Shown: one piece after another, positions 1 to 64,000 of the stretch
Layout: each line of letters starts with the position of its first letter
Position numbering within the stretch: position 1 is the first letter of the stretch
Origin: Bacteriovoracaceae bacterium
GTDB lineage: Bacteria > Bdellovibrionota > Bacteriovoracia > Bacteriovoracales > Bacteriovoracaceae
Reading direction: 5' to 3'
NCBI GenBank assembly: GCA_016784965.1
Contig: JADHTQ010000007.1
Location: 1 to 64,000, forward strand
Length of the DNA: 64,000 nucleotides
Position numbers and translations under genes: made by a program
Notes under the pieces: model-generated
What the model saw: the letters and a program-made list of their open reading frames with translations, nothing else
Database searches by the model: none
Told to the model about the DNA's origin: nothing

Positions 1-125
1 CATACTTTTCTTTGTATAATAGGCCAACATTTATTGTTTGCAGACTGCTTAAGGAAAAATATCGTAAAAATGACCATGTCAATGACCAGGACAGGTATTT
101 GAAGATCAGATCAAGTTTAGGATGA
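1..125 (+). CDS. possible 3' end of a gene entering from the left
   Basis: Frame 3 is open from the window edge to a TGA at 123-125 and gives 40 residues ending in RYLKIRSSLG. The composition is mixed, charged and protein-like (Arg, Lys, Asp, Tyr spread throughout), unlike the hydrophobic output of most AT-rich noise frames. No start is visible because the gene would begin left of the window. I do not recognise the product. Frame 1 is also open, to a stop at 100-102, so this call rests only on composition and is weak. Confidence 0.35.
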   Translation, partial: YFSLYNRPTFIVCRLLKEKYRKNDHVNDQDRYLKIRSSLG

Positions 126-374
126 AAAATTCAGGTTAACAAAGTATTTCATTTTTAGTCACCTCAAGTTATAACGTGGAGAGTTATTTTTTACGTACTA
201 TTGATTTATCATACCCGAGCGCTTGGGTCAAGAATGTGTGTTAGATATTCTTTTAGGACATCTTATAATCTAACTAATGCAATATCTTCCCTGTAATTAC
301 AGACAATTGAGCTATCCGCAAGCTCGACCAAACTATGTAAGAATTACATTGTATAAATGGTATTTATTCAGGCA
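126..374. other. non-coding stretch with small palindromes
   Basis: No convincing gene is present. There is a self-complementary 16-mer at 213-228 (ACCCGAGCGCTTGGGT, one G-T wobble), a perfect 12-bp palindrome CTGTAATTACAG at 291-302, and a 5-bp stem GAGCT/AGCTC at 309-313 and 321-325. None is followed by a T-run on either strand, so none is a standard intrinsic terminator for the leftward gene that stops at 375. Confidence 0.5.
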
Positions 375-3300
375 TTAGTTTCTTAAATAGAAACGCTTGA
401 TGTATTTTCTCGAAATAATCTCAAAAAGTGATTCCGTATTGAATTTATTAATACCAAGGTCATGGATCAAGAGGTTATCGCTATCTTCATTTACTTCTGT
501 TGATTCTGCTTTAGCAGAATCTGTCTGTGTTGATTCTATCTTCTCATAATCACTAGGGTTAACTTCTCCGACACTTATCTGTGTTTTTTTTATAAATGTC
601 GTTTGATCTGCTTGGAATGAAGTTTTGGGATTAGGACTTACAGATGTATAAGGAACAGATGCAATATTTACTAACTCTTGCAATCCAGCTTCCTTTAAAG
701 CTTCTTTTGCTGCTTGTTCAACTTCTTGTCGGTAAGCCTTTTTCCTGGCTGCAAAATCTATTTGAGGCCAACCATGCCTAGCTCTTTGACTATTGATTCT
801 ATCCTTTAATACATTGGTTAATCTTTTGAGAGAATCTCTTTTGGCCCCTAATTTTTTAATATTTTTCCAGGTCTTTTGGTCTATTCCCTGACTATTACTT
901 AGACCATCACTGACTGCACCAACAAGCATATATGCTTCTTTAAAATCTTTTCCAAGCCCTGAGTAAAAATAGTCACTATAAAGTCTTTTGAGTTTTTTGG
1001 AGCTTGAAATACACTGGCGACCTTCCATGGAAAAGCAGGGTAGTCTTCCATTGAAGCGATACACGTACTTCCCTGGCTTTTTTGAAGCAAAGGCAGGCGC
1101 AACTAAGGATTTTACAAACTCACTCAACCCATTGAGGCTAAATAAGTTGTGCTGTTTATTAGAGTTATTTTTTCCTTTTGAATTATTAACTTCTCTTATT
1201 ATCTCCCTTAACTTTTCCTTTTCGTCTCCCATACGCCCGGCTTCTGAACCATTTAGGTAAGATTTTTCTGACGCAAAAGACGCAGCCGTATCAAACATAC
1301 TTACTTGGCTTGCAGGATAAACAGATTCTCCCTGAATATTGCGTAACTTGCCATAAAGACTCATAGTTGCCATTTTTAATTTTTCTGGGTAACCGGGAAA
1401 TGCTTGTATATATGGAGCTTGATAATTTTTTGCATAAGAAGTTTGATAAAAAATACTCGTACCATCACACCAAATGCCATATCCAAAAATATTAAATTTA
1501 CATTTTTTTGGAACATTTTTATAAGAAGAGTCAAGTACATCGTTGGGATCTCGCTTAAAAAGCCAATTAAGAGCAGAATTGGGATCTTCAACCTGGCTTC
1601 TAGCACCATAATGAGTAGCCGTCATGGTTGCACAATGTAGTTCCCGGACTGCACCTCCGACAATCGAATCTTTGGCAAATGATGATCGAGCATAGCTATC
1701 AATTGCGTGTAAAATATCCACTGCAGTTGATGTTATCAAGTATGCTGCAAGAGCCACGGAAGCTATTGTGGCAACCACAGTAACAACTGTTCCAGCAGCT
1801 AGTAGTGCCGGAGCTGTAAGGCCAACTATGATAACTGCTGCTGCTGCTTTATTAATTGCTTTTTTAGCTACATATTTTTGTGCTTGTTTACTATACGTTA
1901 ATGCACTCTTGCCGACTCTCATTACATTATTTTTTGCTATCTTTAAATATTTTAATGCCGCTTTAAGCTTCTTTCCATTTGCAGCTTTAAGCTTAATTTT
2001 TGTTCTAATAGGAGATATCGCTTTTGAAATCCATCCTTTCATACCTGTGGCCATTGCACGACCTTTCTGTGCAATATTGGCTGCTTGACCTGCTATACTA
2101 GTGCATACAGTTGTTACAAAGCCACATACCTTACTTTTAAGTTTGCTAATGAGTTCTTTGGCACGGGTGGTACCATCCTCCTTCTTGGTCAATAAATAAG
2201 TTCCAAGGTCGAGAGTAAGCCCCAATGCAGCGTATGAAGTTTCTTTTACCGTTCGTTTATCCATTTTATTCTGTTGCTGATCTGAACTTGACATCGATTC
2301 ACTAGCTTCCTTCCTCCCCTCAATTTTTGCTTTAGTTTTAGTGAAGTAGTTCCATAAATCACCTATAGCTTTACCCAGTGCGGCTCCAGGAGTTGTTGCA
2401 TGAGCATTATTAAATAGGTTCATAAGAAGTAACTTAATGAAAGTTACATTTATGCTTGAATCATCAATACCCCTAGTTTCAATTTTATTTTTAGTAGCAG
2501 CCAAGCCAAGCCATTTTTTCCCTTTGGCCACTAAAGAAACCGCACCTCCTCTAATTGCATCAAACAGCTTCTGTTGAACAGCTTCTGCACAGCGATTTCC
2601 ACATTTTGGGTGTGATGTACATGTACCAGCAAATTCCAAGGCCTCTTGAATTCTGTTTGTACTCTTTATAAAATTATTACAACCTTTTTTTAAAAAGGTC
2701 ATAACTAATTGATCTCCCTTGGCCCCCATAACATCTATTCCATCTATTTTTAACTTTCTTAGGAGATCTTCTCGTTGTTTGCAGTCTTCTATGAGAGTTT
2801 TTTTTGTAGCTTTCGCCTGCTTAATACCGTATATAGCTGCTGCATCTTTTTTATGCTGAATAGCAAGTGCCGCTGACTCAGCTGTAAGCTTTCCTGAATC
2901 TACAGCTAAATTTATGCCCGAAGTAACCGTATGTCCTGTCTCTACCGTGCCACGATTTTGTTCTTGAACATCTAGGGCTTTCTTTTGAAGATCACAGCTG
3001 CGTGGAACTGCTTCATTGGACCTCAAACACCTGTCGAGTTTTAGATTAGTTGTCCCAAGTTGGCTTATGACACCACCTCTAACTCCAGTTTCACTATAGT
3101 ACCCTATTTGAGAACTAAGATCACTAACCACAGTGGGTGGTGATGTTAATCCTCCCATATCCCGTTGTTGAGAATTTCTAATGTTGGCCATATGAGCAGC
3201 TTCTGATTGAAAGCTTCTGGTTTGAAGTTGTTGACTATTTGTAGGAGATAAAGTTCTTGAAGGTTTCAAGCGTACTCGAGGAGAAAGTGTCCTTGACGAT

Positions 3301-3440
3301 TGTAAACTTACTCCTTCATCAGCATGTAGATTTTTAAATGTTACAAAGAGTCCATGACTTGTAAAATTTAATTGGACGTTTAACAATGCCCAAATTAACC
3401 CAAGTGTGAAAATTGACCTAAGTAATTTATCTTTCGACAT
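375..3440 (-). CDS. large exported protein of unknown function, 1021 aa
   Basis: I do not recognise this protein. The chosen ATG at 3440 follows an excellent GGAGG with 8-nt spacing and starts MSKDKLLRSIFTLGLIWALL, a signal peptide or signal anchor. Upstream in-frame codons lie inside the neighbouring gene. A Ser/Thr/Pro/Gln-rich segment with a repeated SRTLSP motif follows (about residues 38-75), then a helical Cys-containing region. A Lys/Ala-rich stretch leads into a long hydrophobic segment (about 531-578). The C-terminal third contains Cys, Tyr and many charged residues. Two internal hydrophobic stretches end in AxA-type sequences (NNAHA near residue 348; VAPAFAS later), resembling signal-peptidase sites. 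It overlaps the upstream 402-aa gene by 14 nt, so the two are probably made together, perhaps as an envelope or predation-related pair (inference). Confidence 0.75.
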   Translation of the reverse strand: MSKDKLLRSIFTLGLIWALLNVQLNFTSHGLFVTFKNLHADEGVSLQSSRTLSPRVRLKPSRTLSPTNSQQLQTRSFQSEAAHMANIRNSQQRDMGGLTSPPTVVSDLSSQIGYYSETGVRGGVISQLGTTNLKLDRCLRSNEAVPRSCDLQKKALDVQEQNRGTVETGHTVTSGINLAVDSGKLTAESAALAIQHKKDAAAIYGIKQAKATKKTLIEDCKQREDLLRKLKIDGIDVMGAKGDQLVMTFLKKGCNNFIKSTNRIQEALEFAGTCTSHPKCGNRCAEAVQQKLFDAIRGGAVSLVAKGKKWLGLAATKNKIETRGIDDSSINVTFIKLLLMNLFNNAHATTPGAALGKAIGDLWNYFTKTKAKIEGRKEASESMSSSDQQQNKMDKRTVKETSYAALGLTLDLGTYLLTKKEDGTTRAKELISKLKSKVCGFVTTVCTSIAGQAANIAQKGRAMATGMKGWISKAISPIRTKIKLKAANGKKLKAALKYLKIAKNNVMRVGKSALTYSKQAQKYVAKKAINKAAAAVIIVGLTAPALLAAGTVVTVVATIASVALAAYLITSTAVDILHAIDSYARSSFAKDSIVGGAVRELHCATMTATHYGARSQVEDPNSALNWLFKRDPNDVLDSSYKNVPKKCKFNIFGYGIWCDGTSIFYQTSYAKNYQAPYIQAFPGYPEKLKMATMSLYGKLRNIQGESVYPASQVSMFDTAASFASEKSYLNGSEAGRMGDEKEKLREIIREVNNSKGKNNSNKQHNLFSLNGLSEFVKSLVAPAFASKKPGKYVYRFNGRLPCFSMEGRQCISSSKKLKRLYSDYFYSGLGKDFKEAYMLVGAVSDGLSNSQGIDQKTWKNIKKLGAKRDSLKRLTNVLKDRINSQRARHGWPQIDFAARKKAYRQEVEQAAKEALKEAGLQELVNIASVPYTSVSPNPKTSFQADQTTFIKKTQISVGEVNPSDYEKIESTQTDSAKAESTEVNEDSDNLLIHDLGINKFNTESLFEIISRKYIKRFYLRN

Positions 3441-4635
3441 GACCCTTACCTCCTCTACGTAATTCTTTTGAAGAACCAGCAGCAGGTTTTTGATCTTTGG
3501 GTACCCTACCATCATAAACTCCACCATGGTGAACATTAGATGAAGGGTTACAATCATTGATACCATTAATGAGCCAGCACATATCCCTCACATCATCCTG
3601 AGTCATACAAGGAATGATCCTCATGTTAGATTTACCACTTATTTTTTTGGTATATTCATTGCAGTCTACATTCTTTAGATTGGAAACATACTTTGGATTA
3701 AATTGTGGATTCCACAAGTTAAGCATACTTTCTAAAAAATTATCTGACATCAGATCACTTTTTTTCAAAATATGCTTAATTCTTCTAAGTTTTTTTTTCA
3801 ACTCACTAAAGCTACATTGCTTTTTGATTTTATCGAGAAGAGGACGATTCTTTTCAAACATAAACTTAGCACAAAATCCATCATCTTTACTTTGGTTATA
3901 TAATACAGCTATGCCAATAGCACCAGCTGCTGATACTGCAAGTGTTACAACTATAAATTTAATTAGAAAATAAGTAAGAATCGCTCCCCCAACAAGAAGC
4001 GAAGCGCCTAAAACAGTTTTTTCGGTTCCAGTTAAATTTGACTCCTCTGCAAAAGCATCTGAGATAAATGCCTGAGATATAACTTTGAATATCTCAGCAT
4101 TTATATTATTTGTAGTTTTATTTTTTTTACTGATAATTCCCATTATCTCTGTGAAACTTTTATTAAAATTCTCTTTCATGTAGGGTGAGTAATAAAATTT
4201 ATGACCATTGATTGCAAATGTGCCAAGAAGTGGATTAATGGCCTCTACCTCTAATGATTTATCGAAGTACTTGGATTTTAAAACTATAAGTCCTTTAGAA
4301 GGTACAAGTGATACATTTAGAGTTAATCTTTTATTTCTGGGTACCTGTTTTTTCATAAGTCCAAGAATCAATTTTTGATCTTCAGGCGATTTATACATCT
4401 GCTGCAAACTTTTGATTAGATATTGATACTTTCCATTATCCATCCGTAGATTATACGTTTTGTTAATACTGGTAAACACCTTGTTGACGTCAGTTGCTAA
4501 GTTGCTTATATCGCTGCTATTTTTAACCGGTATTTTGGTTTCACCCACTAGTTCAGATGCACTAAGATAGCAGGAGGCAAATAAGACTGCTATGGCCAAA
4601 AGAGTCGTCTGTATAAACTCTAATAAAGTTGTCAT
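3427..4635 (-). CDS. exported protein with one central membrane segment, 402 aa, unknown
   Basis: An N-terminal hydrophobic stretch (residues 5-27, LLAIAVLFASCYLSA) acts as a signal peptide. FASC could be a poor lipobox, though signal peptidase I cleavage after YLSA is equally possible. A soluble region of about 170 residues follows. Then comes an internal SDAFA-E motif (about 192-197) just before a long hydrophobic segment (205-245), then a Cys-containing C-terminal domain (Cys near 255, 274, 325, 343, 353, 362). The start has GGAG six bases upstream. The stop overlaps the start of the following 1021-aa gene by 14 nt, indicating translational coupling. The shared layout (signal, AxA-like motif before a hydrophobic segment, Cys-bearing tail) suggests partner proteins. 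No family is recognised. Confidence 0.75.
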   Translation of the reverse strand: MTTLLEFIQTTLLAIAVLFASCYLSASELVGETKIPVKNSSDISNLATDVNKVFTSINKTYNLRMDNGKYQYLIKSLQQMYKSPEDQKLILGLMKKQVPRNKRLTLNVSLVPSKGLIVLKSKYFDKSLEVEAINPLLGTFAINGHKFYYSPYMKENFNKSFTEIMGIISKKNKTTNNINAEIFKVISQAFISDAFAEESNLTGTEKTVLGASLLVGGAILTYFLIKFIVVTLAVSAAGAIGIAVLYNQSKDDGFCAKFMFEKNRPLLDKIKKQCSFSELKKKLRRIKHILKKSDLMSDNFLESMLNLWNPQFNPKYVSNLKNVDCNEYTKKISGKSNMRIIPCMTQDDVRDMCWLINGINDCNPSSNVHHGGVYDGRVPKDQKPAAGSSKELRRGGKGHVER

Positions 4636-4659
4636 GTTTTACTCCACAGTATTTTTTAA

Positions 4660-4699
4660 TGTACAATTATTACCCTCGACTTTTGTACAATTTATTATA
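4660..4699 (-). promoter_or_regulatory. candidate promoter/operator of the leftward 402-aa/1021-aa gene pair
   Basis: Reading leftward, TATAAT lies at 4699-4694. It is followed by two copies of TGTACAAT (4684-4691 and 4660-4667, plus-strand reading), each containing the perfect palindrome TGTACA, 24 bp apart. This looks like a -10 element with repressor sites downstream of it. No convincing -35 box is seen at the expected distance. Confidence 0.35.
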
Positions 4700-4878
4700 C
4701 TAGATTTTTAAGTACTGTTGTTCACAATGTTAAAACACGAAATATTTACTTGTCGCGATGCGCCACATGGTATTTAAGTATTCATCAGGGGATAAAATGT
4801 GTAAATAATACAATTTTCACCAAAAAAAGTACCTCATTTCAAAGAATTGACGCATAATGTCCAGATTGGAGATACTTA

Positions 4879-6486
4879 ATGAAAACACTAATAAAACTAC
4901 TACTTACAGCTATATTTCTCATCACACCAAACTTAATTGTATTTTCTAGAATTGCCGAAATGATTTCAAAGGGAAATTATGTAAACCTTATCCTGTTTCT
5001 GGGCATTTGGGGCATCTCACTAATTGGTCTATTTTCACTGTTGTTTCATTCAAATACCAAGCTTCGAATTTTTGGCGGAATACTTGTTTCAATTTCCGCT
5101 TTTTCTGGTCTTTGTTACTTTAATATTTCTCATCATTATATGAGCTATGAAGATTTAGAACTATTATGGATAGAAAGAGCTCAAACTTCCAATGCCTTAA
5201 GTTTTTTCTGGGGTCAAATGATGACTCCGTTGGCCTTGGGTATTACAGGTCTAGTTGCGGTGATACTAGATGCTCCAATCATTGGTTATTTTAAAAAGAA
5301 GGGCAAACTTGTAAACTATGCCATGACTGTGATGCTGATTATGCCATTTCCTGTCTTGATGGGAGTGACATATATAAAGGCAGGTTATGGGGCCAAAGGG
5401 ATGCCTTTGCAATACTCTAGCATTTCGACCTTTGCGCTTTATCAAATCTATGAGGCATTTAGCCCTGGTATGATTGAAAAAAGAGGTCCACTAAAGGCCA
5501 CTTATATTGGAGCTGGTACACCTAGAAATATTATCTATATTGTTGATGAAAGCATAAGAGCTGATTACATCGACCTAAATAACGATAAAGGATTAACTCC
5601 TTATTTAAAAAGTCAGCAAACTCGCTTGGCCAACTTTGGTTCAATTGCTTCTGCTAACAATTGTAGTGGGTACAGTAATGCGGTCTTAAGGATGGGGGCA
5701 ACAAAGAAAAATTTAACGAATATTGGTAAAGAGCCTCTCATTTGGAATTATGCTCAAAAAGCAGGTTTTAAGACTTATTACTTCGATGCTCAACTTAAAA
5801 ATGGTAAAGTTCAAAACTTCATGAATCATTTGGAATTACAATTTGTAGATGAATTTGTTCAACTAAGCAATGTTGAAGAATACAAGCGAGATATCCAATT
5901 TGCAAAAATAATAAAAGAAACAATCAAAAAACCTGGTAAACACTTTATCTACTTAAATAAACGAGGTGCTCATTTCCCATATACAACCAGTTACGACTAT
6001 GAAAATCCTAAGTTTACTCCTCATATGGCCCTTGATGAACAACTTGGAAAAAGTAAAGAGCGTCTTAAAAACTCATACAAAAACTCAGTTTACTGGAATG
6101 TAAATAACTTTTTTAAAGAGCTTCTTGGTGAGGAGATTTATAAAGATTCCATAATTTTTTATACTTCTGATCACGGCCAAAATCTGATGGATAGTGGGAT
6201 TATGACTCACTGTAATTCACAAGAACCTCACCCTACTGAAGGGTATGTACCACTAATGGTTTTAACCGATAATGAAAAATGGTTAACGAAATACCAAAAT
6301 TGGGCACAGATTAGTAAAAACAAATTAAATCACTTTTCAATTTTCCCAACAGTTATCAGTGAACTTGGTTTTAACCAATCAGAAGTTAAAAAGAACTATG
6401 GTGGTGGCTTAGAGCAACCAATTAGTCAAGATCGAGCTTTTTCTGCTGGGCCAATACTTCCAAGATTTGGTCGTCAAGTTAAGTGA
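4879..6486 (+). CDS. membrane-anchored sulfatase-fold phosphotransferase (EptA/LTA-synthase-like)
   Basis: Several transmembrane helices (about residues 5-170) precede a periplasmic alkaline-phosphatase/sulfatase domain. It keeps the family landmarks: IIYIVDESIRADY near 217-229 (metal-binding acidic residue), KRGAHFPY (substrate/metal His), and YTSDHGQNL near 430 (metal Asp-His). This is the layout of lipid A phosphoethanolamine transferases and related phosphoglycerol transferases, which move head groups from phospholipid to an envelope glycolipid. The nucleophile loop reads NNCSGYSNAV instead of the usual Thr-containing motif, so a Ser (or the Cys) would have to serve. That makes the donor and acceptor uncertain. 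GGAG seven bases upstream supports the ATG. The gene stands alone and is convergent with the next gene. Confidence 0.75.
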   Translation: MKTLIKLLLTAIFLITPNLIVFSRIAEMISKGNYVNLILFLGIWGISLIGLFSLLFHSNTKLRIFGGILVSISAFSGLCYFNISHHYMSYEDLELLWIERAQTSNALSFFWGQMMTPLALGITGLVAVILDAPIIGYFKKKGKLVNYAMTVMLIMPFPVLMGVTYIKAGYGAKGMPLQYSSISTFALYQIYEAFSPGMIEKRGPLKATYIGAGTPRNIIYIVDESIRADYIDLNNDKGLTPYLKSQQTRLANFGSIASANNCSGYSNAVLRMGATKKNLTNIGKEPLIWNYAQKAGFKTYYFDAQLKNGKVQNFMNHLELQFVDEFVQLSNVEEYKRDIQFAKIIKETIKKPGKHFIYLNKRGAHFPYTTSYDYENPKFTPHMALDEQLGKSKERLKNSYKNSVYWNVNNFFKELLGEEIYKDSIIFYTSDHGQNLMDSGIMTHCNSQEPHPTEGYVPLMVLTDNEKWLTKYQNWAQISKNKLNHFSIFPTVISELGFNQSEVKKNYGGGLEQPISQDRAFSAGPILPRFGRQVK

Positions 6487-6523
6487 TTCTCTATTGAATC
6501 AATGGAAAGTAATTAAATTACAA

Positions 6524-7363
6524 CTAAAAATTAAATGCTGTAATATAAGCAGACACCCCTATAGTCGTAGACTTCAACAGGTCTGGAGAAAACAGATGTC
6601 CATCATGGGACTCCATAAGATATGACTCCAAATACCCTTCTACAAGTACATTTTTGCTAACAACTGCCATTATAGACGGAGTAAATCTCAAACGATCACT
6701 TACTTCTGGTCGATGATGACTTTTTCCAACTCTCATATAATGCCTAAAAGTAAACATCGCATTTAGAAATAATTTATGTGAAAACATATACGTGGGAGTA
6801 AGATAAAGTCTGGTTTCACCCTTTGCTGTACTATCATTGCCGTTTGATCGATAATAGAAATTATGTCTTATTTTGGCAGACAGAGAAAGCGACGATGTTA
6901 AGTTTTTTGAAAATACCAGCTGAGGTATAAATGCTCCATTAAATGAGTATCTTTTAGCTGCTACTCTATCAGTTAGGTAGTAAGATTTAAGTTCAAGGTC
7001 CATATCAAAACCATTGCTCTTTTCAGTAAAAATATTTTTCCTGCGATACATACCCTCAACAAGATCTATTGTTACTGGATTTTGATTATCTTCAATCAAT
7101 TTAAACATGGTGCTGGCAAATAACCTTAGCTCATCATTTTCGGTTAAAGAGTAGAGCAAGCTCGTGTCAAATTTACTTATGACCCCATCTATTTTATGCC
7201 TCTTTCTTTGGTTTTTGTTCATTTGAGATGTAATGACAAACTCTAGAGTAAAAGGTTTATCCTTTTTTTCAATATGAGTTGTACTTACGTTAGTCTGACT
7301 AGAAAATACTTGAGTTGAGTAAAAAAGAAAAAATAAAAGAAAAATAGCTTTGCTTAGTGTCAT
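6524..7363 (-). CDS. predicted outer-membrane beta-barrel protein
   Basis: A 279-aa protein with a clear signal peptide (MTLSKAIFLLFFLFYSTQVFSS). The mature part consists of alternating polar/aromatic strands such as YFRLRLTP-like and SLSAKIRHNFYYR segments, and ends in an aromatic residue (TAFNF), the usual beta-barrel C-terminal signature. AAGGGGG six bases before the ATG supports the start. No specific family is recognised; a porin or surface-maltoporin-like role cannot be separated from sequence alone. It is divergent from the phosphatase/glycosidase gene, with about 130 bp between them. Confidence 0.65.
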   Translation of the reverse strand: MTLSKAIFLLFFLFYSTQVFSSQTNVSTTHIEKKDKPFTLEFVITSQMNKNQRKRHKIDGVISKFDTSLLYSLTENDELRLFASTMFKLIEDNQNPVTIDLVEGMYRRKNIFTEKSNGFDMDLELKSYYLTDRVAAKRYSFNGAFIPQLVFSKNLTSSLSLSAKIRHNFYYRSNGNDSTAKGETRLYLTPTYMFSHKLFLNAMFTFRHYMRVGKSHHRPEVSDRLRFTPSIMAVVSKNVLVEGYLESYLMESHDGHLFSPDLLKSTTIGVSAYITAFNF

Positions 7364-7494
7364 AAAAATCCCCCTTCGAACTACTTTGCGTACTTGCTTA
7401 ACTTATAACTTAATTGAAATAATACGTGTAGAGGAAATTAGAATATGTTTGATTTTTTATTATAAAATATTGATCCTTTTTAAGGAGAAACTTA

Positions 7495-10038
7495 ATGTTA
7501 TTATTATTAACACTTATGGTACCTGCGTTAACACTTGCAGCACCCCCTATTGATGATTTTAAAATCTGCTTTATTGGTGATTCCGGCACTGGACAAACAG
7601 CGCAGTATGCAGTCGCATCTGCACTGCAAAAAGAAAATTGTCAGCAAATCAGACATGTTGGAGATATTGTTTATCCAAGTGGCATTAGGTCTTTGAAGGA
7701 CCCTGACCTAAAAGAAAAGTTTCTAAAGCCATACGATGACTTATTAAAAAACAAAACAACTCCCTTTTTCTTTCTATCTTTAGGCAACCACGACTATCGC
7801 GGAAGCCTGCAGGCATGGAAAGATCTGACTAAAAGTAATAAAGCTATATATTTTGGTGATGATGACAAGTCTTACTACCAAGACACTTTTGGAGATATTT
7901 GCTTTTTAACATTAGATACTGCTGAACTTAAAAAAGCTGGTTTGGGCCAAAAGCAGCGCCAATGGATTGTAGATACCAAGTCCAAATTAAAGCAGTCCTG
8001 CAAATTTTCAATTGCTTATGGTCATCATCCGTATATTAGTCTGGGAGCTCACGGAGATGCTCGAAGAAAATTAAAAGGATATCTAGAGGAAAATGTTGTT
8101 GGATCAGTCGATTTATACGTTGCTGGTCATGACCACAATTTAGCAGATGAGGGAGTAATAAGTGGTACCCGTCTATTGATTTCTGGTGGGGGAGGTGCAC
8201 GCTTGAGAGGCGTTATTGAATTAAAAAATCAGGATGAACGTCAAGCTTTCAAAGAATATGGATATATCACATTAACATTTAAAAAAGACAAAGACGGATC
8301 AATTATTGGTAATTACCAAATCAAAAGGGTTTCCAAGCAAGGGGATAAAAATTTAAGGTCTGGCACTATAAAAGGTAACGGAATTAGAGAGACAAAAGTT
8401 GTGTTAACCGTCAAAGAGACAGGTCCTATAACTGAAGACAATGTTATACAAAGATATCGAAGTTTTATCCAAATGGTGCGAAACTCTGACGATAAAAGCA
8501 AGTATTTGAGCAGACGTGATGGACACATGCTTAAAAAGCTCTTTAGGAGCAAAAATTATAAAGAGCTAGCGCAGACGTTGAATAAGTTAATTCCTTCAAC
8601 TAAACCAGATCTGAGTACTACTGGTAAAAAATATATTGCAAAATATCCTGCAAGAAAAACTTCTGAGGTACTGCCAAACTCATTTGAGTCTTCTCATTTT
8701 GGCATTTTCGCTCTTTATTCCCCCAAGGAGTTCGGGTACTTTGCGCGAAAAAAAGGATTTACAGAAGATGATCTTTGGCAATGGACCCAAAGTCATGCAA
8801 AAAAACTTGGAGTTCATTGGACTAGAACTAATATGCAGTTGATTTGGGATATTATTGAACCAAAACTTGGTGGGAAAAAAGTTTGGAATGATTTGATTCC
8901 AAAGCGTATTTATTCTTCAAATAGTAACATCCACTGGCTTGGTGTTTTACATCTTGGCTCATGGGGCAGAAGGCAAAGACCAGGCAGAAATAAGCGACGT
9001 AAATTAAGAAATCCCTTAGATCACATAAGTGAATATTTAGCTTTTGTGCAAGCTGCTGTTGAGAGATTGGATGGAGATGGTAAAGGTGATATTTCAAAAG
9101 ACGTTAAAGTAAAATATTGGCAAGTCGGCAATGAGATATTTGAGCCACCACACGGAGTGGACAAAAATTTGGTTAATGAATACGTAAGGCTTGTCAAGGG
9201 AGTGAGAAAAGCTACAAAAGCAGCAGACCCCGACTCAAAATTGGTACTGATTGCCCCTACTACAGGCCTTAAAACCTCTTCATTTTTAATTGATGTAATA
9301 AAAAAGCTGGCAGCAACGAAGATGTTTGATGTTATTGATATTCATCATTGGGGATCAGCAGGCAAGTGGGCCATGCCAGCTATCGCTGAATACAGGGCAC
9401 TCCTTGACTCATTAGGTTTAAATGAAGTCCAAATTTGGAGTACAGAAAATGGTACATGGTATGGCACCCCAGATAGGCAAAAGATCAAGCAAAGTGAACA
9501 AGACCAAGCCAGATCACTTATCAAACGCTATGTTTTTAACCTCAATAGTGGTCTCGATAAGTTGTTTTGGAACAATCTAATTGAGTGGCATAACTTCGGG
9601 GGACGAAGTGGCAGTGCTTACAATTTTATGGGACTAGTCACCGATGGCATCGGTCGAGATCAAGACCCCAAAAGGTTTGATACTGAGGTGGTGGCATACT
9701 GGAGTTACTTAAAGCTTGCATCATTGATTGATAACTATTATGCCAAATCTCTTGGAATGATCACTACCAAAGAAGTTGATGTTTACGCTTTCGATTACAA
9801 GCGACTAAAGGATAACAAGCATTTTTATATCGTATGGAGTGAAAAAGAAAATAAATTAGTAGAACTAAAAGCACAGGGAGCAGGCAAAGCTGCAATCGTG
9901 ACCAATTTAATTTCAGATCGATTTGGTAATTCTGCTAAAAGTTTTAAAGCAAAAATTGTAAATGGAAAAATTAATTTAAATTTAAACAAAGACCCATTAT
10001 TGGTTGAGTTTTTTGATATCAACGCCAAGGGCCCTTGA
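7495..10038 (+). CDS. secreted purple-acid-phosphatase-like / clan GH-A-like glycosidase fusion
   Basis: An 847-aa protein with a short N-terminal hydrophobic leader ending LTLAAPP. Residues about 22-270 form a metallophosphoesterase resembling tartrate-resistant purple acid phosphatases: GDSG (metal Asp near 29), GDIVY (56-60, with the Tyr characteristic of purple acid phosphatases), GNHD (97-100), GHHP (about 175) and GHDHN (about 211). After a linker, residues about 390-840 look like a TIM-barrel glycoside hydrolase. WQVGNE places a probable acid/base Glu near 546, and WSTENGTW a probable nucleophile Glu near 650, the spacing typical of clan GH-A. AGGAG supports the start. Its 3' end overlaps the convergent Fic gene by 42 bp. 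Proposed role: dephosphorylating and hydrolysing extracellular phospho-glycans (inference). Confidence 0.75.
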   Translation: MLLLLTLMVPALTLAAPPIDDFKICFIGDSGTGQTAQYAVASALQKENCQQIRHVGDIVYPSGIRSLKDPDLKEKFLKPYDDLLKNKTTPFFFLSLGNHDYRGSLQAWKDLTKSNKAIYFGDDDKSYYQDTFGDICFLTLDTAELKKAGLGQKQRQWIVDTKSKLKQSCKFSIAYGHHPYISLGAHGDARRKLKGYLEENVVGSVDLYVAGHDHNLADEGVISGTRLLISGGGGARLRGVIELKNQDERQAFKEYGYITLTFKKDKDGSIIGNYQIKRVSKQGDKNLRSGTIKGNGIRETKVVLTVKETGPITEDNVIQRYRSFIQMVRNSDDKSKYLSRRDGHMLKKLFRSKNYKELAQTLNKLIPSTKPDLSTTGKKYIAKYPARKTSEVLPNSFESSHFGIFALYSPKEFGYFARKKGFTEDDLWQWTQSHAKKLGVHWTRTNMQLIWDIIEPKLGGKKVWNDLIPKRIYSSNSNIHWLGVLHLGSWGRRQRPGRNKRRKLRNPLDHISEYLAFVQAAVERLDGDGKGDISKDVKVKYWQVGNEIFEPPHGVDKNLVNEYVRLVKGVRKATKAADPDSKLVLIAPTTGLKTSSFLIDVIKKLAATKMFDVIDIHHWGSAGKWAMPAIAEYRALLDSLGLNEVQIWSTENGTWYGTPDRQKIKQSEQDQARSLIKRYVFNLNSGLDKLFWNNLIEWHNFGGRSGSAYNFMGLVTDGIGRDQDPKRFDTEVVAYWSYLKLASLIDNYYAKSLGMITTKEVDVYAFDYKRLKDNKHFYIVWSEKENKLVELKAQGAGKAAIVTNLISDRFGNSAKSFKAKIVNGKINLNLNKDPLLVEFFDINAKGP

Positions 10039-10986
10039 TATAGCTTTAAGGGTTAAATTCTGAGGATTTTCTTTTAAATTTTCTATCTTTGAAATTGTTG
10101 CTTGCTCGACTCCACTTAATACGGAAAGGGTTTTTTGGGTAATTTTTTTGTCTTTCCTAATTTTATAAATTACATGCTTATTTAAAGTATCACTTTTTTT
10201 TCCATCTGCAGTACTCAGAATCAGATCGATCGTTTTTTCCACCTCGTTTTGAACTATTCTTACAAAAGGCCTTAAATCTCCGCTGTCTGCTTTCTCAAGC
10301 GCATCATAGTATATTGACTTTTCTTCATTGCGAATTATTGCTGGTGGATAGTGATTATACATAAGAATCAAGTTCATTATAAGTCTAGCTACTCTGCCAT
10401 TGCCATCTGTAAAGGGATGAATCTTTACAATTTCATGGTGTATCTTTGCAGCAAATTCGATAGGATGTATTTTTTTAAAATTACTATTTGCCCACTTAAT
10501 CATCTGACCCATCTCAGCTGATACTGCTACCGCTAGAGTGTAATAATGAATTGTGCCCTCGGCCTTTAAAACGTGATTATCTTGATCTTTATAACTTCCC
10601 CCTGCAATACTTATCAACTGTTCTCGTCCAGGATAACCAACCTTTATTTGGTCTATACCTCTAAAAAGTATTTGATGAACCTCTTTAATTAGCTTCTCAC
10701 TTATTTTAAATACTTTTTCTTTAATTATCTCTTCTAAAAAAGTTATAGCATCTTTGTGATTTGAAATTTCTAAATGCTCCTCAATAGATTTTCCCTTTGC
10801 GGTTAATCCCCTTAAGAGATAAAAACTTGTCTCCTTGTAGGTTAATGTATTTCCTTCAATAGCGTTTGAATTATAGGTCCACTGAAGCATCAATTGATCT
10901 TGTATGAGCCTCTCAAGCATTGGATTAAAAGGTCTTAATCTATTCAATTTTGAAAGTTTTTTATCAATTTTAACATATTTTGGCAT
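9997..10986 (-). CDS. Fic-domain protein adenylyltransferase with C-terminal XRE HTH
   Basis: The Fic active-site motif HPFTDGNGRVAR is intact (His190 to Arg201, numbered from the chosen ATG at 10986). An N-terminal inhibitory motif SNAIEG (Ser40-Glu44) fits a class II Fic protein whose own helix blocks ATP binding. The last 50 residues are a helix-turn-helix of the XRE type (GVEQATISKIENLK). Family knowledge: Fic enzymes transfer AMP to Ser/Thr/Tyr of target proteins, and Fic-HTH fusions often regulate themselves. The ATG was chosen for AGGGG about 8 nt upstream and because typical family members begin close to this point. It overlaps the convergent upstream gene by 42 bp, and repeated sequences sit just before its start. 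Confidence 0.88.
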   Translation of the reverse strand: MPKYVKIDKKLSKLNRLRPFNPMLERLIQDQLMLQWTYNSNAIEGNTLTYKETSFYLLRGLTAKGKSIEEHLEISNHKDAITFLEEIIKEKVFKISEKLIKEVHQILFRGIDQIKVGYPGREQLISIAGGSYKDQDNHVLKAEGTIHYYTLAVAVSAEMGQMIKWANSNFKKIHPIEFAAKIHHEIVKIHPFTDGNGRVARLIMNLILMYNHYPPAIIRNEEKSIYYDALEKADSGDLRPFVRIVQNEVEKTIDLILSTADGKKSDTLNKHVIYKIRKDKKITQKTLSVLSGVEQATISKIENLKENPQNLTLKAISRALGVDIKKLNQ

Positions 10987-10996
10987 TAATAAACCC

Positions 10997-11056
10997 CTGT
11001 ATATACAGACACTTACAAACATTATAACATATTTACAATTATATTATAACATATTT
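10997..11056 (-). promoter_or_regulatory. duplicated promoter/operator element before the Fic-HTH gene
   Basis: ATTATAACATATTT occurs at 11021-11034 and again at 11043-11056, exactly 22 bp (two helical turns) apart. Read leftward, each copy contains TATAAT. A perfect palindrome CTGTATATACAG lies at 10997-11008, between these copies and the ribosome binding site. This arrangement suits tandem -10 elements or cooperative operator sites for the HTH domain of the Fic protein itself. Confidence 0.5.
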
Positions 11057-11066
11057 TAAGAGTTTT

Positions 11067-12284
11067 TTAGATAACTTTATTGAAATTTTTCCCCCAGCTA
11101 TAGGTCAAATTATCAACTTTGGGAGTTGAAAAAATAGAAAAGCGGGGTTTCAAATCTGGGATAATTGCTCCTTGGTCTTGAAGTCCTAGAGCATGAGCTG
11201 CATTTAAAGTTAAGGCCGCATAGAGTTCACAACTATTCATTTTATATTGAGGAGCTGCCATAGAGGCAATTAGTAATACATTGTCAAAGTGGCAAGATCC
11301 TGGATTGTAATCAGAAGCGATGGCCACCTTTACACCTGCATCTAGTAGTGCTCTGGCATTTGCTTGTTTTTTGCCGAGGAAAAAACCTGTTCCTGGCAGT
11401 AATGTCGCTACAGTTGTGCTGTTTGCCAAGGCCTCCACACCATCACTGCCTGTCATCAGAAGATGATCGGCACTAAGACAGTTATACTGTGCCGCTAGAG
11501 TTGCACCTTTGTTATCATTAAATTCATCGACGTGACTTTTTAGGGCAATACCTAGCTTGTTTGCAGTTTCAAACAACAAGGTGACATCACTTGAGTCAAA
11601 GTAATTTTGTTCGTGGAAAATATCAACTGCATCGATAAAATTTTCTTGGGCCAGTTTTGTTAGCAGTGGTATTACAACTTTAGTCATGTATTGATAGGAA
11701 GTCTCAAACTCTGAAGGGACTGCGTGTGCTGCCATAAAAGTATTAAAAATCTGTATCTTATCTGAAAAATGAATTTTTAATTGATGTATTAAATGACTTA
11801 ACTCATATTCCTTTTCATAATTTAGACCATAACCACTTTTGATTTCAATGGTCCCTACCCCGTAAGAATTGATCCGCTCAATTCGATCTTTGCAGATGGC
11901 AAATAGCTCATCACTGGAGAGCTTATTGGTACCAACCATAGTATTTAAGATACCACCACCAGCATTAGCAATCTCTACATAATCAGCGCCATTTAATCTC
12001 ATCGTATATTCTGTAGCACGATCACCGCCGAAGATTAGGTGAGTATGTGAATCGACTAGTTCAGGCAGCAATATGTGCCCTGTTAGATCTTTTGAATTAA
12101 CATCTGCATACTCGCTTGGAAACTTTGACTCAGGTCCAACCCAAATAATTTTATCCTTTGAAAAAACAACGGCTGCATTGTCAATGATAGATAGATCTTC
12201 AGGTAACAGATTTCTTCCATCCTTAGCATGAGCTTGCCTTAATGATAAAATTTGTGAGCAGTTACGATAGGCAAAAAGACTCAT
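11067..12284 (-). CDS. hutI: imidazolonepropionase
   Basis: This amidohydrolase hydrolyses imidazolone-5-propionate to N-formimino-L-glutamate, the third step of histidine degradation, in the cytoplasm. The metal-binding HTHLIFGGDR lies near residue 80, the later His ligand is in KSHVDEFND, and the conserved ASDYNPGS segment is present. The length of 405 aa is normal. GGAG lies eight bases before the ATG. It is the last gene of hutH-hutU-hutI. No hutG or hutF follows, so formiminoglutamate must be processed by genes elsewhere. Confidence 0.95.
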   Translation of the reverse strand: MSLFAYRNCSQILSLRQAHAKDGRNLLPEDLSIIDNAAVVFSKDKIIWVGPESKFPSEYADVNSKDLTGHILLPELVDSHTHLIFGGDRATEYTMRLNGADYVEIANAGGGILNTMVGTNKLSSDELFAICKDRIERINSYGVGTIEIKSGYGLNYEKEYELSHLIHQLKIHFSDKIQIFNTFMAAHAVPSEFETSYQYMTKVVIPLLTKLAQENFIDAVDIFHEQNYFDSSDVTLLFETANKLGIALKSHVDEFNDNKGATLAAQYNCLSADHLLMTGSDGVEALANSTTVATLLPGTGFFLGKKQANARALLDAGVKVAIASDYNPGSCHFDNVLLIASMAAPQYKMNSCELYAALTLNAAHALGLQDQGAIIPDLKPRFSIFSTPKVDNLTYSWGKNFNKVI

Positions 12285-12303
12285 AGTACAACTCCAAGCA
12301 AAT

Positions 12304-13971
12304 TTAGTAATCCAAGGATGGAAATTTAATATTAGTTTTTTTTCTTTGCTCTAAAGCAATCTCATACCCTGCATCCGCATGGCGAACAATACCTAACCCT
12401 GGGTCGGAATTTAAAACTCTAGTAAGTCTTTTATCCATATCTTCAGTTCCATCACAAACAATAACCATCCCGGCATGTTGTGAGTAACCAATACCCACAC
12501 CACCTCCGTGATGGAAGCTTGTCCAGGTTGCTCCATTCATTGTATTAATCATTAGGTTGAGTAGTGGCCAGTCAGAAATTGCATCAGAGCCATCTTTCAT
12601 ACCTTCTGTTTCTCTGTTGGGAGATGCTACAGAACCACTATCTAGATGATCTCTACCAATTACGATCGGTGCAGATACTTTTTTGTCACGGACTAATTTA
12701 TTAAAAAGTAGTGCCGCTTTCTCTCTTTCTCCATATTCAAGCCAGCAGATTCTAGAAGGAAGTCCTTGAAATGCTACCATTTCAGCTGCTTTGTCCAGCC
12801 AGTTAATAAGTTTTTGGTTGTCTGGAAATAGCTCTTTTAAAGCTTGGTCGGTTACTTTAATATCTTGTGGGTCACCAGATAGTGCCACCCATCTAAATGG
12901 ACCAGATCCTTTGCAAAATAGCGGTCTAATGTAAGCCGGAGTAAATCCTGGAAAATCAAAAGCATTTTCAACACCTACTTTTTGTGCTCCAGCTCTAATA
13001 TTGTTACCATAATCAAAAACGTGACAACCCATGGTTTGTAGCTTTAACATGGCCAACACATGATCACCCATAGTTTTATAACTTAAATCTATGTATTTCT
13101 TGGGATCATCGCTTCTTAATTGTAAGGCCTCTTGGAGGGTCATGCCTCTTGGAACATAGCCATTAAGTGGATCATGGGCCGAAGTTTGATCGGTGACTAA
13201 ATCGGCAACAATATTTTTTTCGATTAAATATTCTAGAAAGTCTGCTGAATTTCCGACTACCGCAATAGACACTGCAGTATTTTGCTTTTGGTATTTAACT
13301 GCCATTTCTATTGCTTCATCAAATGAACTGGCCAAGAAATCCACATATTTTGTCTGCAGTCGTTTTTGTATTCTTGAAATATCAACATCCGCACCAACAA
13401 ATACACCATTTGCCATTTTAACTGCCAGGGGTTGAGCACCACCCATACCTCCGATACCACCAGAGATTACTAACTTTCCAGTTAAATCTGATCCCGTACC
13501 ATAGTGTTTTTGTGCAGCTGCCATAAAAGTTTCATATGTTCCTTGTAAGATACCTTGGCTGCCTATATAGATCCATGAACCGGCAGTCATTTGCCCGTAC
13601 ATGATTAGTTCCTCTTTTTTCAACTTGTTAAAGTAATCCCAATTGGCCCACTCTGGTACTAAGTTTGAGTTAGCAATTAAAACTCTAGGACCATGCTTGT
13701 GGCTTGGCATGACTGCAACGGGTTTACCTGATTGGATGAGAAGTGTTTCATCATCTTCGAGCTCTTGCAGGGCCCGAATTATATCTTTTAGAGCTTTATG
13801 ATTTCTTGCAGCTTGTCCATTGCCTCCGTACACGATTAGGTTTTCACGATCTTCTGCTACATCTGGATGCAGATTGTTTAACAAGCATCTAAGTGCCGCT
13901 TCTTGGTGCCACCCCTTACAGGTTAGTTGCGAGCCAGTTGGTGGTAGTGGGACTTCATTTATTTGTGTCAT
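12304..13971 (-). CDS. hutU: urocanate hydratase
   Basis: Urocanase adds water to urocanate to give imidazolone propionate, using tightly bound NAD as an electrophile. The 555-aa length and the sequence are typical: VYGGNGQAARN near the N-terminus, GGIGGMGGAQ in the nucleotide-binding core, DQTSAHDPLNGYVPRG, and FHHGGGVGIGYSQHAG near the C-terminus. GGAGAG lies before the ATG. The ATG overlaps the stop of hutH as ATGA (13968-13971), so the two are translationally coupled. Confidence 0.97.
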   Translation of the reverse strand: MTQINEVPLPPTGSQLTCKGWHQEAALRCLLNNLHPDVAEDRENLIVYGGNGQAARNHKALKDIIRALQELEDDETLLIQSGKPVAVMPSHKHGPRVLIANSNLVPEWANWDYFNKLKKEELIMYGQMTAGSWIYIGSQGILQGTYETFMAAAQKHYGTGSDLTGKLVISGGIGGMGGAQPLAVKMANGVFVGADVDISRIQKRLQTKYVDFLASSFDEAIEMAVKYQKQNTAVSIAVVGNSADFLEYLIEKNIVADLVTDQTSAHDPLNGYVPRGMTLQEALQLRSDDPKKYIDLSYKTMGDHVLAMLKLQTMGCHVFDYGNNIRAGAQKVGVENAFDFPGFTPAYIRPLFCKGSGPFRWVALSGDPQDIKVTDQALKELFPDNQKLINWLDKAAEMVAFQGLPSRICWLEYGEREKAALLFNKLVRDKKVSAPIVIGRDHLDSGSVASPNRETEGMKDGSDAISDWPLLNLMINTMNGATWTSFHHGGGVGIGYSQHAGMVIVCDGTEDMDKRLTRVLNSDPGLGIVRHADAGYEIALEQRKKTNIKFPSLDY

Positions 13972-15527
13972 TTCAACTCTCCAATTTTTGTTTCGACAGC
14001 ACTTATAATTTCGTTTGTATCGATCAATTTTACAATATTGGCAATGTCATTATATAACACTCGGTCATCCTCGATGGGATCAATGTGTTTTCTAATTAAG
14101 GTGTATACTTCTTCTAGAGCAGGTGATGTGGCTTTGGGACGTTGAAACTCCAAAGCTTGAGTATTACATAAAAATTCAATACTCAAACAATTTTTTACAT
14201 TGAATAATACTTCGTGAAGCTTTCTGCCAGCGGTTACTCCCATTGAAACGTGATCTTCTTTATCAGTGGAGGTCGGTATAGAATCTACCGAAGCAGGATG
14301 GCAGAGATATTTGTTCTCTGAAGTTAGTGCTGCTGCTGTTACTTGAGCAATCATTAATCCACTGTTTAATCCTGAATTTTTTGTTAAAAATGCCGGTAAA
14401 TCAGAAAAGGTTGGGTTCATCATTTTTTCAATTCTTCTTTCACTGATACTGCAAATTTCAGCTAATCCCATCGCTAGATAATCCATCGAAAGTGCTAGGG
14501 CCTCCCCATGAAAATTTCCACCAGAGACAACTTGTTGCTGGTCCACAAATACCAGAGGATTGTCAGTTACAGAATTTAGCTCTGTAGAAACTACTTGCTC
14601 TGTATGGATGACGGTCTGCCTACAAGCTCCATGAACTTGGGGAACACAACGCAGAGAGTATGGGTCTTGAACTTTGTGACAATCTTGATGTGAATCATTA
14701 ATATTTGATGAATCAAGCAATCGATTTAAATTTTCACAAGACTCAAGTTGTCCTAAATGAGGCTTTAGGGCCGAAATACCTGGGTAGTACGCACTTCTAC
14801 TGCCCATAACTCCATCAAGTGTTAAGCAGTTTACAATGTCTGCAATCTTCATCAATTTTTTTGCTTCATGAACAGCTATAGCTCCCAAGGCGGCCATAAC
14901 TGCAGTTCCATTTATGAGGGCCAATCCATCTTTAGGTCCTAAAACGGCAATTTGCCTACCGATCAAATCAATGGCGAATTTTGAATTAATTTGCTTACCT
15001 TCAAACTCGACCTCACCTTCTCCAATTAATGCTAACGCTACATGAGACAGAGGTGCCAAATCACCTGAAGCTCCCACAGATCCTTTTTGAGGGACGATTG
15101 GTGTTATGCCATAATTGATAAAACTTAGTAATAAGTCTACAATTTTTGGATTAATCCCAGAAAAGCCCGATGCCAAACAATTAGCGCGAAGTAACATGAT
15201 TGCTCTAGTTATTTTGCGACTAAAGGGATCTCCCACCCCTGTACAGTGAGATCTAATTAAATTTATCTGTAGTTTGGCCAAGTCTTTTTGCTCAATGTGC
15301 TTACCCGATAAAGCACCAAAACCTGTGTTGATGCCGTAAACTGGTTCACCCTTTTTTACAAGTTCTAAAATAAATTCTCTAGATTTTTGCATTTTAAAAA
15401 GAGCACTTTCATTGATAACTACTTTGATTTCACCGGGACTTGCTGTTGCCACTTTATAGACTTGATCTATGGTCAAATTTTTTCCATCAATCTCTATGGT
15501 TTCGGCTTTATCAAAATTTACACCCAT
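13968..15527 (-). CDS. hutH: histidine ammonia-lyase
   Basis: Histidase deaminates L-histidine to urocanate, the first step of the hut pathway. The Ala-Ser-Gly triad that self-cyclises to the MIO electrophile is present in GSVGASGDLAPL (residues about 153-155), as are GINTGFGAL and FHGEALA. I chose the second ATG (15527; AGGA about 7 nt upstream) over the first (15545), which lies directly against the rpe stop without a good ribosome binding site. This gives 519 aa, the normal family size. It follows rpe by 18 nt. Confidence 0.95.
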   Translation of the reverse strand: MGVNFDKAETIEIDGKNLTIDQVYKVATASPGEIKVVINESALFKMQKSREFILELVKKGEPVYGINTGFGALSGKHIEQKDLAKLQINLIRSHCTGVGDPFSRKITRAIMLLRANCLASGFSGINPKIVDLLLSFINYGITPIVPQKGSVGASGDLAPLSHVALALIGEGEVEFEGKQINSKFAIDLIGRQIAVLGPKDGLALINGTAVMAALGAIAVHEAKKLMKIADIVNCLTLDGVMGSRSAYYPGISALKPHLGQLESCENLNRLLDSSNINDSHQDCHKVQDPYSLRCVPQVHGACRQTVIHTEQVVSTELNSVTDNPLVFVDQQQVVSGGNFHGEALALSMDYLAMGLAEICSISERRIEKMMNPTFSDLPAFLTKNSGLNSGLMIAQVTAAALTSENKYLCHPASVDSIPTSTDKEDHVSMGVTAGRKLHEVLFNVKNCLSIEFLCNTQALEFQRPKATSPALEEVYTLIRKHIDPIEDDRVLYNDIANIVKLIDTNEIISAVETKIGELK

Positions 15528-15545
15528 CTTACATTCCTTTCCCAT

Positions 15546-16214
15546 TTAATTTCTCAACTTTTCCACAATACTTTGGTATTTCTTGGGAGAATTTTTAAAA
15601 ATATATGAACCTGCTACTAAATTACTTACACCGTGCTCAATAAGCTTCTTAGCGTTTTCATCTGTAACTCCACCATCTACCTGAACATCAAACTTTAGAT
15701 TTAACCTTTTTTTAACATCTTTAATCTGGTTTAGTTTATCGTAAGTTGTTTCAATAAAAGATTGCCCTCCAAACCCTGGCTCAACAGACATTACAAGCAA
15801 AAGGTCGATCCTTTTAAAAATATCATCTGATATCGCCGAGACAGGGGTGCCTGGCTTGATAGAAATTCCAACACTTGCATAACTACTTTTCATTTGCTCA
15901 ATTATCTTTAATGCCTCTTGAGCATTAGAAGTCGCCTCTAAGTGAAAAGTAATATTGTGAATGTTGTAATTACTAAATGTTTTAATGTAAAATTCAGGAT
16001 TACTAACCATCAAATGTGCGTCAAGCAGATGATTGGTAACTTTTGATATCTTTTGAATTATAGGATGTCCAAAGGTCAAGTTTGGGACAAAGTGGCCATC
16101 CATAACGTCTAAATGAATCCAAAGGTTGGGTATTTTTTCAAAATACTTTAACTCTGTCTCAATATTTAAAAAATCACAAGAGAGTATACTGGGTGAAATA
16201 ATCGTGTCATTCAT
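15546..16214 (-). CDS. rpe: ribulose-phosphate 3-epimerase
   Basis: Interconverts ribulose-5-phosphate and xylulose-5-phosphate in the pentose phosphate pathway. The TIM-barrel signature residues are all present: SPSILSCDF at the N-terminus, HLDVMDGHFVPNLTFG, DAHLMV, MSVEPGFGGQSF and VDGGV followed by GVSNLVAGSYIF. The 222-aa length is standard. It starts two bases after the fmt stop and has only a weak Shine-Dalgarno, consistent with coupled translation in the def-fmt-rpe-hut gene train. Confidence 0.96.
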   Translation of the reverse strand: MNDTIISPSILSCDFLNIETELKYFEKIPNLWIHLDVMDGHFVPNLTFGHPIIQKISKVTNHLLDAHLMVSNPEFYIKTFSNYNIHNITFHLEATSNAQEALKIIEQMKSSYASVGISIKPGTPVSAISDDIFKRIDLLLVMSVEPGFGGQSFIETTYDKLNQIKDVKKRLNLKFDVQVDGGVTDENAKKLIEHGVSNLVAGSYIFKNSPKKYQSIVEKLRN

Positions 16215-16216
16215 AG

Positions 16217-17191
16217 CTATTTTTCACTTTTTAATTGTGAATTAATTACTAATTCCTCATCAAAGTCTTGTAAGTGACCTTTTAATCCATTTAAAAGCTC
16301 AGTATCGCTACCTATTTTTTTACCCTCTATTTGTACAGTTTGAAGGCGTAAACTAGAGTCTTTGCAACCAACAAGCAGGGTATTAAATTTTGTAGAAACT
16401 TGGCCTGGCCTTAAGGGGCTACTGTCTGGAGCTACTTCGTAAATCTTCAGTCGTTTTTTTCCCAAAAAGCAATAGGTTCCAGGCCATGGATCAAGTGCTC
16501 TTACTTTATTGATCACTTGTACCTGAGACAATTGAGAAAAATCGATAAGACCATCAACTTTTTTCAAAGTAGGTGCATAGCAAACTTTACTTTCATCTTG
16601 AGTAGAAAATTGTAAATTATTATCTAGGACCAAATCAATAAATTCATTGCAAGAAAGGGCTGCCTCAAATTTTAGGCGCGTGTACAACTGCCCCCCTGTT
16701 TCAGACTTACTGACATTAACCCCTTTTGAAAATACGATATCACCTGCATCCATTTTCTTAACCATTCTTTGGATGGACACACCTGTGTTCTTATCTCCAT
16801 TTAACAGTGCATACTGAATGGGAGCAGCACCGCGATACTTGGGAAGTAGAGAAGTATGAATGTTAAAGCATCCCAAACGGGGCAAATTTAATATTTTTTG
16901 GCCCAAAAATTGCGCAAAAGCTAAAACAATAATTAGATCAATATTTTGGCCTTCAAGCTTTTTTACAATCTGTTCTTCTTTATTGATATTTTCAGTTTGA
17001 ATTAGTGGTATTTTATTGTTTTTTGCGAATTCCGCTATAGGAGGGGGCCTTAAGTGCTGTCCTCTACCTACAGGTCGATCGGGCATGGTGATCACTGCTT
17101 TAAGACAAATATGAGGATTGTTGTGCAATAATTCCAATGTAGGAACTCCAAAATCTGGGGTTCCACAGTATATAACATTTAGTTTTTGCAT
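16217..17191 (-). CDS. fmt: methionyl-tRNA formyltransferase
   Basis: Formylates initiator Met-tRNA using 10-formyl-tetrahydrofolate. The N-terminal catalytic domain shows VIYCGTPDFGVP, HTSLLPKYRGAAPIQ (catalytic Asn/His/Asp region) and KMDAGDIV. The smaller C-terminal domain binds tRNA. The ATG at 17191 places YCGTPDF at the usual distance from the N-terminus (324 aa). An alternative TTG at 17212 adds seven residues and lacks family support. It lies directly after def, the common def-fmt arrangement. Confidence 0.96.
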   Translation of the reverse strand: MQKLNVIYCGTPDFGVPTLELLHNNPHICLKAVITMPDRPVGRGQHLRPPPIAEFAKNNKIPLIQTENINKEEQIVKKLEGQNIDLIIVLAFAQFLGQKILNLPRLGCFNIHTSLLPKYRGAAPIQYALLNGDKNTGVSIQRMVKKMDAGDIVFSKGVNVSKSETGGQLYTRLKFEAALSCNEFIDLVLDNNLQFSTQDESKVCYAPTLKKVDGLIDFSQLSQVQVINKVRALDPWPGTYCFLGKKRLKIYEVAPDSSPLRPGQVSTKFNTLLVGCKDSSLRLQTVQIEGKKIGSDTELLNGLKGHLQDFDEELVINSQLKSEK

Positions 17192-17220
17192 CTTTGTCAC
17201 TACCAAGCTCAAGTAAAAAT

Positions 17221-17817
17221 TTATTCGTTATTTTTGTTTTTCTTTGCTTTGATGAGCTTTTTTACAAGGATATTTTTTTTAAGAAGACTTAACCTGTCAA
17301 TAAAAACAATTCCATCCAGGTGATCATTTTCATGTTGAATGCACACCGACAAAATTCCAGAGGCATCAATAGTATGCTCATTTCCTTGCAGATCCTGATA
17401 CTGCACTGTGATATTCTCTGCTCTTCTTACCTCTTCATAAATGCCCATAAGACTAAGGCACCCCTCCTCAATACAAATTTCTCCCTCTCGATTTGAGATT
17501 CTTGGATTTATAAAAATTTGAGGATTATGATTGGCGAGCCTTACTTTTTCGACACCTTCTGCGCATGTTACCTTTTCTCTTGTATAGTCTACATCCAAGA
17601 CAAACATCCTGATACTTTCCCCAACCTGCGGTGCGGCAAGTCCAATACCTGGTGCTTGGTACATAGTGTAAAGCATATTCTTACACAGCAGTTCAAGTTT
17701 GGAGTCGAATTTTTCAACAGAAACGGCCTTTTTCTTTAGACATGGGTGTGGATACTCCAGGATATCTAAAGTGTCGCCTTCACATTTATAGTTGTCGAGT
17801 ATAGTATTGCCATTCAT
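17221..17817 (-). CDS. def: peptide deformylase
   Basis: Removes the N-formyl group from nascent proteins. All three signature motifs are intact: GIGLAAPQVG, EEGCLS (Cys metal ligand) and QHENDHLDG (the HExxH metal site with catalytic Glu). The ATG at 17817 gives 198 aa; a GTG 21 nt upstream is possible. A short N-terminal extension before DILEYPHPCLKKKA makes it slightly longer than the usual 170 aa. It is the first translation-related gene in the def-fmt-rpe-hutHUI run. Confidence 0.95.
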   Translation of the reverse strand: MNGNTILDNYKCEGDTLDILEYPHPCLKKKAVSVEKFDSKLELLCKNMLYTMYQAPGIGLAAPQVGESIRMFVLDVDYTREKVTCAEGVEKVRLANHNPQIFINPRISNREGEICIEEGCLSLMGIYEEVRRAENITVQYQDLQGNEHTIDASGILSVCIQHENDHLDGIVFIDRLSLLKKNILVKKLIKAKKNKNNE

Positions 17818-17876
17818 AGAGCTCTTATAGCACACCAAATTGCAATTAGTCTAAAGAATTGATTTAAACTATTTAA

Positions 17877-19523
17877 TCATCTTTTTTTAAGCAGTAGCAT
17901 GTATTCTTGAACAGGTTTAAGATTATTGGTGGATAATATTTTTTTGAAATCACGGGATTTAGTCCTTCTTTTCCATACTGGCCAACGCTGTAATACAGAA
18001 GAAACACCCCTAAAGTTATGTTGTTTATAAGCATTCTCTCGAATTAAAACGAAATTATTTGGGTTTTTGGTCAAATAATTACCAATTTCCATGGGACTGA
18101 TTGATTGCACATTTTGCCCTAAGGCCTCTGATAAAAAGTATGTTCTTCCTCTTACCGATGCAACTTGATTTTTACCGATCAAACTTACAACATCCGTAGG
18201 AACAGTAGGAAGATAAAAGATGGAAATATAAAAAATCCATAAAAATGCCATTGTTAAAAATGCTCCCAAGGCTTTATAAAATTTTGCATAGTTCCAAAAA
18301 TACATCGAAGAATTGGCAAATATTAAGACTACTGCAATACCGGTATAAACAATCGCTTTAGTATCCAATAAAAAATCTGGTATTAGGGCCGTAATATACA
18401 AAACAAAAAATCCCAAAATAAATGCCATAAACGCAAACACGGTATTAAATATTTTAATCGAGAAAGTTAATACTTTGTCAGCAGAGTTAGGAGACTCAGT
18501 AGAGTAAACTACTTGTAATATTATAAGCAAAAAAAATGGTATCGATGGAAGTGCATAATGATGTGAACGTTGAGTAGGAAAAAACCATAACAGAAAAAAT
18601 ATGAAGAAATTTATTAGCAGAAATAAATACATTTCATATTCTTTAATTATAAGTAAATTTTTCACATTTTTTATTTTTTTGAAAAAATAAATCACCGTTA
18701 CAGGAAAAAGGATGCTCCAGGGAAAAGAGTAAAAAAACAGACCCTGGATAACTGAACGAACAGAGTATCTTCTAGTATAGAATTTACCTAAGTTCTGTTT
18801 AAGAAAAAAAGTGTTAAAAAACTCTTCTCCGTGGTTAATATAAGAAATTATAAACCATAAGGATGAAAGCAATATTGAGATAGAAGTAAAAATGATATAT
18901 GGCTTAATTGAACTTTTTTCATCTGTAATATGTTTGATTATAACAAAGATTCCACAAGCGCCAAGACACATAACCAAAGCAACTGGCCCTTTGATCAAAG
19001 TAGCTGCTGTTAGAAAAAGTATCGCTAAAGCTAAATCAAACAACTTATTAGTTTTGTAGTGATCATAGAACTTTAAAGATGCTACAACAGTAAAAACCAT
19101 CAGAGGCATCTCCATCATGAAAATTCTTGAATATTTAACAAAGGCCAAAGAAGATGCAAAAAAAAGCAATACTGTATTTATCGGAATGTGCTGATTGCGC
19201 TCGCTCCACCTTGAGATCATAAAAAGACCTACAAGTGAGACTAAGACCATCGCCATTCGGGGATAAATTAGAGCAGTACTGCCTGAAATTTTATATAGTG
19301 GCATTGCTAACCAAAAATGTAGTGGAGGTTTAGACCAGTGATGGCCATTTTTATATATCGGTGTTAAAAAACTGCTTTGATTAAACATTTCCTTAGAAAT
19401 TTGTAAATAAAGGGCTTCAGTTCCCTGCCGAACAGCACTTAAGTTGTCAATATCCCAAACAAATATACAACCAATGATCAAAATGATCATCCAAGTAAAA
19501 TTGATACTACGAGATACTTTCAT
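17877..19523 (-). CDS. ArnT/PMT-family membrane glycosyltransferase
   Basis: A 548-aa integral membrane protein with about 11-12 hydrophobic segments. The N-terminal loop carries the GT39/GT83 pattern: an acidic DIDNL, then RQGTEALYLQISKEMF, then SKPPLHFWLA, matching the DE-R...KPPL.yW signature of ArnT-like transferases. These enzymes move a sugar from undecaprenyl phosphate to lipid A or to proteins in the periplasm. The acceptor cannot be told from sequence. It is followed by def and preceded 23 bp upstream by an LptF/G permease gene, suggesting an envelope lipopolysaccharide theme in this part of the operon. Confidence 0.85.
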   Translation of the reverse strand: MKVSRSINFTWMIILIIGCIFVWDIDNLSAVRQGTEALYLQISKEMFNQSSFLTPIYKNGHHWSKPPLHFWLAMPLYKISGSTALIYPRMAMVLVSLVGLFMISRWSERNQHIPINTVLLFFASSLAFVKYSRIFMMEMPLMVFTVVASLKFYDHYKTNKLFDLALAILFLTAATLIKGPVALVMCLGACGIFVIIKHITDEKSSIKPYIIFTSISILLSSLWFIISYINHGEEFFNTFFLKQNLGKFYTRRYSVRSVIQGLFFYSFPWSILFPVTVIYFFKKIKNVKNLLIIKEYEMYLFLLINFFIFFLLWFFPTQRSHHYALPSIPFFLLIILQVVYSTESPNSADKVLTFSIKIFNTVFAFMAFILGFFVLYITALIPDFLLDTKAIVYTGIAVVLIFANSSMYFWNYAKFYKALGAFLTMAFLWIFYISIFYLPTVPTDVVSLIGKNQVASVRGRTYFLSEALGQNVQSISPMEIGNYLTKNPNNFVLIRENAYKQHNFRGVSSVLQRWPVWKRRTKSRDFKKILSTNNLKPVQEYMLLLKKR

Positions 19524-19546
19524 AATTAATAGATGCCTTTATTTAT

Positions 19547-20653
19547 CTACCGCAATTTTCTATTTTTATAAAACATATAAGCCAAATACAAACTAAAGAC
19601 AAGTGGGATGGCAAAGCAAGCAAATACCGGGTTAATTTTTGAATTTTTTCCCAGCTCAATTAAATATGAATTAATCAGCCAGTATAAAATGGTAAAGACA
19701 AAAATTGAAAAAATATTTTTCCCAAATGAGCTAGTTCGTCGACTAGGATTAAATATTGATGAAGAAGCAATCAGTGCAAAAATAATACATAAAAAGGGAA
19801 GAGAAAATTTATTCCAAAAGTGCACCTCATATATATTGGTGTTTATTCCTGATTTTTTTAAATTCATAATGTAAATTGCTAGATCAAGGATACTTAGGCC
19901 ATTAATGTCTGCATCAATTTGTGAAAAATCTGTTGGAAATTCCTTTAATGGTACATTTAATTTTTTAAATTTCAATACTTTAGAAAATTGTTGCTCATGC
20001 AGAAGTGTATAGCTTACCCCATCTTGGAACTCCCAATTTGGTGGTAGATATATTGCTCGTTTTGCATGTACTTTTTGCTTGATATGATAGTTACTATCAA
20101 AAGCATAAAATGATATGTCATATAGGGTATTATTTTGTAAACTAAAGTTAATATATGACACATAATAGTCTTCGCTTTTATACCAAATCTTTCCCGTGTT
20201 ACGAAAAGTAGAAGAGCTCAGACCCTGACCTGTTAGATTTTTAAATTTTTTATCACCATCTTCAATGAGGTAATCCTTATTTTTTTTTGCAAATGGATCT
20301 AAAAAGGCCAAAATGAGAAAAAGTATAATCGCGACAAAACCTGATGCTTGAATAATATTAATGATAAAATTTCTTCTCGAGTACCCTGAGGCGAAAATTG
20401 CTGTTAACTCATTTCTACTTTTGAGCTTGTTAATTCCAAAGAGAGTCGCCATTAAGCATGCTACAGGAAAAATTTTACTAAGTGATAGCGGTATCTCAAT
20501 AATGTGATTAAATAGAACCTCTATGGGAGTAACATTACTTCGAAGTAAACCGGATATTAAATTACCTGTAGACAATAGGAGAAAAAGTAGAAGCGATGCT
20601 CCTATAAAAAATCTAAACCAAGTGTTAACAATTAACTTTTTCAATAAATACAT
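19547..20653 (-). CDS. LptF/LptG family (YjgP/YjgQ) lipopolysaccharide export permease
   Basis: A 368-aa protein with the family layout. Two N-terminal membrane helices include IEIPLSLSKIFPVACLMATL and the conserved SRNELTAIFASGYSRR loop. A large periplasmic beta-jellyroll-like domain follows (about 115-270), then C-terminal helices. LptF and LptG form the membrane part of the LptB2FG transporter that lifts lipopolysaccharide from the inner membrane. Only one such gene is here, and whether it is F or G cannot be decided from sequence. It is in the same leftward train as the glycosyltransferase. Confidence 0.87.
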   Translation of the reverse strand: MYLLKKLIVNTWFRFFIGASLLLFLLLSTGNLISGLLRSNVTPIEVLFNHIIEIPLSLSKIFPVACLMATLFGINKLKSRNELTAIFASGYSRRNFIINIIQASGFVAIILFLILAFLDPFAKKNKDYLIEDGDKKFKNLTGQGLSSSTFRNTGKIWYKSEDYYVSYINFSLQNNTLYDISFYAFDSNYHIKQKVHAKRAIYLPPNWEFQDGVSYTLLHEQQFSKVLKFKKLNVPLKEFPTDFSQIDADINGLSILDLAIYIMNLKKSGINTNIYEVHFWNKFSLPFLCIIFALIASSSIFNPSRRTSSFGKNIFSIFVFTILYWLINSYLIELGKNSKINPVFACFAIPLVFSLYLAYMFYKNRKLR

Positions 20654-20668
20654 GTGATTTAACTGATC

Positions 20669-21397
20669 CTAAAGTAATATTTTTTTTAGCAGTTTACTAA
20701 ATATTACAAGAGAAGGCCTGAAAAATATACGTTTTAGAAACTGACCAAATACCCTGTTGCGCTCACAAAAATCAACCAATTTGGGAGAAAACCTATAATA
20801 AGTCGAAACAAACTTCACACCCATAGGAAATTGAATAATTGATTGCTTAAAATCTCTAAATATCTGAGTAACAGGATGACTATCAGAAAAACAGTAAGTG
20901 GCAATATAGCACTTTTTGGATTGTACTTGAATTTGTTCATAGGCCCGTTTAAATGCCCTCGGATTATAGGATTGATTTTTTCTATTAAATTTTCGTATCA
21001 TTTCAGAATTTAAATATTGAAATTTAAAACCTACTGAAAATAGAACAAATTTATCAAGGCACCGCTGTGATTCACTATGTAACTTTTCGTTGCGATCATA
21101 GGCCTTGGCCAACCCCCAGTATACTTGACTAATTAACAGTATTTCGGCCATATCTTTGGGCAACTCAAAGATATTTGGTGATAAATTTTTTTCATCTACA
21201 CCATAGTAGAGAGATACAGCGTTTAAATAATCGATATAACCTTGAACTGCTTTTACGACATGATCTTTTTGGGCATATTCTCTAGCAAATTTTAAGACAG
21301 TCAATCTATTTTGATAACGCTTTACAACGTATCTTGGCTTCTCCTCATCTTTATCGACTCCACCACCTTTACTCTGAATGTTACTCGATCTTACCAT
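20669..21397 (-). CDS. CFI-box protein, function unknown
   Basis: A 242-aa soluble protein without a signal peptide. Residues about 20-130 are predominantly helical. From Cys163 it carries a CFI-box-like motif (KKCYIATYCFSDSHPVTQIF followed by RDF), in which a Cys-aromatic-Ile-Ala-Thr start is followed by an aromatic/charged stretch. The C-terminus contains further hydrophobic, Arg-rich helices (FGQFLKRIFFRPSL). CFI-box regions are recurrent C-terminal modules of unknown function, frequent in deltaproteobacteria and relatives. It lies 23 bp after the upstream beta-barrel gene and 15 bp before the LptF/G gene, so it is likely co-transcribed with envelope genes. Confidence 0.7.
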   Translation of the reverse strand: MVRSSNIQSKGGGVDKDEEKPRYVVKRYQNRLTVLKFAREYAQKDHVVKAVQGYIDYLNAVSLYYGVDEKNLSPNIFELPKDMAEILLISQVYWGLAKAYDRNEKLHSESQRCLDKFVLFSVGFKFQYLNSEMIRKFNRKNQSYNPRAFKRAYEQIQVQSKKCYIATYCFSDSHPVTQIFRDFKQSIIQFPMGVKFVSTYYRFSPKLVDFCERNRVFGQFLKRIFFRPSLVIFSKLLKKILL

Positions 21398-21420
21398 CTC
21401 TTGTCTTTTGCAGTGCTAAA

Positions 21421-22305
21421 TTAAAACCTATAGGCCAAAGAAAATGAACTCTCTTTTTTCCTCTTTATACTTAATGTATCGGCATAATTATAAAATTTTG
21501 AATTTTTTATTGCAAAGTTAATAACAAGCTTGGGTTGGATCCAACCTACTCCAAAGCCATTTCCATTACTCTCCTCCACTTTGTCACTAAAGGTCCCAAA
21601 TCGAAGATAAAAATCCTCAAGTATCTTGACTTGCAGGGCAGCACGAAGAAGTAAAGTATTACCTAGATCTTCATCATAATTTGCACCAACATCACCCATT
21701 AATGTAAGAAAATTCTCATAATTATATTGCATGCCAAGTATGACTTTGGTATCAGTTGGAACTTTTTTAAATGGGTCAATTAGCAGTAATCCTATAGTAA
21801 ATTGAGGCTTTAGTGCATGGAAAATTCCCAAAGTAAACTGATCATAGGTACTTTTTTCATCATAAGTATCAAATTTCAAGACTTCCTTGGTATGTCTATA
21901 AGTTACACCCATTGAGGAAACTTCTCCCATCGGTGCCGCTATCGAGATACTATATCGATCTTTAGAATGCTCGCCTTCTACTTGTGCCTGATAACTTATT
22001 GAGCCCTTAAAGTGGCCTCCTGCATCTGAAATAATAAAACTAGTTAAATTTGCTTTTGAAGCACCAAATGGTGAGTCATCTACCATAATATCTGACTTTC
22101 CAAGTTGAAAATATAGTGCTGTCACATCAAAAAAGGCCAATGGTGCTGGATTTAACAGAGTTGCTTCGTCCATCAAAATTGCTCCTACACCTGCGCCGGC
22201 AGTAGATTTCATCCTTACAGTTTCAAAATCATCCGCTTTAACATTAAAAATTGCCACTATCACCACAACGGATAATAAGTGTTTAAGGTTAAATCTTTGC
22301 GTCAT
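21421..22305 (-). CDS. predicted outer-membrane beta-barrel protein, first gene of the leftward train
   Basis: A 294-aa protein with a signal peptide (MTQRFNLKHLLSVVVIVAIF, cleavage near VKA-DD). Alternating amphipathic strands follow and it ends SFSLAYRF, a typical barrel-assembly C-terminus with terminal Phe. A strand such as GVGWIQPKLVINFAIK resembles the FadL/PorV-like transport-barrel style, but I cannot assign a family. AGGGGG lies seven bases before the ATG. It heads the run of codirectional genes extending to hutI. Confidence 0.65.
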   Translation of the reverse strand: MTQRFNLKHLLSVVVIVAIFNVKADDFETVRMKSTAGAGVGAILMDEATLLNPAPLAFFDVTALYFQLGKSDIMVDDSPFGASKANLTSFIISDAGGHFKGSISYQAQVEGEHSKDRYSISIAAPMGEVSSMGVTYRHTKEVLKFDTYDEKSTYDQFTLGIFHALKPQFTIGLLLIDPFKKVPTDTKVILGMQYNYENFLTLMGDVGANYDEDLGNTLLLRAALQVKILEDFYLRFGTFSDKVEESNGNGFGVGWIQPKLVINFAIKNSKFYNYADTLSIKRKKESSFSLAYRF

Positions 22306-22350
22306 GCAGCAACCCCCTGGTAGAAATTTAAACAGTTAGGTATTAATCAA

Positions 22351-22379
22351 AGTATAATAGAGTTTATAGTGGCCGTTAA
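22351..22379 (-). promoter_or_regulatory. sigma-70-type promoter for the leftward train
   Basis: Read leftward: TTAACG at 22379-22374, 17-bp spacer, TATACT at 22356-22351. A rightward TATAAT at 22353-22358 overlaps the same bases, so the divergent gene pair may share one core element; the rightward copy has no good -35. Confidence 0.5.
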
Positions 22380-22477
22380 GTTTTATATTGTACGCAGTCG
22401 CCCTAGACATTTATAAAGATTATGTAAATAATTTGCAGTTGATGATAGATTAGTGATAATTTTTTATTGGAGATACC

Positions 22478-23545
22478 ATGGCAACGGTGAAACTTGTGTT
22501 ATCGATAGTTTTTATCTACTTTACAATAAACCAAACATTTGCAGCTTATCCAACATTGGAGGGATTGTTTAGAAATGGCAGTAATCGTGAACTGACAGGT
22601 AACATGGTTGTTGTTAAATTAATGATTTCCAAAAAACAGATAACCCCTATGGAAAGTGAAGGATTTCTTGAAGGACTTATTGGTTCTGAAAATCCAAAAG
22701 TGACTTTTACTCCACTTAACCTAAAACTAATATTCTCTTTAGAACATGAAAATTATGTTAGCTTGCTACAGTTGAAGTATCTAGACAGTTTAATGAGCAA
22801 AGGCACATTGTTTGATACTGCATATATACCTAACTTATTTACAAAGATTAAAAAAGACAACGAGTCATTTGAAAGGTCACTACTATACTCAATACTTATG
22901 ATGTTTGCGCTCAATGATTCAAAAGGGTTTGCTTATATTCTTAGTAAACATTTACCAAGCTTTACTTTAAACAAAGAGATAATGTCACAAGATAAAAAGA
23001 GCCTTCTCAAGCGATATAAACACTACCTAATGGCCATTTCTGACAACCCTGATGATGAAAGTGAGCTTGAATCCCCTTTAGAGCCAAATAGTATCGATGC
23101 TAAAAAAAAGGTTCAAGATACAATGAAGTTAAATATGTATAAAAAGTCTGAATATCTTAACCTGATAAGAAAAGATAATAACCTTTTTTGGGAAGTAAAA
23201 ATTGAAGATCCTAAAACTTCTTTTTATGCCTTATTTTCAAATAGCAAACACCGTTTAAAAGAATTAACCTTACAAATTGACGACGTAAAATATGAAATAT
23301 ATTGTGAAGATTATATTTTGTTTGACGGAATCCATGAGTTTCCAAAAATGATTTTACTAAAAGTCGGCGAAAACGAATTTTTCAACATTCGTGTACTAGC
23401 TTATCAAGAGTTTGTTAATAGCGGAAAAAACCTTCGACAAAGGACTAGACAATACCGTAAGATCCTGGCAGAGAATAAGAAGTCACCAGAAAAATTTATG
23501 CAACCTGTACCAATAGACCCCAATCAAGTAATATTTACCTACTAA
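22478..23545 (+). CDS. exported hypothetical protein, 355 aa
   Basis: I do not recognise this protein. It has a clean signal peptide (MATVKLVLSIVFIYFTINQT, cleavage after FAA). The mature part is soluble, mixed helix/strand and Lys-rich, with an acidic patch (DNPDDESELE) near residue 190. TTGGAG sits seven bases before the ATG. It ends six bases before priA and is probably co-transcribed with it. Nothing in the sequence suggests a role in replication restart, so the adjacency may be only positional. Confidence 0.7.
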   Translation: MATVKLVLSIVFIYFTINQTFAAYPTLEGLFRNGSNRELTGNMVVVKLMISKKQITPMESEGFLEGLIGSENPKVTFTPLNLKLIFSLEHENYVSLLQLKYLDSLMSKGTLFDTAYIPNLFTKIKKDNESFERSLLYSILMMFALNDSKGFAYILSKHLPSFTLNKEIMSQDKKSLLKRYKHYLMAISDNPDDESELESPLEPNSIDAKKKVQDTMKLNMYKKSEYLNLIRKDNNLFWEVKIEDPKTSFYALFSNSKHRLKELTLQIDDVKYEIYCEDYILFDGIHEFPKMILLKVGENEFFNIRVLAYQEFVNSGKNLRQRTRQYRKILAENKKSPEKFMQPVPIDPNQVIFTY

Positions 23546-23551
23546 CTATCT

Positions 23552-25603
23552 ATGGAAAAATATTGCATCGTAGCAGTAAACTGCCCATTTAACAATTCTA
23601 TTCTTGTCTATAACGAGGGAGACTTATGCGGACAATTGCATCCTGGTGATTTAGTAAAAGTACCTTTAGGCAAAACAAGAAATGAATTGGGATGTATCTT
23701 AAAAACCGGTCTTAAATTTACTGACATTGATGATAATGTTACAGAGGATAAAATTAAGTCTGTTAGTGAATTCTACACTGATAAAATAAAGGTTCTACCT
23801 CCAGAGCTAAATTTTTATAAATGGATTGCAAAGTACTATCACTACAATCTAGGCCAATTAATATTCGACTGCTTGCCAAAAACACTAAAACCTGCCAAAA
23901 AACTAAAGTTCGATACTGGAAAGGGAAATCAAATTGATTTCATACTCAATGACACCCAAAAAATCATCATTGATCAGATTATTAAAAGCATCCCACAGGG
24001 ATTTTCAAAATGGTTACTCCATGGAGTTACAGGAAGTGGTAAAACAATTTGCTATCTGCAAGTTATTAAAAAAGTTATTAGTGAAGGCAAATCAGTTTTA
24101 TTTTTACTACCTGAAATAAATTTAACACCACAATTTATTAAGATATTTATAAATTGTTTACAGATACCAATTTACTCTTATAGTAGTGCTGTAAGTAATC
24201 CTAATAAATTTGCCCTTTGGCAGCTACTTCAAGATGATGAAAACCCAAAATTGATAATAGGTGCAAGAAGTGCCATTTTTTTGCCCATTAAGAATTTGGG
24301 CCTAATCGTAATTGATGAAGAACATGATCAGTCATTTAAACAGGCAGACCGTTGTCCCTATAATGCTCGAGATGTGGCCATTAAAAAAGCTCATTTAAGT
24401 TGTATCCCAATTATTTTGGGTTCAGCAACTCCATCTTTGGAAACATTTTACAACTTTAAACATAATCTTCCAGCTAATTACAAGGTTCTGTCAGAAAGAT
24501 TTGGTCAGGCCAAACTTCCTGAGATTGAACTTGTAGACATGAGAGGTAACTTAACAATACCTGATACACTAATTGATGATTTTCAAGATATTACACCTGA
24601 GTCAATGTGGCCATTTCATCCACTTAGTCTAAAAAAAATTAAGCATGCTTTAAATGAAGACGAGCAAGTTCTAGTTTTCATCAACAGACTAGGTTTTGCA
24701 AACTATTTACAGTGCCGTGCTTGTGGACATCAGTTTAATTGTCCAAATTGCTCAATCAATTTAAAATACTTTAGAAAAAGAAACCAGCTTAAATGTCAAT
24801 ATTGTGAAGTTGTGCAACCTATTCCCCAAATATGTCCAGAATGCCAAAATATGAACTTAAGACAAAAGGGTTTTGGGACTGAAAAGCTACATGAAGTTTT
24901 AGTAAAACTGTTTCCTCACAAAAAAATAGCTCGATTCGACAGAGATGAAATTAAAACTTTCAAACAACTAAATCGGAGGCTTGACGAATTTCATTCAGGA
25001 GATGTAGATGTTCTAATTGGAACCCAAATGCTTTCAAAGGGTCATAATTTCAAAAAAGTTAACCTAGTATTGATACTTGGTATTGACTCTGGACTTAATT
25101 TTCCTGATTTTAGATCTGTTGAGCGAGTTTATCAACAATTGACACAAGTTAGTGGTAGATCCGGACGTTTTGGTAAAAAAAGCAGTGTTTTAATTCACAC
25201 TTTAAGTAAGGATAATAAAATCTTTGAATATGTGTTTAATCACTCATTTGATGGGTTTTATAAAGATGAGCTCGATATTCGCAAGTTATGTAGCTGTCCT
25301 CCATTTACCAAGATCGTAATGATATATTTTACATCAAAATTTCAAAAACGTGCAACAATGGCCGCTGATGATGCCGCAACTTTAATGAAACAATATGCAA
25401 AAAAATATTTTAAGTCGGTTGATATTCTCGAAAGCCGACCTTCTTTTATTGAAAAAAAGGTTAATAAATTTACCTGGAGTGTAATGGCCAGAAGTGAAAA
25501 CTTAAATGAATTGCACAATGTAATAAACACCTTTAGGCAAAATTATAAACCTGACTACAGCGTTTCAATTAAAATTGATATCGACCCCTATCATATAGAA
25601 TAA
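23552..25603 (+). CDS. priA: primosomal replication restart helicase PriA
   Basis: A superfamily 2 helicase that recognises stalled forks and reloads the replisome. An N-terminal DNA-binding domain (about 1-115) precedes the helicase core, with Walker A GVTGSGKT near 158, Walker B VIDEEHDQSFKQ, GSATPSLE, and the motif V-VI region GTQMLSKGHNF plus QVSGRSGR. An insertion carries eight zinc-binding cysteines: CRACGHQFNCPNC and CQYCEVVQPIPQICPEC. The 683-aa length is slightly short of the 732 aa of E. coli. PriA next to def-fmt is a common bacterial neighbourhood; here the two sets are split onto opposite strands. Confidence 0.97.
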   Translation: MEKYCIVAVNCPFNNSILVYNEGDLCGQLHPGDLVKVPLGKTRNELGCILKTGLKFTDIDDNVTEDKIKSVSEFYTDKIKVLPPELNFYKWIAKYYHYNLGQLIFDCLPKTLKPAKKLKFDTGKGNQIDFILNDTQKIIIDQIIKSIPQGFSKWLLHGVTGSGKTICYLQVIKKVISEGKSVLFLLPEINLTPQFIKIFINCLQIPIYSYSSAVSNPNKFALWQLLQDDENPKLIIGARSAIFLPIKNLGLIVIDEEHDQSFKQADRCPYNARDVAIKKAHLSCIPIILGSATPSLETFYNFKHNLPANYKVLSERFGQAKLPEIELVDMRGNLTIPDTLIDDFQDITPESMWPFHPLSLKKIKHALNEDEQVLVFINRLGFANYLQCRACGHQFNCPNCSINLKYFRKRNQLKCQYCEVVQPIPQICPECQNMNLRQKGFGTEKLHEVLVKLFPHKKIARFDRDEIKTFKQLNRRLDEFHSGDVDVLIGTQMLSKGHNFKKVNLVLILGIDSGLNFPDFRSVERVYQQLTQVSGRSGRFGKKSSVLIHTLSKDNKIFEYVFNHSFDGFYKDELDIRKLCSCPPFTKIVMIYFTSKFQKRATMAADDAATLMKQYAKKYFKSVDILESRPSFIEKKVNKFTWSVMARSENLNELHNVINTFRQNYKPDYSVSIKIDIDPYHIE

Positions 25604-25679
25604 TGACTTTATCCTAAATGATTTCAAGATAATGCCGTTAAGATATTAAATAATATTATGATTTAATAAGGTCGAAAAA

Positions 25680-27362
25680 ATGTTCCGAAAAGAATTTGCA
25701 AAGGCCATCAGTGCTACCGGTATGATTCCTGCAAGAGACATTAGACCACTGTTAGAAAATACCAATCCAACAGAGATTTCAGAGCGTAAATTATTAGATT
25801 TTGGATTTTTTGATGATGTTAAATTTGCTAGACTTGTAGCTGAACAAAATTCACTAACCTTTATAAATTTAAATGATGCACAGGTTTCAGATCATTGTCT
25901 ATCACTAGTAAAAAGAGTAAGTGTTATCGAATTTAGATGCTATGCTGTTCAAAAAACCGTAAACTCAGTCACATTAGCAATATATGATCCAAGCATTTTA
26001 GAACGCAAGAATGAATTATCAAAACTATATCAATGTTCTGTAGAATTTATAGTAACAAACCTATCATCCTGGTTTCATTTTTATGATCAAATTATTGAAT
26101 CAGTTGATGAATTAGTTCTAAATATTAAAGAAATTGGTCTTGGCAAAGATGAAAAACAAGAAGGGGAAAAAATAAAAGAAGATGACATTGGAGAAGATGT
26201 CATTAACTATGTAAATCTAATCTTAGCTGAAGCCTTTGTAAAAAAGGTCAGTGATATTCATCTCGAACCTTATGAAAACTTTTTTAGAATCCGCTTTAGA
26301 ATAGACGGAACATTACAAGAGTGGAAAAGACCCCCTAAATCATTCACCATGCCAATTATTTCTAGACTTAAAATTATGTCACAAATGGATATCAGCGAAA
26401 GAAGAAAGCCACAAGATGGCAGAATAAAGTTGGAAATTGGCGGACAACCTATCGATTTTCGAGTTTCCGCCCTTCCAACTCTTTTTGGTGAAAAAATAGT
26501 TATTCGACTATTGGACTCAACAAATTTACAACTCGATATGACAGTTTTGGGTTTTTCTAAAAAACAGTTAAAAGCATTTCAAGAAGGCATATATCAACCT
26601 TACGGAATGTGTCTAGTCACAGGACCTACAGGCTCTGGAAAGACAACGACACTTTATTCAGGGGTTAGTGCTTTAAATAAAGAGGGAGTTAATATTTCAA
26701 CTGCTGAAGATCCAGTTGAATTCAATTTAATGGGTGTTAATCAAGTCAATGTTAGAAAAGAGATAGGCCTAAACTTTGCGGCTGCACTAAAGAGTTTTTT
26801 GCGACAAGATCCTGACATCATAATGGTTGGTGAAATTCGAGACTTTGAAACAGCTGAAATTGCCGTAGAAGCAGCCCTAACAGGCCACTTGGTTTTATCT
26901 ACACTCCATACAAATGATGCCCCCTCAACTGTCACTCGCCTACTCAATATGGGTCTTGAGCCCTTTTTACTAACCGGCGCTTTAAATGTCGTTGTTGCCC
27001 AACGTCTATGTCGTAGAATTTGTACTAAATGTAAAGCACCAGATAAAGATCTATCCCTAGAAGAGATAATAAATTGTGGAATATCAGAAAACTCCGCAAA
27101 AAAGATCAAAATCATGAAAGGAAAGGGCTGCGCTACCTGTCACGATACTGGTTATAAAGGCAGAGTTGCAATATACGAAGTAATGCCCATCACACCAGGA
27201 ATAAAAGAGATTATGCTTAAAAACGGAACTGCAGATGAATTGAAATTGCAGGCGATCAAAGAGGGTATGAAAACTCTAAGAATGTCTGCACTTATCAAAG
27301 TAGCAAATGGACTAACTACCCTAAGTGAAGCTGTTTCAAATTCTGCTTCTGACAAGTTTTAA
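25680..27362 (+). CDS. pilB: type IV pilus extension ATPase PilB
   Basis: A hexameric cytoplasmic motor that powers pilin polymerisation. The N-terminal MshEN/GspE-II-like domain (about 1-150) is followed by the GspE ATPase: GPTGSGKTTTLYSG (Walker A, about 313-326), Asp box, RQDPDIIMVGEIRD (Walker B) and LVLSTLHTND (His box). A tetra-Cys zinc site is formed by CRRICTKC and GCATCHDTGYKGR. The 560-aa length is typical. It starts the rightward pilB-pilT-pilC group. Confidence 0.95.
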   Translation: MFRKEFAKAISATGMIPARDIRPLLENTNPTEISERKLLDFGFFDDVKFARLVAEQNSLTFINLNDAQVSDHCLSLVKRVSVIEFRCYAVQKTVNSVTLAIYDPSILERKNELSKLYQCSVEFIVTNLSSWFHFYDQIIESVDELVLNIKEIGLGKDEKQEGEKIKEDDIGEDVINYVNLILAEAFVKKVSDIHLEPYENFFRIRFRIDGTLQEWKRPPKSFTMPIISRLKIMSQMDISERRKPQDGRIKLEIGGQPIDFRVSALPTLFGEKIVIRLLDSTNLQLDMTVLGFSKKQLKAFQEGIYQPYGMCLVTGPTGSGKTTTLYSGVSALNKEGVNISTAEDPVEFNLMGVNQVNVRKEIGLNFAAALKSFLRQDPDIIMVGEIRDFETAEIAVEAALTGHLVLSTLHTNDAPSTVTRLLNMGLEPFLLTGALNVVVAQRLCRRICTKCKAPDKDLSLEEIINCGISENSAKKIKIMKGKGCATCHDTGYKGRVAIYEVMPITPGIKEIMLKNGTADELKLQAIKEGMKTLRMSALIKVANGLTTLSEAVSNSASDKF

Positions 27363-27384
27363 TATTTTAATATAGGAGGCCTTG

Positions 27385-28521
27385 ATGGCTAATGAAGAAC
27401 AAGACAAAACTGGTGTAACCCAGAAAGCCGATCAAGGTAGCAGCTTAAGAATACAGCATTTGTTTAAATTAATGGTAGACAATGGATCATCTGACCTTCA
27501 TTTAACTGCAGGTAGTCCACCTGTTATGCGTATAAGTGGTGAAATGGTGAAAGTTAAAACAAATGTTCTCGACGGAAATAGCATTAAGGCACTTGTCTAC
27601 TCAATTCTAAGTGAAGAACAAAGAAATACTTTTGAAAAACACTGCGAATTGGATTTATCATTTGGCATTAAAGGACTTGCAAGATTTAGAGGGAATGTCT
27701 TCTATTCTAAAAATGTAATTTCTGCCGTTTTCCGACTAATTCCTTCAGTTATCCCAGAATTTGAGGCACTAGGATTACCTAAAGTATTACTTCAAATGAC
27801 TCAAGTAAATAGTGGTTTGATTTTAGTAACAGGACCAACAGGATCTGGGAAGTCAACAACACTTGCATCTATTTTGGACTCCTTAAACCGAAATGAAAGT
27901 GGACACATTATTACATTAGAAGATCCAATTGAATTTATCCATAAACACAAGCGATGTATTGTCAATCAAAGAGAAATTGGTAGCGATACTGAAAGTTTTG
28001 CTAAGGCAATCAAAGGTGTGTTAAGGCAAGATCCCGACATTGTATTAATTGGAGAACTTAGAGATCCAGTTACAATTGAGGCTGCATTAACAATCGCAGA
28101 AACAGGACACTTAGTGTTTGGTACTTTACACACCAACTCTTGTGTGCAAACTATAAATCGTATTGTAAATGTCTTCCCCTCAGACCAACAGGATCAAATT
28201 AGAACTTTACTTTCTTTTGTGCTCCAAGGGGTTGTTGCCCAAAAACTTATTCCAAAAACATTTGAGCCTGGAAGAAGCTTGGCCTTAGAAGTTTTAATTC
28301 CAACACTTGGCATACGCAACTTAATAAGAGAAAATAAAATTCATCAGCTCTACTCTCAAATGCAAGTTGGTCAGCAGCAAACTGGAATGATGACTATGAA
28401 CCAAAATCTAAAAAAACTTGTTGAAATTGGAGCAATTGACGCAACAACTGCAATGAACTACACAACTGTTCCTGAGGAGTTGGCCAATATGCTCGGAATA
28501 AAGAAGACTAAGGGAATTTAA
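27385..28521 (+). CDS. pilT: type IV pilus retraction ATPase PilT
   Basis: Depolymerises the pilus to drive twitching. It shows GPTGSGKSTTLAS (about 148-160), RQDPDIVLIGELRDP, HLVFGTLHTNS, and the PilT-specific C-terminal GIRNLIRENKIHQLYSQ plus QTGMMTMNQ. The ATG at 27385 is preceded by GGAGG five bases upstream (one codon inside a possible TTG start). The ~25-residue N-terminal extension before IQHLFKLMVDNGSSDLH is somewhat longer than in classical PilT. Placement directly after pilB matches deltaproteobacterial pil loci. Confidence 0.95.
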   Translation: MANEEQDKTGVTQKADQGSSLRIQHLFKLMVDNGSSDLHLTAGSPPVMRISGEMVKVKTNVLDGNSIKALVYSILSEEQRNTFEKHCELDLSFGIKGLARFRGNVFYSKNVISAVFRLIPSVIPEFEALGLPKVLLQMTQVNSGLILVTGPTGSGKSTTLASILDSLNRNESGHIITLEDPIEFIHKHKRCIVNQREIGSDTESFAKAIKGVLRQDPDIVLIGELRDPVTIEAALTIAETGHLVFGTLHTNSCVQTINRIVNVFPSDQQDQIRTLLSFVLQGVVAQKLIPKTFEPGRSLALEVLIPTLGIRNLIRENKIHQLYSQMQVGQQQTGMMTMNQNLKKLVEIGAIDATTAMNYTTVPEELANMLGIKKTKGI

Positions 28522-28523
28522 GT

Positions 28524-29741
28524 ATGGGTAATTGGGGCTGGGTTGGAGTAGATGCTAAAGGCCGAAAGCAGACTGGTAAAATTCCAGCGTCTACAAAAAA
28601 AGAGGCCCGGCGCCTTCTAAGAGCAAGGGGTATACGCCCTCAAACAATCAACCCTCCGTCATGGCTTGAGTTTGATATTGGCGAATGGATGGTTGAACAG
28701 GGTATTGCCAGACCATTTTCACAGGAGGAATTAACCTATTTTACAAAGCAACTCGCCACTATGATTAACGCTGGAATACCTATTTTGCAATCCTTAGAAA
28801 TTTTATATAAAGAGGAAAAAAGCCCCAGTCTTAGGGCAGTTGGAAAATCTATTGCTAATTTAGTAGCCGAAGGGAAAACACTTGCTGAAGCCATGTCCAA
28901 ACAAAGAGGTTTTAGTAAATTATATTGTAACTTGGTTAAAGCAGGAGAAGCTGGAGGCGTTTTAGACGAAATTTTAAACAAATTAGCTGAACATATGGAG
29001 AAACAACAGGCAACCAAGCGTCAAGTAAAAAGTGCTATGATGTATCCAGCAATTGTTACTTTAGTGGGGATCGGTGTAATTTATGCAATGATGTTATTTG
29101 TTGTACCCCAGTTTGTTGATATGCTAAAACAAAGCAACCAAGAAGTTCCCTGGATAACCCAGTTTGTAATAGACTTATCAGAGTTTCTCTCCAATTACAC
29201 TGTAGTTATTGTACCTTCTTTTGGGGGAGCAGCTGTGGCCCTTAAGCTTTTTATTGGAACTCCAGTTGGAAAAGAATTATTTGACCGTTTCATGATGCAA
29301 GTACCATTGTTTGGTGGCATTGTAATTAAAGGCAATTTAAGCAACTTTTCTAGGATTCTGGCCACAATGATGTCTTCAGGAGTAAGCTTAGTTGATGCAT
29401 TGGAAATTTGTGCTGAGACTACTGATAATAATGTCATTGCTAATGATATTATGAAAATCAGAAAAGCTGTAACCGAGGGACGAACACTTACTGATCCACT
29501 TATTAAAATAAAATATTTCCCCAATATGGTTGCTCAAATGGTTAAGGTTGGTGAACAAACTGGTAACGTTGATGTAATGTTGACAAAAGTTGCTAAGGTT
29601 TTTGATGAGGAGCTCGCACATCTAATCAGCGGAATGACAAAATTAATTGAACCCTTGATCATAGTTGTGCTGGGTATAGCTATTGCTGGTATCCTTGTTG
29701 CCATGTATTTGCCGATATTTATGTCGGCAGGTGGATCTTAA
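28524..29741 (+). CDS. pilC: type IV pilus inner-membrane platform protein PilC
   Basis: A polytopic platform protein on which PilB and PilT act. Two T2SSF repeats are visible: the first around FTKQLATMINAGIPILQSLE, the second around FSRILATMMSSGVSLVDALE. The membrane helices follow each repeat, with the last at the C-terminus (IIVVLGIAIAGILVAMYLPI). The length of 405 aa is standard. It starts two bases after the pilT stop. Confidence 0.94.
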   Translation: MGNWGWVGVDAKGRKQTGKIPASTKKEARRLLRARGIRPQTINPPSWLEFDIGEWMVEQGIARPFSQEELTYFTKQLATMINAGIPILQSLEILYKEEKSPSLRAVGKSIANLVAEGKTLAEAMSKQRGFSKLYCNLVKAGEAGGVLDEILNKLAEHMEKQQATKRQVKSAMMYPAIVTLVGIGVIYAMMLFVVPQFVDMLKQSNQEVPWITQFVIDLSEFLSNYTVVIVPSFGGAAVALKLFIGTPVGKELFDRFMMQVPLFGGIVIKGNLSNFSRILATMMSSGVSLVDALEICAETTDNNVIANDIMKIRKAVTEGRTLTDPLIKIKYFPNMVAQMVKVGEQTGNVDVMLTKVAKVFDEELAHLISGMTKLIEPLIIVVLGIAIAGILVAMYLPIFMSAGGS

Positions 29742-29744
29742 TAA

Positions 29745-30590
29745 TTATTTTTTCTTAAAAGGTCTAAAGTTCTTCCATTCTCTTTGAGCTTTGTATTGAC
29801 TTCCATCAACTTCATTTTTTATATATGCATTACCATAAAAGTCAACATATGGACAACTCCCTGCACCTTCTGGGTCATTGAGACACCTTAAATCAAGCTC
29901 TGCTTTTATAGCATATAAATGTTGCCCCAATTTTTTTTTGATTACACTATCAGGGGCAGCACTATCGTAAGCAATCCTAATTAGATCATATGATGCATTT
30001 AAGTCACCTTTAGAAGCAGTGAGTCTTGCTACCGTTGAGGTTAACCAAGGCAACCTACTTGCCTTGGAATGATTCAAAATTCGATGGTAATAAATATACG
30101 CTTTATCAAAATCATAAAGTTCAAAATAATAGTGAAATCCCATGTAATAATTCAAGCGAAAAGATTTCGGAAATACTTCAAGGCCTTTAAGTAAGATCTT
30201 TTCTGCACCAAAATCATCATCTTTAACAACTGATAAGTACTGTCCTCCAAAAAGGTAAGCTTCATAAAAATTTGGGTCAATGGATGTAATTGAGTCAAAT
30301 CGTAAAAATAACCAAGAATTTAGATCACGTTTTTTGTAATGTTCAATGTCTGATTCTATAAGTGTTTGAATCCATAAAATACTTGAAATAAGCCTTCTAT
30401 TTCCCATGCTTAGAAGCTTCAAAAATTTCGCATCATAATTTGCAGCCAATTCTTGCATGGAAATGTCTAAAGACTTTTTTCTAAAAAAAATATTTACATT
30501 ATACTGTATGTAGATCGCTGGTAAAATAATCATCAGTATAGTGAACACAGTCGTTTTGTATTGTTTTTTGCTCGTAATAAGATAATTCAT
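29745..30590 (-). CDS. membrane-anchored TPR-like protein in the pil locus, opposite strand
   Basis: A 281-aa protein with one N-terminal hydrophobic anchor (VFTILMIILPAIYIQYNV) and a periplasmic helical-repeat body. Tyr-rich helix pairs such as FYEAYLFGGQYLSVV, FRLNYYMGFHYYF and DKAYIYYHRIL resemble TPR/Sel1-type repeats. A C-terminal Cys pair (RCLND...GSCPY) could form a disulfide. It is the only leftward gene inside the pil locus. It is convergent with pilC (3-bp gap) and divergent from the ABC ATPase with only 21 bp between start codons. Myxococcus has pilG at a comparable place, but I cannot claim homology. Confidence 0.7.
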   Translation of the reverse strand: MNYLITSKKQYKTTVFTILMIILPAIYIQYNVNIFFRKKSLDISMQELAANYDAKFLKLLSMGNRRLISSILWIQTLIESDIEHYKKRDLNSWLFLRFDSITSIDPNFYEAYLFGGQYLSVVKDDDFGAEKILLKGLEVFPKSFRLNYYMGFHYYFELYDFDKAYIYYHRILNHSKASRLPWLTSTVARLTASKGDLNASYDLIRIAYDSAAPDSVIKKKLGQHLYAIKAELDLRCLNDPEGAGSCPYVDFYGNAYIKNEVDGSQYKAQREWKNFRPFKKK

Positions 30591-30595
30591 GTAAT

Positions 30596-30607
30596 ATATT
30601 ATAATAT
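30596..30607. promoter_or_regulatory. symmetric bidirectional -10 element between two start codons
   Basis: ATATTATAATAT is a perfect palindrome that provides TATAAT on both strands (30600-30605 rightward, 30603-30598 leftward). The rightward ATG begins 7 nt after the -10, the leftward ATG 8 nt after it. Both transcripts would therefore be essentially leaderless, and neither start has a Shine-Dalgarno. No clear -35 box is seen on either side. Confidence 0.5.
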
Positions 30608-30611
30608 TGAT

Positions 30612-31523
30612 ATGATAACTTTTAAAAACATTTCTCGAAAATTTAAAAATGATTTTTGGTCAAAATCATTTTATGCTCTAACTGATGTAAGCTTTACATT
30701 GTCTGAAGGAGACCTAGTCGGCTTTTTAGGTGCCAATGGTGCTGGTAAAACTACACTAATAAAAATCTTAATGGAATTTATTAATCCCACTGATGGGAAG
30801 ATCATTTTTGATAAAAAACTAGGATCTAATAAACAAGAAATCTTCTCTAAATTAGGCCACCTTCCAGAACGACCCTACTTTTATCCATACCTAACCGGCT
30901 TAGAATTTCTAACTTATATGGGACAGCTCGCAAATGTTCCATCAGGTGAAATAAAAAAACAAATCTCTTACTGGAGCTCTAAAGTAAACATCTCTCATGC
31001 ATTAGATAGAAAGGTAAGGAGCTACTCTAAAGGAATGTTGCAAAGACTAGGGCTTATCAGCACCTTAATCCATAAACCGCAGCTATTAATCCTTGATGAA
31101 CCTTTATCGGGGCTTGATCCAATAGGAAGAAAGGAGTTGAAGGATATTTTTTTGGAACTAAACAGTCAGGGTGTCACCATTTTTCTAAGTAGCCATATTG
31201 TAGCAGACATTGAACAAATCTGTAATAAAGCTGTTGTTTTACAAAAAGGGAGGATCCTCTATGAAGGAGATATTCAATCATTACTTAAAAAGCATATAAA
31301 ATCAAAGCTGTTACTTGAATTACAAATGCCAAGTTTCAATGATCCTCCAGCATATATTAATATTATTCACCGACAAAATGACACCTATATAGTTGAAGTT
31401 GATCCCAAAGATAAAAATCAATTAATAAACGAGACACTTTCAAACAACGGAGAGATTTTATCTCTAAATTATCAGTCTCCATCACTAGAACAAATAATTT
31501 ATGAAATAGGTATAAAGTTATGA
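30612..31523 (+). CDS. pilH: ABC transporter ATPase of the pil locus (Myxococcus PilH-like)
   Basis: A nucleotide-binding subunit with GANGAGKT (Walker A, residues 40-47), the signature region SYSKGMLQRLGL (a variant of LSGGQ), LLILDEPLSGLDP (Walker B) and the H-loop FLSSHI. The ATG at 30612 was chosen because the family N-terminus (MITFKNISRKF) begins there; the longer frame reads into the divergent promoter. Its stop overlaps the permease start as ATGA. By position and type this pair matches the PilH/PilI ABC transporter of Myxococcus pil loci (unrelated to Pseudomonas PilH/PilI). The transported substrate is unknown. Confidence 0.85.
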   Translation: MITFKNISRKFKNDFWSKSFYALTDVSFTLSEGDLVGFLGANGAGKTTLIKILMEFINPTDGKIIFDKKLGSNKQEIFSKLGHLPERPYFYPYLTGLEFLTYMGQLANVPSGEIKKQISYWSSKVNISHALDRKVRSYSKGMLQRLGLISTLIHKPQLLILDEPLSGLDPIGRKELKDIFLELNSQGVTIFLSSHIVADIEQICNKAVVLQKGRILYEGDIQSLLKKHIKSKLLLELQMPSFNDPPAYINIIHRQNDTYIVEVDPKDKNQLINETLSNNGEILSLNYQSPSLEQIIYEIGIKL

Positions 31524-32293
31524 GCCAGTATCTAAGAAGTATATTTTACATATCTAAATACACATTCTTGGAGATTCTAAAAAGTAAAATCATGATGAAC
31601 GTTGTTTTGTTTGGTGCCTTTTTAATTTTTTTATGCTTAGTGGCATCAGAGTTTACATATGGAGTCCCTCAAAAAGTTGCTCTCGATATAGGTTTAGGTA
31701 TTTTATCTATTGCATCTGTTGGAATTTCAATATTCATGGGTGTTAATTTGTTGGCAAAAGAAATTGAGACTAGAACCATTTATATGATTTTATCAAGGCC
31801 CATCAGAAGATCTGCATTTCTATTTGGGAAATTGATTGGAATGGCCCAAATTCTGCTATTGAATATATGTCTATGGGGTATCCTCGTATTATTTACCTAT
31901 TACTTTCTAGGTGGTAGTTTTCAATCTTTAATAATCTGGTCAATATTTTTTTCATTTTTAGAGGCCCTAATAATATTATGCATTGTCACCCTTTTTTCCC
32001 TTATCACAAACCCTACCATGTCAGTCATTTATTCTATTTGTATGTTCATTGTTGGACATGCAACATCTGAAACATTACTACTTGTAAAAAAATCATATCT
32101 GTTGAGTAAGACTGTCAAGTTTATCTTCATTTTTTTTCCCAACTTATCAAAGCTCAATATTAAACAACATGTACTCTATAAGCAGAGTATGTCCATGAGT
32201 TACCTTCTTGGGAGTTCGGGGTACGCCCTAATATACATTTTGATTGTAATTTTGATTTGTATTTTGATATTCAGGACAAAGAGGCTCGATTAA
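31520..32293 (+). CDS. pilI: ABC transporter permease of the pil locus (Myxococcus PilI-like)
   Basis: A 257-aa ABC-2 type membrane protein with six predicted helices. The characteristic loop VNLLAKEIETRTIYMILSRP, found in NosY-like and related permeases, is present after the second helix. It is coupled to the ATPase gene by an ATGA overlap and to pilD by a TAATG overlap (stop 32291-32293, start 32293), so ATPase, permease and prepilin peptidase are made as one unit. Substrate unknown. Confidence 0.85.
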   Translation: MSQYLRSIFYISKYTFLEILKSKIMMNVVLFGAFLIFLCLVASEFTYGVPQKVALDIGLGILSIASVGISIFMGVNLLAKEIETRTIYMILSRPIRRSAFLFGKLIGMAQILLLNICLWGILVLFTYYFLGGSFQSLIIWSIFFSFLEALIILCIVTLFSLITNPTMSVIYSICMFIVGHATSETLLLVKKSYLLSKTVKFIFIFFPNLSKLNIKQHVLYKQSMSMSYLLGSSGYALIYILIVILICILIFRTKRLD

Positions 32294-33078
32294 TGCACGC
32301 TATACCCCTATATAAAATTTTTGTTTTTTTGATAGGAATAAATATTGGTAGTTTTATAAATGTTTTAATTATCAGAATTCCAAAAAAAATGGATGTCATT
32401 TATGCTCGATCAGCATGTCCTTACTGTAATCATCAAATTTGTTGGTATGAGAATATCCCATTACTTAGCTTTATTTTCTTAAAAGGTGCTTGCAGTAACT
32501 GTAAATCTAAAATTTCTTGGCAATACCCTTTTGTTGAGCTAATAACTGGCATTATTTCTATATTACTTTTACCTAGAGTGTTTACACTAATTTCAATTGT
32601 AGACTACTTTTTCCTTTTTACTACTGCTTGTGTTTTCATTATTCATTTTTTCATAGACATTAAACATAAAATTCTCCCTAATTCTTTAAATCTCTATTTG
32701 TTGGCAATTTTTCTTTTTAGATCAATTTATTTTTATCCTATCAGTTACTGGTTAACAGGTGCTTTAGTTGGTGCACTCTTTCCCTTTATTGTTACTTCTG
32801 CCTACTATTATATAAAAAAGCAAGAGGGCATGGGAATGGGTGACATTAAACTATTTGGTATTTTAGGTATTCATTTGGGCCCTTTTGGTATTATCCACAA
32901 TATCTTTTTGAGCTGTTTTTTGGGATCAATAATTGGATTGTCTTTGATTGCAAGGAAGAAAATGAACCTAAATAATCACTTGGCATTTGGACCATACATT
33001 CTTGTGGTTGCTACTTTTCAGATATTCTATCCCGATCTATTTAATAAATACATCTCATCTCTTTTATTTCATATGTAA
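32293..33078 (+). CDS. pilD: prepilin peptidase / N-methyltransferase PilD
   Basis: A bifunctional aspartic protease of family A24 that cleaves prepilin leaders and methylates the new N-terminus. The N-terminal GSFINVLIIRIPKK is followed by a four-Cys zinc loop (CPYCNHQICWYE and CSNCKSKISWQYP). The catalytic Asp residues lie in FFIDIKHKILPN and GMGMGDIKLF. The ATG at 32293 overlaps the permease stop by one base and has GAGG eight bases upstream; this gives 261 aa. The longer frame start lies inside the permease gene and is rejected. Confidence 0.94.
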   Translation: MHAIPLYKIFVFLIGINIGSFINVLIIRIPKKMDVIYARSACPYCNHQICWYENIPLLSFIFLKGACSNCKSKISWQYPFVELITGIISILLLPRVFTLISIVDYFFLFTTACVFIIHFFIDIKHKILPNSLNLYLLAIFLFRSIYFYPISYWLTGALVGALFPFIVTSAYYYIKKQEGMGMGDIKLFGILGIHLGPFGIIHNIFLSCFLGSIIGLSLIARKKMNLNNHLAFGPYILVVATFQIFYPDLFNKYISSLLFHM

Positions 33079-33084
33079 TGTATT

Positions 33085-33113
33085 TTGCACAATTACAATA
33101 TTAACGTTATAAT
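33085..33113 (+). promoter_or_regulatory. strong sigma-70-type promoter for pilMNOPQ
   Basis: TTGCAC at 33085-33090, exactly 17 bp, then TATAAT at 33108-33113. Transcription would start near 33120, leaving a leader of about 22 nt before the TTG start codon of pilM. Confidence 0.7.
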
Positions 33114-33141
33114 TTACTTTAAGGGCATCAACTAATAAACA

Positions 33142-34275
33142 TTGGCTCAGGATTATTTTTTGGAAACCGGAAATGCAAGTTTAAAAAGTCTTATAGGTGG
33201 ATTAAAAAACTCCTTAAGGCTAGCTCCTAATAAAATTATAGGCTTTGATGTGGGGTCAAGCTCTATAAAAATTGCAGAGCTTCATGCTGCAAGTGGTGAC
33301 TCTTTTAAGCTAGTCAATTTTTATACAGTATCACTACCAGAAGGGTCTATTTCTGAAGATGAAATTCTTAGAAAAGATGAAATTGTTGAGGTTATCAAAG
33401 AGGCCATCGAAGCTTCAGGAGTTTCAAATTGTTCTGCTTGTATCGGGTTATCGGGATCAGGCACACTAATAAAAAAGCTTCAACTTGCAGGTGGCAATAG
33501 CGATGAAATAGATGACCAAATTTTATGGGAAATTGAGCAGTATTTACCATTTGAAATTGATGATGCCGCTGTCTCATATGATGTTCTGGGTGAAAATATG
33601 GGCGGTGGTGTAGATGCTATTGTCGCAGCTGCAAAAGAAGATTTGGTTACTAGTTATAAAGCACTATTGGAAGAAGCTGATATGCCCGTTCGGATAGTTG
33701 ATATGGATGCCTTTGCCCTCATAAACATATTTGAGCACGCCTATTTAACAAATGAGGAACAATCCAATTCTTCAAAATCGTGGGTGTTAATTGATTTTGG
33801 GGCACAAAAAACTAAATTTATGGTTTACAGAGATAAAGCAGTAGTCTTTTTAAAGGAACTAAGTATAGGTGGTGTTTTAATTACAGAAGAAATTCAAAGA
33901 AAACTGGGAGTCAATTATTTTGAAGCCGAAGATTTAAAAACTAAAGGCGATGAGGATGGTAATCTTCCTGAGGAAATATTATCAATAATTGATGAGAACT
34001 TAGCCGCCATGCTTGTGGAGCTTAAAAAGACAATAGATTTCTATGTTAATTCTACTTCAGATGAAGCTATTGAAGGAGCATATATCACTGGGGGCAATAG
34101 TTTAATCCCTGGATTACTGGAAGATCTCGAAGCTAACCTAGGCGTTGAAGTAAATATATTAAATCCGTTCGAAAGAATTGACTATGACAGAAAAAAATTT
34201 GATGAAGAAGCAATCTCATCAATAGCTTATATAGGTACTGTAGCACTAGGCCTTGGAATGAGGATTAATGATTAA
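33142..34275 (+). CDS. pilM: type IV pilus assembly protein PilM
   Basis: An actin-like cytoplasmic ATP-binding protein that links the motor side to PilN. It shows KIIGFDVGSSSIKIAEL (phosphate 1), VLIDFGAQKTKFMVY (phosphate 2) and EGAYITGGNSLIPGL (adenosine motif). No in-frame ATG lies near the N-terminus; TTG at 33142 is the likely start, and its ribosome binding site is weak (AAGGG 16 nt upstream). The N-terminus carries about 28 residues before the actin fold. Its stop overlaps the pilN ATG (TAATG). Confidence 0.94.
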   Translation: MAQDYFLETGNASLKSLIGGLKNSLRLAPNKIIGFDVGSSSIKIAELHAASGDSFKLVNFYTVSLPEGSISEDEILRKDEIVEVIKEAIEASGVSNCSACIGLSGSGTLIKKLQLAGGNSDEIDDQILWEIEQYLPFEIDDAAVSYDVLGENMGGGVDAIVAAAKEDLVTSYKALLEEADMPVRIVDMDAFALINIFEHAYLTNEEQSNSSKSWVLIDFGAQKTKFMVYRDKAVVFLKELSIGGVLITEEIQRKLGVNYFEAEDLKTKGDEDGNLPEEILSIIDENLAAMLVELKKTIDFYVNSTSDEAIEGAYITGGNSLIPGLLEDLEANLGVEVNILNPFERIDYDRKKFDEEAISSIAYIGTVALGLGMRIND

Positions 34276-34889
34276 TGATTAAAGTCAACCTTTTGGGCAA
34301 GAAAAAAGCTTTCAAAGTTCCCGTAATATTGGGAATGGACCCAACAAAACTAAACATTAAGATGCTATTTGTAGTGTTTATTATTTACCTAGCTCCGGGC
34401 TATACTTTATATCCCGTTTGGGATGACGATACCCAAGCAGCCAAGGACCGTGTAGATAAGGCCCGAAAAAAATTAAAAGTAATTAGAAAAAAAGTTAATG
34501 ACCATGCAAATGTAAAAATACAACTCGAAGCCTTTAATAAACAAGTAGAACGATTAAAAGAACGCTCAAAATTGGTTAACGGAATACTCAAAGAGAAAAG
34601 ACACCCAAATTTTTTACTTGAAAGAATAGCCAGAGATATCCCTAAAAAAGTTTGGTTAGAGGATTTACAAATTGATTATGATCGAAACATCACCATAATA
34701 GGAAAAGCACTCTCATACAAGGCCATAGGTGAATTTAGGGAAAAAGTTAATAAGTCAAGCTACTTTGAAAACTCACTATATTTAAAAAGCTCCTCTACAA
34801 TTGCGGCATCAGCCAAGAATAATACTGTTAGAGTAGAAAAATTTGAAATTACAGGTAAGGTCGCTTCATTTGACCTTTGGAGTCAATAA
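34275..34889 (+). CDS. pilN: type IV pilus assembly protein PilN
   Basis: A bitopic inner-membrane protein of the alignment complex. It begins MIKVNLLGKKK, matching the conserved (I)NLLP-type N-terminal motif that docks into PilM. A membrane helix follows at about 28-48 (MLFVVFIIYLAPGYTLYP), then a coiled coil (about 55-105, Lys/Arg/Glu-rich) and a ferredoxin-like domain (WLEDLQIDYDRNITIIGKA). The 204-aa length is standard. Confidence 0.92.
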   Translation: MIKVNLLGKKKAFKVPVILGMDPTKLNIKMLFVVFIIYLAPGYTLYPVWDDDTQAAKDRVDKARKKLKVIRKKVNDHANVKIQLEAFNKQVERLKERSKLVNGILKEKRHPNFLLERIARDIPKKVWLEDLQIDYDRNITIIGKALSYKAIGEFREKVNKSSYFENSLYLKSSSTIAASAKNNTVRVEKFEITGKVASFDLWSQ

Positions 34890-34895
34890 CAAAAG

Positions 34896-35561
34896 ATGGG
34901 AAATTTATTTATAAGCAATATTCACTTTCTCATTTTTGCTTGGATAGTATACGATAACTATACTTTGTATGAAAATTACACAACAAAGATCAAGGAAATC
35001 AATGATGAACTTCCCGGCATCAATAGAAAAATCACCCGATATAACAAGGAACATAAACAATTAACGGCTTACTATGATGATATTGAAGAGGCCAAAACTC
35101 GTATCGAAAAAGTTGCTCAAGAGGTAGAGAAACTACAGAGACAGCTACCCAACAAGATTGACGATACTGAAAATTTACAACTCATTGACGACATAACCAG
35201 AAGTGTGAACCTAAAAGATGTTGACTTAAAACCACAAGGCACTGATAACAAGGGGTTTTATTTAACAAAAAATTACAAGCTAAAAGCAAGTGGCACTTAC
35301 TTACAGTTTTTAATATTCTTTGAAAAAATTGCAAACACAAGCCGACTATTTAATATAAAAAATGTAAAGCTCCATAGTACAGATATTAAACAAAAAGGAC
35401 GATTCCAAGTTATTGGTGGAGATATCATTCTTTTTGCATACCAATACAATACAAGCTATCGTGAAAAACGTGGTATTGAAGAAATTGAAAAGCAATTTAA
35501 AAAGAGGCAAAAAACAGGTAGAAAATCAAAACGAAAGCGCAAAGGAAAAGGAAAAAAATAA
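34896..35561 (+). CDS. pilO: type IV pilus assembly protein PilO
   Basis: The partner of PilN: a short N-terminal membrane helix (about 5-22), a coiled coil (about 28-90) and a periplasmic ferredoxin-like domain (YKLKASGTYLQFLIFFEKIA is the family hallmark). The tail is unusually basic, with about 25 Lys/Arg-dominated residues at the very end, absent from typical PilO. The coding sequence follows pilN by six bases with no clear Shine-Dalgarno, so it probably relies on coupling. Confidence 0.88.
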   Translation: MGNLFISNIHFLIFAWIVYDNYTLYENYTTKIKEINDELPGINRKITRYNKEHKQLTAYYDDIEEAKTRIEKVAQEVEKLQRQLPNKIDDTENLQLIDDITRSVNLKDVDLKPQGTDNKGFYLTKNYKLKASGTYLQFLIFFEKIANTSRLFNIKNVKLHSTDIKQKGRFQVIGGDIILFAYQYNTSYREKRGIEEIEKQFKKRQKTGRKSKRKRKGKGKK

Positions 35562-35564
35562 GTG

Positions 35565-36047
35565 ATGCAAAAAGCTCTTATAGTCCTACTTATAGTGCTA
35601 TTTAGATGCGACTACTTATTCAGTAGCAGTAACTCTAAAGTGTCTAGTAAAAAATATACTTTTTTGAAAAGCAAAACTTATATTGAAAATCCTTTCGAGC
35701 TGCGTGATCCCTTCAAAAGAATGGTCAATATAAGAAAAAAAAGGCATAAGAAAAAGTTCGATGGCTATATGGCCGGAGATGTGTTTTCAAATTTACCCCA
35801 AGTTGAACAAATCTCAATAGGTAATATAAAGTTGGTTGGCCTTCTGCTAGGAGAAAAAAGAAGGGCCATGATAAAAATTGGTTCATCAGATCAAGTGTTT
35901 ATTATAAAAGAGGGTATGAAGCTTGGCCAAGATGCTCTTGAGCTAAAAGCGATTTTGCCCGGTGGAATCGTATTTGTAGAAAAAATTAAAAATGTTTATG
36001 ATCAATTTGAGTATCTAGAAACTATTATACCAATCACTGAAGATTAG
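35565..36047 (+). CDS. pilP: type IV pilus assembly protein PilP
   Basis: The periplasmic bridge between PilNO and the secretin. It has an N-terminal hydrophobic segment (MQKALIVLLIVLFRCDYLFS), the conserved linker ENPFELRDPFKR, and the beta-sandwich domain (about 85-150: ISIGNIKLVGLLLG, AMIKIG, VFIIKEGMKLG). PilP is normally a lipoprotein. The only N-terminal Cys here is preceded by LFR, which is not a good lipobox, so lipidation is doubtful. A GTG just before the ATG is an alternative start. Confidence 0.9.
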   Translation: MQKALIVLLIVLFRCDYLFSSSNSKVSSKKYTFLKSKTYIENPFELRDPFKRMVNIRKKRHKKKFDGYMAGDVFSNLPQVEQISIGNIKLVGLLLGEKRRAMIKIGSSDQVFIIKEGMKLGQDALELKAILPGGIVFVEKIKNVYDQFEYLETIIPITED

Positions 36048-36107
36048 TTGTAACAAATTGACAAATGGTGGTATAATTTATTGTGGTACTTTAAAAAAAG
36101 AGGGATC

Positions 36108-37892
36108 ATGAAAAAAGGATTTTTTCTCATACTTCTTATGTTTTCGCTTCTTCCAAGAGCTGTAACTGCTTCAAAAATTGAAGAGATAAGTTTTCAACAA
36201 AAGGGCGAAGTTTCTCAAATTGTTATTACAACTGATGACGATGCTATAAAGGCTAAAAAATTTCATGTTACAGAAGATAAGCAAATTATTGTTGACTTAA
36301 AAAATGTTGAAGCTACCGCCAGAGTAATGAGGGCATTTGATACCTCTGAATTTTCCGGAAGCACCGTCTTTATTAGAGCATACAAAAAACCTGGTTCAAA
36401 AAATGATATTCGAATTGCTGTTCAATTAAGGGACAATGTCCGCTCAATATTCAAGCGTGTTGGTAGTAGTTTTGTGCTCAGTATAGAGAACAGATTTGGT
36501 GTATTTTCTGAGCAAACAATTCAACAATTTCTCGATGATGAAAAATCTACTGACAACCAATCAACAGGTAAAGTTCACGTGCCTCGTTCAAAAGCTGTAG
36601 AAGATATCTTAGAAAATTTAACCCTCTCTGGTAAAAAGAAGTACATCGGAAGAAGGATATCTGTAAATGTAAAGAATATGAAAATTGAAGATCTGCTGAT
36701 GATTATAGCTGACTCTTCTGGTTTTAATATTATTATGACAAAAGAGGTTAAGACACTACCCCCATTAACCCTTTCTATGGTCAACGTCCCGTGGGATCAA
36801 GTTCTAGATACGATTTTAAAAATAAATAAATTAGTTGCCAAGAAAAATGGAATTATTCTAATGATTCAGTCTTTAAGGCAATCCACTGAAGAAAAAAAGC
36901 AAGAGATAGCAGCAAATAAGTTAAATGCGGTAGAAGAACCAATGGTCACTAAAGTATTTCCTCTTAGTTTTGCTAAACTTTCTGATATCAAAAAAATAGT
37001 TACCCCATATTTGACCAAAAACAAAGGTACAGTCGCACTGGATAAAAGAACAAAACAAGTTATCGTTAAAGATACTGTTGAGAGCATAGAGAGAATAAGA
37101 AAAATTATTGAGGTTTTAGACGTACAAACTCCTCAAGTTTTAATTGAGGCCAAAATAGTCGAAGTAACAGAGTCATATGCAAAAGAAATCGGTCTTGGCC
37201 AAGGTTTAAACCTTGGTTTTGATCCTGTTGGAGAAATAGGAGCTGATGAGGGGCCAGGAATTGCTTTTAGTTCTGCGCCCTCAGCAGAACGAGATCTTTT
37301 TGGAATTAACATTAAACAAATGGGGAGATTGTGGGGTCTTGGATTTAATCTGAAGCTTATGGAAAGTGAGTCAAAAGGGAAGATCATCGCCAACCCAAAG
37401 GTCATCGCTCAAAATAATGTCGCTGCCACAATTTCCACACAAGATACAACGAGCTTTTCTGTTACTAAAAGAGAGGCTGACGGCTCCACTTCCACAACTT
37501 TTGAACAAGTTTCTGCAGACCTTTCACTCAATGTCACTCCTCAAGTCACAAACGAAGGTTCAATCTTTTTAAAAGTAGCAGTGAGTAAAACCCACTTTGG
37601 TACTAGACCCACTCAGGAAGCCCCCCCTAATACTGCTAGTAGAAGTGTAAAAACTGAAGTACTAGTCGATAATGGATCCACTGTTGTCATTGGAGGCATA
37701 TATGCTTATTCTAAATCAGAACAGCACTCAGGTGTCCCATATTTGAAAGATATACCTTTAATTGGTTGGTTATTTAGAACTGCTTATGCTCCAAAGACCG
37801 ACAAGAATGAGATGATTATCTTTTTAACTCCCAGAATTGTAAACCAAGAAGAAGCCGGGCTTATTAGTGAAGAATTTCAAGACGAGGCATAA
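36108..37892 (+). CDS. pilQ: type IV pilus secretin PilQ
   Basis: The outer-membrane channel for the pilus. The signal peptide (MKKGFFLILLMFSLLPRAVT) is followed by one AMIN domain (about 25-130, peptidoglycan binding), an STN/N0 domain (about 185-255, ISVNVKNMKIEDLLMIIAD), an N1 domain (KVFPLSFAKLSDIKKI), and the secretin domain (about 335-585) with VLVDNGSTVVIGGIY and VPYLKDIPLIGWLF. The ATG at 36108 (AGAGGG upstream) is preferred over the longer frame because it begins the signal peptide. At 594 aa with a single AMIN repeat it is compact for PilQ. Confidence 0.95.
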   Translation: MKKGFFLILLMFSLLPRAVTASKIEEISFQQKGEVSQIVITTDDDAIKAKKFHVTEDKQIIVDLKNVEATARVMRAFDTSEFSGSTVFIRAYKKPGSKNDIRIAVQLRDNVRSIFKRVGSSFVLSIENRFGVFSEQTIQQFLDDEKSTDNQSTGKVHVPRSKAVEDILENLTLSGKKKYIGRRISVNVKNMKIEDLLMIIADSSGFNIIMTKEVKTLPPLTLSMVNVPWDQVLDTILKINKLVAKKNGIILMIQSLRQSTEEKKQEIAANKLNAVEEPMVTKVFPLSFAKLSDIKKIVTPYLTKNKGTVALDKRTKQVIVKDTVESIERIRKIIEVLDVQTPQVLIEAKIVEVTESYAKEIGLGQGLNLGFDPVGEIGADEGPGIAFSSAPSAERDLFGINIKQMGRLWGLGFNLKLMESESKGKIIANPKVIAQNNVAATISTQDTTSFSVTKREADGSTSTTFEQVSADLSLNVTPQVTNEGSIFLKVAVSKTHFGTRPTQEAPPNTASRSVKTEVLVDNGSTVVIGGIYAYSKSEQHSGVPYLKDIPLIGWLFRTAYAPKTDKNEMIIFLTPRIVNQEEAGLISEEFQDEA

Positions 37893-37900
37893 GCATATAG

Positions 37901-39076
37901 ATGAACAAAGAAATCCTCTCCTCTCCACTTCTTATCAAATATCAAAAGGTATACGAACAAGATCCAACATCTAGAGTTTTTGCACCACTATCTGAAGGTT
38001 ATCGAAAACTGGGCATGGTTGAAAAAGCTATGGAGATCTTAAAACGTGGCATTCAACATAACCCAGATTATGTAACTGGTCTTTTGTGTCTAGCTAAATG
38101 TTATTTCGATATAGATGAGCACGATAAGGCTTATGAAATTTTACAACCTATTGTCGACGATAACATCGATAATATTGCTCTTCAGACTCTGTTTGGAGAG
38201 GTCTGTAGAAGTATTGGTAAGTTCAATCAAGCACTCGATACGTATAAATATTTGCTCTTTTTAAATCCCAGGAAAAAAGAATATGCTCTGCAAGTTAAAG
38301 AACTTGAAGACTCAGGTCTATGTCAGCAGAGTCCAGATCAACAAAATAAATCTGTAAGTTCTTTTAGTGATATTAGTTCTTATGAAATAAAATCATTTGA
38401 CACTGAATCACTAAGTACTTCACCTTATGGGCAACAAGAAAATCAAGAACCTGATTTAGTTCAAAAACACGATATTGCTCAAGAGCAAGATACAAATCAA
38501 CTGCAGGAGCAACAGCTCAAAATGTGGTTAGATCTAGATAAAAAACCAAAAGAGCAAACAGACCAAGACATCGTACAAACTGATGACCTAGATGAGTTGC
38601 CTGAGCCAAAACCCGAAAGTGAATTGTTACATGAAGAAAGTGATCTACCGCAAGAACCTGAAGCTGTGACAGTGGCCACACATGAAGTAAATGAAGACCC
38701 CCAAGAAGCTCCACCACCATCTTCTAAAAATGATATGCCTGTTATAACTCACACCCTTGTTGATCTATACTGTGCACAGGGATATTACAAAAAAGCGATT
38801 GAAATCCTCAAAAAAATTCTTGAACTCAACCCAGACGACGATAAAACTAAAAAGAAACTTGAAGATGTTGCCAAACTTATTAACTCTGATTTAAAACCAG
38901 ACCCTACTGTAGCCACACAGCAAGAAACCCAAACAGATGGTCACAGTGATTTAATGCAGCTTTTTGACTCAAGACTCGGCACACAACAAGCAGAACGATT
39001 TAAAATGGCCGAGCAAAAAATGTATAGTTTTTTAAACGCTATTAGAGAACGTGCAGACACTCTTCGAACTCGCTAA
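37901..39076 (+). CDS. TPR protein following pilQ
   Basis: A 391-aa cytoplasmic protein: N-terminal tetratricopeptide repeats (about 10-135, e.g. EKAMEILKRGIQHNPDYVTG), a long acidic Gln/Glu/Asp/Pro-rich disordered linker (about 145-275), and a second TPR unit (GYYKKAIEILKKILELNP) with a short helical tail. No signal peptide or lipobox is present, so it is not a Tgl/PilF-type pilotin. It starts eight bases after pilQ, suggesting an intracellular adaptor role in pilus assembly or polarity (inference). Confidence 0.78.
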   Translation: MNKEILSSPLLIKYQKVYEQDPTSRVFAPLSEGYRKLGMVEKAMEILKRGIQHNPDYVTGLLCLAKCYFDIDEHDKAYEILQPIVDDNIDNIALQTLFGEVCRSIGKFNQALDTYKYLLFLNPRKKEYALQVKELEDSGLCQQSPDQQNKSVSSFSDISSYEIKSFDTESLSTSPYGQQENQEPDLVQKHDIAQEQDTNQLQEQQLKMWLDLDKKPKEQTDQDIVQTDDLDELPEPKPESELLHEESDLPQEPEAVTVATHEVNEDPQEAPPPSSKNDMPVITHTLVDLYCAQGYYKKAIEILKKILELNPDDDKTKKKLEDVAKLINSDLKPDPTVATQQETQTDGHSDLMQLFDSRLGTQQAERFKMAEQKMYSFLNAIRERADTLRTR

Positions 39077-39114
39077 ACAAAAAATTTTAACTGAGCTAAA
39101 GGATAATGAATAAT

Positions 39115-39173
39115 GTAGGTAGGTCAAAAGAAATTGATCTTATCCAAGACCAATCGTAGGTAGGTTAAAAGAA
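39115..39173 (+). repeat. two-copy 18-bp direct repeat in a convergent intergenic region
   Basis: GTAGGTAGGTCAAAAGAA (39115-39132) recurs at 39156-39173 with one change (C to T), a 41-bp period. It lies in the 274-bp gap between the TPR gene and the convergent epimerase gene. The gap also holds a 10-bp palindrome CGTAATTACG (39249-39258). I see no gene or intrinsic terminator there. Confidence 0.55.
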
Positions 39174-39350
39174 CTTTTTGAATCCTTTAGGCCCAGTTAC
39201 CATATATATTAAGCAAACCTTGTGCCAATTTATCGCTGCCTAACATATCGTAATTACGTAGATATTTTGACACTATGGGTGCCAATATGTCTTTTGACAA
39301 ATATCATAAAGGATTAAATCTGGTGACAAATTGACTCAACTTTGAAGCTT

Positions 39351-40310
39351 TTATTTTTTGACTCTAAGCATCTTGAAATCCATAAAGTAATCCAAGGTCT
39401 CTTCTAATAGTTGATCAACTGATGTTAGTGGATAATAGGCAAAGTCCTGCTTTGCTTTATTTGATGAGACGCTACTTGCTACACAAAACTCCTCAATGAA
39501 AGACTTTTCATTTTCACTGAAATTTGCCTGTTTAAACTGCTGTCTATCAATGAATGAGAATGTGCTAAAATCAATATTTAATTTTTCACAACAAAGTTGA
39601 TAAAAAGATGAAATGGACATATTCTCGTTGCCCAAAATGTAGTCGCCTATAACTCTGCTGTCTATTCCTTGCCAAATTCCTCTTGCTACATCACTTGCTG
39701 CTACAAAATTTTTTTTAGCATTTAGTAATGTTTTAAACCTCCGCATCTTTATCGCAAAAAGGATTGAGCCTGACGATGGCCTTGAGTCCCACCTTCCCAA
39801 CATGTAACATGGGTGTGGAGTAAATACCCTCACGCTAGAGTTTTGTTTTTTAATCCAACAATCAAATTCATATTTTAAATTTGCATATGGTGTTTTTCTA
39901 AAATTTCCAATATCTTTTTCATCAACTATATTATCATCTACCCCACTACAAAGTGTTGATACACTTGAAACCTGTACCCAATATGGAATATCCTCTTTTG
40001 TTGCCATTTCAAAAAGATTTTTTGGTGCCTCTAAATTTATTGCCCTCATTTTACTTTGATCTTCTGCTTTCACACTTGCAAGGGCTGCACAATTAATAAT
40101 ACAATCTACTCCATCTAATAAGTCATCTGGCAAAGAACTTAAATCAGATAAATCTAAGCTGTACAAGTGGACTTTATCTAAATTTAGAAAAAGAAAGCTT
40201 CTTTTTGATACAGATCTTGAGATAACTTTAAATTGATGCCCCAGTTTTAGGCCTTGCTCTAGAATATGTGACCCTAAAAGCCCGGATGCTCCAGTAAGTA
40301 ATACCTTCAT
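39351..40310 (-). CDS. NAD-dependent epimerase/dehydratase (extended SDR)
   Basis: A 319-aa extended short-chain dehydrogenase. It begins MKVLLTGASGLLGSHI (Rossmann nucleotide motif), has CIINCAALASVKAED, and the active-site pattern Ser plus YANLKYEFD (YxxxK). It resembles 3-beta-HSD/dihydroflavonol-reductase-like family members that act on a lipid or small-molecule carbonyl. It is the last gene of a three-gene leftward operon and overlaps the upstream SDR gene as ATGA. Substrate unknown. Confidence 0.82.
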   Translation of the reverse strand: MKVLLTGASGLLGSHILEQGLKLGHQFKVISRSVSKRSFLFLNLDKVHLYSLDLSDLSSLPDDLLDGVDCIINCAALASVKAEDQSKMRAINLEAPKNLFEMATKEDIPYWVQVSSVSTLCSGVDDNIVDEKDIGNFRKTPYANLKYEFDCWIKKQNSSVRVFTPHPCYMLGRWDSRPSSGSILFAIKMRRFKTLLNAKKNFVAASDVARGIWQGIDSRVIGDYILGNENMSISSFYQLCCEKLNIDFSTFSFIDRQQFKQANFSENEKSFIEEFCVASSVSSNKAKQDFAYYPLTSVDQLLEETLDYFMDFKMLRVKK

Positions 40311-41041
40311 GAATAATTCCTCAAGTGTGACGCATTACCCAAGGGTATTGTTGCACCGTTTATCACGGCACTTTCATCAAGTAAGAAATATTCTACCATT
40401 TTAGCAATGTGATCAACTTCAACTAAATTACCAGTTGGCATTGATTCTTTAATTTTTTTGATTTGATCTTCACTTAGGTTTTCTCGCAATTTCTGTGTAT
40501 CAACGGGACCAAGTAAAAGAAGATTACAGGTAACTCCAGAAGTTGCAAGCTCTAAACATAAACCTTTTGTCAGTCCAGATAGGGCCGATTTCGCAGTCAA
40601 ATAAGGCAATTGCCCTTTACTACCAACAACTTGTATAATCGTTCCAAAAAATAAGATCCTTCCAAATTTATTTTTTCTCATTCCCGAAATAATTTTTTGT
40701 ATTATTAAAGTGGGAGCAATGCTTGAGATAGTATGTGCTTTTAAAAAGTCATCCTCTTGGCATCGTAGGAATGGTTTATGTTTTGGTGAATACATAGCAT
40801 TATGGATGAACATATCCACTTGAAATGTTGATGCAATCTCTTTGGCAATATTTTTTGTAGCTTCTGGCTCAAGTAAGTCACATTGAAAAAAGTGATAGTT
40901 TGGAAATTCTTTAAGAGCATTATTGTCGTTACGGCCAATCCCTATAACTGTGTGGCCTAAATTCAAAAGGTGTTTGGCACAATTTGCTCCAATTCCTTTA
41001 CTTACACCACTTATTAAAACGGTTTTTATCTTTGATGACAT
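40307..41041 (-). CDS. short-chain dehydrogenase/reductase (FabG-like)
   Basis: A 244-aa classical SDR: TVLISGVSKGIGANCA (cofactor glycine motif), FIHNAMYS (variant of NNAG), ILFFGTIIQ and YLTAKSALSGLTKGL (catalytic Tyr-x3-Lys). The ATG at 41041 lies just after the preceding gene's stop with GGGGA about eight bases upstream. The NNAG position is HNAM, a departure from FabG. With a FabH-like gene before it and an extended SDR after it, a beta-ketoacyl reduction role is plausible (inference). Confidence 0.84.
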   Translation of the reverse strand: MSSKIKTVLISGVSKGIGANCAKHLLNLGHTVIGIGRNDNNALKEFPNYHFFQCDLLEPEATKNIAKEIASTFQVDMFIHNAMYSPKHKPFLRCQEDDFLKAHTISSIAPTLIIQKIISGMRKNKFGRILFFGTIIQVVGSKGQLPYLTAKSALSGLTKGLCLELATSGVTCNLLLLGPVDTQKLRENLSEDQIKKIKESMPTGNLVEVDHIAKMVEYFLLDESAVINGATIPLGNASHLRNYS

Positions 41042-41043
41042 AG

Positions 41044-42033
41044 TTAATATCCCCACACAATAGAAGCAAGGCCTATATGGTAACCAGCTCCCATGGCCAT
41101 CACCAACACCTTGTCTCCCTTGTTAATTTTCTTTTGTTGGACAGCTTCTGACAAGGCTATGCCCATACTGGCACTAGAAGTGTTTCCAAATTTGTCAAAA
41201 TTTATTAAGGTTTTATCAGTTGAGACATTCATTGCTTCTAAAACTTTTTTTATAATTGCCCCATTTCCTTGATGAAAGACAAAAAAGTCATAATCGCTAA
41301 TTTTACTATTATATTTTTTTAAACTACCACTTATAACTGTCACCAAACTCTCAGTAGTTCGTTGAAATATTTTATCTCCATCTTGCATTTTGATAAAGGG
41401 AGTGTATTCTGATTCATTATTTTGATCAAATGGATGTACTGATCCACCACCCAGTACTAGAATTTCATAACTATCACTGGGAATAGTCTGACATCTAGTC
41501 CACTCTATGTTTCCCTGAGAGTTCTCCTCCTTAACTAGATGTATAGCACAAGCACCATCTGCAAATAAAAACACAGTCCTTCGATCAAGTTTATTCAAGA
41601 ATTTACTGCGTACTTCAGTAGCAATAACTAACGCTTCCTTCTCGTCAGTCGTCAGTAATCTAGAGACTGCCATCTCTAAAGCAAATATTTGACCTGCACA
41701 AGCTGCATTTAAATCTATTGCGGGATAGTCATGTTCTAAATTCAATTTATTTTTAATAATTGAAGCTGTAGATGGAGTAAAATAATCTTGTGAAATTGTA
41801 GATACCCAAATAGCACCTTGGAAATTATTCATATTTAACTTTTTTGCTGCCATAACTGCTAGATCACTAGCAGCTATTTTTTCGTCCACCCATCTTCTTT
41901 CATAGATTCCAATTCTTTTTTGTATCCATGAATCCTTCATCTTCAAGGAATTTGCAGCGATAATATCATTATTTGTGACGATTTTTTCAGGGACAAAATG
42001 TGCAATATTTTTTGGCCATACATTAATTGCCAT
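41044..42033 (-). CDS. 3-oxoacyl-ACP synthase III-like condensing enzyme
   Basis: A 329-aa FabH-fold thiolase-superfamily enzyme. All catalytic residues are recognisable: Cys in DLNAACAGQIFAL, His in FFVFHQGNGAII, Asn in FDKFGNTSSASMGIAL. It condenses an acyl thioester with malonyl-ACP or a second acyl group. Clustering with two reductases rather than with fab genes suggests a dedicated lipid, signal or secondary-metabolite pathway instead of housekeeping fatty-acid initiation. GGAGGAGG precedes the ATG, a strong initiation site. It is divergent from the HD-GYP-like gene. Confidence 0.87.
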   Translation of the reverse strand: MAINVWPKNIAHFVPEKIVTNNDIIAANSLKMKDSWIQKRIGIYERRWVDEKIAASDLAVMAAKKLNMNNFQGAIWVSTISQDYFTPSTASIIKNKLNLEHDYPAIDLNAACAGQIFALEMAVSRLLTTDEKEALVIATEVRSKFLNKLDRRTVFLFADGACAIHLVKEENSQGNIEWTRCQTIPSDSYEILVLGGGSVHPFDQNNESEYTPFIKMQDGDKIFQRTTESLVTVISGSLKKYNSKISDYDFFVFHQGNGAIIKKVLEAMNVSTDKTLINFDKFGNTSSASMGIALSEAVQQKKINKGDKVLVMAMGAGYHIGLASIVWGY

Positions 42034-42107
42034 AAATAACCTCCTCCCTTTAGGTGAACCGATGTTTAGAGTAACATTAGACCGATTTATTTCAAAGAAA
42101 AATGTCT

Positions 42108-42136
42108 TTGTGAATCATCTATGTTCAAGATATAAT
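42108..42136 (+). promoter_or_regulatory. sigma-70-type promoter of the HD-GYP-like gene
   Basis: TTGTGA at 42108-42113, 17-bp spacer, TATAAT at 42131-42136. The predicted start near 42143 leaves a ~27-nt leader containing GAGG before the ATG at 42170. Confidence 0.65.
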
Positions 42137-42169
42137 ATTGAATCAGTAACATATTAATTGAGGTTAGTT

Positions 42170-43516
42170 ATGTCACGCACAATTCTAGTCATAGATGATT
42201 CTTCTTTAGAGAAACTTTACTCTATAAATTTAAAAATGTATGTCGATACCGATGTTATAGAGCAAACGTGTGGAGCTGCTGCAGTTGCACTCTTAAATCA
42301 TCTACCCAATGTAAATTTAATTATTGCTCAAGAAAAAGTTGGAGAAGAGGATACTTGGAAAGTTATTTTAAAACATATCCAACAAAAAGATTTAAAAATT
42401 CAAATGATTGTTATAGGCAAGGATGAATTAATTGATAAATTTGCTACACGACTTCCTCCAAATGCTTCTTTACAAGATGTGATCAGAGCCGCTGCAAAGT
42501 GTTTAGGGGTAACTGCAAAGGATATGTCCAAACAAGTTGTTCCTGACTATATTCGACTACCTCTACAATATTTTCCAGCAGAAAGTGTTTGTATTTGTGA
42601 CGTATTTCATCAAGAACACATTGACGGCGCTGAGGAGCAGTCATTTACAAAATATTTTTCTACAGACCAAACAATCGATAAGGATACAATTAGCAACTTA
42701 AGAAAAGATGGTGTAAAATATCTTTTTATTCCTGCAAAAAACCGTTTAAAGTTTGTTAATGATTTTTCAAAACAAGTGCTATCAACCCTACAAGACAAAA
42801 ATGCCTCAGAGGACAGCAAGTTAAATGCTACCGACTGTGCTATGCATATGGTTAGCGAACGAATTAAAGATGCTGGGCTTGATGAACAATCTGTTGAACT
42901 GGCAAAAGCTAGTATGAAAAATATTTCTGAACTTGCAGAAGATCGTAAAAATAAAGGTCTGGCTTACTGTCTTAAAAAGTTATTGGAAAATTCAACGAGC
43001 TTTCGATATGCTCACTGTCAACTTATCTCTTATGTAGCATCTCATGTAATTAAACAAATGGATTGGGGATCGCGAGAACAACAAGAAAAAATTATTTTCA
43101 TAACTTTTTTTCACGATATCCTTCTTGATACTGATGAATTATGTATGATACACAGCGAAGAGGATCTACTAAACTCAAGCATCAGTAACGATGACCGAGA
43201 ACTCGTCATCTCTCATGCTACTAAGGTTGCTCAAATTATTAAAACATACCCTCACGCTCCAATTGGATCAGACACCATCCTTGAGCAACATCACGGCAGC
43301 AGAAACGGTAACGGCTTTCCCCGTACTTTACCACTAAACCTTTCACCACTTGCAATTGTATTTATAATTGTTGAAAGTTATGTGCACTATGTATTAAAGT
43401 TAACTGAGTCTGGTGAATTTGAGCATGCAAGTGTAATAAAATATTTAGAAGAAACATTTCCTAAGGGCGGCAAAGTTAGATCAACTATACAACATCTTAG
43501 TAAATTGAAATTCTGA
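42170..43516 (+). CDS. pseudo-receiver plus degenerate HD-GYP-like domain protein
   Basis: A 448-aa cytoplasmic protein. The N-terminus (MSRTILVIDDSS) begins like a response-regulator receiver, but the phosphoacceptor position reads LIIAQEKVG, with no Asp. A middle region of about 200 residues (unclassified) leads to a C-terminal domain with HD at about 315-316, a further His (ISHATKV), and HHGSRNGNGFPR in place of HHExxDGxGYP. Several metal-ligand positions therefore survive while the DG and GYP positions are altered. Family role would be cyclic-di-GMP hydrolysis or binding; catalytic activity is uncertain. The ATG is supported by GAGG seven bases upstream. Confidence 0.7.
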   Translation: MSRTILVIDDSSLEKLYSINLKMYVDTDVIEQTCGAAAVALLNHLPNVNLIIAQEKVGEEDTWKVILKHIQQKDLKIQMIVIGKDELIDKFATRLPPNASLQDVIRAAAKCLGVTAKDMSKQVVPDYIRLPLQYFPAESVCICDVFHQEHIDGAEEQSFTKYFSTDQTIDKDTISNLRKDGVKYLFIPAKNRLKFVNDFSKQVLSTLQDKNASEDSKLNATDCAMHMVSERIKDAGLDEQSVELAKASMKNISELAEDRKNKGLAYCLKKLLENSTSFRYAHCQLISYVASHVIKQMDWGSREQQEKIIFITFFHDILLDTDELCMIHSEEDLLNSSISNDDRELVISHATKVAQIIKTYPHAPIGSDTILEQHHGSRNGNGFPRTLPLNLSPLAIVFIIVESYVHYVLKLTESGEFEHASVIKYLEETFPKGGKVRSTIQHLSKLKF

Positions 43517-43544
43517 TAATTTTTAATCCTACATAGGAGTTTAT

Positions 43545-44063
43545 ATGGAATGTCCCAAATGTGCAGGTGAACTAAACATTCAGACATATGAAGGTATAGA
43601 AATTGATCGATGTAGTAGTTGTGATGGTACCTGGCTAGACCGTGGTGAGCTTACAAAAATTATTGAAACCAAAGAAGAAACTTTCAGTGAAGGACTTATT
43701 CAAGAGACATTAACTACTGCTTGTGCAGGTGTTCCCAAAGACGAAATTAGAACTCTCGTTAAATGTCCTAAGTGTTCTAAGGCCATGACTGCTGTTAATT
43801 ATGACTATTCTTCTGGTATCATCATCGATTCCTGTCCCGAAGGACATGGTGTCTGGCTTGATAAAGATGAGCTTAAAAAGGTTCAACTTCATAGAGAACA
43901 TTGGGAGAAAGAAGCTTCAGAACATCAATCAGAATGGCTGGCACTTGCAAATATGGCCAAAGAAGATAGAATCAATACTATAGAAGAAATCAAAAAACGA
44001 GATATGAGACCCACCAAACATGTTGTTGGATCATTGTTGAAAAAATTAAGTAATCTCTTTTAA
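43545..44063 (+). CDS. tandem TFIIB-type zinc-ribbon protein
   Basis: A 172-aa protein with two zf-TFIIB units: MECPKCAGELN followed by IDRCSSCDGTWLDRGEL, and VKCPKCSKAMT followed by IDSCPEGHGVWLDKDEL. In the second unit one Cys is replaced (CPEGH), so the metal would be held by Cys3His or Cys3. The C-terminal ~60 residues are helical and charged. Such small zinc-ribbon proteins are widespread in bacteria with no settled function. It follows the HD-GYP-like gene by 28 bp. Confidence 0.8.
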   Translation: MECPKCAGELNIQTYEGIEIDRCSSCDGTWLDRGELTKIIETKEETFSEGLIQETLTTACAGVPKDEIRTLVKCPKCSKAMTAVNYDYSSGIIIDSCPEGHGVWLDKDELKKVQLHREHWEKEASEHQSEWLALANMAKEDRINTIEEIKKRDMRPTKHVVGSLLKKLSNLF

Positions 44064-44073
44064 TTAAATGCTC

Positions 44074-44814
44074 CTACTTTATCGGTGAGAAAATCCTTTG
44101 TGGTCTAAATTTGAACTTTTTATTACCAAATGGTAAAACCATAGAAAACCATACTAAAAAGGCTTTACCTTTAATATATTTATGAGGTACAAATCCCCAA
44201 AACCTAGAATCATATGATCCATCACGATTATCACCCATGACAAAATAATTACCTTTAGGCACCTGTTTCTTGCGATAATCAACTTTTAAATAATTATCTT
44301 CATCCTGTTGAATGAAGTGCAGGTGTTTTCCTATTTGAGATTTATAAAAACTCAGGTTTTGATTTTTATACTTTTCATCAATATCTACTAAAAACTCTTT
44401 TGACGGAACTTTTGTCGTTTTAACTTTTTTTCCATTAATGTAAATTACTTTCTTTTTAATTTCGATTTTGTCGCCTGGCAATCCAACCACTCTCTTTATA
44501 TAATTAATTTTCGGGTCCTGAGGAAATTTAAAAACAATTACATCACCTCTTTGTGGATTTCCAGGTTTAGTTATGTAAATTGGGTCAGAATAAAAATCTG
44601 AAAAGGGAAGTTTTAGACCATAGGCCATCTTATTAACTATAATAAAATCACCAATCTTTAGTGTTGGAGTCATAGAACCTGTGGGAATGCGAAATGGTTC
44701 TAATACAATTGATCTAAACATTAAAAAAAGTAGAAATAACAATAAAAAGAGAAATTTCTTTTTAGTCCAAAATCTTTTTTTTAGGACATTTACTTCAGTT
44801 ACAATTTCATCCAT
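44074..44814 (-). CDS. lepB: signal peptidase I
   Basis: Cleaves signal peptides of exported proteins at the inner membrane. A single N-terminal membrane anchor (about 19-37) is followed by the catalytic Ser47 in PFRIPTGSMTPTL, Lys107 in INYIKRVVGLPGDKI, and the box GDNRDGSYDSRFWGFVP. The ATG at 44814 (246 aa) was chosen because AGGAGG lies seven bases upstream; the longer frame only reads through that ribosome binding site. It is the last gene of the PBP-lepB pair, 22 bp after the PBP stop. Confidence 0.95.
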   Translation of the reverse strand: MDEIVTEVNVLKKRFWTKKKFLFLLLFLLFLMFRSIVLEPFRIPTGSMTPTLKIGDFIIVNKMAYGLKLPFSDFYSDPIYITKPGNPQRGDVIVFKFPQDPKINYIKRVVGLPGDKIEIKKKVIYINGKKVKTTKVPSKEFLVDIDEKYKNQNLSFYKSQIGKHLHFIQQDEDNYLKVDYRKKQVPKGNYFVMGDNRDGSYDSRFWGFVPHKYIKGKAFLVWFSMVLPFGNKKFKFRPQRIFSPIK

Positions 44815-44831
44815 TGCGCGCCTCCTGCGCA
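44815..44831 (-). promoter_or_regulatory. GC-rich hairpin presenting the lepB Shine-Dalgarno in its loop
   Basis: Leftward strand: TGCGC, loop AGGAGGC, GCGCA. The 5-bp stem is perfect and the AGGAGG lies wholly in the 7-nt loop. The start codon abuts the stem. It is conspicuous in an AT-rich genome and is echoed at fliS (51307-51319). Confidence 0.6.
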
Positions 44832-44836
44832 CGTTC

Positions 44837-46120
44837 TCAGCCCTTTACTCGTTTTGAGTCACTTAAAGTGCTAATTACCTTCTTTTTTACTATTTTATTA
44901 TAGTAGTACTCAATAATATATTTAGCTAGAAACGATGACTTTATATACCATTTTTTCACATTAATGTTCATTACACAAATCGAGATACCTTTTCCTAGTT
45001 CATCATTAGTTGGTATAGCAAAAGCAGTAAACCAGTCTCTTTTTCCATGAGGCAAACCTCCTGTAATACTTCCAGTCTTGCCTCCAATCAATAGTTTTCT
45101 TTTAACTCCTCTTCTCATTCTCCTAAAACTTGAGCGAGCTGTACCTCTAACTACAGTTTTTTGCATCATATTTTTTACTTCAGAAGCAACAAAGTCATTT
45201 AAAATCTTTTTTTCATTCTTACTGAATATTGTTAAGCTTTGATTTGTATTAAGGTTAACAATTTTATCGACAATTTTTGGATACTTTAATACACCATTAT
45301 TGGCTATGATTAACGACAATACCGCTGCGTGAATTGGACCTATCAAAGTTTCTCTATTAAAACCACTCGCAAGCTCAGCCAAATTATATTGATCGTCTGC
45401 CAATCCAAAAACAGATTTAGAAAGTAGTACATCTTCCATTAAGTCGTTATTAAAACCAAAGTTGTTTGCCATATTCATAAGATCAACGGCCTTAAGGTTG
45501 TTAATAGCAGCCTTACCAAAGATTACATTATTAGAATATGCAAATGCTCTTTCTAAAGTTTGATATCTTGTCCATTTTGTTTTTTTATCCCCCAATTGAT
45601 ATTTATATAGGGTAGTGCCTTTTCCTCTAAAATTAAACATTGAATCTTTAGATAACTTTGCTTTTTCTAATAAGGCTGCGGAAGTAACAATTTTTATCAA
45701 ACTAGCAGATGGGTGAGTTGCAGAAAATGCCAACTTTTGATTAAAAGATTTACTGCGACCTTCATACCCTGTTGCAGCTAGAATGTTACCAGTGTCGTTT
45801 TCAATGACTACTACTGCGGCATAATCTGAACGATATCTTCTTAACAGTCTATTTATATGTTTTGTTAAGTCGTCTCTGAAGGTATATTTAATTTTATAAC
45901 TGACATGGTGATCCGTGAATGTATCGGGCCAGACTAACTTTTTATTACTAAAAACTTTGTTTATGACACTTTTAAGCTTTAATACACGAGATCTGCTTTT
46001 GATTAAATTTTCAAATCTGTTAAACCCTGCATAAGCAGCATTTGCAGATGTTGCAATAACATGCAAAAAGAAGATTAATAAAAATAATATCCTTATAAAT
46101 TTAATACCACTTAAACTCAC
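44837..46120 (-). CDS. penicillin-binding protein transpeptidase, single-domain
   Basis: A 427-aa protein with an N-terminal signal anchor (about 7-29) and a periplasmic serine transpeptidase domain with all three motifs: S140-L-I-K143, S196-N-N198 and K348-T-G350. It lacks a glycosyltransferase domain and a PBP-dimer domain, so it is shorter than PbpA/FtsI. It may be a specialised cross-linking enzyme or a class D beta-lactamase-like relative. The start is GTG with AAGG seven bases upstream. It lies between rlmE and lepB in one leftward run. Confidence 0.85.
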   Translation of the reverse strand: MSLSGIKFIRILFLLIFFLHVIATSANAAYAGFNRFENLIKSRSRVLKLKSVINKVFSNKKLVWPDTFTDHHVSYKIKYTFRDDLTKHINRLLRRYRSDYAAVVVIENDTGNILAATGYEGRSKSFNQKLAFSATHPSASLIKIVTSAALLEKAKLSKDSMFNFRGKGTTLYKYQLGDKKTKWTRYQTLERAFAYSNNVIFGKAAINNLKAVDLMNMANNFGFNNDLMEDVLLSKSVFGLADDQYNLAELASGFNRETLIGPIHAAVLSLIIANNGVLKYPKIVDKIVNLNTNQSLTIFSKNEKKILNDFVASEVKNMMQKTVVRGTARSSFRRMRRGVKRKLLIGGKTGSITGGLPHGKRDWFTAFAIPTNDELGKGISICVMNINVKKWYIKSSFLAKYIIEYYYNKIVKKKVISTLSDSKRVKG

Positions 46121-46134
46121 AGATGGCCTTTGAC

Positions 46135-46734
46135 TTAAGTGTTATTCTTGTATTTTTTGCCTATGACAAAAAATTCTTTACTAACAGATCTAGTAGATTT
46201 TGGCTTTAGAAAATGAAAATTCACAAACTCTTTCCTTTGCTCCTTTAAAAACACCTGTAGTTGATGTGAATCAAATACTTTAATTACTATATTACCACCA
46301 TTTTTTAAAAAGATTGGAAGTATTAAAAATACTTTTTCTACAAGGTTTAAACTACGATCTTGATCGACAGAACGTATACCTGTCGTATTTGGTGCCATAT
46401 CTGATAACACTACATCGAACTTATCTTTAGCACCTATTGAATCAAGGTTGTCTACTTCAAAAATATCAAGTGAATAAAGCAAAACATTTTCTATTGACTG
46501 GAGCTTATTATTGACTTCTTTTATATCAAGTCCTGTTACAGTTCCAAGCTTTCCCACCTTCTGTGAAGTGTATTGAATCCAAGAGCCTGGATAATAACCA
46601 AAATCAACAATATTGTCTCCACTATTGATAATATTGTATTTTTGATCAATTTCTTCTAATTTATAAATACTACGTGCTAAATAATTATTGTTCTTTGCTT
46701 TTTTAAAATAGTGGTCTTTAACTTTAAAACCCAT
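46135..46734 (-). CDS. rlmE: 23S rRNA 2'-O-methyltransferase RlmE (FtsJ-like)
   Basis: An S-adenosylmethionine-dependent methyltransferase of the RrmJ/FtsJ type. The K-D-K-E catalytic tetrad is intact: Lys25 (ARSIYKLEEID), Asp112 (VVLSDMAPN), Lys152 (VIKVF) and Glu187 (SKEFFVIGK). The SAM-binding loop reads VDFGYYPGSWIQ instead of the usual DLGAAPGGW, a moderate departure. The 199-aa length is normal. AAGG lies nine bases before the ATG. Confidence 0.92.
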   Translation of the reverse strand: MGFKVKDHYFKKAKNNNYLARSIYKLEEIDQKYNIINSGDNIVDFGYYPGSWIQYTSQKVGKLGTVTGLDIKEVNNKLQSIENVLLYSLDIFEVDNLDSIGAKDKFDVVLSDMAPNTTGIRSVDQDRSLNLVEKVFLILPIFLKNGGNIVIKVFDSHQLQVFLKEQRKEFVNFHFLKPKSTRSVSKEFFVIGKKYKNNT

Positions 46735-46751
46735 GTATTGGCCTTAGCTAT

Positions 46752-47741
46752 TCATGACAGATCAAGTAATGCCATATTGGCATTGGCCTTTATTTGCCAG
46801 GTATTTATGCTGTATTTTTTTACCTTTGATAGTAGCGTAGACTTACTTATCCTTAATTTTTCAGCTGTGCAATTAATTTTTCCACCAAAGTGATTTAATA
46901 CATGGTTAAAATATTTATTTTCAAAGGTGCCTAGCGCATCGCGATAATCCAATGGCAAATTGGGGATTATCAAAATACCCTTAGATTCAACTTGTTGCAA
47001 TGTTAGAGCTTCTACGCTGTCAGCTTCATCCAATAACCAACTGGGCAAATCTTCAATCTCTACTTTTGGATGTTTTGTAAATTGAAAGACGTACTCTAAA
47101 CAGTTTTTTATTTGCCTAATATTTCCAGGCCACGACTGAGAACATAAAAATTTTTTACATCTGCTCGATAGATACAGATCTGAGCGTTTGCGACTATTTT
47201 TAAAATTGTTAAAAATTGTTGATATTGTATCTTGTAATAACTGTTGATCCTCACTTAAACTGGGTAATTTGTGATAAAATACTAACAACCTATAATAAAG
47301 ATCTTTACGAAAAGTACCATCTACAACCATTTTTTTTAAATCTTTATTAGTTGCTGCAATAATGCGTCCATTGAATTTTCTCTCTGTATTTGATCCAAGG
47401 GGACAAAACTTTCTCTCTTCCAATAGATATAATAACTTTTTCTGCAAATCTAAGTTTAGCTCCCCAATTTCATCAAGAACAAGTGTTCCCTCTCTAACAA
47501 TTTCACACCTTCCTACCCTACTCTCTACAGCTCCAGTATATGCTCCTTTTGTGTGCCCAAACAGTTCACTCTCAATTAATGTCTTGTTTAATGAGGCACA
47601 ATCTACAATGACTAAAGGCCTATGTGAAAAACTTGATTTTTCGTGTAAAAGGCGGGCCAGTCTGGATTTACCCGTTCCTGTTTCTCCAGTTAGTAGTATT
47701 GATGATCTAATATCTTTTAACTTATTAACAATTTCCAACAT
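46752..47741 (-). CDS. sigma-54-dependent activator without a sensory domain
   Basis: A 329-aa AAA+ enhancer-binding protein: GETGTGKS (Walker A, 19-26), FGHTKGAYTGA (the sigma-54-contacting GAYTGA loop, intact, 66-71), LVLDEIGEL (Walker B), NIRQIKNCLEY, and a C-terminal Fis-type HTH (INCTAEKLRISKSTLLSKVKK). There is no receiver, GAF or PAS domain; the AAA+ domain begins at the N-terminus, as in PspF. The ATG at 47741 has AAAGGAA five bases upstream and is preferred over an upstream TTG. It heads the rlmE-PBP-lepB run. Targets are unknown; flagellar genes lie nearby. Confidence 0.88.
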   Translation of the reverse strand: MLEIVNKLKDIRSSILLTGETGTGKSRLARLLHEKSSFSHRPLVIVDCASLNKTLIESELFGHTKGAYTGAVESRVGRCEIVREGTLVLDEIGELNLDLQKKLLYLLEERKFCPLGSNTERKFNGRIIAATNKDLKKMVVDGTFRKDLYYRLLVFYHKLPSLSEDQQLLQDTISTIFNNFKNSRKRSDLYLSSRCKKFLCSQSWPGNIRQIKNCLEYVFQFTKHPKVEIEDLPSWLLDEADSVEALTLQQVESKGILIIPNLPLDYRDALGTFENKYFNHVLNHFGGKINCTAEKLRISKSTLLSKVKKYSINTWQIKANANMALLDLS

Positions 47742-48132
47742 GACGTTCCTTTTATTGTTACTCAACAAATCTTTTAGAACATTAGTACCTAACTTATAAG
47801 GTCGGCCATTGCAACAACATTGAACAATAAGTTGTCAATCTTTAATTCATTTTTCACATTAGAAAAGTTAAAATTCTTCTAGACGCATCCTTTTTGTTGC
47901 GATGCCCATCGGTGATTTTTATAAATTTCTTCTACTTTTTTCTTGACTTGATTTATTTATCCACATTTTTGGAGAAGTTATCCACATTCCCCATCAATAG
48001 CTGTGTATATCAAAATTTTGACTAGTGTAATTTTAAACACCATGATATCAGGTGGTTATGCGCTCGATAAGGATAAATACAACATTTGTCAAGGGCCCAA
48101 ATAAAAAAGTTCAAAATATTTACAAAAGTTAT
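47742..48132. promoter_or_regulatory. 391-bp intergenic region with a cluster of DnaA-box sequences
   Basis: No gene is found here. Perfect TTATCCACA boxes lie at 47957-47965 and 47978-47986, same orientation, 21 bp apart. TTTTTCACA at 47850-47858 and TTATTCACA at 48129-48137 (running into the adjacent gene) also fit TTWTNCACA. A reverse near-match lies at 48002-48010 (TGTGTATAT). The intervening sequence is very AT-rich. The region separates a leftward sigma-54 activator gene from the stop of a leftward membrane-protein gene, so it must hold the activator's promoter. It could be a DnaA-regulated promoter, a DnaA-titration site or an origin-like element. Confidence 0.55.
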
Positions 48133-49635
48133 TCACATTTTCGATAACGTAAATAGAATCTTAAGTCGTCCTTCAAAATGTGAGTCTAAAAGACAAATTA
48201 GAATGTAAATCATGTATATTCTGTTACGGCTCAAACGAAGACGGCTGATGGTTTGAAAAAGTAGCTCTAGAGGCAAGACAGAAAATAAAGCGACTATCCA
48301 CATCAAAGCAAAGTCCTTAATCAAATATGCATCAAAAAATAGAGAAAAAATAAAGAGTATAAATATTGAAACAGTCAGCTGAGAAATTTTATGCATATCA
48401 AATATTATGTTTTTTACAATTTTCATTTTTGGAGCAAATTTTTTAAAAAGTATGACTAAAACTCCAAATATTGACAGTGAAAAAAAGGCCTTTCTTTTGA
48501 TTATGGAAATTACTAGATCAAAATAATGAAAATCTAAATTCTGGAGATCACCAAAGCCCACAGTGTTGACACAAAATGTTATAAAAATTAATATTGGTCC
48601 TATTAGTGAGTATCTAAGCAGCTGTCTACGAAACCATCTCGTTTTATCTTTTAGGAAGAAAAAATAAAGTAATACAATTTGTACAAGCATTAAAAAGGCG
48701 AAATATGGATTTATTAAGACGCCTAAATATCCAATTAAACCAATAAATAATCCTGTCCTATAGGAGGCGCTCCTAGAAATCCATAGAATCGACCATACCC
48801 ATATAACAGAGTAGGTCGTTATAAGTGAAGATCCAAAATTGTTACTAAGAATTTTTGAAAAACTCCAAGAAGATATTAGAGCAAAAACGCCAAGTAAAGA
48901 GGCACGTCTAGACATGAAATAACGTTGTAGAGCATAAAAAGATATGAGAAACATTCCCATCCCAACAAAATAAAAATGAGAGCACAACGCTAATTTGAAT
49001 AAATGTGGGTATTTTTTAAAAGGATAGTAATTAACGACCAAAAAATTCCAATACTGAGGGTTTACTTTTTCAAGAGGATCAAAAAATAGCTTTAAAGAAG
49101 AAAAGGTTGTAATGGTCGGGAATTGAGGTATTGAAGCTATAAATATGATAATAATTAGACCCAACAGAGTTTTTTCAAATCTATCTAGATACTTAAACTC
49201 AGTAAAACTAGAGCTAACTGATTCACGTATGATTTTTCCTCTTGTAGGCCATGAATAAAACAGTCCCAATATTATCCAAGTAGTCCAAAAAATATTATTT
49301 ATCCATTTTCCTGGCAAAAAGCTTAGTAGGTTGAAATATAATATTACCACTATCATGCCAAAATACAGACGATAGACAATGCGATCAAATGATGAATTTA
49401 CTCTAAAGTAGATGTTTAGCCGATAATCTATCTCTTTGCCTAACATGAACCATTGCCCGCTCATAAACAGAATATATAAAATCATCATGATTATTTGAAC
49501 ATATACTGAAACGTCTAACGATTTTTGAATCCAAATTGGGATTAACAGAAATGAAGAGTAAGTTAGTGCTCGTTGGAGAAAAAAGCTCCACTTTGTCTTA
49601 AGCGATGTTTGAATTTCAGAAGTATTTATATGCAT
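48133..49635 (-). CDS. multi-spanning membrane protein, unknown
   Basis: A 500-aa protein with about 11-12 hydrophobic segments and few conserved polar motifs; a luminal loop around FDPLEKVNPQYWNFLVVNYYPF sits where GT-C glycosyltransferases carry catalytic residues. The overall style resembles polytopic GT-C or oligosaccharide-processing proteins, but no DxD or ExD motif is convincing, so no function is claimed. It is divergent from fliD, and its 3' end abuts the DnaA-box region. Confidence 0.7.
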   Translation of the reverse strand: MHINTSEIQTSLKTKWSFFLQRALTYSSFLLIPIWIQKSLDVSVYVQIIMMILYILFMSGQWFMLGKEIDYRLNIYFRVNSSFDRIVYRLYFGMIVVILYFNLLSFLPGKWINNIFWTTWIILGLFYSWPTRGKIIRESVSSSFTEFKYLDRFEKTLLGLIIIIFIASIPQFPTITTFSSLKLFFDPLEKVNPQYWNFLVVNYYPFKKYPHLFKLALCSHFYFVGMGMFLISFYALQRYFMSRRASLLGVFALISSWSFSKILSNNFGSSLITTYSVIWVWSILWISRSASYRTGLFIGLIGYLGVLINPYFAFLMLVQIVLLYFFFLKDKTRWFRRQLLRYSLIGPILIFITFCVNTVGFGDLQNLDFHYFDLVISIIKRKAFFSLSIFGVLVILFKKFAPKMKIVKNIIFDMHKISQLTVSIFILFIFSLFFDAYLIKDFALMWIVALFSVLPLELLFQTISRLRLSRNRIYMIYILICLLDSHFEGRLKILFTLSKM

Positions 49636-49699
49636 ATCCTATATAAAATCATACTTTACCTAAAGTCGCCACTAACTTATCTGGCAATAAACACCATTA

Positions 49700-49727
49700 T
49701 TGCATCATTTTCAATATATGGTATGCT
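49700..49727 (+). promoter_or_regulatory. candidate fliD promoter (extended -10)
   Basis: TTGCAT at 49700-49705, 16 bp, then TATGCT at 49722-49727 preceded by TGG, an extended -10. The predicted start near 49734 coincides with the base of the hairpin at 49735-49767. No sigma-28 or sigma-54 consensus is seen here. Confidence 0.45.
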
Positions 49728-49734
49728 ATGTTAA

Positions 49735-49767
49735 GGGGTTAATTTTACCTCACATTAAAATTACCCC
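49735..49767 (+). promoter_or_regulatory. 5' leader hairpin before fliD
   Basis: GGGGTTAATTTTA (49735-49747) pairs with TTAAAATTACCCC (49755-49767) with one bulged T and an 8-nt loop. No T-run follows, only C-residues, so it is not an intrinsic terminator. It would form the very 5' end of the fliD mRNA. Confidence 0.6.
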
Positions 49768-49821
49768 CCCAATACCACAGGAGGAGGTACAGTCTAACAC
49801 AGGCATTCATGGAGGAATGTT

Positions 49822-51213
49822 TTGGGAATAGCTTTTGGCTCAATCAACACCGGACTACCAAAGGACATTGTTCAACAGTTAATTGCAGCTGAGAAGATTC
49901 CTATTGAGAAAATGGAAGCCAAAATTGAAAAAATCAACATAAAAAAAGACTTAGTATCAGAGCTAATCCAACTGGTTGAAGACATCCGAGGTGACCTAAA
50001 TGCAAGTAGTAATGCCAGAGGTCTACGTGAATTTTCCTATAGTGGGAATGATGAACTAATCGATGTTACTATTAATAAGGATGTGGCAGTACCTGGAAGC
50101 TATCAATTAGAAGTAGTTCAGCTGGCCCAGAAATCTTCGGCCATGTCTTCTGGATTTGCCGACAAGGATGACAGCTATATCGGTGTTGGTTTTATAAAAT
50201 ACACTCTACCAAACGGCGACAGCCATGAAATCTATGTCGACTCAGAACACTCATCCTTAACGGGGATTGCTGAGCTGATTAATACTGATGAAAGTAATGG
50301 AATGAGCGTAAAGGTTATTAACGATGGTAGCGGATCTGAAACACCATGGCGACTTATTATTAGCCTTGATGGTACTGGTGATTCAAAACTTGCAGAATTC
50401 CCCTATTTCTACTTCGTTGATGGAGAACAAGATTTATATCTGGATCAAGAAAGAAAAGCACATGATGCAAAAATAAAATTAGATGGTTTTGAAATAGAGT
50501 ATCCCACTAACAAGATAAATGACCTAATTCCTGGAGTAACTCTTGATCTACTAAAGGCCGCTCCTGGTGAAGAGTTCACCTTGACTATTGGTGAGGACAC
50601 TGAGGCCATTACTGAAAAAGTCAATACTTTAGTAGATAGAATTAATGCAGTACTCACATTTATAATAAAACAAAATCAAATGGATGAGACTACCGACACC
50701 TCTAAAACATTGGGTGGAGATATGTCTTTGCAAAGTTTAGAAAGTAGACTTCGTAATGTAGTTTTTAAGGATGTTAAAACCAGTGAAGGATTAAAAAGAC
50801 TTGGCTCATTGGGGGTTACATTTCAACGATCTGGTCTTTTAAAGTTTGAAGTAGAAAAGTTTAAAAGCATTACTAAAGAAAACTATAAAATTGTTTCTGA
50901 GGTTTTACGCGGTCACATTACTCAAGAAGGCATAAAGGTAGATGGGTTTATGGATCATTTGGAGGTATTGGTTGGCAATGTCTTAAGAAGACCAAATGGC
51001 CTACTTCAGTCGAGAAGAAGCACTTTCCAAAGTAATATAGATCAAATTGATCGTAGGATAGTGGATAAGCAGCGATTAATTGATAGGAAGGAACAGAATT
51101 TAAAGGAAAAGTTTGCAAGACTTGAAGCAACTATTTCCAAACTAAAGAGTTCTGCAGCTGGATTATCAGGTTTAAGCCAAGGCTCGGCTGACCCTGTTAC
51201 TCAGCTAGGTTAA
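49822..51213 (+). CDS. fliD: flagellar hook-associated protein 2 (filament cap)
   Basis: Forms the cap under which flagellin polymerises. The FliD N-terminal domain (about 8-105: FGSINTGLPKDIVQQLIAAE, then a coiled coil and VPGSYQLEVVQLAQKS) and C-terminal domain (about 225-440: LTIGEDTEAITEKVNTLVDR, LGSLGVTFQRSGLLKFE) are clear, ending in a helical tail. The start is TTG at 49822, six bases after GGAGG; the nearby ATG codons are out of frame or quickly stop. The 463-aa length is typical. An intrinsic terminator follows at once. Confidence 0.92.
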   Translation: MGIAFGSINTGLPKDIVQQLIAAEKIPIEKMEAKIEKINIKKDLVSELIQLVEDIRGDLNASSNARGLREFSYSGNDELIDVTINKDVAVPGSYQLEVVQLAQKSSAMSSGFADKDDSYIGVGFIKYTLPNGDSHEIYVDSEHSSLTGIAELINTDESNGMSVKVINDGSGSETPWRLIISLDGTGDSKLAEFPYFYFVDGEQDLYLDQERKAHDAKIKLDGFEIEYPTNKINDLIPGVTLDLLKAAPGEEFTLTIGEDTEAITEKVNTLVDRINAVLTFIIKQNQMDETTDTSKTLGGDMSLQSLESRLRNVVFKDVKTSEGLKRLGSLGVTFQRSGLLKFEVEKFKSITKENYKIVSEVLRGHITQEGIKVDGFMDHLEVLVGNVLRRPNGLLQSRRSTFQSNIDQIDRRIVDKQRLIDRKEQNLKEKFARLEATISKLKSSAAGLSGLSQGSADPVTQLG

Positions 51214-51219
51214 TATTGT

Positions 51220-51256
51220 AGCTGTTAGAAATCAGCAAGTATCTAACAGCTTTTAT
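51220..51256 (+). terminator. intrinsic terminator of fliD
   Basis: AGCTGTTAGA (51220-51229) pairs perfectly with TCTAACAGCT (51242-51251), 12-nt loop, followed by TTTATT. It lies seven bases after the fliD stop and separates fliD from fliS transcription. Confidence 0.85.
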
Positions 51257-51268
51257 TAATATAAAAAC

Positions 51269-51296
51269 AAAAGCTTTGTATGCTATTTGCTGATAG
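51269..51296 (+). promoter_or_regulatory. candidate sigma-28 (FliA) promoter of fliS
   Basis: AAAAGCTT (51269-51276) matches 6 of 8 bases of the TAAAGTTT -35, and GCTGATAG (51289-51296) matches 6 of 8 of the GCCGATAA -10. The spacer is 12 bp against the usual 11. The predicted start near 51304 leaves a leader of about 19 nt. Confidence 0.45.
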
Positions 51297-51306
51297 TTTA
51301 AAGCTT

Positions 51307-51319
51307 GCGCCGGAGGCGC
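51307..51319 (+). promoter_or_regulatory. GC-rich hairpin overlapping the fliS Shine-Dalgarno
   Basis: GCGCC / GGA / GGCGC is a perfect hairpin whose loop and right arm contain the Shine-Dalgarno GGAGG (51312-51316). The ATG follows at 51323. With the promoter proposed above, this structure would stand at the 5' end of the message. Confidence 0.6.
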
Positions 51320-51322
51320 CCT

Positions 51323-51733
51323 ATGAGTTATGGGTTAGGAGCTTATAAAAAAACATCTGTTCACACTGCAAGTAAGGAACAAATTTTGCTGATGCTGTAT
51401 CAAGCTGCTATTAAAAGTTGTAAAAAATCTATTGAGGCGATTAAAAAAGGTGATGTTGCTACTAAGGGAGAACAAATTGGCAAACTCCAAGACATTGTTA
51501 TTGAGCTAAATCATAGCTTAGACTTTGAGGTAGGTGGTGATATTGCCAGAGATTTGTCAGCGCTTTATGACTTCGTTCTTTATTCGAGTACTCAGGCCAA
51601 TGTTAACATTGATGCTGCACCACTAGAAGGTTGTTTAGGTGTTCTTATAACACTATATGACGGCTGGAAAGAAGCAATCAAAGGCCTGAAAAAAGAAGGA
51701 ACCCCTGAGAAAAAGCAGACAAATAATCCTTAA
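51323..51733 (+). CDS. fliS: flagellin export chaperone FliS
   Basis: Binds the flagellin C-terminus in the cytoplasm and prevents premature polymerisation. A 136-aa all-helical protein with the FliS signatures: SYGLGAYKKTSVHTASKEQILLMLYQ at the N-terminus, IVIELNHSLDFEVGGDIARDL and LYDFV in the middle, ending in a charged tail. The ATG at 51323 was chosen; the longer frame translates through the hairpin and Shine-Dalgarno. It follows fliD, the usual neighbour, across a terminator. Confidence 0.92.
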   Translation: MSYGLGAYKKTSVHTASKEQILLMLYQAAIKSCKKSIEAIKKGDVATKGEQIGKLQDIVIELNHSLDFEVGGDIARDLSALYDFVLYSSTQANVNIDAAPLEGCLGVLITLYDGWKEAIKGLKKEGTPEKKQTNNP

Positions 51734-51768
51734 GTAATAAGATTAAGTTCTTAAATTGGGAAGGCAAC

Positions 51769-52176
51769 ATGATTCAAGAAATTATAAGTCAGATCATGCG
51801 TCATCTATCTTTGATGGATAGAGTGACAGATATTTCACATAATATTTATAAAGCAGCTGAAGCTGGAGATATTGAATATATTATTAGAGAAACCTCTAAT
51901 AAGGATCGTCTCATAAATATTATACACGCTCTTCAAAATCAAATAGAAGAGCAAATTAGTTGTATAAGAAGTATAGTAGCCGCTAAAGAGATGATGAGTC
52001 TCGTAGTCGTTTGGAATGAGGATCTAAATAAATGGCTAAGTGATATAGAACACATTGATAAAAGTGTAATCTCGCTACTTGAAGAGGAGAAAAATAAAAC
52101 TCAAAAGGAAATTTCAAAAAATTACAAAACTAAAGTACAATTTAAGGGATATAATCTTAAGGATGTAAGATCTTAA
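51769..52176 (+). CDS. small helical protein, FliT/FlgN-like by position
   Basis: A 135-aa protein, almost entirely amphipathic helix (MIQEIISQIMRHLSLMDRVT, IEEQISCIRSIVAAKEMMS), with a basic C-terminal tail. Size, helicity and its place directly after fliS match the FliT chaperone, but no diagnostic residues are recognised, so this is inference from context. GGAAGG lies five bases before the ATG. Confidence 0.5.
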   Translation: MIQEIISQIMRHLSLMDRVTDISHNIYKAAEAGDIEYIIRETSNKDRLINIIHALQNQIEEQISCIRSIVAAKEMMSLVVVWNEDLNKWLSDIEHIDKSVISLLEEEKNKTQKEISKNYKTKVQFKGYNLKDVRS

Positions 52177-52215
52177 GACAGTTATTTGGGATAATAAAAC
52201 ATAAGGTGCGATGAG

Positions 52216-52896
52216 ATGACATTTATAAAAATAACATCATATGAAATAAAGGTTTCCAAAACAAACTATAAAATTCCCGTAGTCAATGGTGTACATTTGC
52301 ACTCAATGTATAATCCCATCAAAGAAGCCTATACTTTAGTAACAAATAATGAAAAACTCCTCAAAAGCAAAAACCAGATACTTATTTTAGGGATGGGATT
52401 TGGGTATCATATCAAGTTTGCAATGACTCAATTGAGTAAACTACATGATAAAAACTATCATATAATGGTAATTGAACCAAACAAGCAAGTCGTTGATGAT
52501 TGTGAGGATGAGGTACTCAAAAACAATAAAAATTTAACCATTCATGGAGGCCTATCAATTGATGATCTTTATAAAAATGATGACCTCATAAACTTTCTGG
52601 CAGATAAACCTGGTATCATTGCCCACCCTGCATCTTTGAGTCTATATGGAGTTTATTTCAAAAAATTCTTAGGATATAGTGCTGCCAATAGTATTTTGGA
52701 TATTTGTAATAATTCAAAATACAGTGAAATCACAGAATATTTCAAAGATTTCAAGAATGTAAAAAATCTAGATTCATACATTGAAAAATCTATTATTCAA
52801 AAGAAAACTATAACTCATGATATTGACTATTTCTTTTTAGCATTTAAAGACATTACTGCAAAAAAGGCAGAGCATTCTCTTGGAGATCAAGGATGA
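52216..52896 (+). CDS. Maf-type N-terminal domain protein (flagellin modification)
   Basis: A 226-aa protein. VNGVHLHSMYNPIKEAYTLV followed by QILILGMGFGYHIKFAM and IMVIEPNKQVVDD resembles the N-terminal half of motility accessory factor (Maf/DUF115-type) glycosyltransferases: the LHS.Y.P..EA box, a Rossmann glycine motif and an acidic strand end. Maf proteins are normally 600 aa or more and carry the sugar transfer domain after this region; here it stops early, so catalysis is uncertain. Its stop overlaps the ATG of the following GT9 gene, implying that the two products work together. Confidence 0.65.
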   Translation: MTFIKITSYEIKVSKTNYKIPVVNGVHLHSMYNPIKEAYTLVTNNEKLLKSKNQILILGMGFGYHIKFAMTQLSKLHDKNYHIMVIEPNKQVVDDCEDEVLKNNKNLTIHGGLSIDDLYKNDDLINFLADKPGIIAHPASLSLYGVYFKKFLGYSAANSILDICNNSKYSEITEYFKDFKNVKNLDSYIEKSIIQKKTITHDIDYFFLAFKDITAKKAEHSLGDQG

Positions 52897-54611
52897 AAAG
52901 CATACTAATCATAAATCTCAAAAGGTATGGCGATATATATCAGATGGCCCACCTGATTGGTTCTATTGTTAAAGAGAGACCTCACCTAACTGTGGAGTTA
53001 CTAGTTTACCAAGAATCCTTAATTGCTGCAAAATCTCTAAAGTATGTTTCTAAAGTCCACAGTATTGATCGACAAAAACTCATTACCTTAAAACAAAGTG
53101 CAATCTTCTCTGATTCACATGCGATAGACTTACTCTTTGAAACATTAAAACCTCTAAAAGATCAAACATTTGATAAGGTTATTAATTACTCTAATGATGT
53201 CGCTAGTACCTTTTTAACGTCTTATTTAACTTCTGGTGGTAAAGCTGGAAATCATGTTGGTGTCCAATTTAATGAGTTTAAAGTTACCACGTTATCAAGC
53301 AAGTGGGCGATGGTTTTTAACGATATCATCACTACCTTTTCAAACACACCTTTTCATTTTATCGATTGTTACCATAACATGTGTGATGTAAAGCATAGTA
53401 ACAATTTTGAAAGAATCACTACCAAGGAAGATCATAATCAAACCGCCTTTGATAATTTTAATCTTATAAGGCAGAACAAATCTCAATATGGAGAACAAGT
53501 TAGAATTATTGGTATTCAACTAAAATCATCAAAAGCTGATAAAGATATTCCTTTTGATACCATTGTAGAGTTAATTAGTAGAATACTTCAAACTCCAGGA
53601 CTCTTCCCTGTTTTATTGATCGCACCAAATAAAGATGAAAAGCAATATGTAACTAACATTAATGAATATTTTGACAACACATTAATAACAGTTGAGGCCG
53701 ACTTTACCTCTGTCCCCTCAGTATTGATGAACATTGATCTTCTTGTTACACCTGACACTGTCATTAAACATATTGCAGATCTTGTAGATACACCAACTGT
53801 TGAGGTATCATTGGGATCTTCTCCATTTTTAAAACAAGGTACCTGTACTGCTGGCAACTTGATTCTGACACCAATAATCTCCTGTAGGCAGTGGTTTAAC
53901 AGAGATGACAAAGAACTATGTAAAAAAATTGAGAAAAAACTCATAGAAAACCCAATCTCTTTTTCAAATGACATATTCCAATGTATCAAGATGCTTCTTA
54001 ATCCAGAAATTAAAGAAGCAATTGAGTTATCTCCTTATCTATCTTTATATAAAGTAAGCCCAGATTCTCTAGGAGTTAATTTTACACATATTGCCGGTTC
54101 GATAGATGACAATATTGAAATTACTAGAAAGATGGCAAGGCTATTTATTGCCAATTTACTGGAATCAAATGCAAATCATCAATATGATTCTGTAATTCAT
54201 TGCCACCCCCTTGATACCATCAGGGCTTGGGCCCAAACAGAAAAAGAGAAGATAAAAAATATAACTAAAGACCTACTCAATACTCTACAAAACATTTCAG
54301 TTCTTCGAACTGATCCAAGTAGTAAAATACGTAGAGAATTCATTTTAAATATTGATACATTAATAGGCTACTGTAACCACGAAAGCTTAATCGCAATTAC
54401 TGCAATTATATTTAGATCAAAAATTGAATCCTTACATTCCAATGATTTTGCACTTAATATGCAATATATTGAGAAATTCATCTTTACACTAAAAGACGAT
54501 CTAAAACTGTTAATCAAAATTTTAAATGACCTAGAAGAGCAAGTTAAAGTAACAGAAGAAAATATCTCACAAATCACAAAAGGAGGTTTAGGGAATAACA
54601 CATTTGCCTAA
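52893..54611 (+). CDS. GT9 (heptosyltransferase-like) protein with C-terminal helical extension
   Basis: A 572-aa cytoplasmic protein. Residues about 1-345 are a GT9 GT-B fold: SILIINLKRYGDIYQMAHLI (GDxxQ acceptor-side motif), IIGIQLKSSKADKDIPFDTI, and LLVTPDTVIKHIADLVDTPT (sugar-nucleotide motif, Asp-Thr in place of the usual D-S/T-G/A). About 230 further residues, mostly helical, follow and are not found in lipopolysaccharide heptosyltransferases. It is coupled to the Maf-N gene upstream. Location within a fliD-fliS block suggests the acceptor is flagellin (inference). Confidence 0.75.
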   Translation: MKSILIINLKRYGDIYQMAHLIGSIVKERPHLTVELLVYQESLIAAKSLKYVSKVHSIDRQKLITLKQSAIFSDSHAIDLLFETLKPLKDQTFDKVINYSNDVASTFLTSYLTSGGKAGNHVGVQFNEFKVTTLSSKWAMVFNDIITTFSNTPFHFIDCYHNMCDVKHSNNFERITTKEDHNQTAFDNFNLIRQNKSQYGEQVRIIGIQLKSSKADKDIPFDTIVELISRILQTPGLFPVLLIAPNKDEKQYVTNINEYFDNTLITVEADFTSVPSVLMNIDLLVTPDTVIKHIADLVDTPTVEVSLGSSPFLKQGTCTAGNLILTPIISCRQWFNRDDKELCKKIEKKLIENPISFSNDIFQCIKMLLNPEIKEAIELSPYLSLYKVSPDSLGVNFTHIAGSIDDNIEITRKMARLFIANLLESNANHQYDSVIHCHPLDTIRAWAQTEKEKIKNITKDLLNTLQNISVLRTDPSSKIRREFILNIDTLIGYCNHESLIAITAIIFRSKIESLHSNDFALNMQYIEKFIFTLKDDLKLLIKILNDLEEQVKVTEENISQITKGGLGNNTFA

Positions 54612-54650
54612 GAAGGCAAGATCAATTTCACTTCATAATCGAGGACAATC

Positions 54651-56333
54651 ATGAGTAACACAAGCTCAAACATTGAATTAGAACCCATGAGTAACACACA
54701 GACCGAGCAAAAAACTATTTGTATCGTACAGATTACTCGTATTGGTGACACTGTTCAAACACTACAAGCTGCCAATCTACTCAAAAAAGAAAATCCTCAA
54801 CTAAGACTTATATTTGTCGGAAGAGAAAAATTTGCAAAACCACTGATGTTTTTATTAGATGTAACATTTGATAAATGTATCATGATCTCATCAAGTAACG
54901 ATTCTTTAAGTGAAATTAATAATGAAAATATTGATGTTACAGTTAACTTATCATTCTGCAAAGAATCCTCTAACTTGTGTGCCAGGATAAAATCCACACA
55001 TAAACTTGGCTTACAATTTAGAGATAATGGTTCAATTTCAATTCCAGATAAATGGTCTCAGTTAATTTATGCAAGCGTTATGAGAGGCCCATTAAACCCA
55101 TTTTCTTTAGTAGATCTTTTTTGTGAGATCTTAGGAGTTAAAAAATTAACTATACCTTCTAATACACCTAAGCCACAAATGATTAATGCTGGAAAAAACA
55201 TTGCTATCCATCCATTTGCCTCACATGAGAAAAAAAGATGGAAGCTCTATAAATGGGTTGAAGTAATATACAAATTATTACATACTGACTCTGAGTTAAC
55301 TATTTCATTATTTGGAAGTCAAGACGAGCAAGTTGATGCTGACGAACTTATAGCTTCACCCACTTTAAATCAATATCGTTCTAGAATTTTTAATTATGTC
55401 GGCAAGACAACTATTTATGAGTTAACCGAAAAATTAGAAGAAAGCATGCTATTTGTAGGTCATGATTCTATGATCGGACATCTTGCTACATTATCTGGGA
55501 TACAGACACTAACTATCTCTTTAGGATGTGTCCGTCCAATTGAAACAACACCGTATGGTGAAGGAAATTATAATATTGTTCCAAAAAGTGATTGTTTCCC
55601 TTGCTTTGTTAAAAGCAAATGTCCTTTTTATAAATGCCACACCGACGTTTCTTATAAAGTTGTTGTATCTGCAATCATACAACTGTTAGAACAAAAACAG
55701 ATAACTAGGGAATACCTTACACAAGCTAACTCCAGCTTTCACTTAGCGATGGTCAATTTTTATATAACACGTTTTTCAAACCAGAACTGGTTAAAACTAG
55801 AAAGTATCATTGATCAAGAATTAAAATTAGAAGATATTTTTAAAATGTTTTATAGAATTACTTGGCCATACCTATTTTCTGAGATCGAAGAATACAATCC
55901 TTACCCTAAATTGACCACTAGTACACATAAACAATTATTGCAATACTTAGATGGCCTTAGAAAGTTAAATCAATTAATGGAATTTGGTAAAAAATACTCA
56001 CAATATATTTACGAAGAACTCACTTCTAAAACACCAAATTTAAGAGAAATTAAAGAATTTTCAGCTAAAATAGAAGAGATCGATCAATTGCAAAACGTTA
56101 TCAAAAAAGAATATCCACTACTATCACCTCTTTTAGATTTCTTCACCGTGGCCCAAGGTAATCTTGAAGGTGAGGGAATGACCCAATTAACTGAAAGTTC
56201 ATATTTAACATTTACAAATTCCTCAATTGCAGTAAAAACTGTAATTGAGCTACTTAGAGTTACAATAAACAAACATTCTTCATCAACTGGAAACTATATG
56301 GCAAATAACAGTGCCACTACATCCAATAATTAA
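54651..56333 (+). CDS. second GT9 (heptosyltransferase-like) protein with C-terminal helical extension
   Basis: A 560-aa paralogue-like neighbour. GT9 motifs are clearer here: CIVQITRIGDTVQTLQAANLL, then IHPFASHEKKRWKLYKWVEV, then LFVGHDSMIGHLATLSGIQT, and a Cys cluster CFPCFVKSKCPFYKC resembling the metal/disulfide loop of heptosyltransferases. Residues about 350-560 are a helical extension. The N-terminus contains an in-frame repeat of MSNT (ATGAGTAACACA at 54651 and 54687); the first ATG has the better ribosome binding site (GAGG). Likely a cytoplasmic glycosyltransferase acting on a protein rather than on lipid A (inference). Confidence 0.78.
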   Translation: MSNTSSNIELEPMSNTQTEQKTICIVQITRIGDTVQTLQAANLLKKENPQLRLIFVGREKFAKPLMFLLDVTFDKCIMISSSNDSLSEINNENIDVTVNLSFCKESSNLCARIKSTHKLGLQFRDNGSISIPDKWSQLIYASVMRGPLNPFSLVDLFCEILGVKKLTIPSNTPKPQMINAGKNIAIHPFASHEKKRWKLYKWVEVIYKLLHTDSELTISLFGSQDEQVDADELIASPTLNQYRSRIFNYVGKTTIYELTEKLEESMLFVGHDSMIGHLATLSGIQTLTISLGCVRPIETTPYGEGNYNIVPKSDCFPCFVKSKCPFYKCHTDVSYKVVVSAIIQLLEQKQITREYLTQANSSFHLAMVNFYITRFSNQNWLKLESIIDQELKLEDIFKMFYRITWPYLFSEIEEYNPYPKLTTSTHKQLLQYLDGLRKLNQLMEFGKKYSQYIYEELTSKTPNLREIKEFSAKIEEIDQLQNVIKKEYPLLSPLLDFFTVAQGNLEGEGMTQLTESSYLTFTNSSIAVKTVIELLRVTINKHSSSTGNYMANNSATTSNN

Positions 56334-56343
56334 GGGAATTTCT

Positions 56344-56967
56344 ATGCCTGAAATTACTATAAATACAGTACCAATGACCAGTGAACTTAACACAAAAAAA
56401 ACTGTCAAAGAGGCCATAGACCAGCTTCATAATTTTCAACACTTCAAAAAAAGAACAGTTGTATCAATAACACTAGATGGTCAAATGATTAATATATATG
56501 ATGAAGATCCTTTGTTGGTGACACCAATAGATGAGTTTAGCAGTGTCGACTTCACAGTCAAAACCAATATTGAACTGGCCCTTGATGCTCTTGATTCAAG
56601 TTTTTTATATATTGATGCTGTACTAGAAAGTATAGAGTTATTAACCCAGCTCTATCAAGAAAATAAGTATACTGAGGCAAACTCAAAATTCACAGAAGTA
56701 ATTGATATTATGAGTTTATTTGTACAGTTAATATCACAAATTCACACAATTTTTAGAGATAACCTCACGAGTGAATACAAAAAAGATGATAAAGTAGAAG
56801 AGTTAGAGCTACATCTTCTTGCAATTTTAAAAGCAATAGTTCCTGCACAAGAAAAAAAGGATATTATCATGCTTTGTGACTTGCTAGAATATGAACTTGT
56901 AGATAACCTGAACCAATGGAAAACAAGTGCTATTCCAATTCTAAAAAAAGAATCCACAAACAGTTAA
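56344..56967 (+). CDS. hypothetical protein of the flagellar modification block
   Basis: A 207-aa protein I do not recognise. The first ~75 residues predict as a small beta-rich module (RTVVSITLDGQMINIYDEDP, ending SVDFTVKTN). The rest is helical (YIDAVLESIELLTQLYQENK). The ATG at 56344 has AAGGGAA upstream; the longer frame begins inside the preceding gene. Its 3' end overlaps the histidine kinase start by 52 bp in another frame, suggesting tight coupling. No membrane segment or signal peptide. Confidence 0.65.
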   Translation: MPEITINTVPMTSELNTKKTVKEAIDQLHNFQHFKKRTVVSITLDGQMINIYDEDPLLVTPIDEFSSVDFTVKTNIELALDALDSSFLYIDAVLESIELLTQLYQENKYTEANSKFTEVIDIMSLFVQLISQIHTIFRDNLTSEYKKDDKVEELELHLLAILKAIVPAQEKKDIIMLCDLLEYELVDNLNQWKTSAIPILKKESTNS

Positions 56968-58418
56968 AGAAAAATCAAACCTTATCAAGAAAATACTTCA
57001 GACTCCTAAAAAAGCACAGCTTTAATCAAGAGGTCAGCAAACTTGACCAAATCTTAAAAAGAAACAATGAATTTGAATCATTTCTCAATCAGCTAGAATC
57101 ACTCAAAGCTGTCCCCGAAGTGCTACTAAACCTTAAAGATTTTAAGGGTTATCGGACATGTCAATTACTAGTTCATGAGAAAGGAAAATCTAATATCATA
57201 AGCTATAATTACGATACCCAGATCGGTAAAACAACTACAGAACATCCCGTTAACTTCTTCAATTCAGTTTATAATATCATCAAAAAAAGTAAGCTAAAGC
57301 TGTTTGAACAATCCAAAATACCACAAAATGACATCTCAATTTTAGGTACATTCTTAGCAAAGGAGTTTGACCTAAAGGCACACAGAATAATATATATAAT
57401 CTCACGCAATGATTTTTTACCCTCTACAGAGGATGAGCGCCTTAGTTTTGATAACCTTTGTTATGTTCTGGGACCATTATTTACACATCTGCTCAATAGG
57501 AAAAAGATTTTAGACCGAAAAAAAAATATAATCCTTGCACTTAATAACATTCCATCTCCTGCAATAATTATTGATAAAAAGACCAATATTAATTTTTTTA
57601 CAAATCGTCTCTATCAGGAAAATGAAGTCCAAATTCAATCTGATGACCTATATTCTCCTTCACCAATGCCCTTATCAAACAATTATGAGCTCGTTTTGTT
57701 TTTTTCACGAAATGAAATACTTACACCTGATATCCATCAATTCCTACGAATTCAATTATTAGGAGAATTATTAAATACTTTAAGTCATGAATTAAGCAAT
57801 CCACTATTTGGACTAAAACTTGCTACAGAGTTGCTCATTGCTAATACCTCAAATTGTGAACACAAAGAAACCCTTGAAGAAGTATCAAATAATTGTATCC
57901 GTTGCCAGAAAATTATTCACAACTTTTCTGGTCTTTATAGCGATAAGCCAGTATTTGTAAAAATAGATATAAGAGAAATAATAAGGGAAGTTCTAACTGT
58001 AACAAAAAGTGAAACACAACATATCACAAAGGAAATTATTAGTTCTAAGTGCGATGATTTACTTTTTATAGTTAACACAAATCCAACTTGGGTCGCACAG
58101 ATCATTTTCAACTTTATAATAAATAGCTCACAGGCCATAAAAAGTGCAAGCAATGACTTATTTAAAACATTTATCCATACTTCAATCGAACCTGATGAGT
58201 GTTCAATCACTATTTCTGTCACAGATAATGGTCCAGGAATTGATAGTAGTGTTTTAGATAAAGTATCTATGCCTTTTATTACAACTAAACAAAAAGGAAC
58301 CGGATTGGGACTTGCTATATGTCAAAGCCTTGCTAAAAAATTGGGTGGAGAAATTACCTTCTTTAATAATCCAGATAGAGCAGGAGCCACTTTCTCATTA
58401 ATTTTACATAGAAAATAG
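56916..58418 (+). CDS. soluble histidine kinase, NtrB/FlrB-like
   Basis: A 500-aa cytoplasmic sensor kinase with no membrane segment. About 60-205 looks like a GAF-type sensor, about 205-270 a PAS-like segment (ALNNIPSPAIIIDKKTNI), then the H-box LLNTLSHELSNPLFGLKLA (His291), N-box QIIFNFIINSSQAI, G1 VTDNGPGIDSS and G2 KGTGLGLAICQSLA. H-box style and domain order resemble kinases that control sigma-54 regulators such as FlrB or NtrB. The ATG overlaps the upstream gene by 52 bp without a strong Shine-Dalgarno, so a later non-ATG start is possible. No cognate response regulator is adjacent. Confidence 0.82.
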   Translation: MENKCYSNSKKRIHKQLKKNQTLSRKYFRLLKKHSFNQEVSKLDQILKRNNEFESFLNQLESLKAVPEVLLNLKDFKGYRTCQLLVHEKGKSNIISYNYDTQIGKTTTEHPVNFFNSVYNIIKKSKLKLFEQSKIPQNDISILGTFLAKEFDLKAHRIIYIISRNDFLPSTEDERLSFDNLCYVLGPLFTHLLNRKKILDRKKNIILALNNIPSPAIIIDKKTNINFFTNRLYQENEVQIQSDDLYSPSPMPLSNNYELVLFFSRNEILTPDIHQFLRIQLLGELLNTLSHELSNPLFGLKLATELLIANTSNCEHKETLEEVSNNCIRCQKIIHNFSGLYSDKPVFVKIDIREIIREVLTVTKSETQHITKEIISSKCDDLLFIVNTNPTWVAQIIFNFIINSSQAIKSASNDLFKTFIHTSIEPDECSITISVTDNGPGIDSSVLDKVSMPFITTKQKGTGLGLAICQSLAKKLGGEITFFNNPDRAGATFSLILHRK

Positions 58419-59597
58419 TTATGATGTTGTTTTAAATTTTCTTATACACTCACTAGCAATTTCAAGTTTTACATCTAGTTTTTTTTGCTTTAATTGCTCA
58501 ACGGTAATTTCATTGTTTGCAATCATCAAACTCAAGTGTTTTGTCTTTTTAACAATATTGCTCTTACATAAATGTTTATATATTAATTTTAAATACTGTT
58601 GCTGGCGATAGTTTTTAAATCCTTTAGTTAGATAGTATAAACTACAGCATTGGCCAAATTTATTAATAAACTTTGGATTATCTCCCACTATACTTATTAA
58701 ACTATCTATAAATTTAACCAGCTGAGTTGGGGTCATATTTTGGATATTGTCACAATCTATATGATGAACCATTATCCCCATCGCTAAGTTCTTAACAACA
58801 AGAGGCATTCTTAATCTATTGTAAAATTGCTCCACATCTTCAAAACTGTTTCCTTGATTTATAAACATGGCCAATCCAGCTAATCTTACTTCGAGGGTAA
58901 TATCCTCTTGGTTGCAAAGATCCAAGAAATTCAGCAGTTGATCATAAACTTTTCTTTTAGTAGATAGCAAGTTATAGATCTCACCAAAGACTGCTTTCAA
59001 TGCATTACACTCATTCAAGACATCAAAAAACAACCTAGGTTTAACAGACATCAACGCCTTTTCTAACTCCTTATAAATCCTCTCTAAGGCAAGAGTTTTT
59101 AACATCCCATCTCTGGTCATCTTGGCCATCAATTTGATCGTCTCAGGCTCCACCCCAAATTCTAATTGTGCAGAAAATCTACAGACCCTAAGAACTCTAA
59201 GTGGATCATCACTAAAATAAGCAGAAATGTGTCTTAATGTTTCACTTTTAATGTCTTTAAAACCATTGTATGGATCAATGAAATTGCCATCATCATCCAT
59301 TGCAATAGCATTAATAGTAAGATCTCTGCGATACAGGTCTTGCTCTAAACTAACGTTTTGATTAAAATCAAATTTAAAATCCTTATGCCCATCACCTGTA
59401 CTAACTTCAATTCTAGCTAATGCATACTCATCTTTTGTCTCGGGATGAAGAAATACTGGAAATTCACTACCTACTTGTTTAAAACCAAGACTTAGCATCT
59501 CCTCAACAGTGGAGCCCACCACGACATAATCTTTATCATTAGTGTCTCGTTTTAGAATAAGATCTCTAACTGCTCCACCGACAAGATATGTTTTCAC
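58419..59597 (-). CDS. cca: CCA tRNA nucleotidyltransferase
   Basis: Adds or repairs the 3' CCA of tRNAs. Class II nucleotidyltransferase motifs: YLVGGAVRD at the N-terminus, the catalytic DKDYVVVG, DLYRRDLTINAIAM, and the nucleobase-selecting region DDPLRVLRVCRFSAQ. The 392-aa protein contains no evident HD phosphohydrolase motif in its C-terminal part, unlike the E. coli multifunctional enzyme. GTG is the start, with AAGGA nine bases upstream. Its stop abuts the convergent histidine kinase stop with no gap. Confidence 0.93.
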   Translation of the reverse strand: MKTYLVGGAVRDLILKRDTNDKDYVVVGSTVEEMLSLGFKQVGSEFPVFLHPETKDEYALARIEVSTGDGHKDFKFDFNQNVSLEQDLYRRDLTINAIAMDDDGNFIDPYNGFKDIKSETLRHISAYFSDDPLRVLRVCRFSAQLEFGVEPETIKLMAKMTRDGMLKTLALERIYKELEKALMSVKPRLFFDVLNECNALKAVFGEIYNLLSTKRKVYDQLLNFLDLCNQEDITLEVRLAGLAMFINQGNSFEDVEQFYNRLRMPLVVKNLAMGIMVHHIDCDNIQNMTPTQLVKFIDSLISIVGDNPKFINKFGQCCSLYYLTKGFKNYRQQQYLKLIYKHLCKSNIVKKTKHLSLMIANNEITVEQLKQKKLDVKLEIASECIRKFKTTS

Positions 59598-59686
59598 TCA
59601 CCATCCTTTCATATATTTACCATTAATAATGCTAACAGCACTTTCTTGAAAAAACTAGCCTATATAATATTGGATAAAATGAATTG

Positions 59687-60487
59687 TTATTTAAGACCTT
59701 TTAGCACACCTTTTACAGTACAACTCGCACTCATATCATAGCCTACACCAACTACAAAATTTACAACTCCACTATAACTAAAGACGATTTGTTCTAAATT
59801 ACAGACAAGATTTGATAGTAAACACTTCTCATAGAGTTCAGTCTTAACTTGCTCTTTCAAGCTCATTGCAAGATTAGAAACTCCAGCATCACATTGCTTT
59901 TTTCCTTCAAAAGCTGAAATATATACATCTCTCCCATTAACTGTTGAAGTCAATATCTCGAATTGTCTATTAGCATTCATTGCACTTATAAATCTTGCTC
60001 CAAATTCATCTAGAAAAAGGTGATCCAACTCACCAGTAAAATGGCCAATCTCATGAAGGATCATAATCTTTGCTTGATCTAGTGTAGTAAGCTTATTTTT
60101 TAACTTTGAAATTATAACTAGTAGAGAATTGTCTGGGTTTATATAAAAACAAATCCCACTTTCTTTGCCAAATTCGTCTGTACATGGAGCATCTTGAAAC
60201 TGATACTTCACAACCTTTGAGTAAAACTTAAATTTTATATACCTAGCACTACCATTTACATCTTCTGTTAACCATTCTGTGTACAATGGGTCAATTTGCA
60301 ATTTGCTTAAGGATTCCTTGGATAATTTATCGAGTAGTTTGGCAACCTCGACCTTTGCTTGCGCAAATAAAACTTCTACATAGTCAGTTCCATTGCCTGG
60401 GCCACTTTCTTTGCCCCAAACTTGCATAGACTGGCTAAGGTTAAAAATTATAAATATAATTAGCATTAGTAATTTAATCGTCCTCAT
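59687..60487 (-). CDS. exported metzincin-like zinc metalloprotease candidate
   Basis: A 266-aa protein with a signal peptide (MRTIKLLMLIIFIIFNLSQS, cleavage near VWG-KE). Residues 145-155 read HEIGHFTGELD, matching the metzincin zinc motif HExxHxxGxxH/D; the following His156 could also be the third ligand. Cys residues flank the core (PCTDEF...GICFY and later Cys). No family hit can be named, and the typical Met-turn is not obvious (ISAMNAN at 168-174 is possible). It overlaps the upstream TIGR02147 regulator as ATGA, so its synthesis is tied to that regulator. Confidence 0.62.
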   Translation of the reverse strand: MRTIKLLMLIIFIIFNLSQSMQVWGKESGPGNGTDYVEVLFAQAKVEVAKLLDKLSKESLSKLQIDPLYTEWLTEDVNGSARYIKFKFYSKVVKYQFQDAPCTDEFGKESGICFYINPDNSLLVIISKLKNKLTTLDQAKIMILHEIGHFTGELDHLFLDEFGARFISAMNANRQFEILTSTVNGRDVYISAFEGKKQCDAGVSNLAMSLKEQVKTELYEKCLLSNLVCNLEQIVFSYSGVVNFVVGVGYDMSASCTVKGVLKGLK

Positions 60488-61323
60488 TGAATATACCCCC
60501 CACCATCAATTTCTGATGTTAATTTATAGTATTGAACGCTTAGCTGATAAGTCTCATCTCCACCTTTTTTTTCCATGAGCTTTGCCATATCTGATCTAAA
60601 CTTATTTATTAACTCTTTTGCCTCGTCAAGCCTTGATGAATCAACGGTCATAGTACAAGAGTTATAACACCTCTGTTGAACACTTTGTTTATCCAATGCC
60701 TCAACTGCATTGATTAAGACTTGTTTGTGATGCTCTTTAATAGATTCACTCGGTCTATCTTTTGGTGTTGTTAATCTTTCATGTGTTTTTATAAAAGTAT
60801 TGTTGTGTTGCTTTATCAGGTTCATTCCAAGAAGCCTGTTTAAAACTTCTGTAACTTTACTAGCACTAAGCTTTCCACCTAGTCTCTTTGAAATCCACAA
60901 TGGATCTGGTTTAAAATCATCTAAATTGGTCATTTCAAGTATTGCCATATGTGACCAATCAGATATCACTCTAAAGCGATCAAGATCGATGTAAGAGAAT
61001 TTTTTGGCGGGATGAAGGGCCCTTAGTTTTAATTCAAAATACTCTGACTCAGGAATTGTTTTGGAGTTTTTTAAGTGTATTAAGTATTTTAAATAAGCTT
61101 TTTCATTATCTAAAAGCTTTAACCCTGAAACAATTTTGTCAAAATGGCGAGGTCTTATCATTCTTGTACCTTTTAGAAAAAATACCAACGAAGTATGACC
61201 TTTAAGATCCATCTGTTTGGCCCAAGAACGAATTGAGAAATATCTTTGAGATCTTTTTTTATACTCGCAAACATCGCGAAGAAAATCACCAGGATCTTGA
61301 TAATTATAGACAGATGGCTGCAA
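60484..61323 (-). CDS. TIGR02147-family putative regulator
   Basis: A 279-aa protein of the TIGR02147 type, known mainly from Bdellovibrio relatives and Fibrobacter. The N-terminal YNYQDPGDFLRDVCEYKKRS, then FSIRSWAKQMDLKGHTSLVFFLKG (HTH-like) and MIRPRHFDKIVSGLKLLDNE are diagnostic, followed by a winged-helix-like middle and the C-terminal CTMTVDSSRLDEAKELINKFR. I place the start at TTG 61323, just after AGGGGGG, because family members begin near YNY; the longer frame starts at GTG 61371 without support. It is coupled to the downstream protease gene. Probably DNA-binding; targets unknown. Confidence 0.8.
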   Translation of the reverse strand: MQPSVYNYQDPGDFLRDVCEYKKRSQRYFSIRSWAKQMDLKGHTSLVFFLKGTRMIRPRHFDKIVSGLKLLDNEKAYLKYLIHLKNSKTIPESEYFELKLRALHPAKKFSYIDLDRFRVISDWSHMAILEMTNLDDFKPDPLWISKRLGGKLSASKVTEVLNRLLGMNLIKQHNNTFIKTHERLTTPKDRPSESIKEHHKQVLINAVEALDKQSVQQRCYNSCTMTVDSSRLDEAKELINKFRSDMAKLMEKKGGDETYQLSVQYYKLTSEIDGGGYIQ

Positions 61324-61393
61324 TTCTCCCCCCTTGAATATGAACCACCAAATGGTAGATAACGCTAGCACTCAAACAGTGGGGACGCAAGAA

Positions 61394-61429
61394 CTTTGTA
61401 AGCAAAGTGGTTACAAAGTGTAACCACTT
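61394..61429 (-). promoter_or_regulatory. two interleaved inverted repeats in the leader of the regulator-protease pair
   Basis: AAGTGGTTACA (61405-61415) pairs with TGTAACCACTT (61419-61429): 11-bp arms, 3-nt spacer. CTTTGTAA (61394-61401) pairs with TTACAAAG (61411-61418), 9-nt spacer. Both use the TTACA at 61411-61415, so as RNA the two hairpins are mutually exclusive; as DNA they are overlapping dyads for a dimeric protein. Neither is followed by a T-run. Confidence 0.6.
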
Positions 61430-61446
61430 ATTTACACAAATAACTG

Positions 61447-61476
61447 ATTTTACTTAAATTAAATCATTAAGCGCAA
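61447..61476 (-). promoter_or_regulatory. candidate promoter of the TIGR02147-metalloprotease operon
   Basis: Leftward: TTGCGC (61476-61471), 18-bp spacer, TAAAAT (61452-61447). The transcript would begin near 61440, giving a leader of about 117 nt that includes the interleaved inverted repeats. Confidence 0.4.
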
Positions 61477-61502
61477 TCTCACTTGGACAAGAAGGGAGGA
61501 TG

Positions 61503-62948
61503 TTAATCGCTTTGCGGCGCTTCATCCGTCCAAGTTTCACTCCCTTGGGTTTTATATAAAGTTACAACCTTCATTGGTCCATACTTCTGTAAGAATTTGG
61601 GGAATTCACTCCAGGGAATTCTACCTGATTGTGCATGCTCTAAAAGAGTTGAAGTCTTCTCTTCAAATAAGGGAGTCGCCTGCTTTACAAACTCTACTCT
61701 TGCAATTTCACCTTTGCCAAATTCATTCACAGCATACGCTTCAACAACTGTTGTTTCATTTATTTTAAATGGTGCAATATACTTTTGAAAATCTCCGTCA
61801 TTTAAAGAGAAGAAAATTTCAGATGCGTCTCTATTAGCACTAATTTTTACTTCTACACTTTCAAAGAATTCACTTTTTCCTGGATTAATTGTAGCGATTG
61901 GAGGCAACTCAACCGGTGTTTGATCTTTTGGATTATTTAAATATGGAAGATATGTTTTAAAAACTTCTGAGTCAGAGATGATCCTTTGATGACCAGCAAT
62001 ACCAGCTCCAAGATTAAATACCATATTTAAATTTGCACCCTCAAGTTTTCCAGTACCACTATGTTGAGCATCAACAAAATCGCCTCTTCCTGCTAACGCC
62101 ACATATGTAATTGTCTCGTTATCTAAACTCGTCTCTTTTTTATGTTGTCCACTTTGATTTTCTAAAAGTGGACCAAAAGGTGTATCATCAAAAATATCTG
62201 AAACTATGTGAGACTGTTGTTCAAAAGCACCACCCGATTGAAATTCATTCATCGCAAAAGGCCCCAAACCATAATTTGCAGAGGATAGTGAAACAAGAGT
62301 GCCAACCTGCTCATTATGGAGTGTTTCTTTCCCCCAAATACCCTGCTCGCTTAGACCTAAGATATAGCCTCTACCCAAAACCGCACCGAGGGAGTGACCT
62401 ATAATATCTACTTTTGCAACACCTAAATATTCTATTACTGCATTTATAAAATTACGAACGTCATTGATGTTTGTCCTGTATGGATTAATCATTTGAACAC
62501 CATCAAATGCTCCTCCATCTCCATTTTTTTTACCAAAATAAGATAACGCCCAAATCTCTGAATCATTATAACCGTTTTCTTTTAACATCTTATAAATTGG
62601 AACCATCCCCCACTGCCTGTGAGCGGCGTGTCCTCCGTTACCGTGGAGTAAGATTACAGGAACTCTTTCTACCCTACTACGATTTTCTTCTTTAGAAAGG
62701 GCCAAATCCCCACCGAATCCTCCTAAAACAGTTCCTCTACCTAATCCACCTTCATCAATAATATCAGGAAAATCAGATGGAAATTCCACTTCTCTATCGA
62801 TATCATAAGTAACCCCAGCTAAATTAAAGTTGCCGCCACCTAAGTTAAAGTTACTTCCACCTAAATTTAAAAAACCTTGTGAGTAACTGGAAAAAGTAAG
62901 CATCATTAAGCTTGCGATAAAAAAGACATGTATGTAATTTTTTTTCAT
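61503..62948 (-). CDS. secreted lipase-like alpha/beta hydrolase with chitobiase-type C-terminal domain
   Basis: A 481-aa protein. The signal peptide (MKKNYIHVFFIASLMMLTFS, cleavage near SYS-QG) is followed by a curious triple repeat of NLGG/NLAG units (residues 27-45). The hydrolase domain has VILLHGNGGHAAHRQWG (oxyanion region) and VDIIGHSLGAVLG (nucleophile Ser186); a later AGHQRIISD offers the catalytic His. Residues about 360-430 form a Fn3-like CHB_HEX_C domain (SEIFFSLNDGDFQKYIAPF, TTVVEAYAVNEFG). Resembles secreted lipases and PGAP1-like esterases. The ATG at 62948 has GAGGAG upstream. Confidence 0.82.
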   Translation of the reverse strand: MKKNYIHVFFIASLMMLTFSSYSQGFLNLGGSNFNLGGGNFNLAGVTYDIDREVEFPSDFPDIIDEGGLGRGTVLGGFGGDLALSKEENRSRVERVPVILLHGNGGHAAHRQWGMVPIYKMLKENGYNDSEIWALSYFGKKNGDGGAFDGVQMINPYRTNINDVRNFINAVIEYLGVAKVDIIGHSLGAVLGRGYILGLSEQGIWGKETLHNEQVGTLVSLSSANYGLGPFAMNEFQSGGAFEQQSHIVSDIFDDTPFGPLLENQSGQHKKETSLDNETITYVALAGRGDFVDAQHSGTGKLEGANLNMVFNLGAGIAGHQRIISDSEVFKTYLPYLNNPKDQTPVELPPIATINPGKSEFFESVEVKISANRDASEIFFSLNDGDFQKYIAPFKINETTVVEAYAVNEFGKGEIARVEFVKQATPLFEEKTSTLLEHAQSGRIPWSEFPKFLQKYGPMKVVTLYKTQGSETWTDEAPQSD

Positions 62949-62989
62949 TATAGCTCCTCTTTTAATGAACAATATTCAGAAGATTTAAA

Positions 62990-63029
62990 ACGATTGATGG
63001 TTCCTTATTTTAACCTCTGAGTCAATCGT
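62990..63029 (-). terminator. stem-loop between the XRE and lipase genes, terminator-like leftward
   Basis: ACGATTGA (62990-62997) and TCAATCGT (63022-63029) are perfect 8-bp arms, with an inner GGTT/AACC pairing. Read leftward the stem is followed by TTTTAAAT, a modest intrinsic terminator after the XRE gene. It is AT-rich and 104 bp from that gene's stop, so a regulatory role is equally possible. Confidence 0.4.
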
Positions 63030-63071
63030 CTATACGGGCGTTTTGATAATAATGGTTCCTTAGCTGAACCA
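62997..63071. repeat. tandem imperfect palindromes upstream of the lipase gene
   Basis: ATGGTTCCTTA occurs at 62997-63007 and 63052-63062, 55 bp apart. The second copy is part of a perfect dyad TGGTTC-N7-GAACCA (63053-63071); the first has the degenerate right arm TAACCT (62998-63016). These look like two sites for a dimeric DNA-binding protein in the lipase upstream region, possibly the adjacent XRE regulator. Confidence 0.5.
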
Positions 63072-63133
63072 CTAAAAAACTATTATAAAATTACATCTTT
63101 GATTGAAAGTATAAATGCGTATAGAAATTAAGT

Positions 63134-63871
63134 TTATTTTAACTTAGGCACATAACTTCCTTTGGAGAAAGTACTTAAAAAACGTACTTTTTCCAAAGGT
63201 AAATCGTTAGCCATATGTTCCCTTTGAGATTTTTTCAAATACTCAAGCTCTAACTCTTCTAGTGACCTTCGCAACTCACTGATAGAATCTTTACTCAATG
63301 TTAAATAGCGAAGAATAAACAAATCGGAAGGGCTATCATTTGCGACTACATCTTCAATAATTTTCGAAGCCCACTCTTTGTATACTTTCTTGGTTAGAGG
63401 TCCTTTACCTACCCATCTTCTCAAGCAGGGTTTTGGCTTTTTGACTCTATTGTTGGCATTGAGCTCGATAATACCTAGTTCATCAAGCTTCTTTAGATAT
63501 TTGAAAGTTTCTTTATAACTGAGACCAAACTCATCCTGGATTTCCTCCCAAGACATGCCTTCATTTACCAACTTCCATTGGAAGTTAAAGTAATCGAAAT
63601 TCTTTACAAAAAATCTCTCCTGACTTTCATCAAACTTTGCTTCTTGCATTTTAGTTTCGTGGTGAGAAACGATAATATCTGCTAAACAAGTGTCTAGCGC
63701 TTGACAGATTTGATTTAAACGTTCGTAGGAACAATCTCTGGAAGAAAATATCTTTTTAAGCCCAGACTCAGATAAGCCGATTTTTTTTGCCAACATTTTG
63801 TAGGTGATTTTTTTGACTTTCATCAAATTTTTAATCACCCTAATCATTTCAAAAAAACCAATATCCTCCAT
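63134..63871 (-). CDS. XRE-family transcriptional regulator with unclassified C-terminal domain
   Basis: A 245-aa protein. Residues about 10-68 are a Cro/C1-type HTH (YKMLAKKIGLSESGLKKIFS, LNQICQALDTCLADI). A second winged-helix-like unit lies at about 95-140 (SWEEIQDEFGLSYKETFKYL, LDELGIIELN), followed by a C-terminal helical region (ISELRRSLEELELEYLKKS) similar in style to the end of TIGR02147 proteins. The ATG at 63871 has GGGA five bases upstream, itself within a tandem repeat. It is codirectional with the lipase and divergent from a gene starting beyond the window. Confidence 0.8.
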   Translation of the reverse strand: MEDIGFFEMIRVIKNLMKVKKITYKMLAKKIGLSESGLKKIFSSRDCSYERLNQICQALDTCLADIIVSHHETKMQEAKFDESQERFFVKNFDYFNFQWKLVNEGMSWEEIQDEFGLSYKETFKYLKKLDELGIIELNANNRVKKPKPCLRRWVGKGPLTKKVYKEWASKIIEDVVANDSPSDLFILRYLTLSKDSISELRRSLEELELEYLKKSQREHMANDLPLEKVRFLSTFSKGSYVPKLK

Positions 63872-63872
63872 T

Positions 63873-63915
63873 ATTATCCCATTATCCCTAAAAAGGCCCT
63901 ATTTAAGGGACTTTT
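63873..63915 (-). promoter_or_regulatory. tandem 8-bp repeat and hairpin at the XRE gene start
   Basis: ATTATCCC is repeated head to tail at 63873-63880 and 63881-63888, immediately before the start codon (GGGATAAT twice when read leftward). Next to it AAAAGGCCCT (63891-63900) pairs with AGGGACTTTT (63906-63915), 9 of 10 positions, 5-nt loop, followed leftward by TTTTT. It looks like an operator or a leader attenuator of this regulator gene. Confidence 0.5.
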
Positions 63916-63943
63916 ATGATATAAATTGCTAATTGGCACCCAT

Positions 63944-64000
63944 ATCGTTAATTTTTATTCAACCTACCAACTAGAATAACGATTGTTAAGGAGTAAATTA
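63944..64000 (+). promoter_or_regulatory. upstream region and ribosome binding site of the next rightward gene
   Basis: ATCGTTA (63944-63950) and TAACGAT (63977-63983) form an inverted repeat with a 26-bp spacer. AAGGAG at 63988-63993 is followed by seven bases to the window end, so a start codon should fall at or just after position 64001. Confidence 0.55.

Follow-up and report, generated by a model that had tools for sequence, protein, structure and literature searches.

Flagellin glycosylation has been described for single-chain Maf enzymes, for FlmG and for glycosylation islands, and the sugars concerned are mostly nonulosonic acids. The genes of the Maf proteins, for example Maf1 of Aeromonas and those of Clostridium and Campylobacter, are linked to filament genes. 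Each Maf is one chain with an MptE-like catalytic domain (PF01973) and uses nonulosonic acids; the protein binds flagellin and passes it to FliS-type chaperones, and its action is proposed to take place in the cytoplasm before this hand-over (PMC4065374). FlmG of Caulobacter is a cytoplasmic flagellin O-glycosyltransferase that uses pseudaminic acid and has a separate flagellin-binding part, joined to the catalytic part in one chain (PMC7591256). TibC and AAH, of the BAHT heptosyltransferases, share a GT-B heptosyltransferase fold and a four-Cys cluster. TibC is a GT9-fold enzyme that glycosylates protein; it has an N-terminal beta-barrel, a spread Cys4 iron finger (residues 339, 342, 358 and 370) and autotransporter substrates (PMC4358343). 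Finally, variable region 1 of the enterobacterial flag-2 loci holds GT9 genes within a flagellar locus, with a predicted role in flagellin glycosylation; these genes are sporadic (70 strains) and occur among several glycosyltransferase families (PMC6993521).

The window analysed here is a stretch of 64 000 nucleotides of the contig JADHTQ010000007.1, from a bacterium of the family Bacteriovoracaceae. The genes that an earlier note, made from the letters alone, had placed after fliD–fliS (a FliT-like protein, a Maf N-terminal domain, two GT9 proteins and a small protein) are all present:

49822..51213, + strand: fliD, filament cap and anchor of the block (FliD_N and FliD_C over cut-off; syntenic in relatives)
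51323..51733, + strand: fliS, flagellin export chaperone, ATG at 51323 (PF02561, E=3.5e-36; TIGR00208 above cut-off)
51769..52176, + strand: fliT-like gene for a small helical protein (by position and size)
52216..52896, + strand: mafN, Maf N-terminal domain homologue encoded on its own and lacking the catalytic domain (PF20157 at family level; hhalign)
52893..54611, + strand: gt9a, GT9 core (GT-B fold) plus helical tail (PF01075, 51.5 bits)
54651..56333, + strand: gt9b, GT9 core plus helical tail (PF01075, 57.7 bits)
56344..56967, + strand: small conserved protein of no known family (aligned in 32 loci)
56916..58418, + strand: histidine kinase (HisKA and HATPase_c over cut-off; FlrB/FleS-like by position only)

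The mafN and gt9a genes overlap in the sequence ATGA, an overlap that the note had also reported. The fliS gene of the window encodes the only FliS of the genome, and the flagellin genes are located away from the block. Sequence scans detected neither an Rfam family nor a tRNA nor an exact match to the flagellar sigma-28 pattern, and the sigma-70-like matches of a pattern scan were below chance.

With moderate confidence, we propose that the block is a cytoplasmic module for flagellin glycosylation within the late flagellar operon and that three chains share the tasks of Maf. Cytoplasmic flagellin would be recognised by MafN and by the helical tails of the GT9 proteins, in cooperation with FliS or close to it; GT9b, together with any GT9a that still has its motifs, would take a sugar from a nucleotide donor (ADP-heptose being the likeliest) and attach it to Ser/Thr residues of the short flagellins, and FliS would then take the modified flagellin to export. 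Such a module would resemble the Maf system in its homologous N-terminal domain, its linkage to filament genes and its action ahead of FliS, and would differ from it in having two GT9 proteins next to the N-terminal domain and no Maf catalytic domain. It would share with FlmG a cytoplasmic site of action and a separate flagellin-binding part, whereas here the helical tail lies at the C-terminus of the GT9 enzyme and the TPR protein has a gene of its own, present in other families only; a Pfam scan of the window proteins gave no TPR match. Unlike the scattered flag-2 genes, the block combines a fixed GT9 pair, MafN and the tails, and is conserved over the phylum.

This conservation was measured in the 55 loci of Bacteriovoracales where the sequence continues for 7 kb or more 3' of fliS. 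All but one (54) have a GT9-type gene after fliS, and the complete gene order is conserved in 39. Nineteen loci of eight further families of the phylum, among which Bdellovibrio is very probably represented, carry the same block 3' of fliD–fliS, usually with an additional TPR gene. The co-occurrence across Bdellovibrionota that the note had proposed as a check is thus observed: the block is conserved in most flagellated relatives across the phylum and is not a local chance arrangement. Coupling is tightest between mafN and gt9a (median gap –1 nt), and within the block gt9a never occurs without mafN in the loci of the order. The five genomes that lack flagellin or FliS also lack gt9a. In at least one lineage (L090) a full-motif GT9b is present and mafN and gt9a are absent, so MafN, GT9a and GT9b are not strictly obligate together. 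In the tree, a well-supported branch separates first-position from second-position GT9s across classes, consistent with an old tandem pair.

MafN has 226 amino acids and stops before the Maf catalytic domain. The window copy matches PF20157 below threshold (E=0.01), and 16 of 28 family members match it, the best at 5.7e-5. The MafN profile aligns with true Mafs in hhalign (P=96.9%, E=1.9e-10), over the region N-terminal of the catalytic domain of the full-length protein. Judged from these profiles, MafN is homologous to the N-terminal domain of Maf and stands alone, as the note had suspected. MafN-type matches lie at the block locus in many genomes and are absent from 14 controls; residues P21, H29, S30, P34, E37, G59, G61, H65, P132, H137 and S140 are invariant. 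Single-sequence PDB searches with MafN, GT9a and GT9b returned nothing useful, and the MafN profile matched no solved Maf in the PDB. The catalytic domain PF01973 has no match anywhere in the source genome and is absent from 110 of 129 genomes of the order, though nearly all have flagellin. Two PF01973 matches inspected in relatives belong to O-antigen-type or fused proteins and not to flagellar Mafs. One true Maf of the phylum is encoded directly 5' of a flagellin gene, with fliD nearby.

Both long proteins exceed the curated Pfam cut-off for GT9 (22 bits) more than twofold, and the extra helical residues ascribed to them take the form of a beta-hairpin and helical bundle in high-confidence AF2 models. 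In GT9a (pLDDT 89.9) the core spans residues ~1–335 and the tail ~383–564; in GT9b (pLDDT 88.7) they span ~20–350 and ~368–556. The best Foldseek matches of the GT9a model are 3tov, WaaC and WaaF, and GT9b matches these and also TibC. Both are thus predicted to be heptosyltransferase-fold proteins with an added helical bundle. Unlike TibC, GT9b has no N-terminal beta-barrel in its model (the first core strand begins at residue 22); it bears the helical tail, and its Cys4-His cluster (C315, C318, C324, C329, H330) is compact, with the spacing CxxC-x5-C-x4-CH. Other GT9s have comparable Cys clusters. A viral fold search returned generic glycosyltransferases only.

The motifs of the two proteins differ in their conservation. 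For GT9b a diverse alignment was too divergent and was replaced by a tighter one of 21 long orthologues (mean column identity 49%), in which all GT9 catalytic and donor-site motif residues are invariant, as is the Cys4-His cluster. The catalytic-type Asp of GT9b is Asp33, and its tail has K473, E476 and L491 among its conserved residues. Among 28 GT9a orthologues the catalytic-type Asp14 is present in 23 and the residues of the TPDTxxKH motif in 17–19. The window copy retains both; in about a third of the sampled sequences (~10/28) the motifs are lost and the gene is retained. RxGD, HPFAS, GHDS and the Cys cluster have been lost from the core of GT9b in two genus groups, g36 and g43, and the gene is still in place, with a tail that scores 52–72 bits over its length. 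Retention of the tail after loss of the catalytic motifs in two lineages indicates that the tail has its own job. Together with the GT9a losses, it also indicates that catalysis by both proteins is not a general feature. The split Maf–GT9 system of the earlier note is partly supported: MafN homology, GT9 identity, tails and co-occurrence stand, and a flagellin glycan, ADP-heptose as its donor and binding of the tails to flagellin or FliS are putative. The fullest form of such a system, a three-chain machine in which free MafN presents the acceptor, the GT9 pair adds heptose to flagellin throughout the phylum of these predatory bacteria and their relatives, the tails dock flagellin or FliS, and lineages with decayed enzymes keep the tail as a chaperone, is less likely than not.

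The same losses lend something to the view that the GT9 proteins are mainly non-catalytic flagellar assembly factors, scaffolds of GT9 fold with a tail that binds flagellin, FliS or FliT as a co-chaperone, MafN as an adaptor, and sugar transfer as an ancestral and partly lost activity. We regard this as unlikely. The invariance of the GT9b motifs in most lineages, including the window, is best explained by purifying selection on catalysis, and mafN and gt9a have been lost as well in the g36 group, whose GT9b core has decayed, which would follow if both took part in transfer. When the tails were compared by hhalign with FliS, FliT, MafN and the small protein, all values were weak. The best were those of the two tails with each other (158 columns, E 0.0038 in one comparison, probability 9%) and of the GT9b tail with FliS (104 columns, E 0.009, probability 4%); tail homology to FliS is not claimed. 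Against the glycosylation module, the central region of the flagellins of g36 is no poorer in Ser/Thr residues than that of flagellins from lineages with an intact GT9b (p=0.68); small N- and C-terminal differences have p ~0.03, a value that is uncorrected and comes from related sequences, and they were set aside. As a separate observation, among the GT9-like reading frames outside the block in g36 and g43 (L087–L092), the one scanned, L088, lies in a polysaccharide cluster.

Regarding the donor in the proposed glycosylation module, ADP-heptose is the likeliest because the source genome can make it (hldA-like and hldC genes are present) and because hldC is linked to flagellin genes. Where hldC, an ADP-heptose gene, shares a contig with fliS (67 cases), it lies 6–19 kb downstream of fliS in 64, and its position directly before the flagellin genes in most flagellated relatives checked gives heptose circumstantial support. 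PseI and PseG genes are also present, in a cluster that holds a flippase-like gene. Non-flagellated genomes retain hldC in the same neighbourhood, presumably for lipopolysaccharide (LPS), so that its linkage with flagellin may be an old synteny serving LPS.

The LPS core is the usual product of GT9 enzymes. The block GT9s might accordingly act on the lipid A-core or on LPS of a flagellar sheath, their operon position reflecting co-regulation with sheath growth; the hldC genes of non-flagellated relatives would suit this, as would the sheathed flagella of Bdellovibrio (PMC6561027). We hold this improbable. Other GT9 genes of the source genome sit away from the block, one of them beside hldA, and core heptosyltransfer can thus be covered elsewhere. 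Those of the block bear long helical tails and come together with a Maf-type domain, a domain of protein glycosylation. In relatives, too, they directly follow fliD–fliS and stay with the chaperone genes and not with LPS genes, the opposite of the arrangement that the note had named as refuting its reading. A further reading, that the module acts on the cap FliD, on a hook-associated protein or on some other exported flagellar protein in place of flagellin, could appeal to fliD heading the block, to FliT-type proteins being FliD chaperones in enterobacteria and to the location of the flagellin genes elsewhere in the source genome, but has a slim chance, given that the block is immediately preceded by flagellin genes in Bdellovibrionaceae-like and other families and that Maf N-terminal domains belong to flagellin-modifying enzymes.

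If flagellin is indeed the acceptor of a divided Maf-like module, the recognition domain of Maf can work apart from its catalytic domain, and the sheathed flagellum of Bdellovibrio becomes testable for a sugar, for which we found no earlier search; the open-access literature searched contained no report of a glycosylated Bdellovibrionota flagellin. In B. bacteriovorus HD100 fliS is bd0612 (PMC9140294), the block locus is predicted directly 3' of it, and gene-deletion tools exist for this species.

The FliT-like label comes from the family, in which 11 of 32 orthologues match PF05400; the window copy by itself has no match. The small protein has an N-terminal domain in part of the family only and a helical C-terminal part with a conserved end in the 32 aligned loci; a family scan gave no recurring Pfam match. 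Its gene overlaps that of the histidine kinase in the window, and this overlap is conserved in all 49 of the 49 adjacent pairs.

The window lies on contig C116 of a genome of 4.6 Mb in 126 contigs. It carries the fliD-fliS-FliT-like-MafN-GT9-GT9-small-protein gene set recognized in the earlier note, followed by a histidine kinase gene. MafN denotes the stand-alone Maf N-terminal-domain homologue, and GT9a and GT9b the long GT9 proteins in first and second position. The genes are as follows.

49822-51213, +, fliD (Pfam match above cut-off)
51323-51733, +, fliS (Pfam match above cut-off)
51769-52176, +, FliT-like gene
52216-52896, +, mafN (PF20157 match sub-threshold, E=0.01)
52893-54611, +, gt9a (Pfam GT9 match above cut-off)
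54651-56333, +, gt9b (Pfam GT9 match above cut-off)
56344-56967, +, small-protein gene
56916-58418, +, histidine kinase gene (Pfam match above cut-off)

The last two genes overlap (56916-56967), as they do by tens of bases in 49/49 adjacent pairs measured, which suggests translational coupling.

In the order Bacteriovoracales, the survey covered 55 loci where 7 kb or more of sequence follows fliS. The complete order fliS-fliT-mafN-gt9a-gt9b-small gene-kinase gene is found in 39 of them, and in 11 gt9b is present with mafN and gt9a missing. The other five comprise two loci without a recognized kinase gene, one without gt9b and kinase gene, one without the small gene and one without any block gene. 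Within the order, every block that has gt9a also has mafN, and the two genes either overlap or directly adjoin, with a median gap of -1 nt. The gene gt9a is present in 90 of 129 genomes; four genomes of genus group g27 and one of g26 lack FliS, flagellin and gt9a together. The named records that carry gt9b belong to Bacteriovorax, Halobacteriovorax and other Bacteriovoracales.

The block also lies 3' of fliD-fliS in 19 loci of eight other families of Bdellovibrionota, so that the co-occurrence expected in the earlier note holds well beyond the order. A recognized mafN is missing from two of these loci, and three have one GT9 gene instead of two. In a ninth family, a contig-end fragment (L217) reads mafN-GT9-GT9-small gene-kinase gene. 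Between fliT and the module, usually before mafN, Bdellovibrionaceae-like and other families, but not Bacteriovoracales, carry an extra gene whose product has about 320-420 residues (L212:7739-8791 and equivalents in L215, L220, L225 and L229). All five tested copies encode TPR proteins, candidate flagellin- or chaperone-binding subunits. Loci of family f3 have the order flagellin, flagellin, fliD, fliS, which matches B. bacteriovorus HD100 (fliC1, Bd0604; fliC2, Bd0606 (PMC2791853); fliD, Bd0611; fliS, Bd0612 (PMC9140294)); on this basis we infer that Bdellovibrio has the module directly 3' of fliS. In a tree of 68 GT9 cores, first- and second-position genes are separated across classes by a 99/99 branch. 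This fits one old tandem pair, with the caveat that the tree is unrooted and that long-branched lipopolysaccharide (LPS) GT9s cluster with the second-position genes.

By profile and predicted fold, GT9a and GT9b are GT9 members, and the extra helical residues noticed earlier are also predicted. AlphaFold2 models built with family alignments are confident (mean pLDDT 88.7 for GT9b and 89.9 for GT9a) and alike: a GT-B core leads into a beta-hairpin and then a helical bundle, the helices agreeing in order and being similar in length. In PDB comparisons, both match best to the GT9 protein 3tov and to the heptosyltransferases WaaC and WaaF; TibC comes next for GT9b. The residues RxGD, HPFAS, KxW, HDS and the CxPC...C...CH cluster of GT9b are invariant in 21 long sequences (mean column identity 49%), a probable signature of selection on catalysis. 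The GT9a motifs are weaker: Asp14 is kept in 23/28 sequences, and the TPDTxxKH-type residues and donor-side Lys217 in 17-19/28. The NCBIfam heptosyltransferase I/II/III models match both proteins far below their cut-offs, and therefore neither is a standard LPS enzyme belonging to one of those equivalogs. One of the five GT9 genes of the genome, outside the block, adjoins an hldA-like kinase gene, indicating that LPS-type GT9s exist elsewhere.

The assignment of MafN, sub-threshold for the single sequence, is convincing at the family level. PF20157 is matched by 16 of 28 orthologues and, among 325 genomes searched across the phylum, at the mafN position beside fliS in many, with no match in 14 control genomes. 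The MafN profile also aligns with the N-terminal regions of full-length Mafs of another family of the phylum, f27 (96.9% probability, E=1.9e-10); at one f27 locus (L296), a true Maf lies directly 5' of a flagellin gene, with fliD nearby. These matches bear out the Maf-like domain first read from the single sequence. The catalytic domain PF01973 is absent from the window's genome. Across the order, 19 genomes out of 129 have any match to it, and the two examples that were read turned out to be O-antigen-type or fused proteins.

In the cytoplasm, Maf1 binds flagellin and passes it on to the FliS-type chaperone (PMC4065374), and FlmG owes its specificity for flagellin to a separate N-terminal domain (PMC7591256). 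By analogy, MafN and the GT9 tails would recognize flagellin and GT9b would transfer the sugar, with GT9a serving, according to lineage, as another transferase or as a partner without catalysis. The glycosylation reading of the earlier note is supported in part, by gene content, homology, synteny, conserved motifs and predicted folds; the acceptor, the donor, the formation of a complex and the sequence of events are what we infer. The module would work like Maf yet is no Maf, since no catalytic domain was found in the same chain. GT9a and GT9b are not FlmG, nor, without a beta-barrel, are they bacterial autotransporter heptosyltransferases of the TibC type. GT9 genes have already been noted in enterobacterial flag-2 regions (PMC6993521), so there is precedent for GT9 in flagellar loci; no account of the MafN-GT9-GT9 set turned up in the open-access literature searched.

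GT9b is shorter (about 443-452 aa) and devoid of GT9 motifs in genus groups g36 and g43 and in one g10 genome. Its tail scores 52-72 bits over the full length versus 12-54 bits for core remnants, so the tail has its own function; in g36 and g43 (fliS blocks L096-L099 and L102-L108) this is an apparent enzyme-to-scaffold transition. In g36, mafN and gt9a have been lost as well, consistent with a lineage that gave up sugar transfer and presumably kept a binding function. The expected Ser/Thr drop was not seen in g36 flagellin, and the decay pattern therefore fails to identify flagellin as the acceptor. In the L090 lineage GT9b has all its motifs and both mafN and gt9a are missing, so GT9b may act alone there. 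In g36 and g43, genes with GT9a-like cores occur outside the flagellar block (L087, L088, L091 and L092), that of L088 inside a polysaccharide cluster; their placement near GT9a in the tree has modest support, and they are possibly relocated copies.

ADP-heptose is a plausible donor because the genome has an hldA-like kinase (TIGR02198, 308 bits, below the cut-off of 345) and hldC (TIGR02199, above cut-off). Of 67 cases in which hldC and fliS share a contig, 64 place hldC 6-19 kb downstream and oppositely oriented. Flagellin genes come next after hldC, either immediately or past a small gene, in most flagellated Bacteriovoracales examined (L264-L294 in relatives); in the window's genome there are three (contig C52; hldC at L247:8169-8636, flagellins from 8893). 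In non-flagellated relatives hldC stays in this neighbourhood although flagellin is missing, so its linkage may reflect an LPS gene's inherited synteny; the linkage favours a heptose donor, short of proof. A nonulosonic acid is a further possible donor, as the genome has PseI and PseG genes, in a cluster with a flippase-like gene. This cluster (contig C30, L244:3096-8676), with two NeuB-type and PseG/PseH-type genes, serves pseudaminic acid synthesis, probably for surface polysaccharide.

A second mafN-gt9a pair (L037:7202-9460, on contig C7 of genome G128) lies outside the flagellar block, adjoining the gene for a PilB/MshE-type secretion ATPase and close to an mgtE gene, and might modify a pilin. 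A sigma-54-like -24/-12 pattern is scattered in the window, with 54 matches (at most 2 mismatches) against 37 expected and 0/100 shuffles as high; one match is exact (39213-39227, minus strand).
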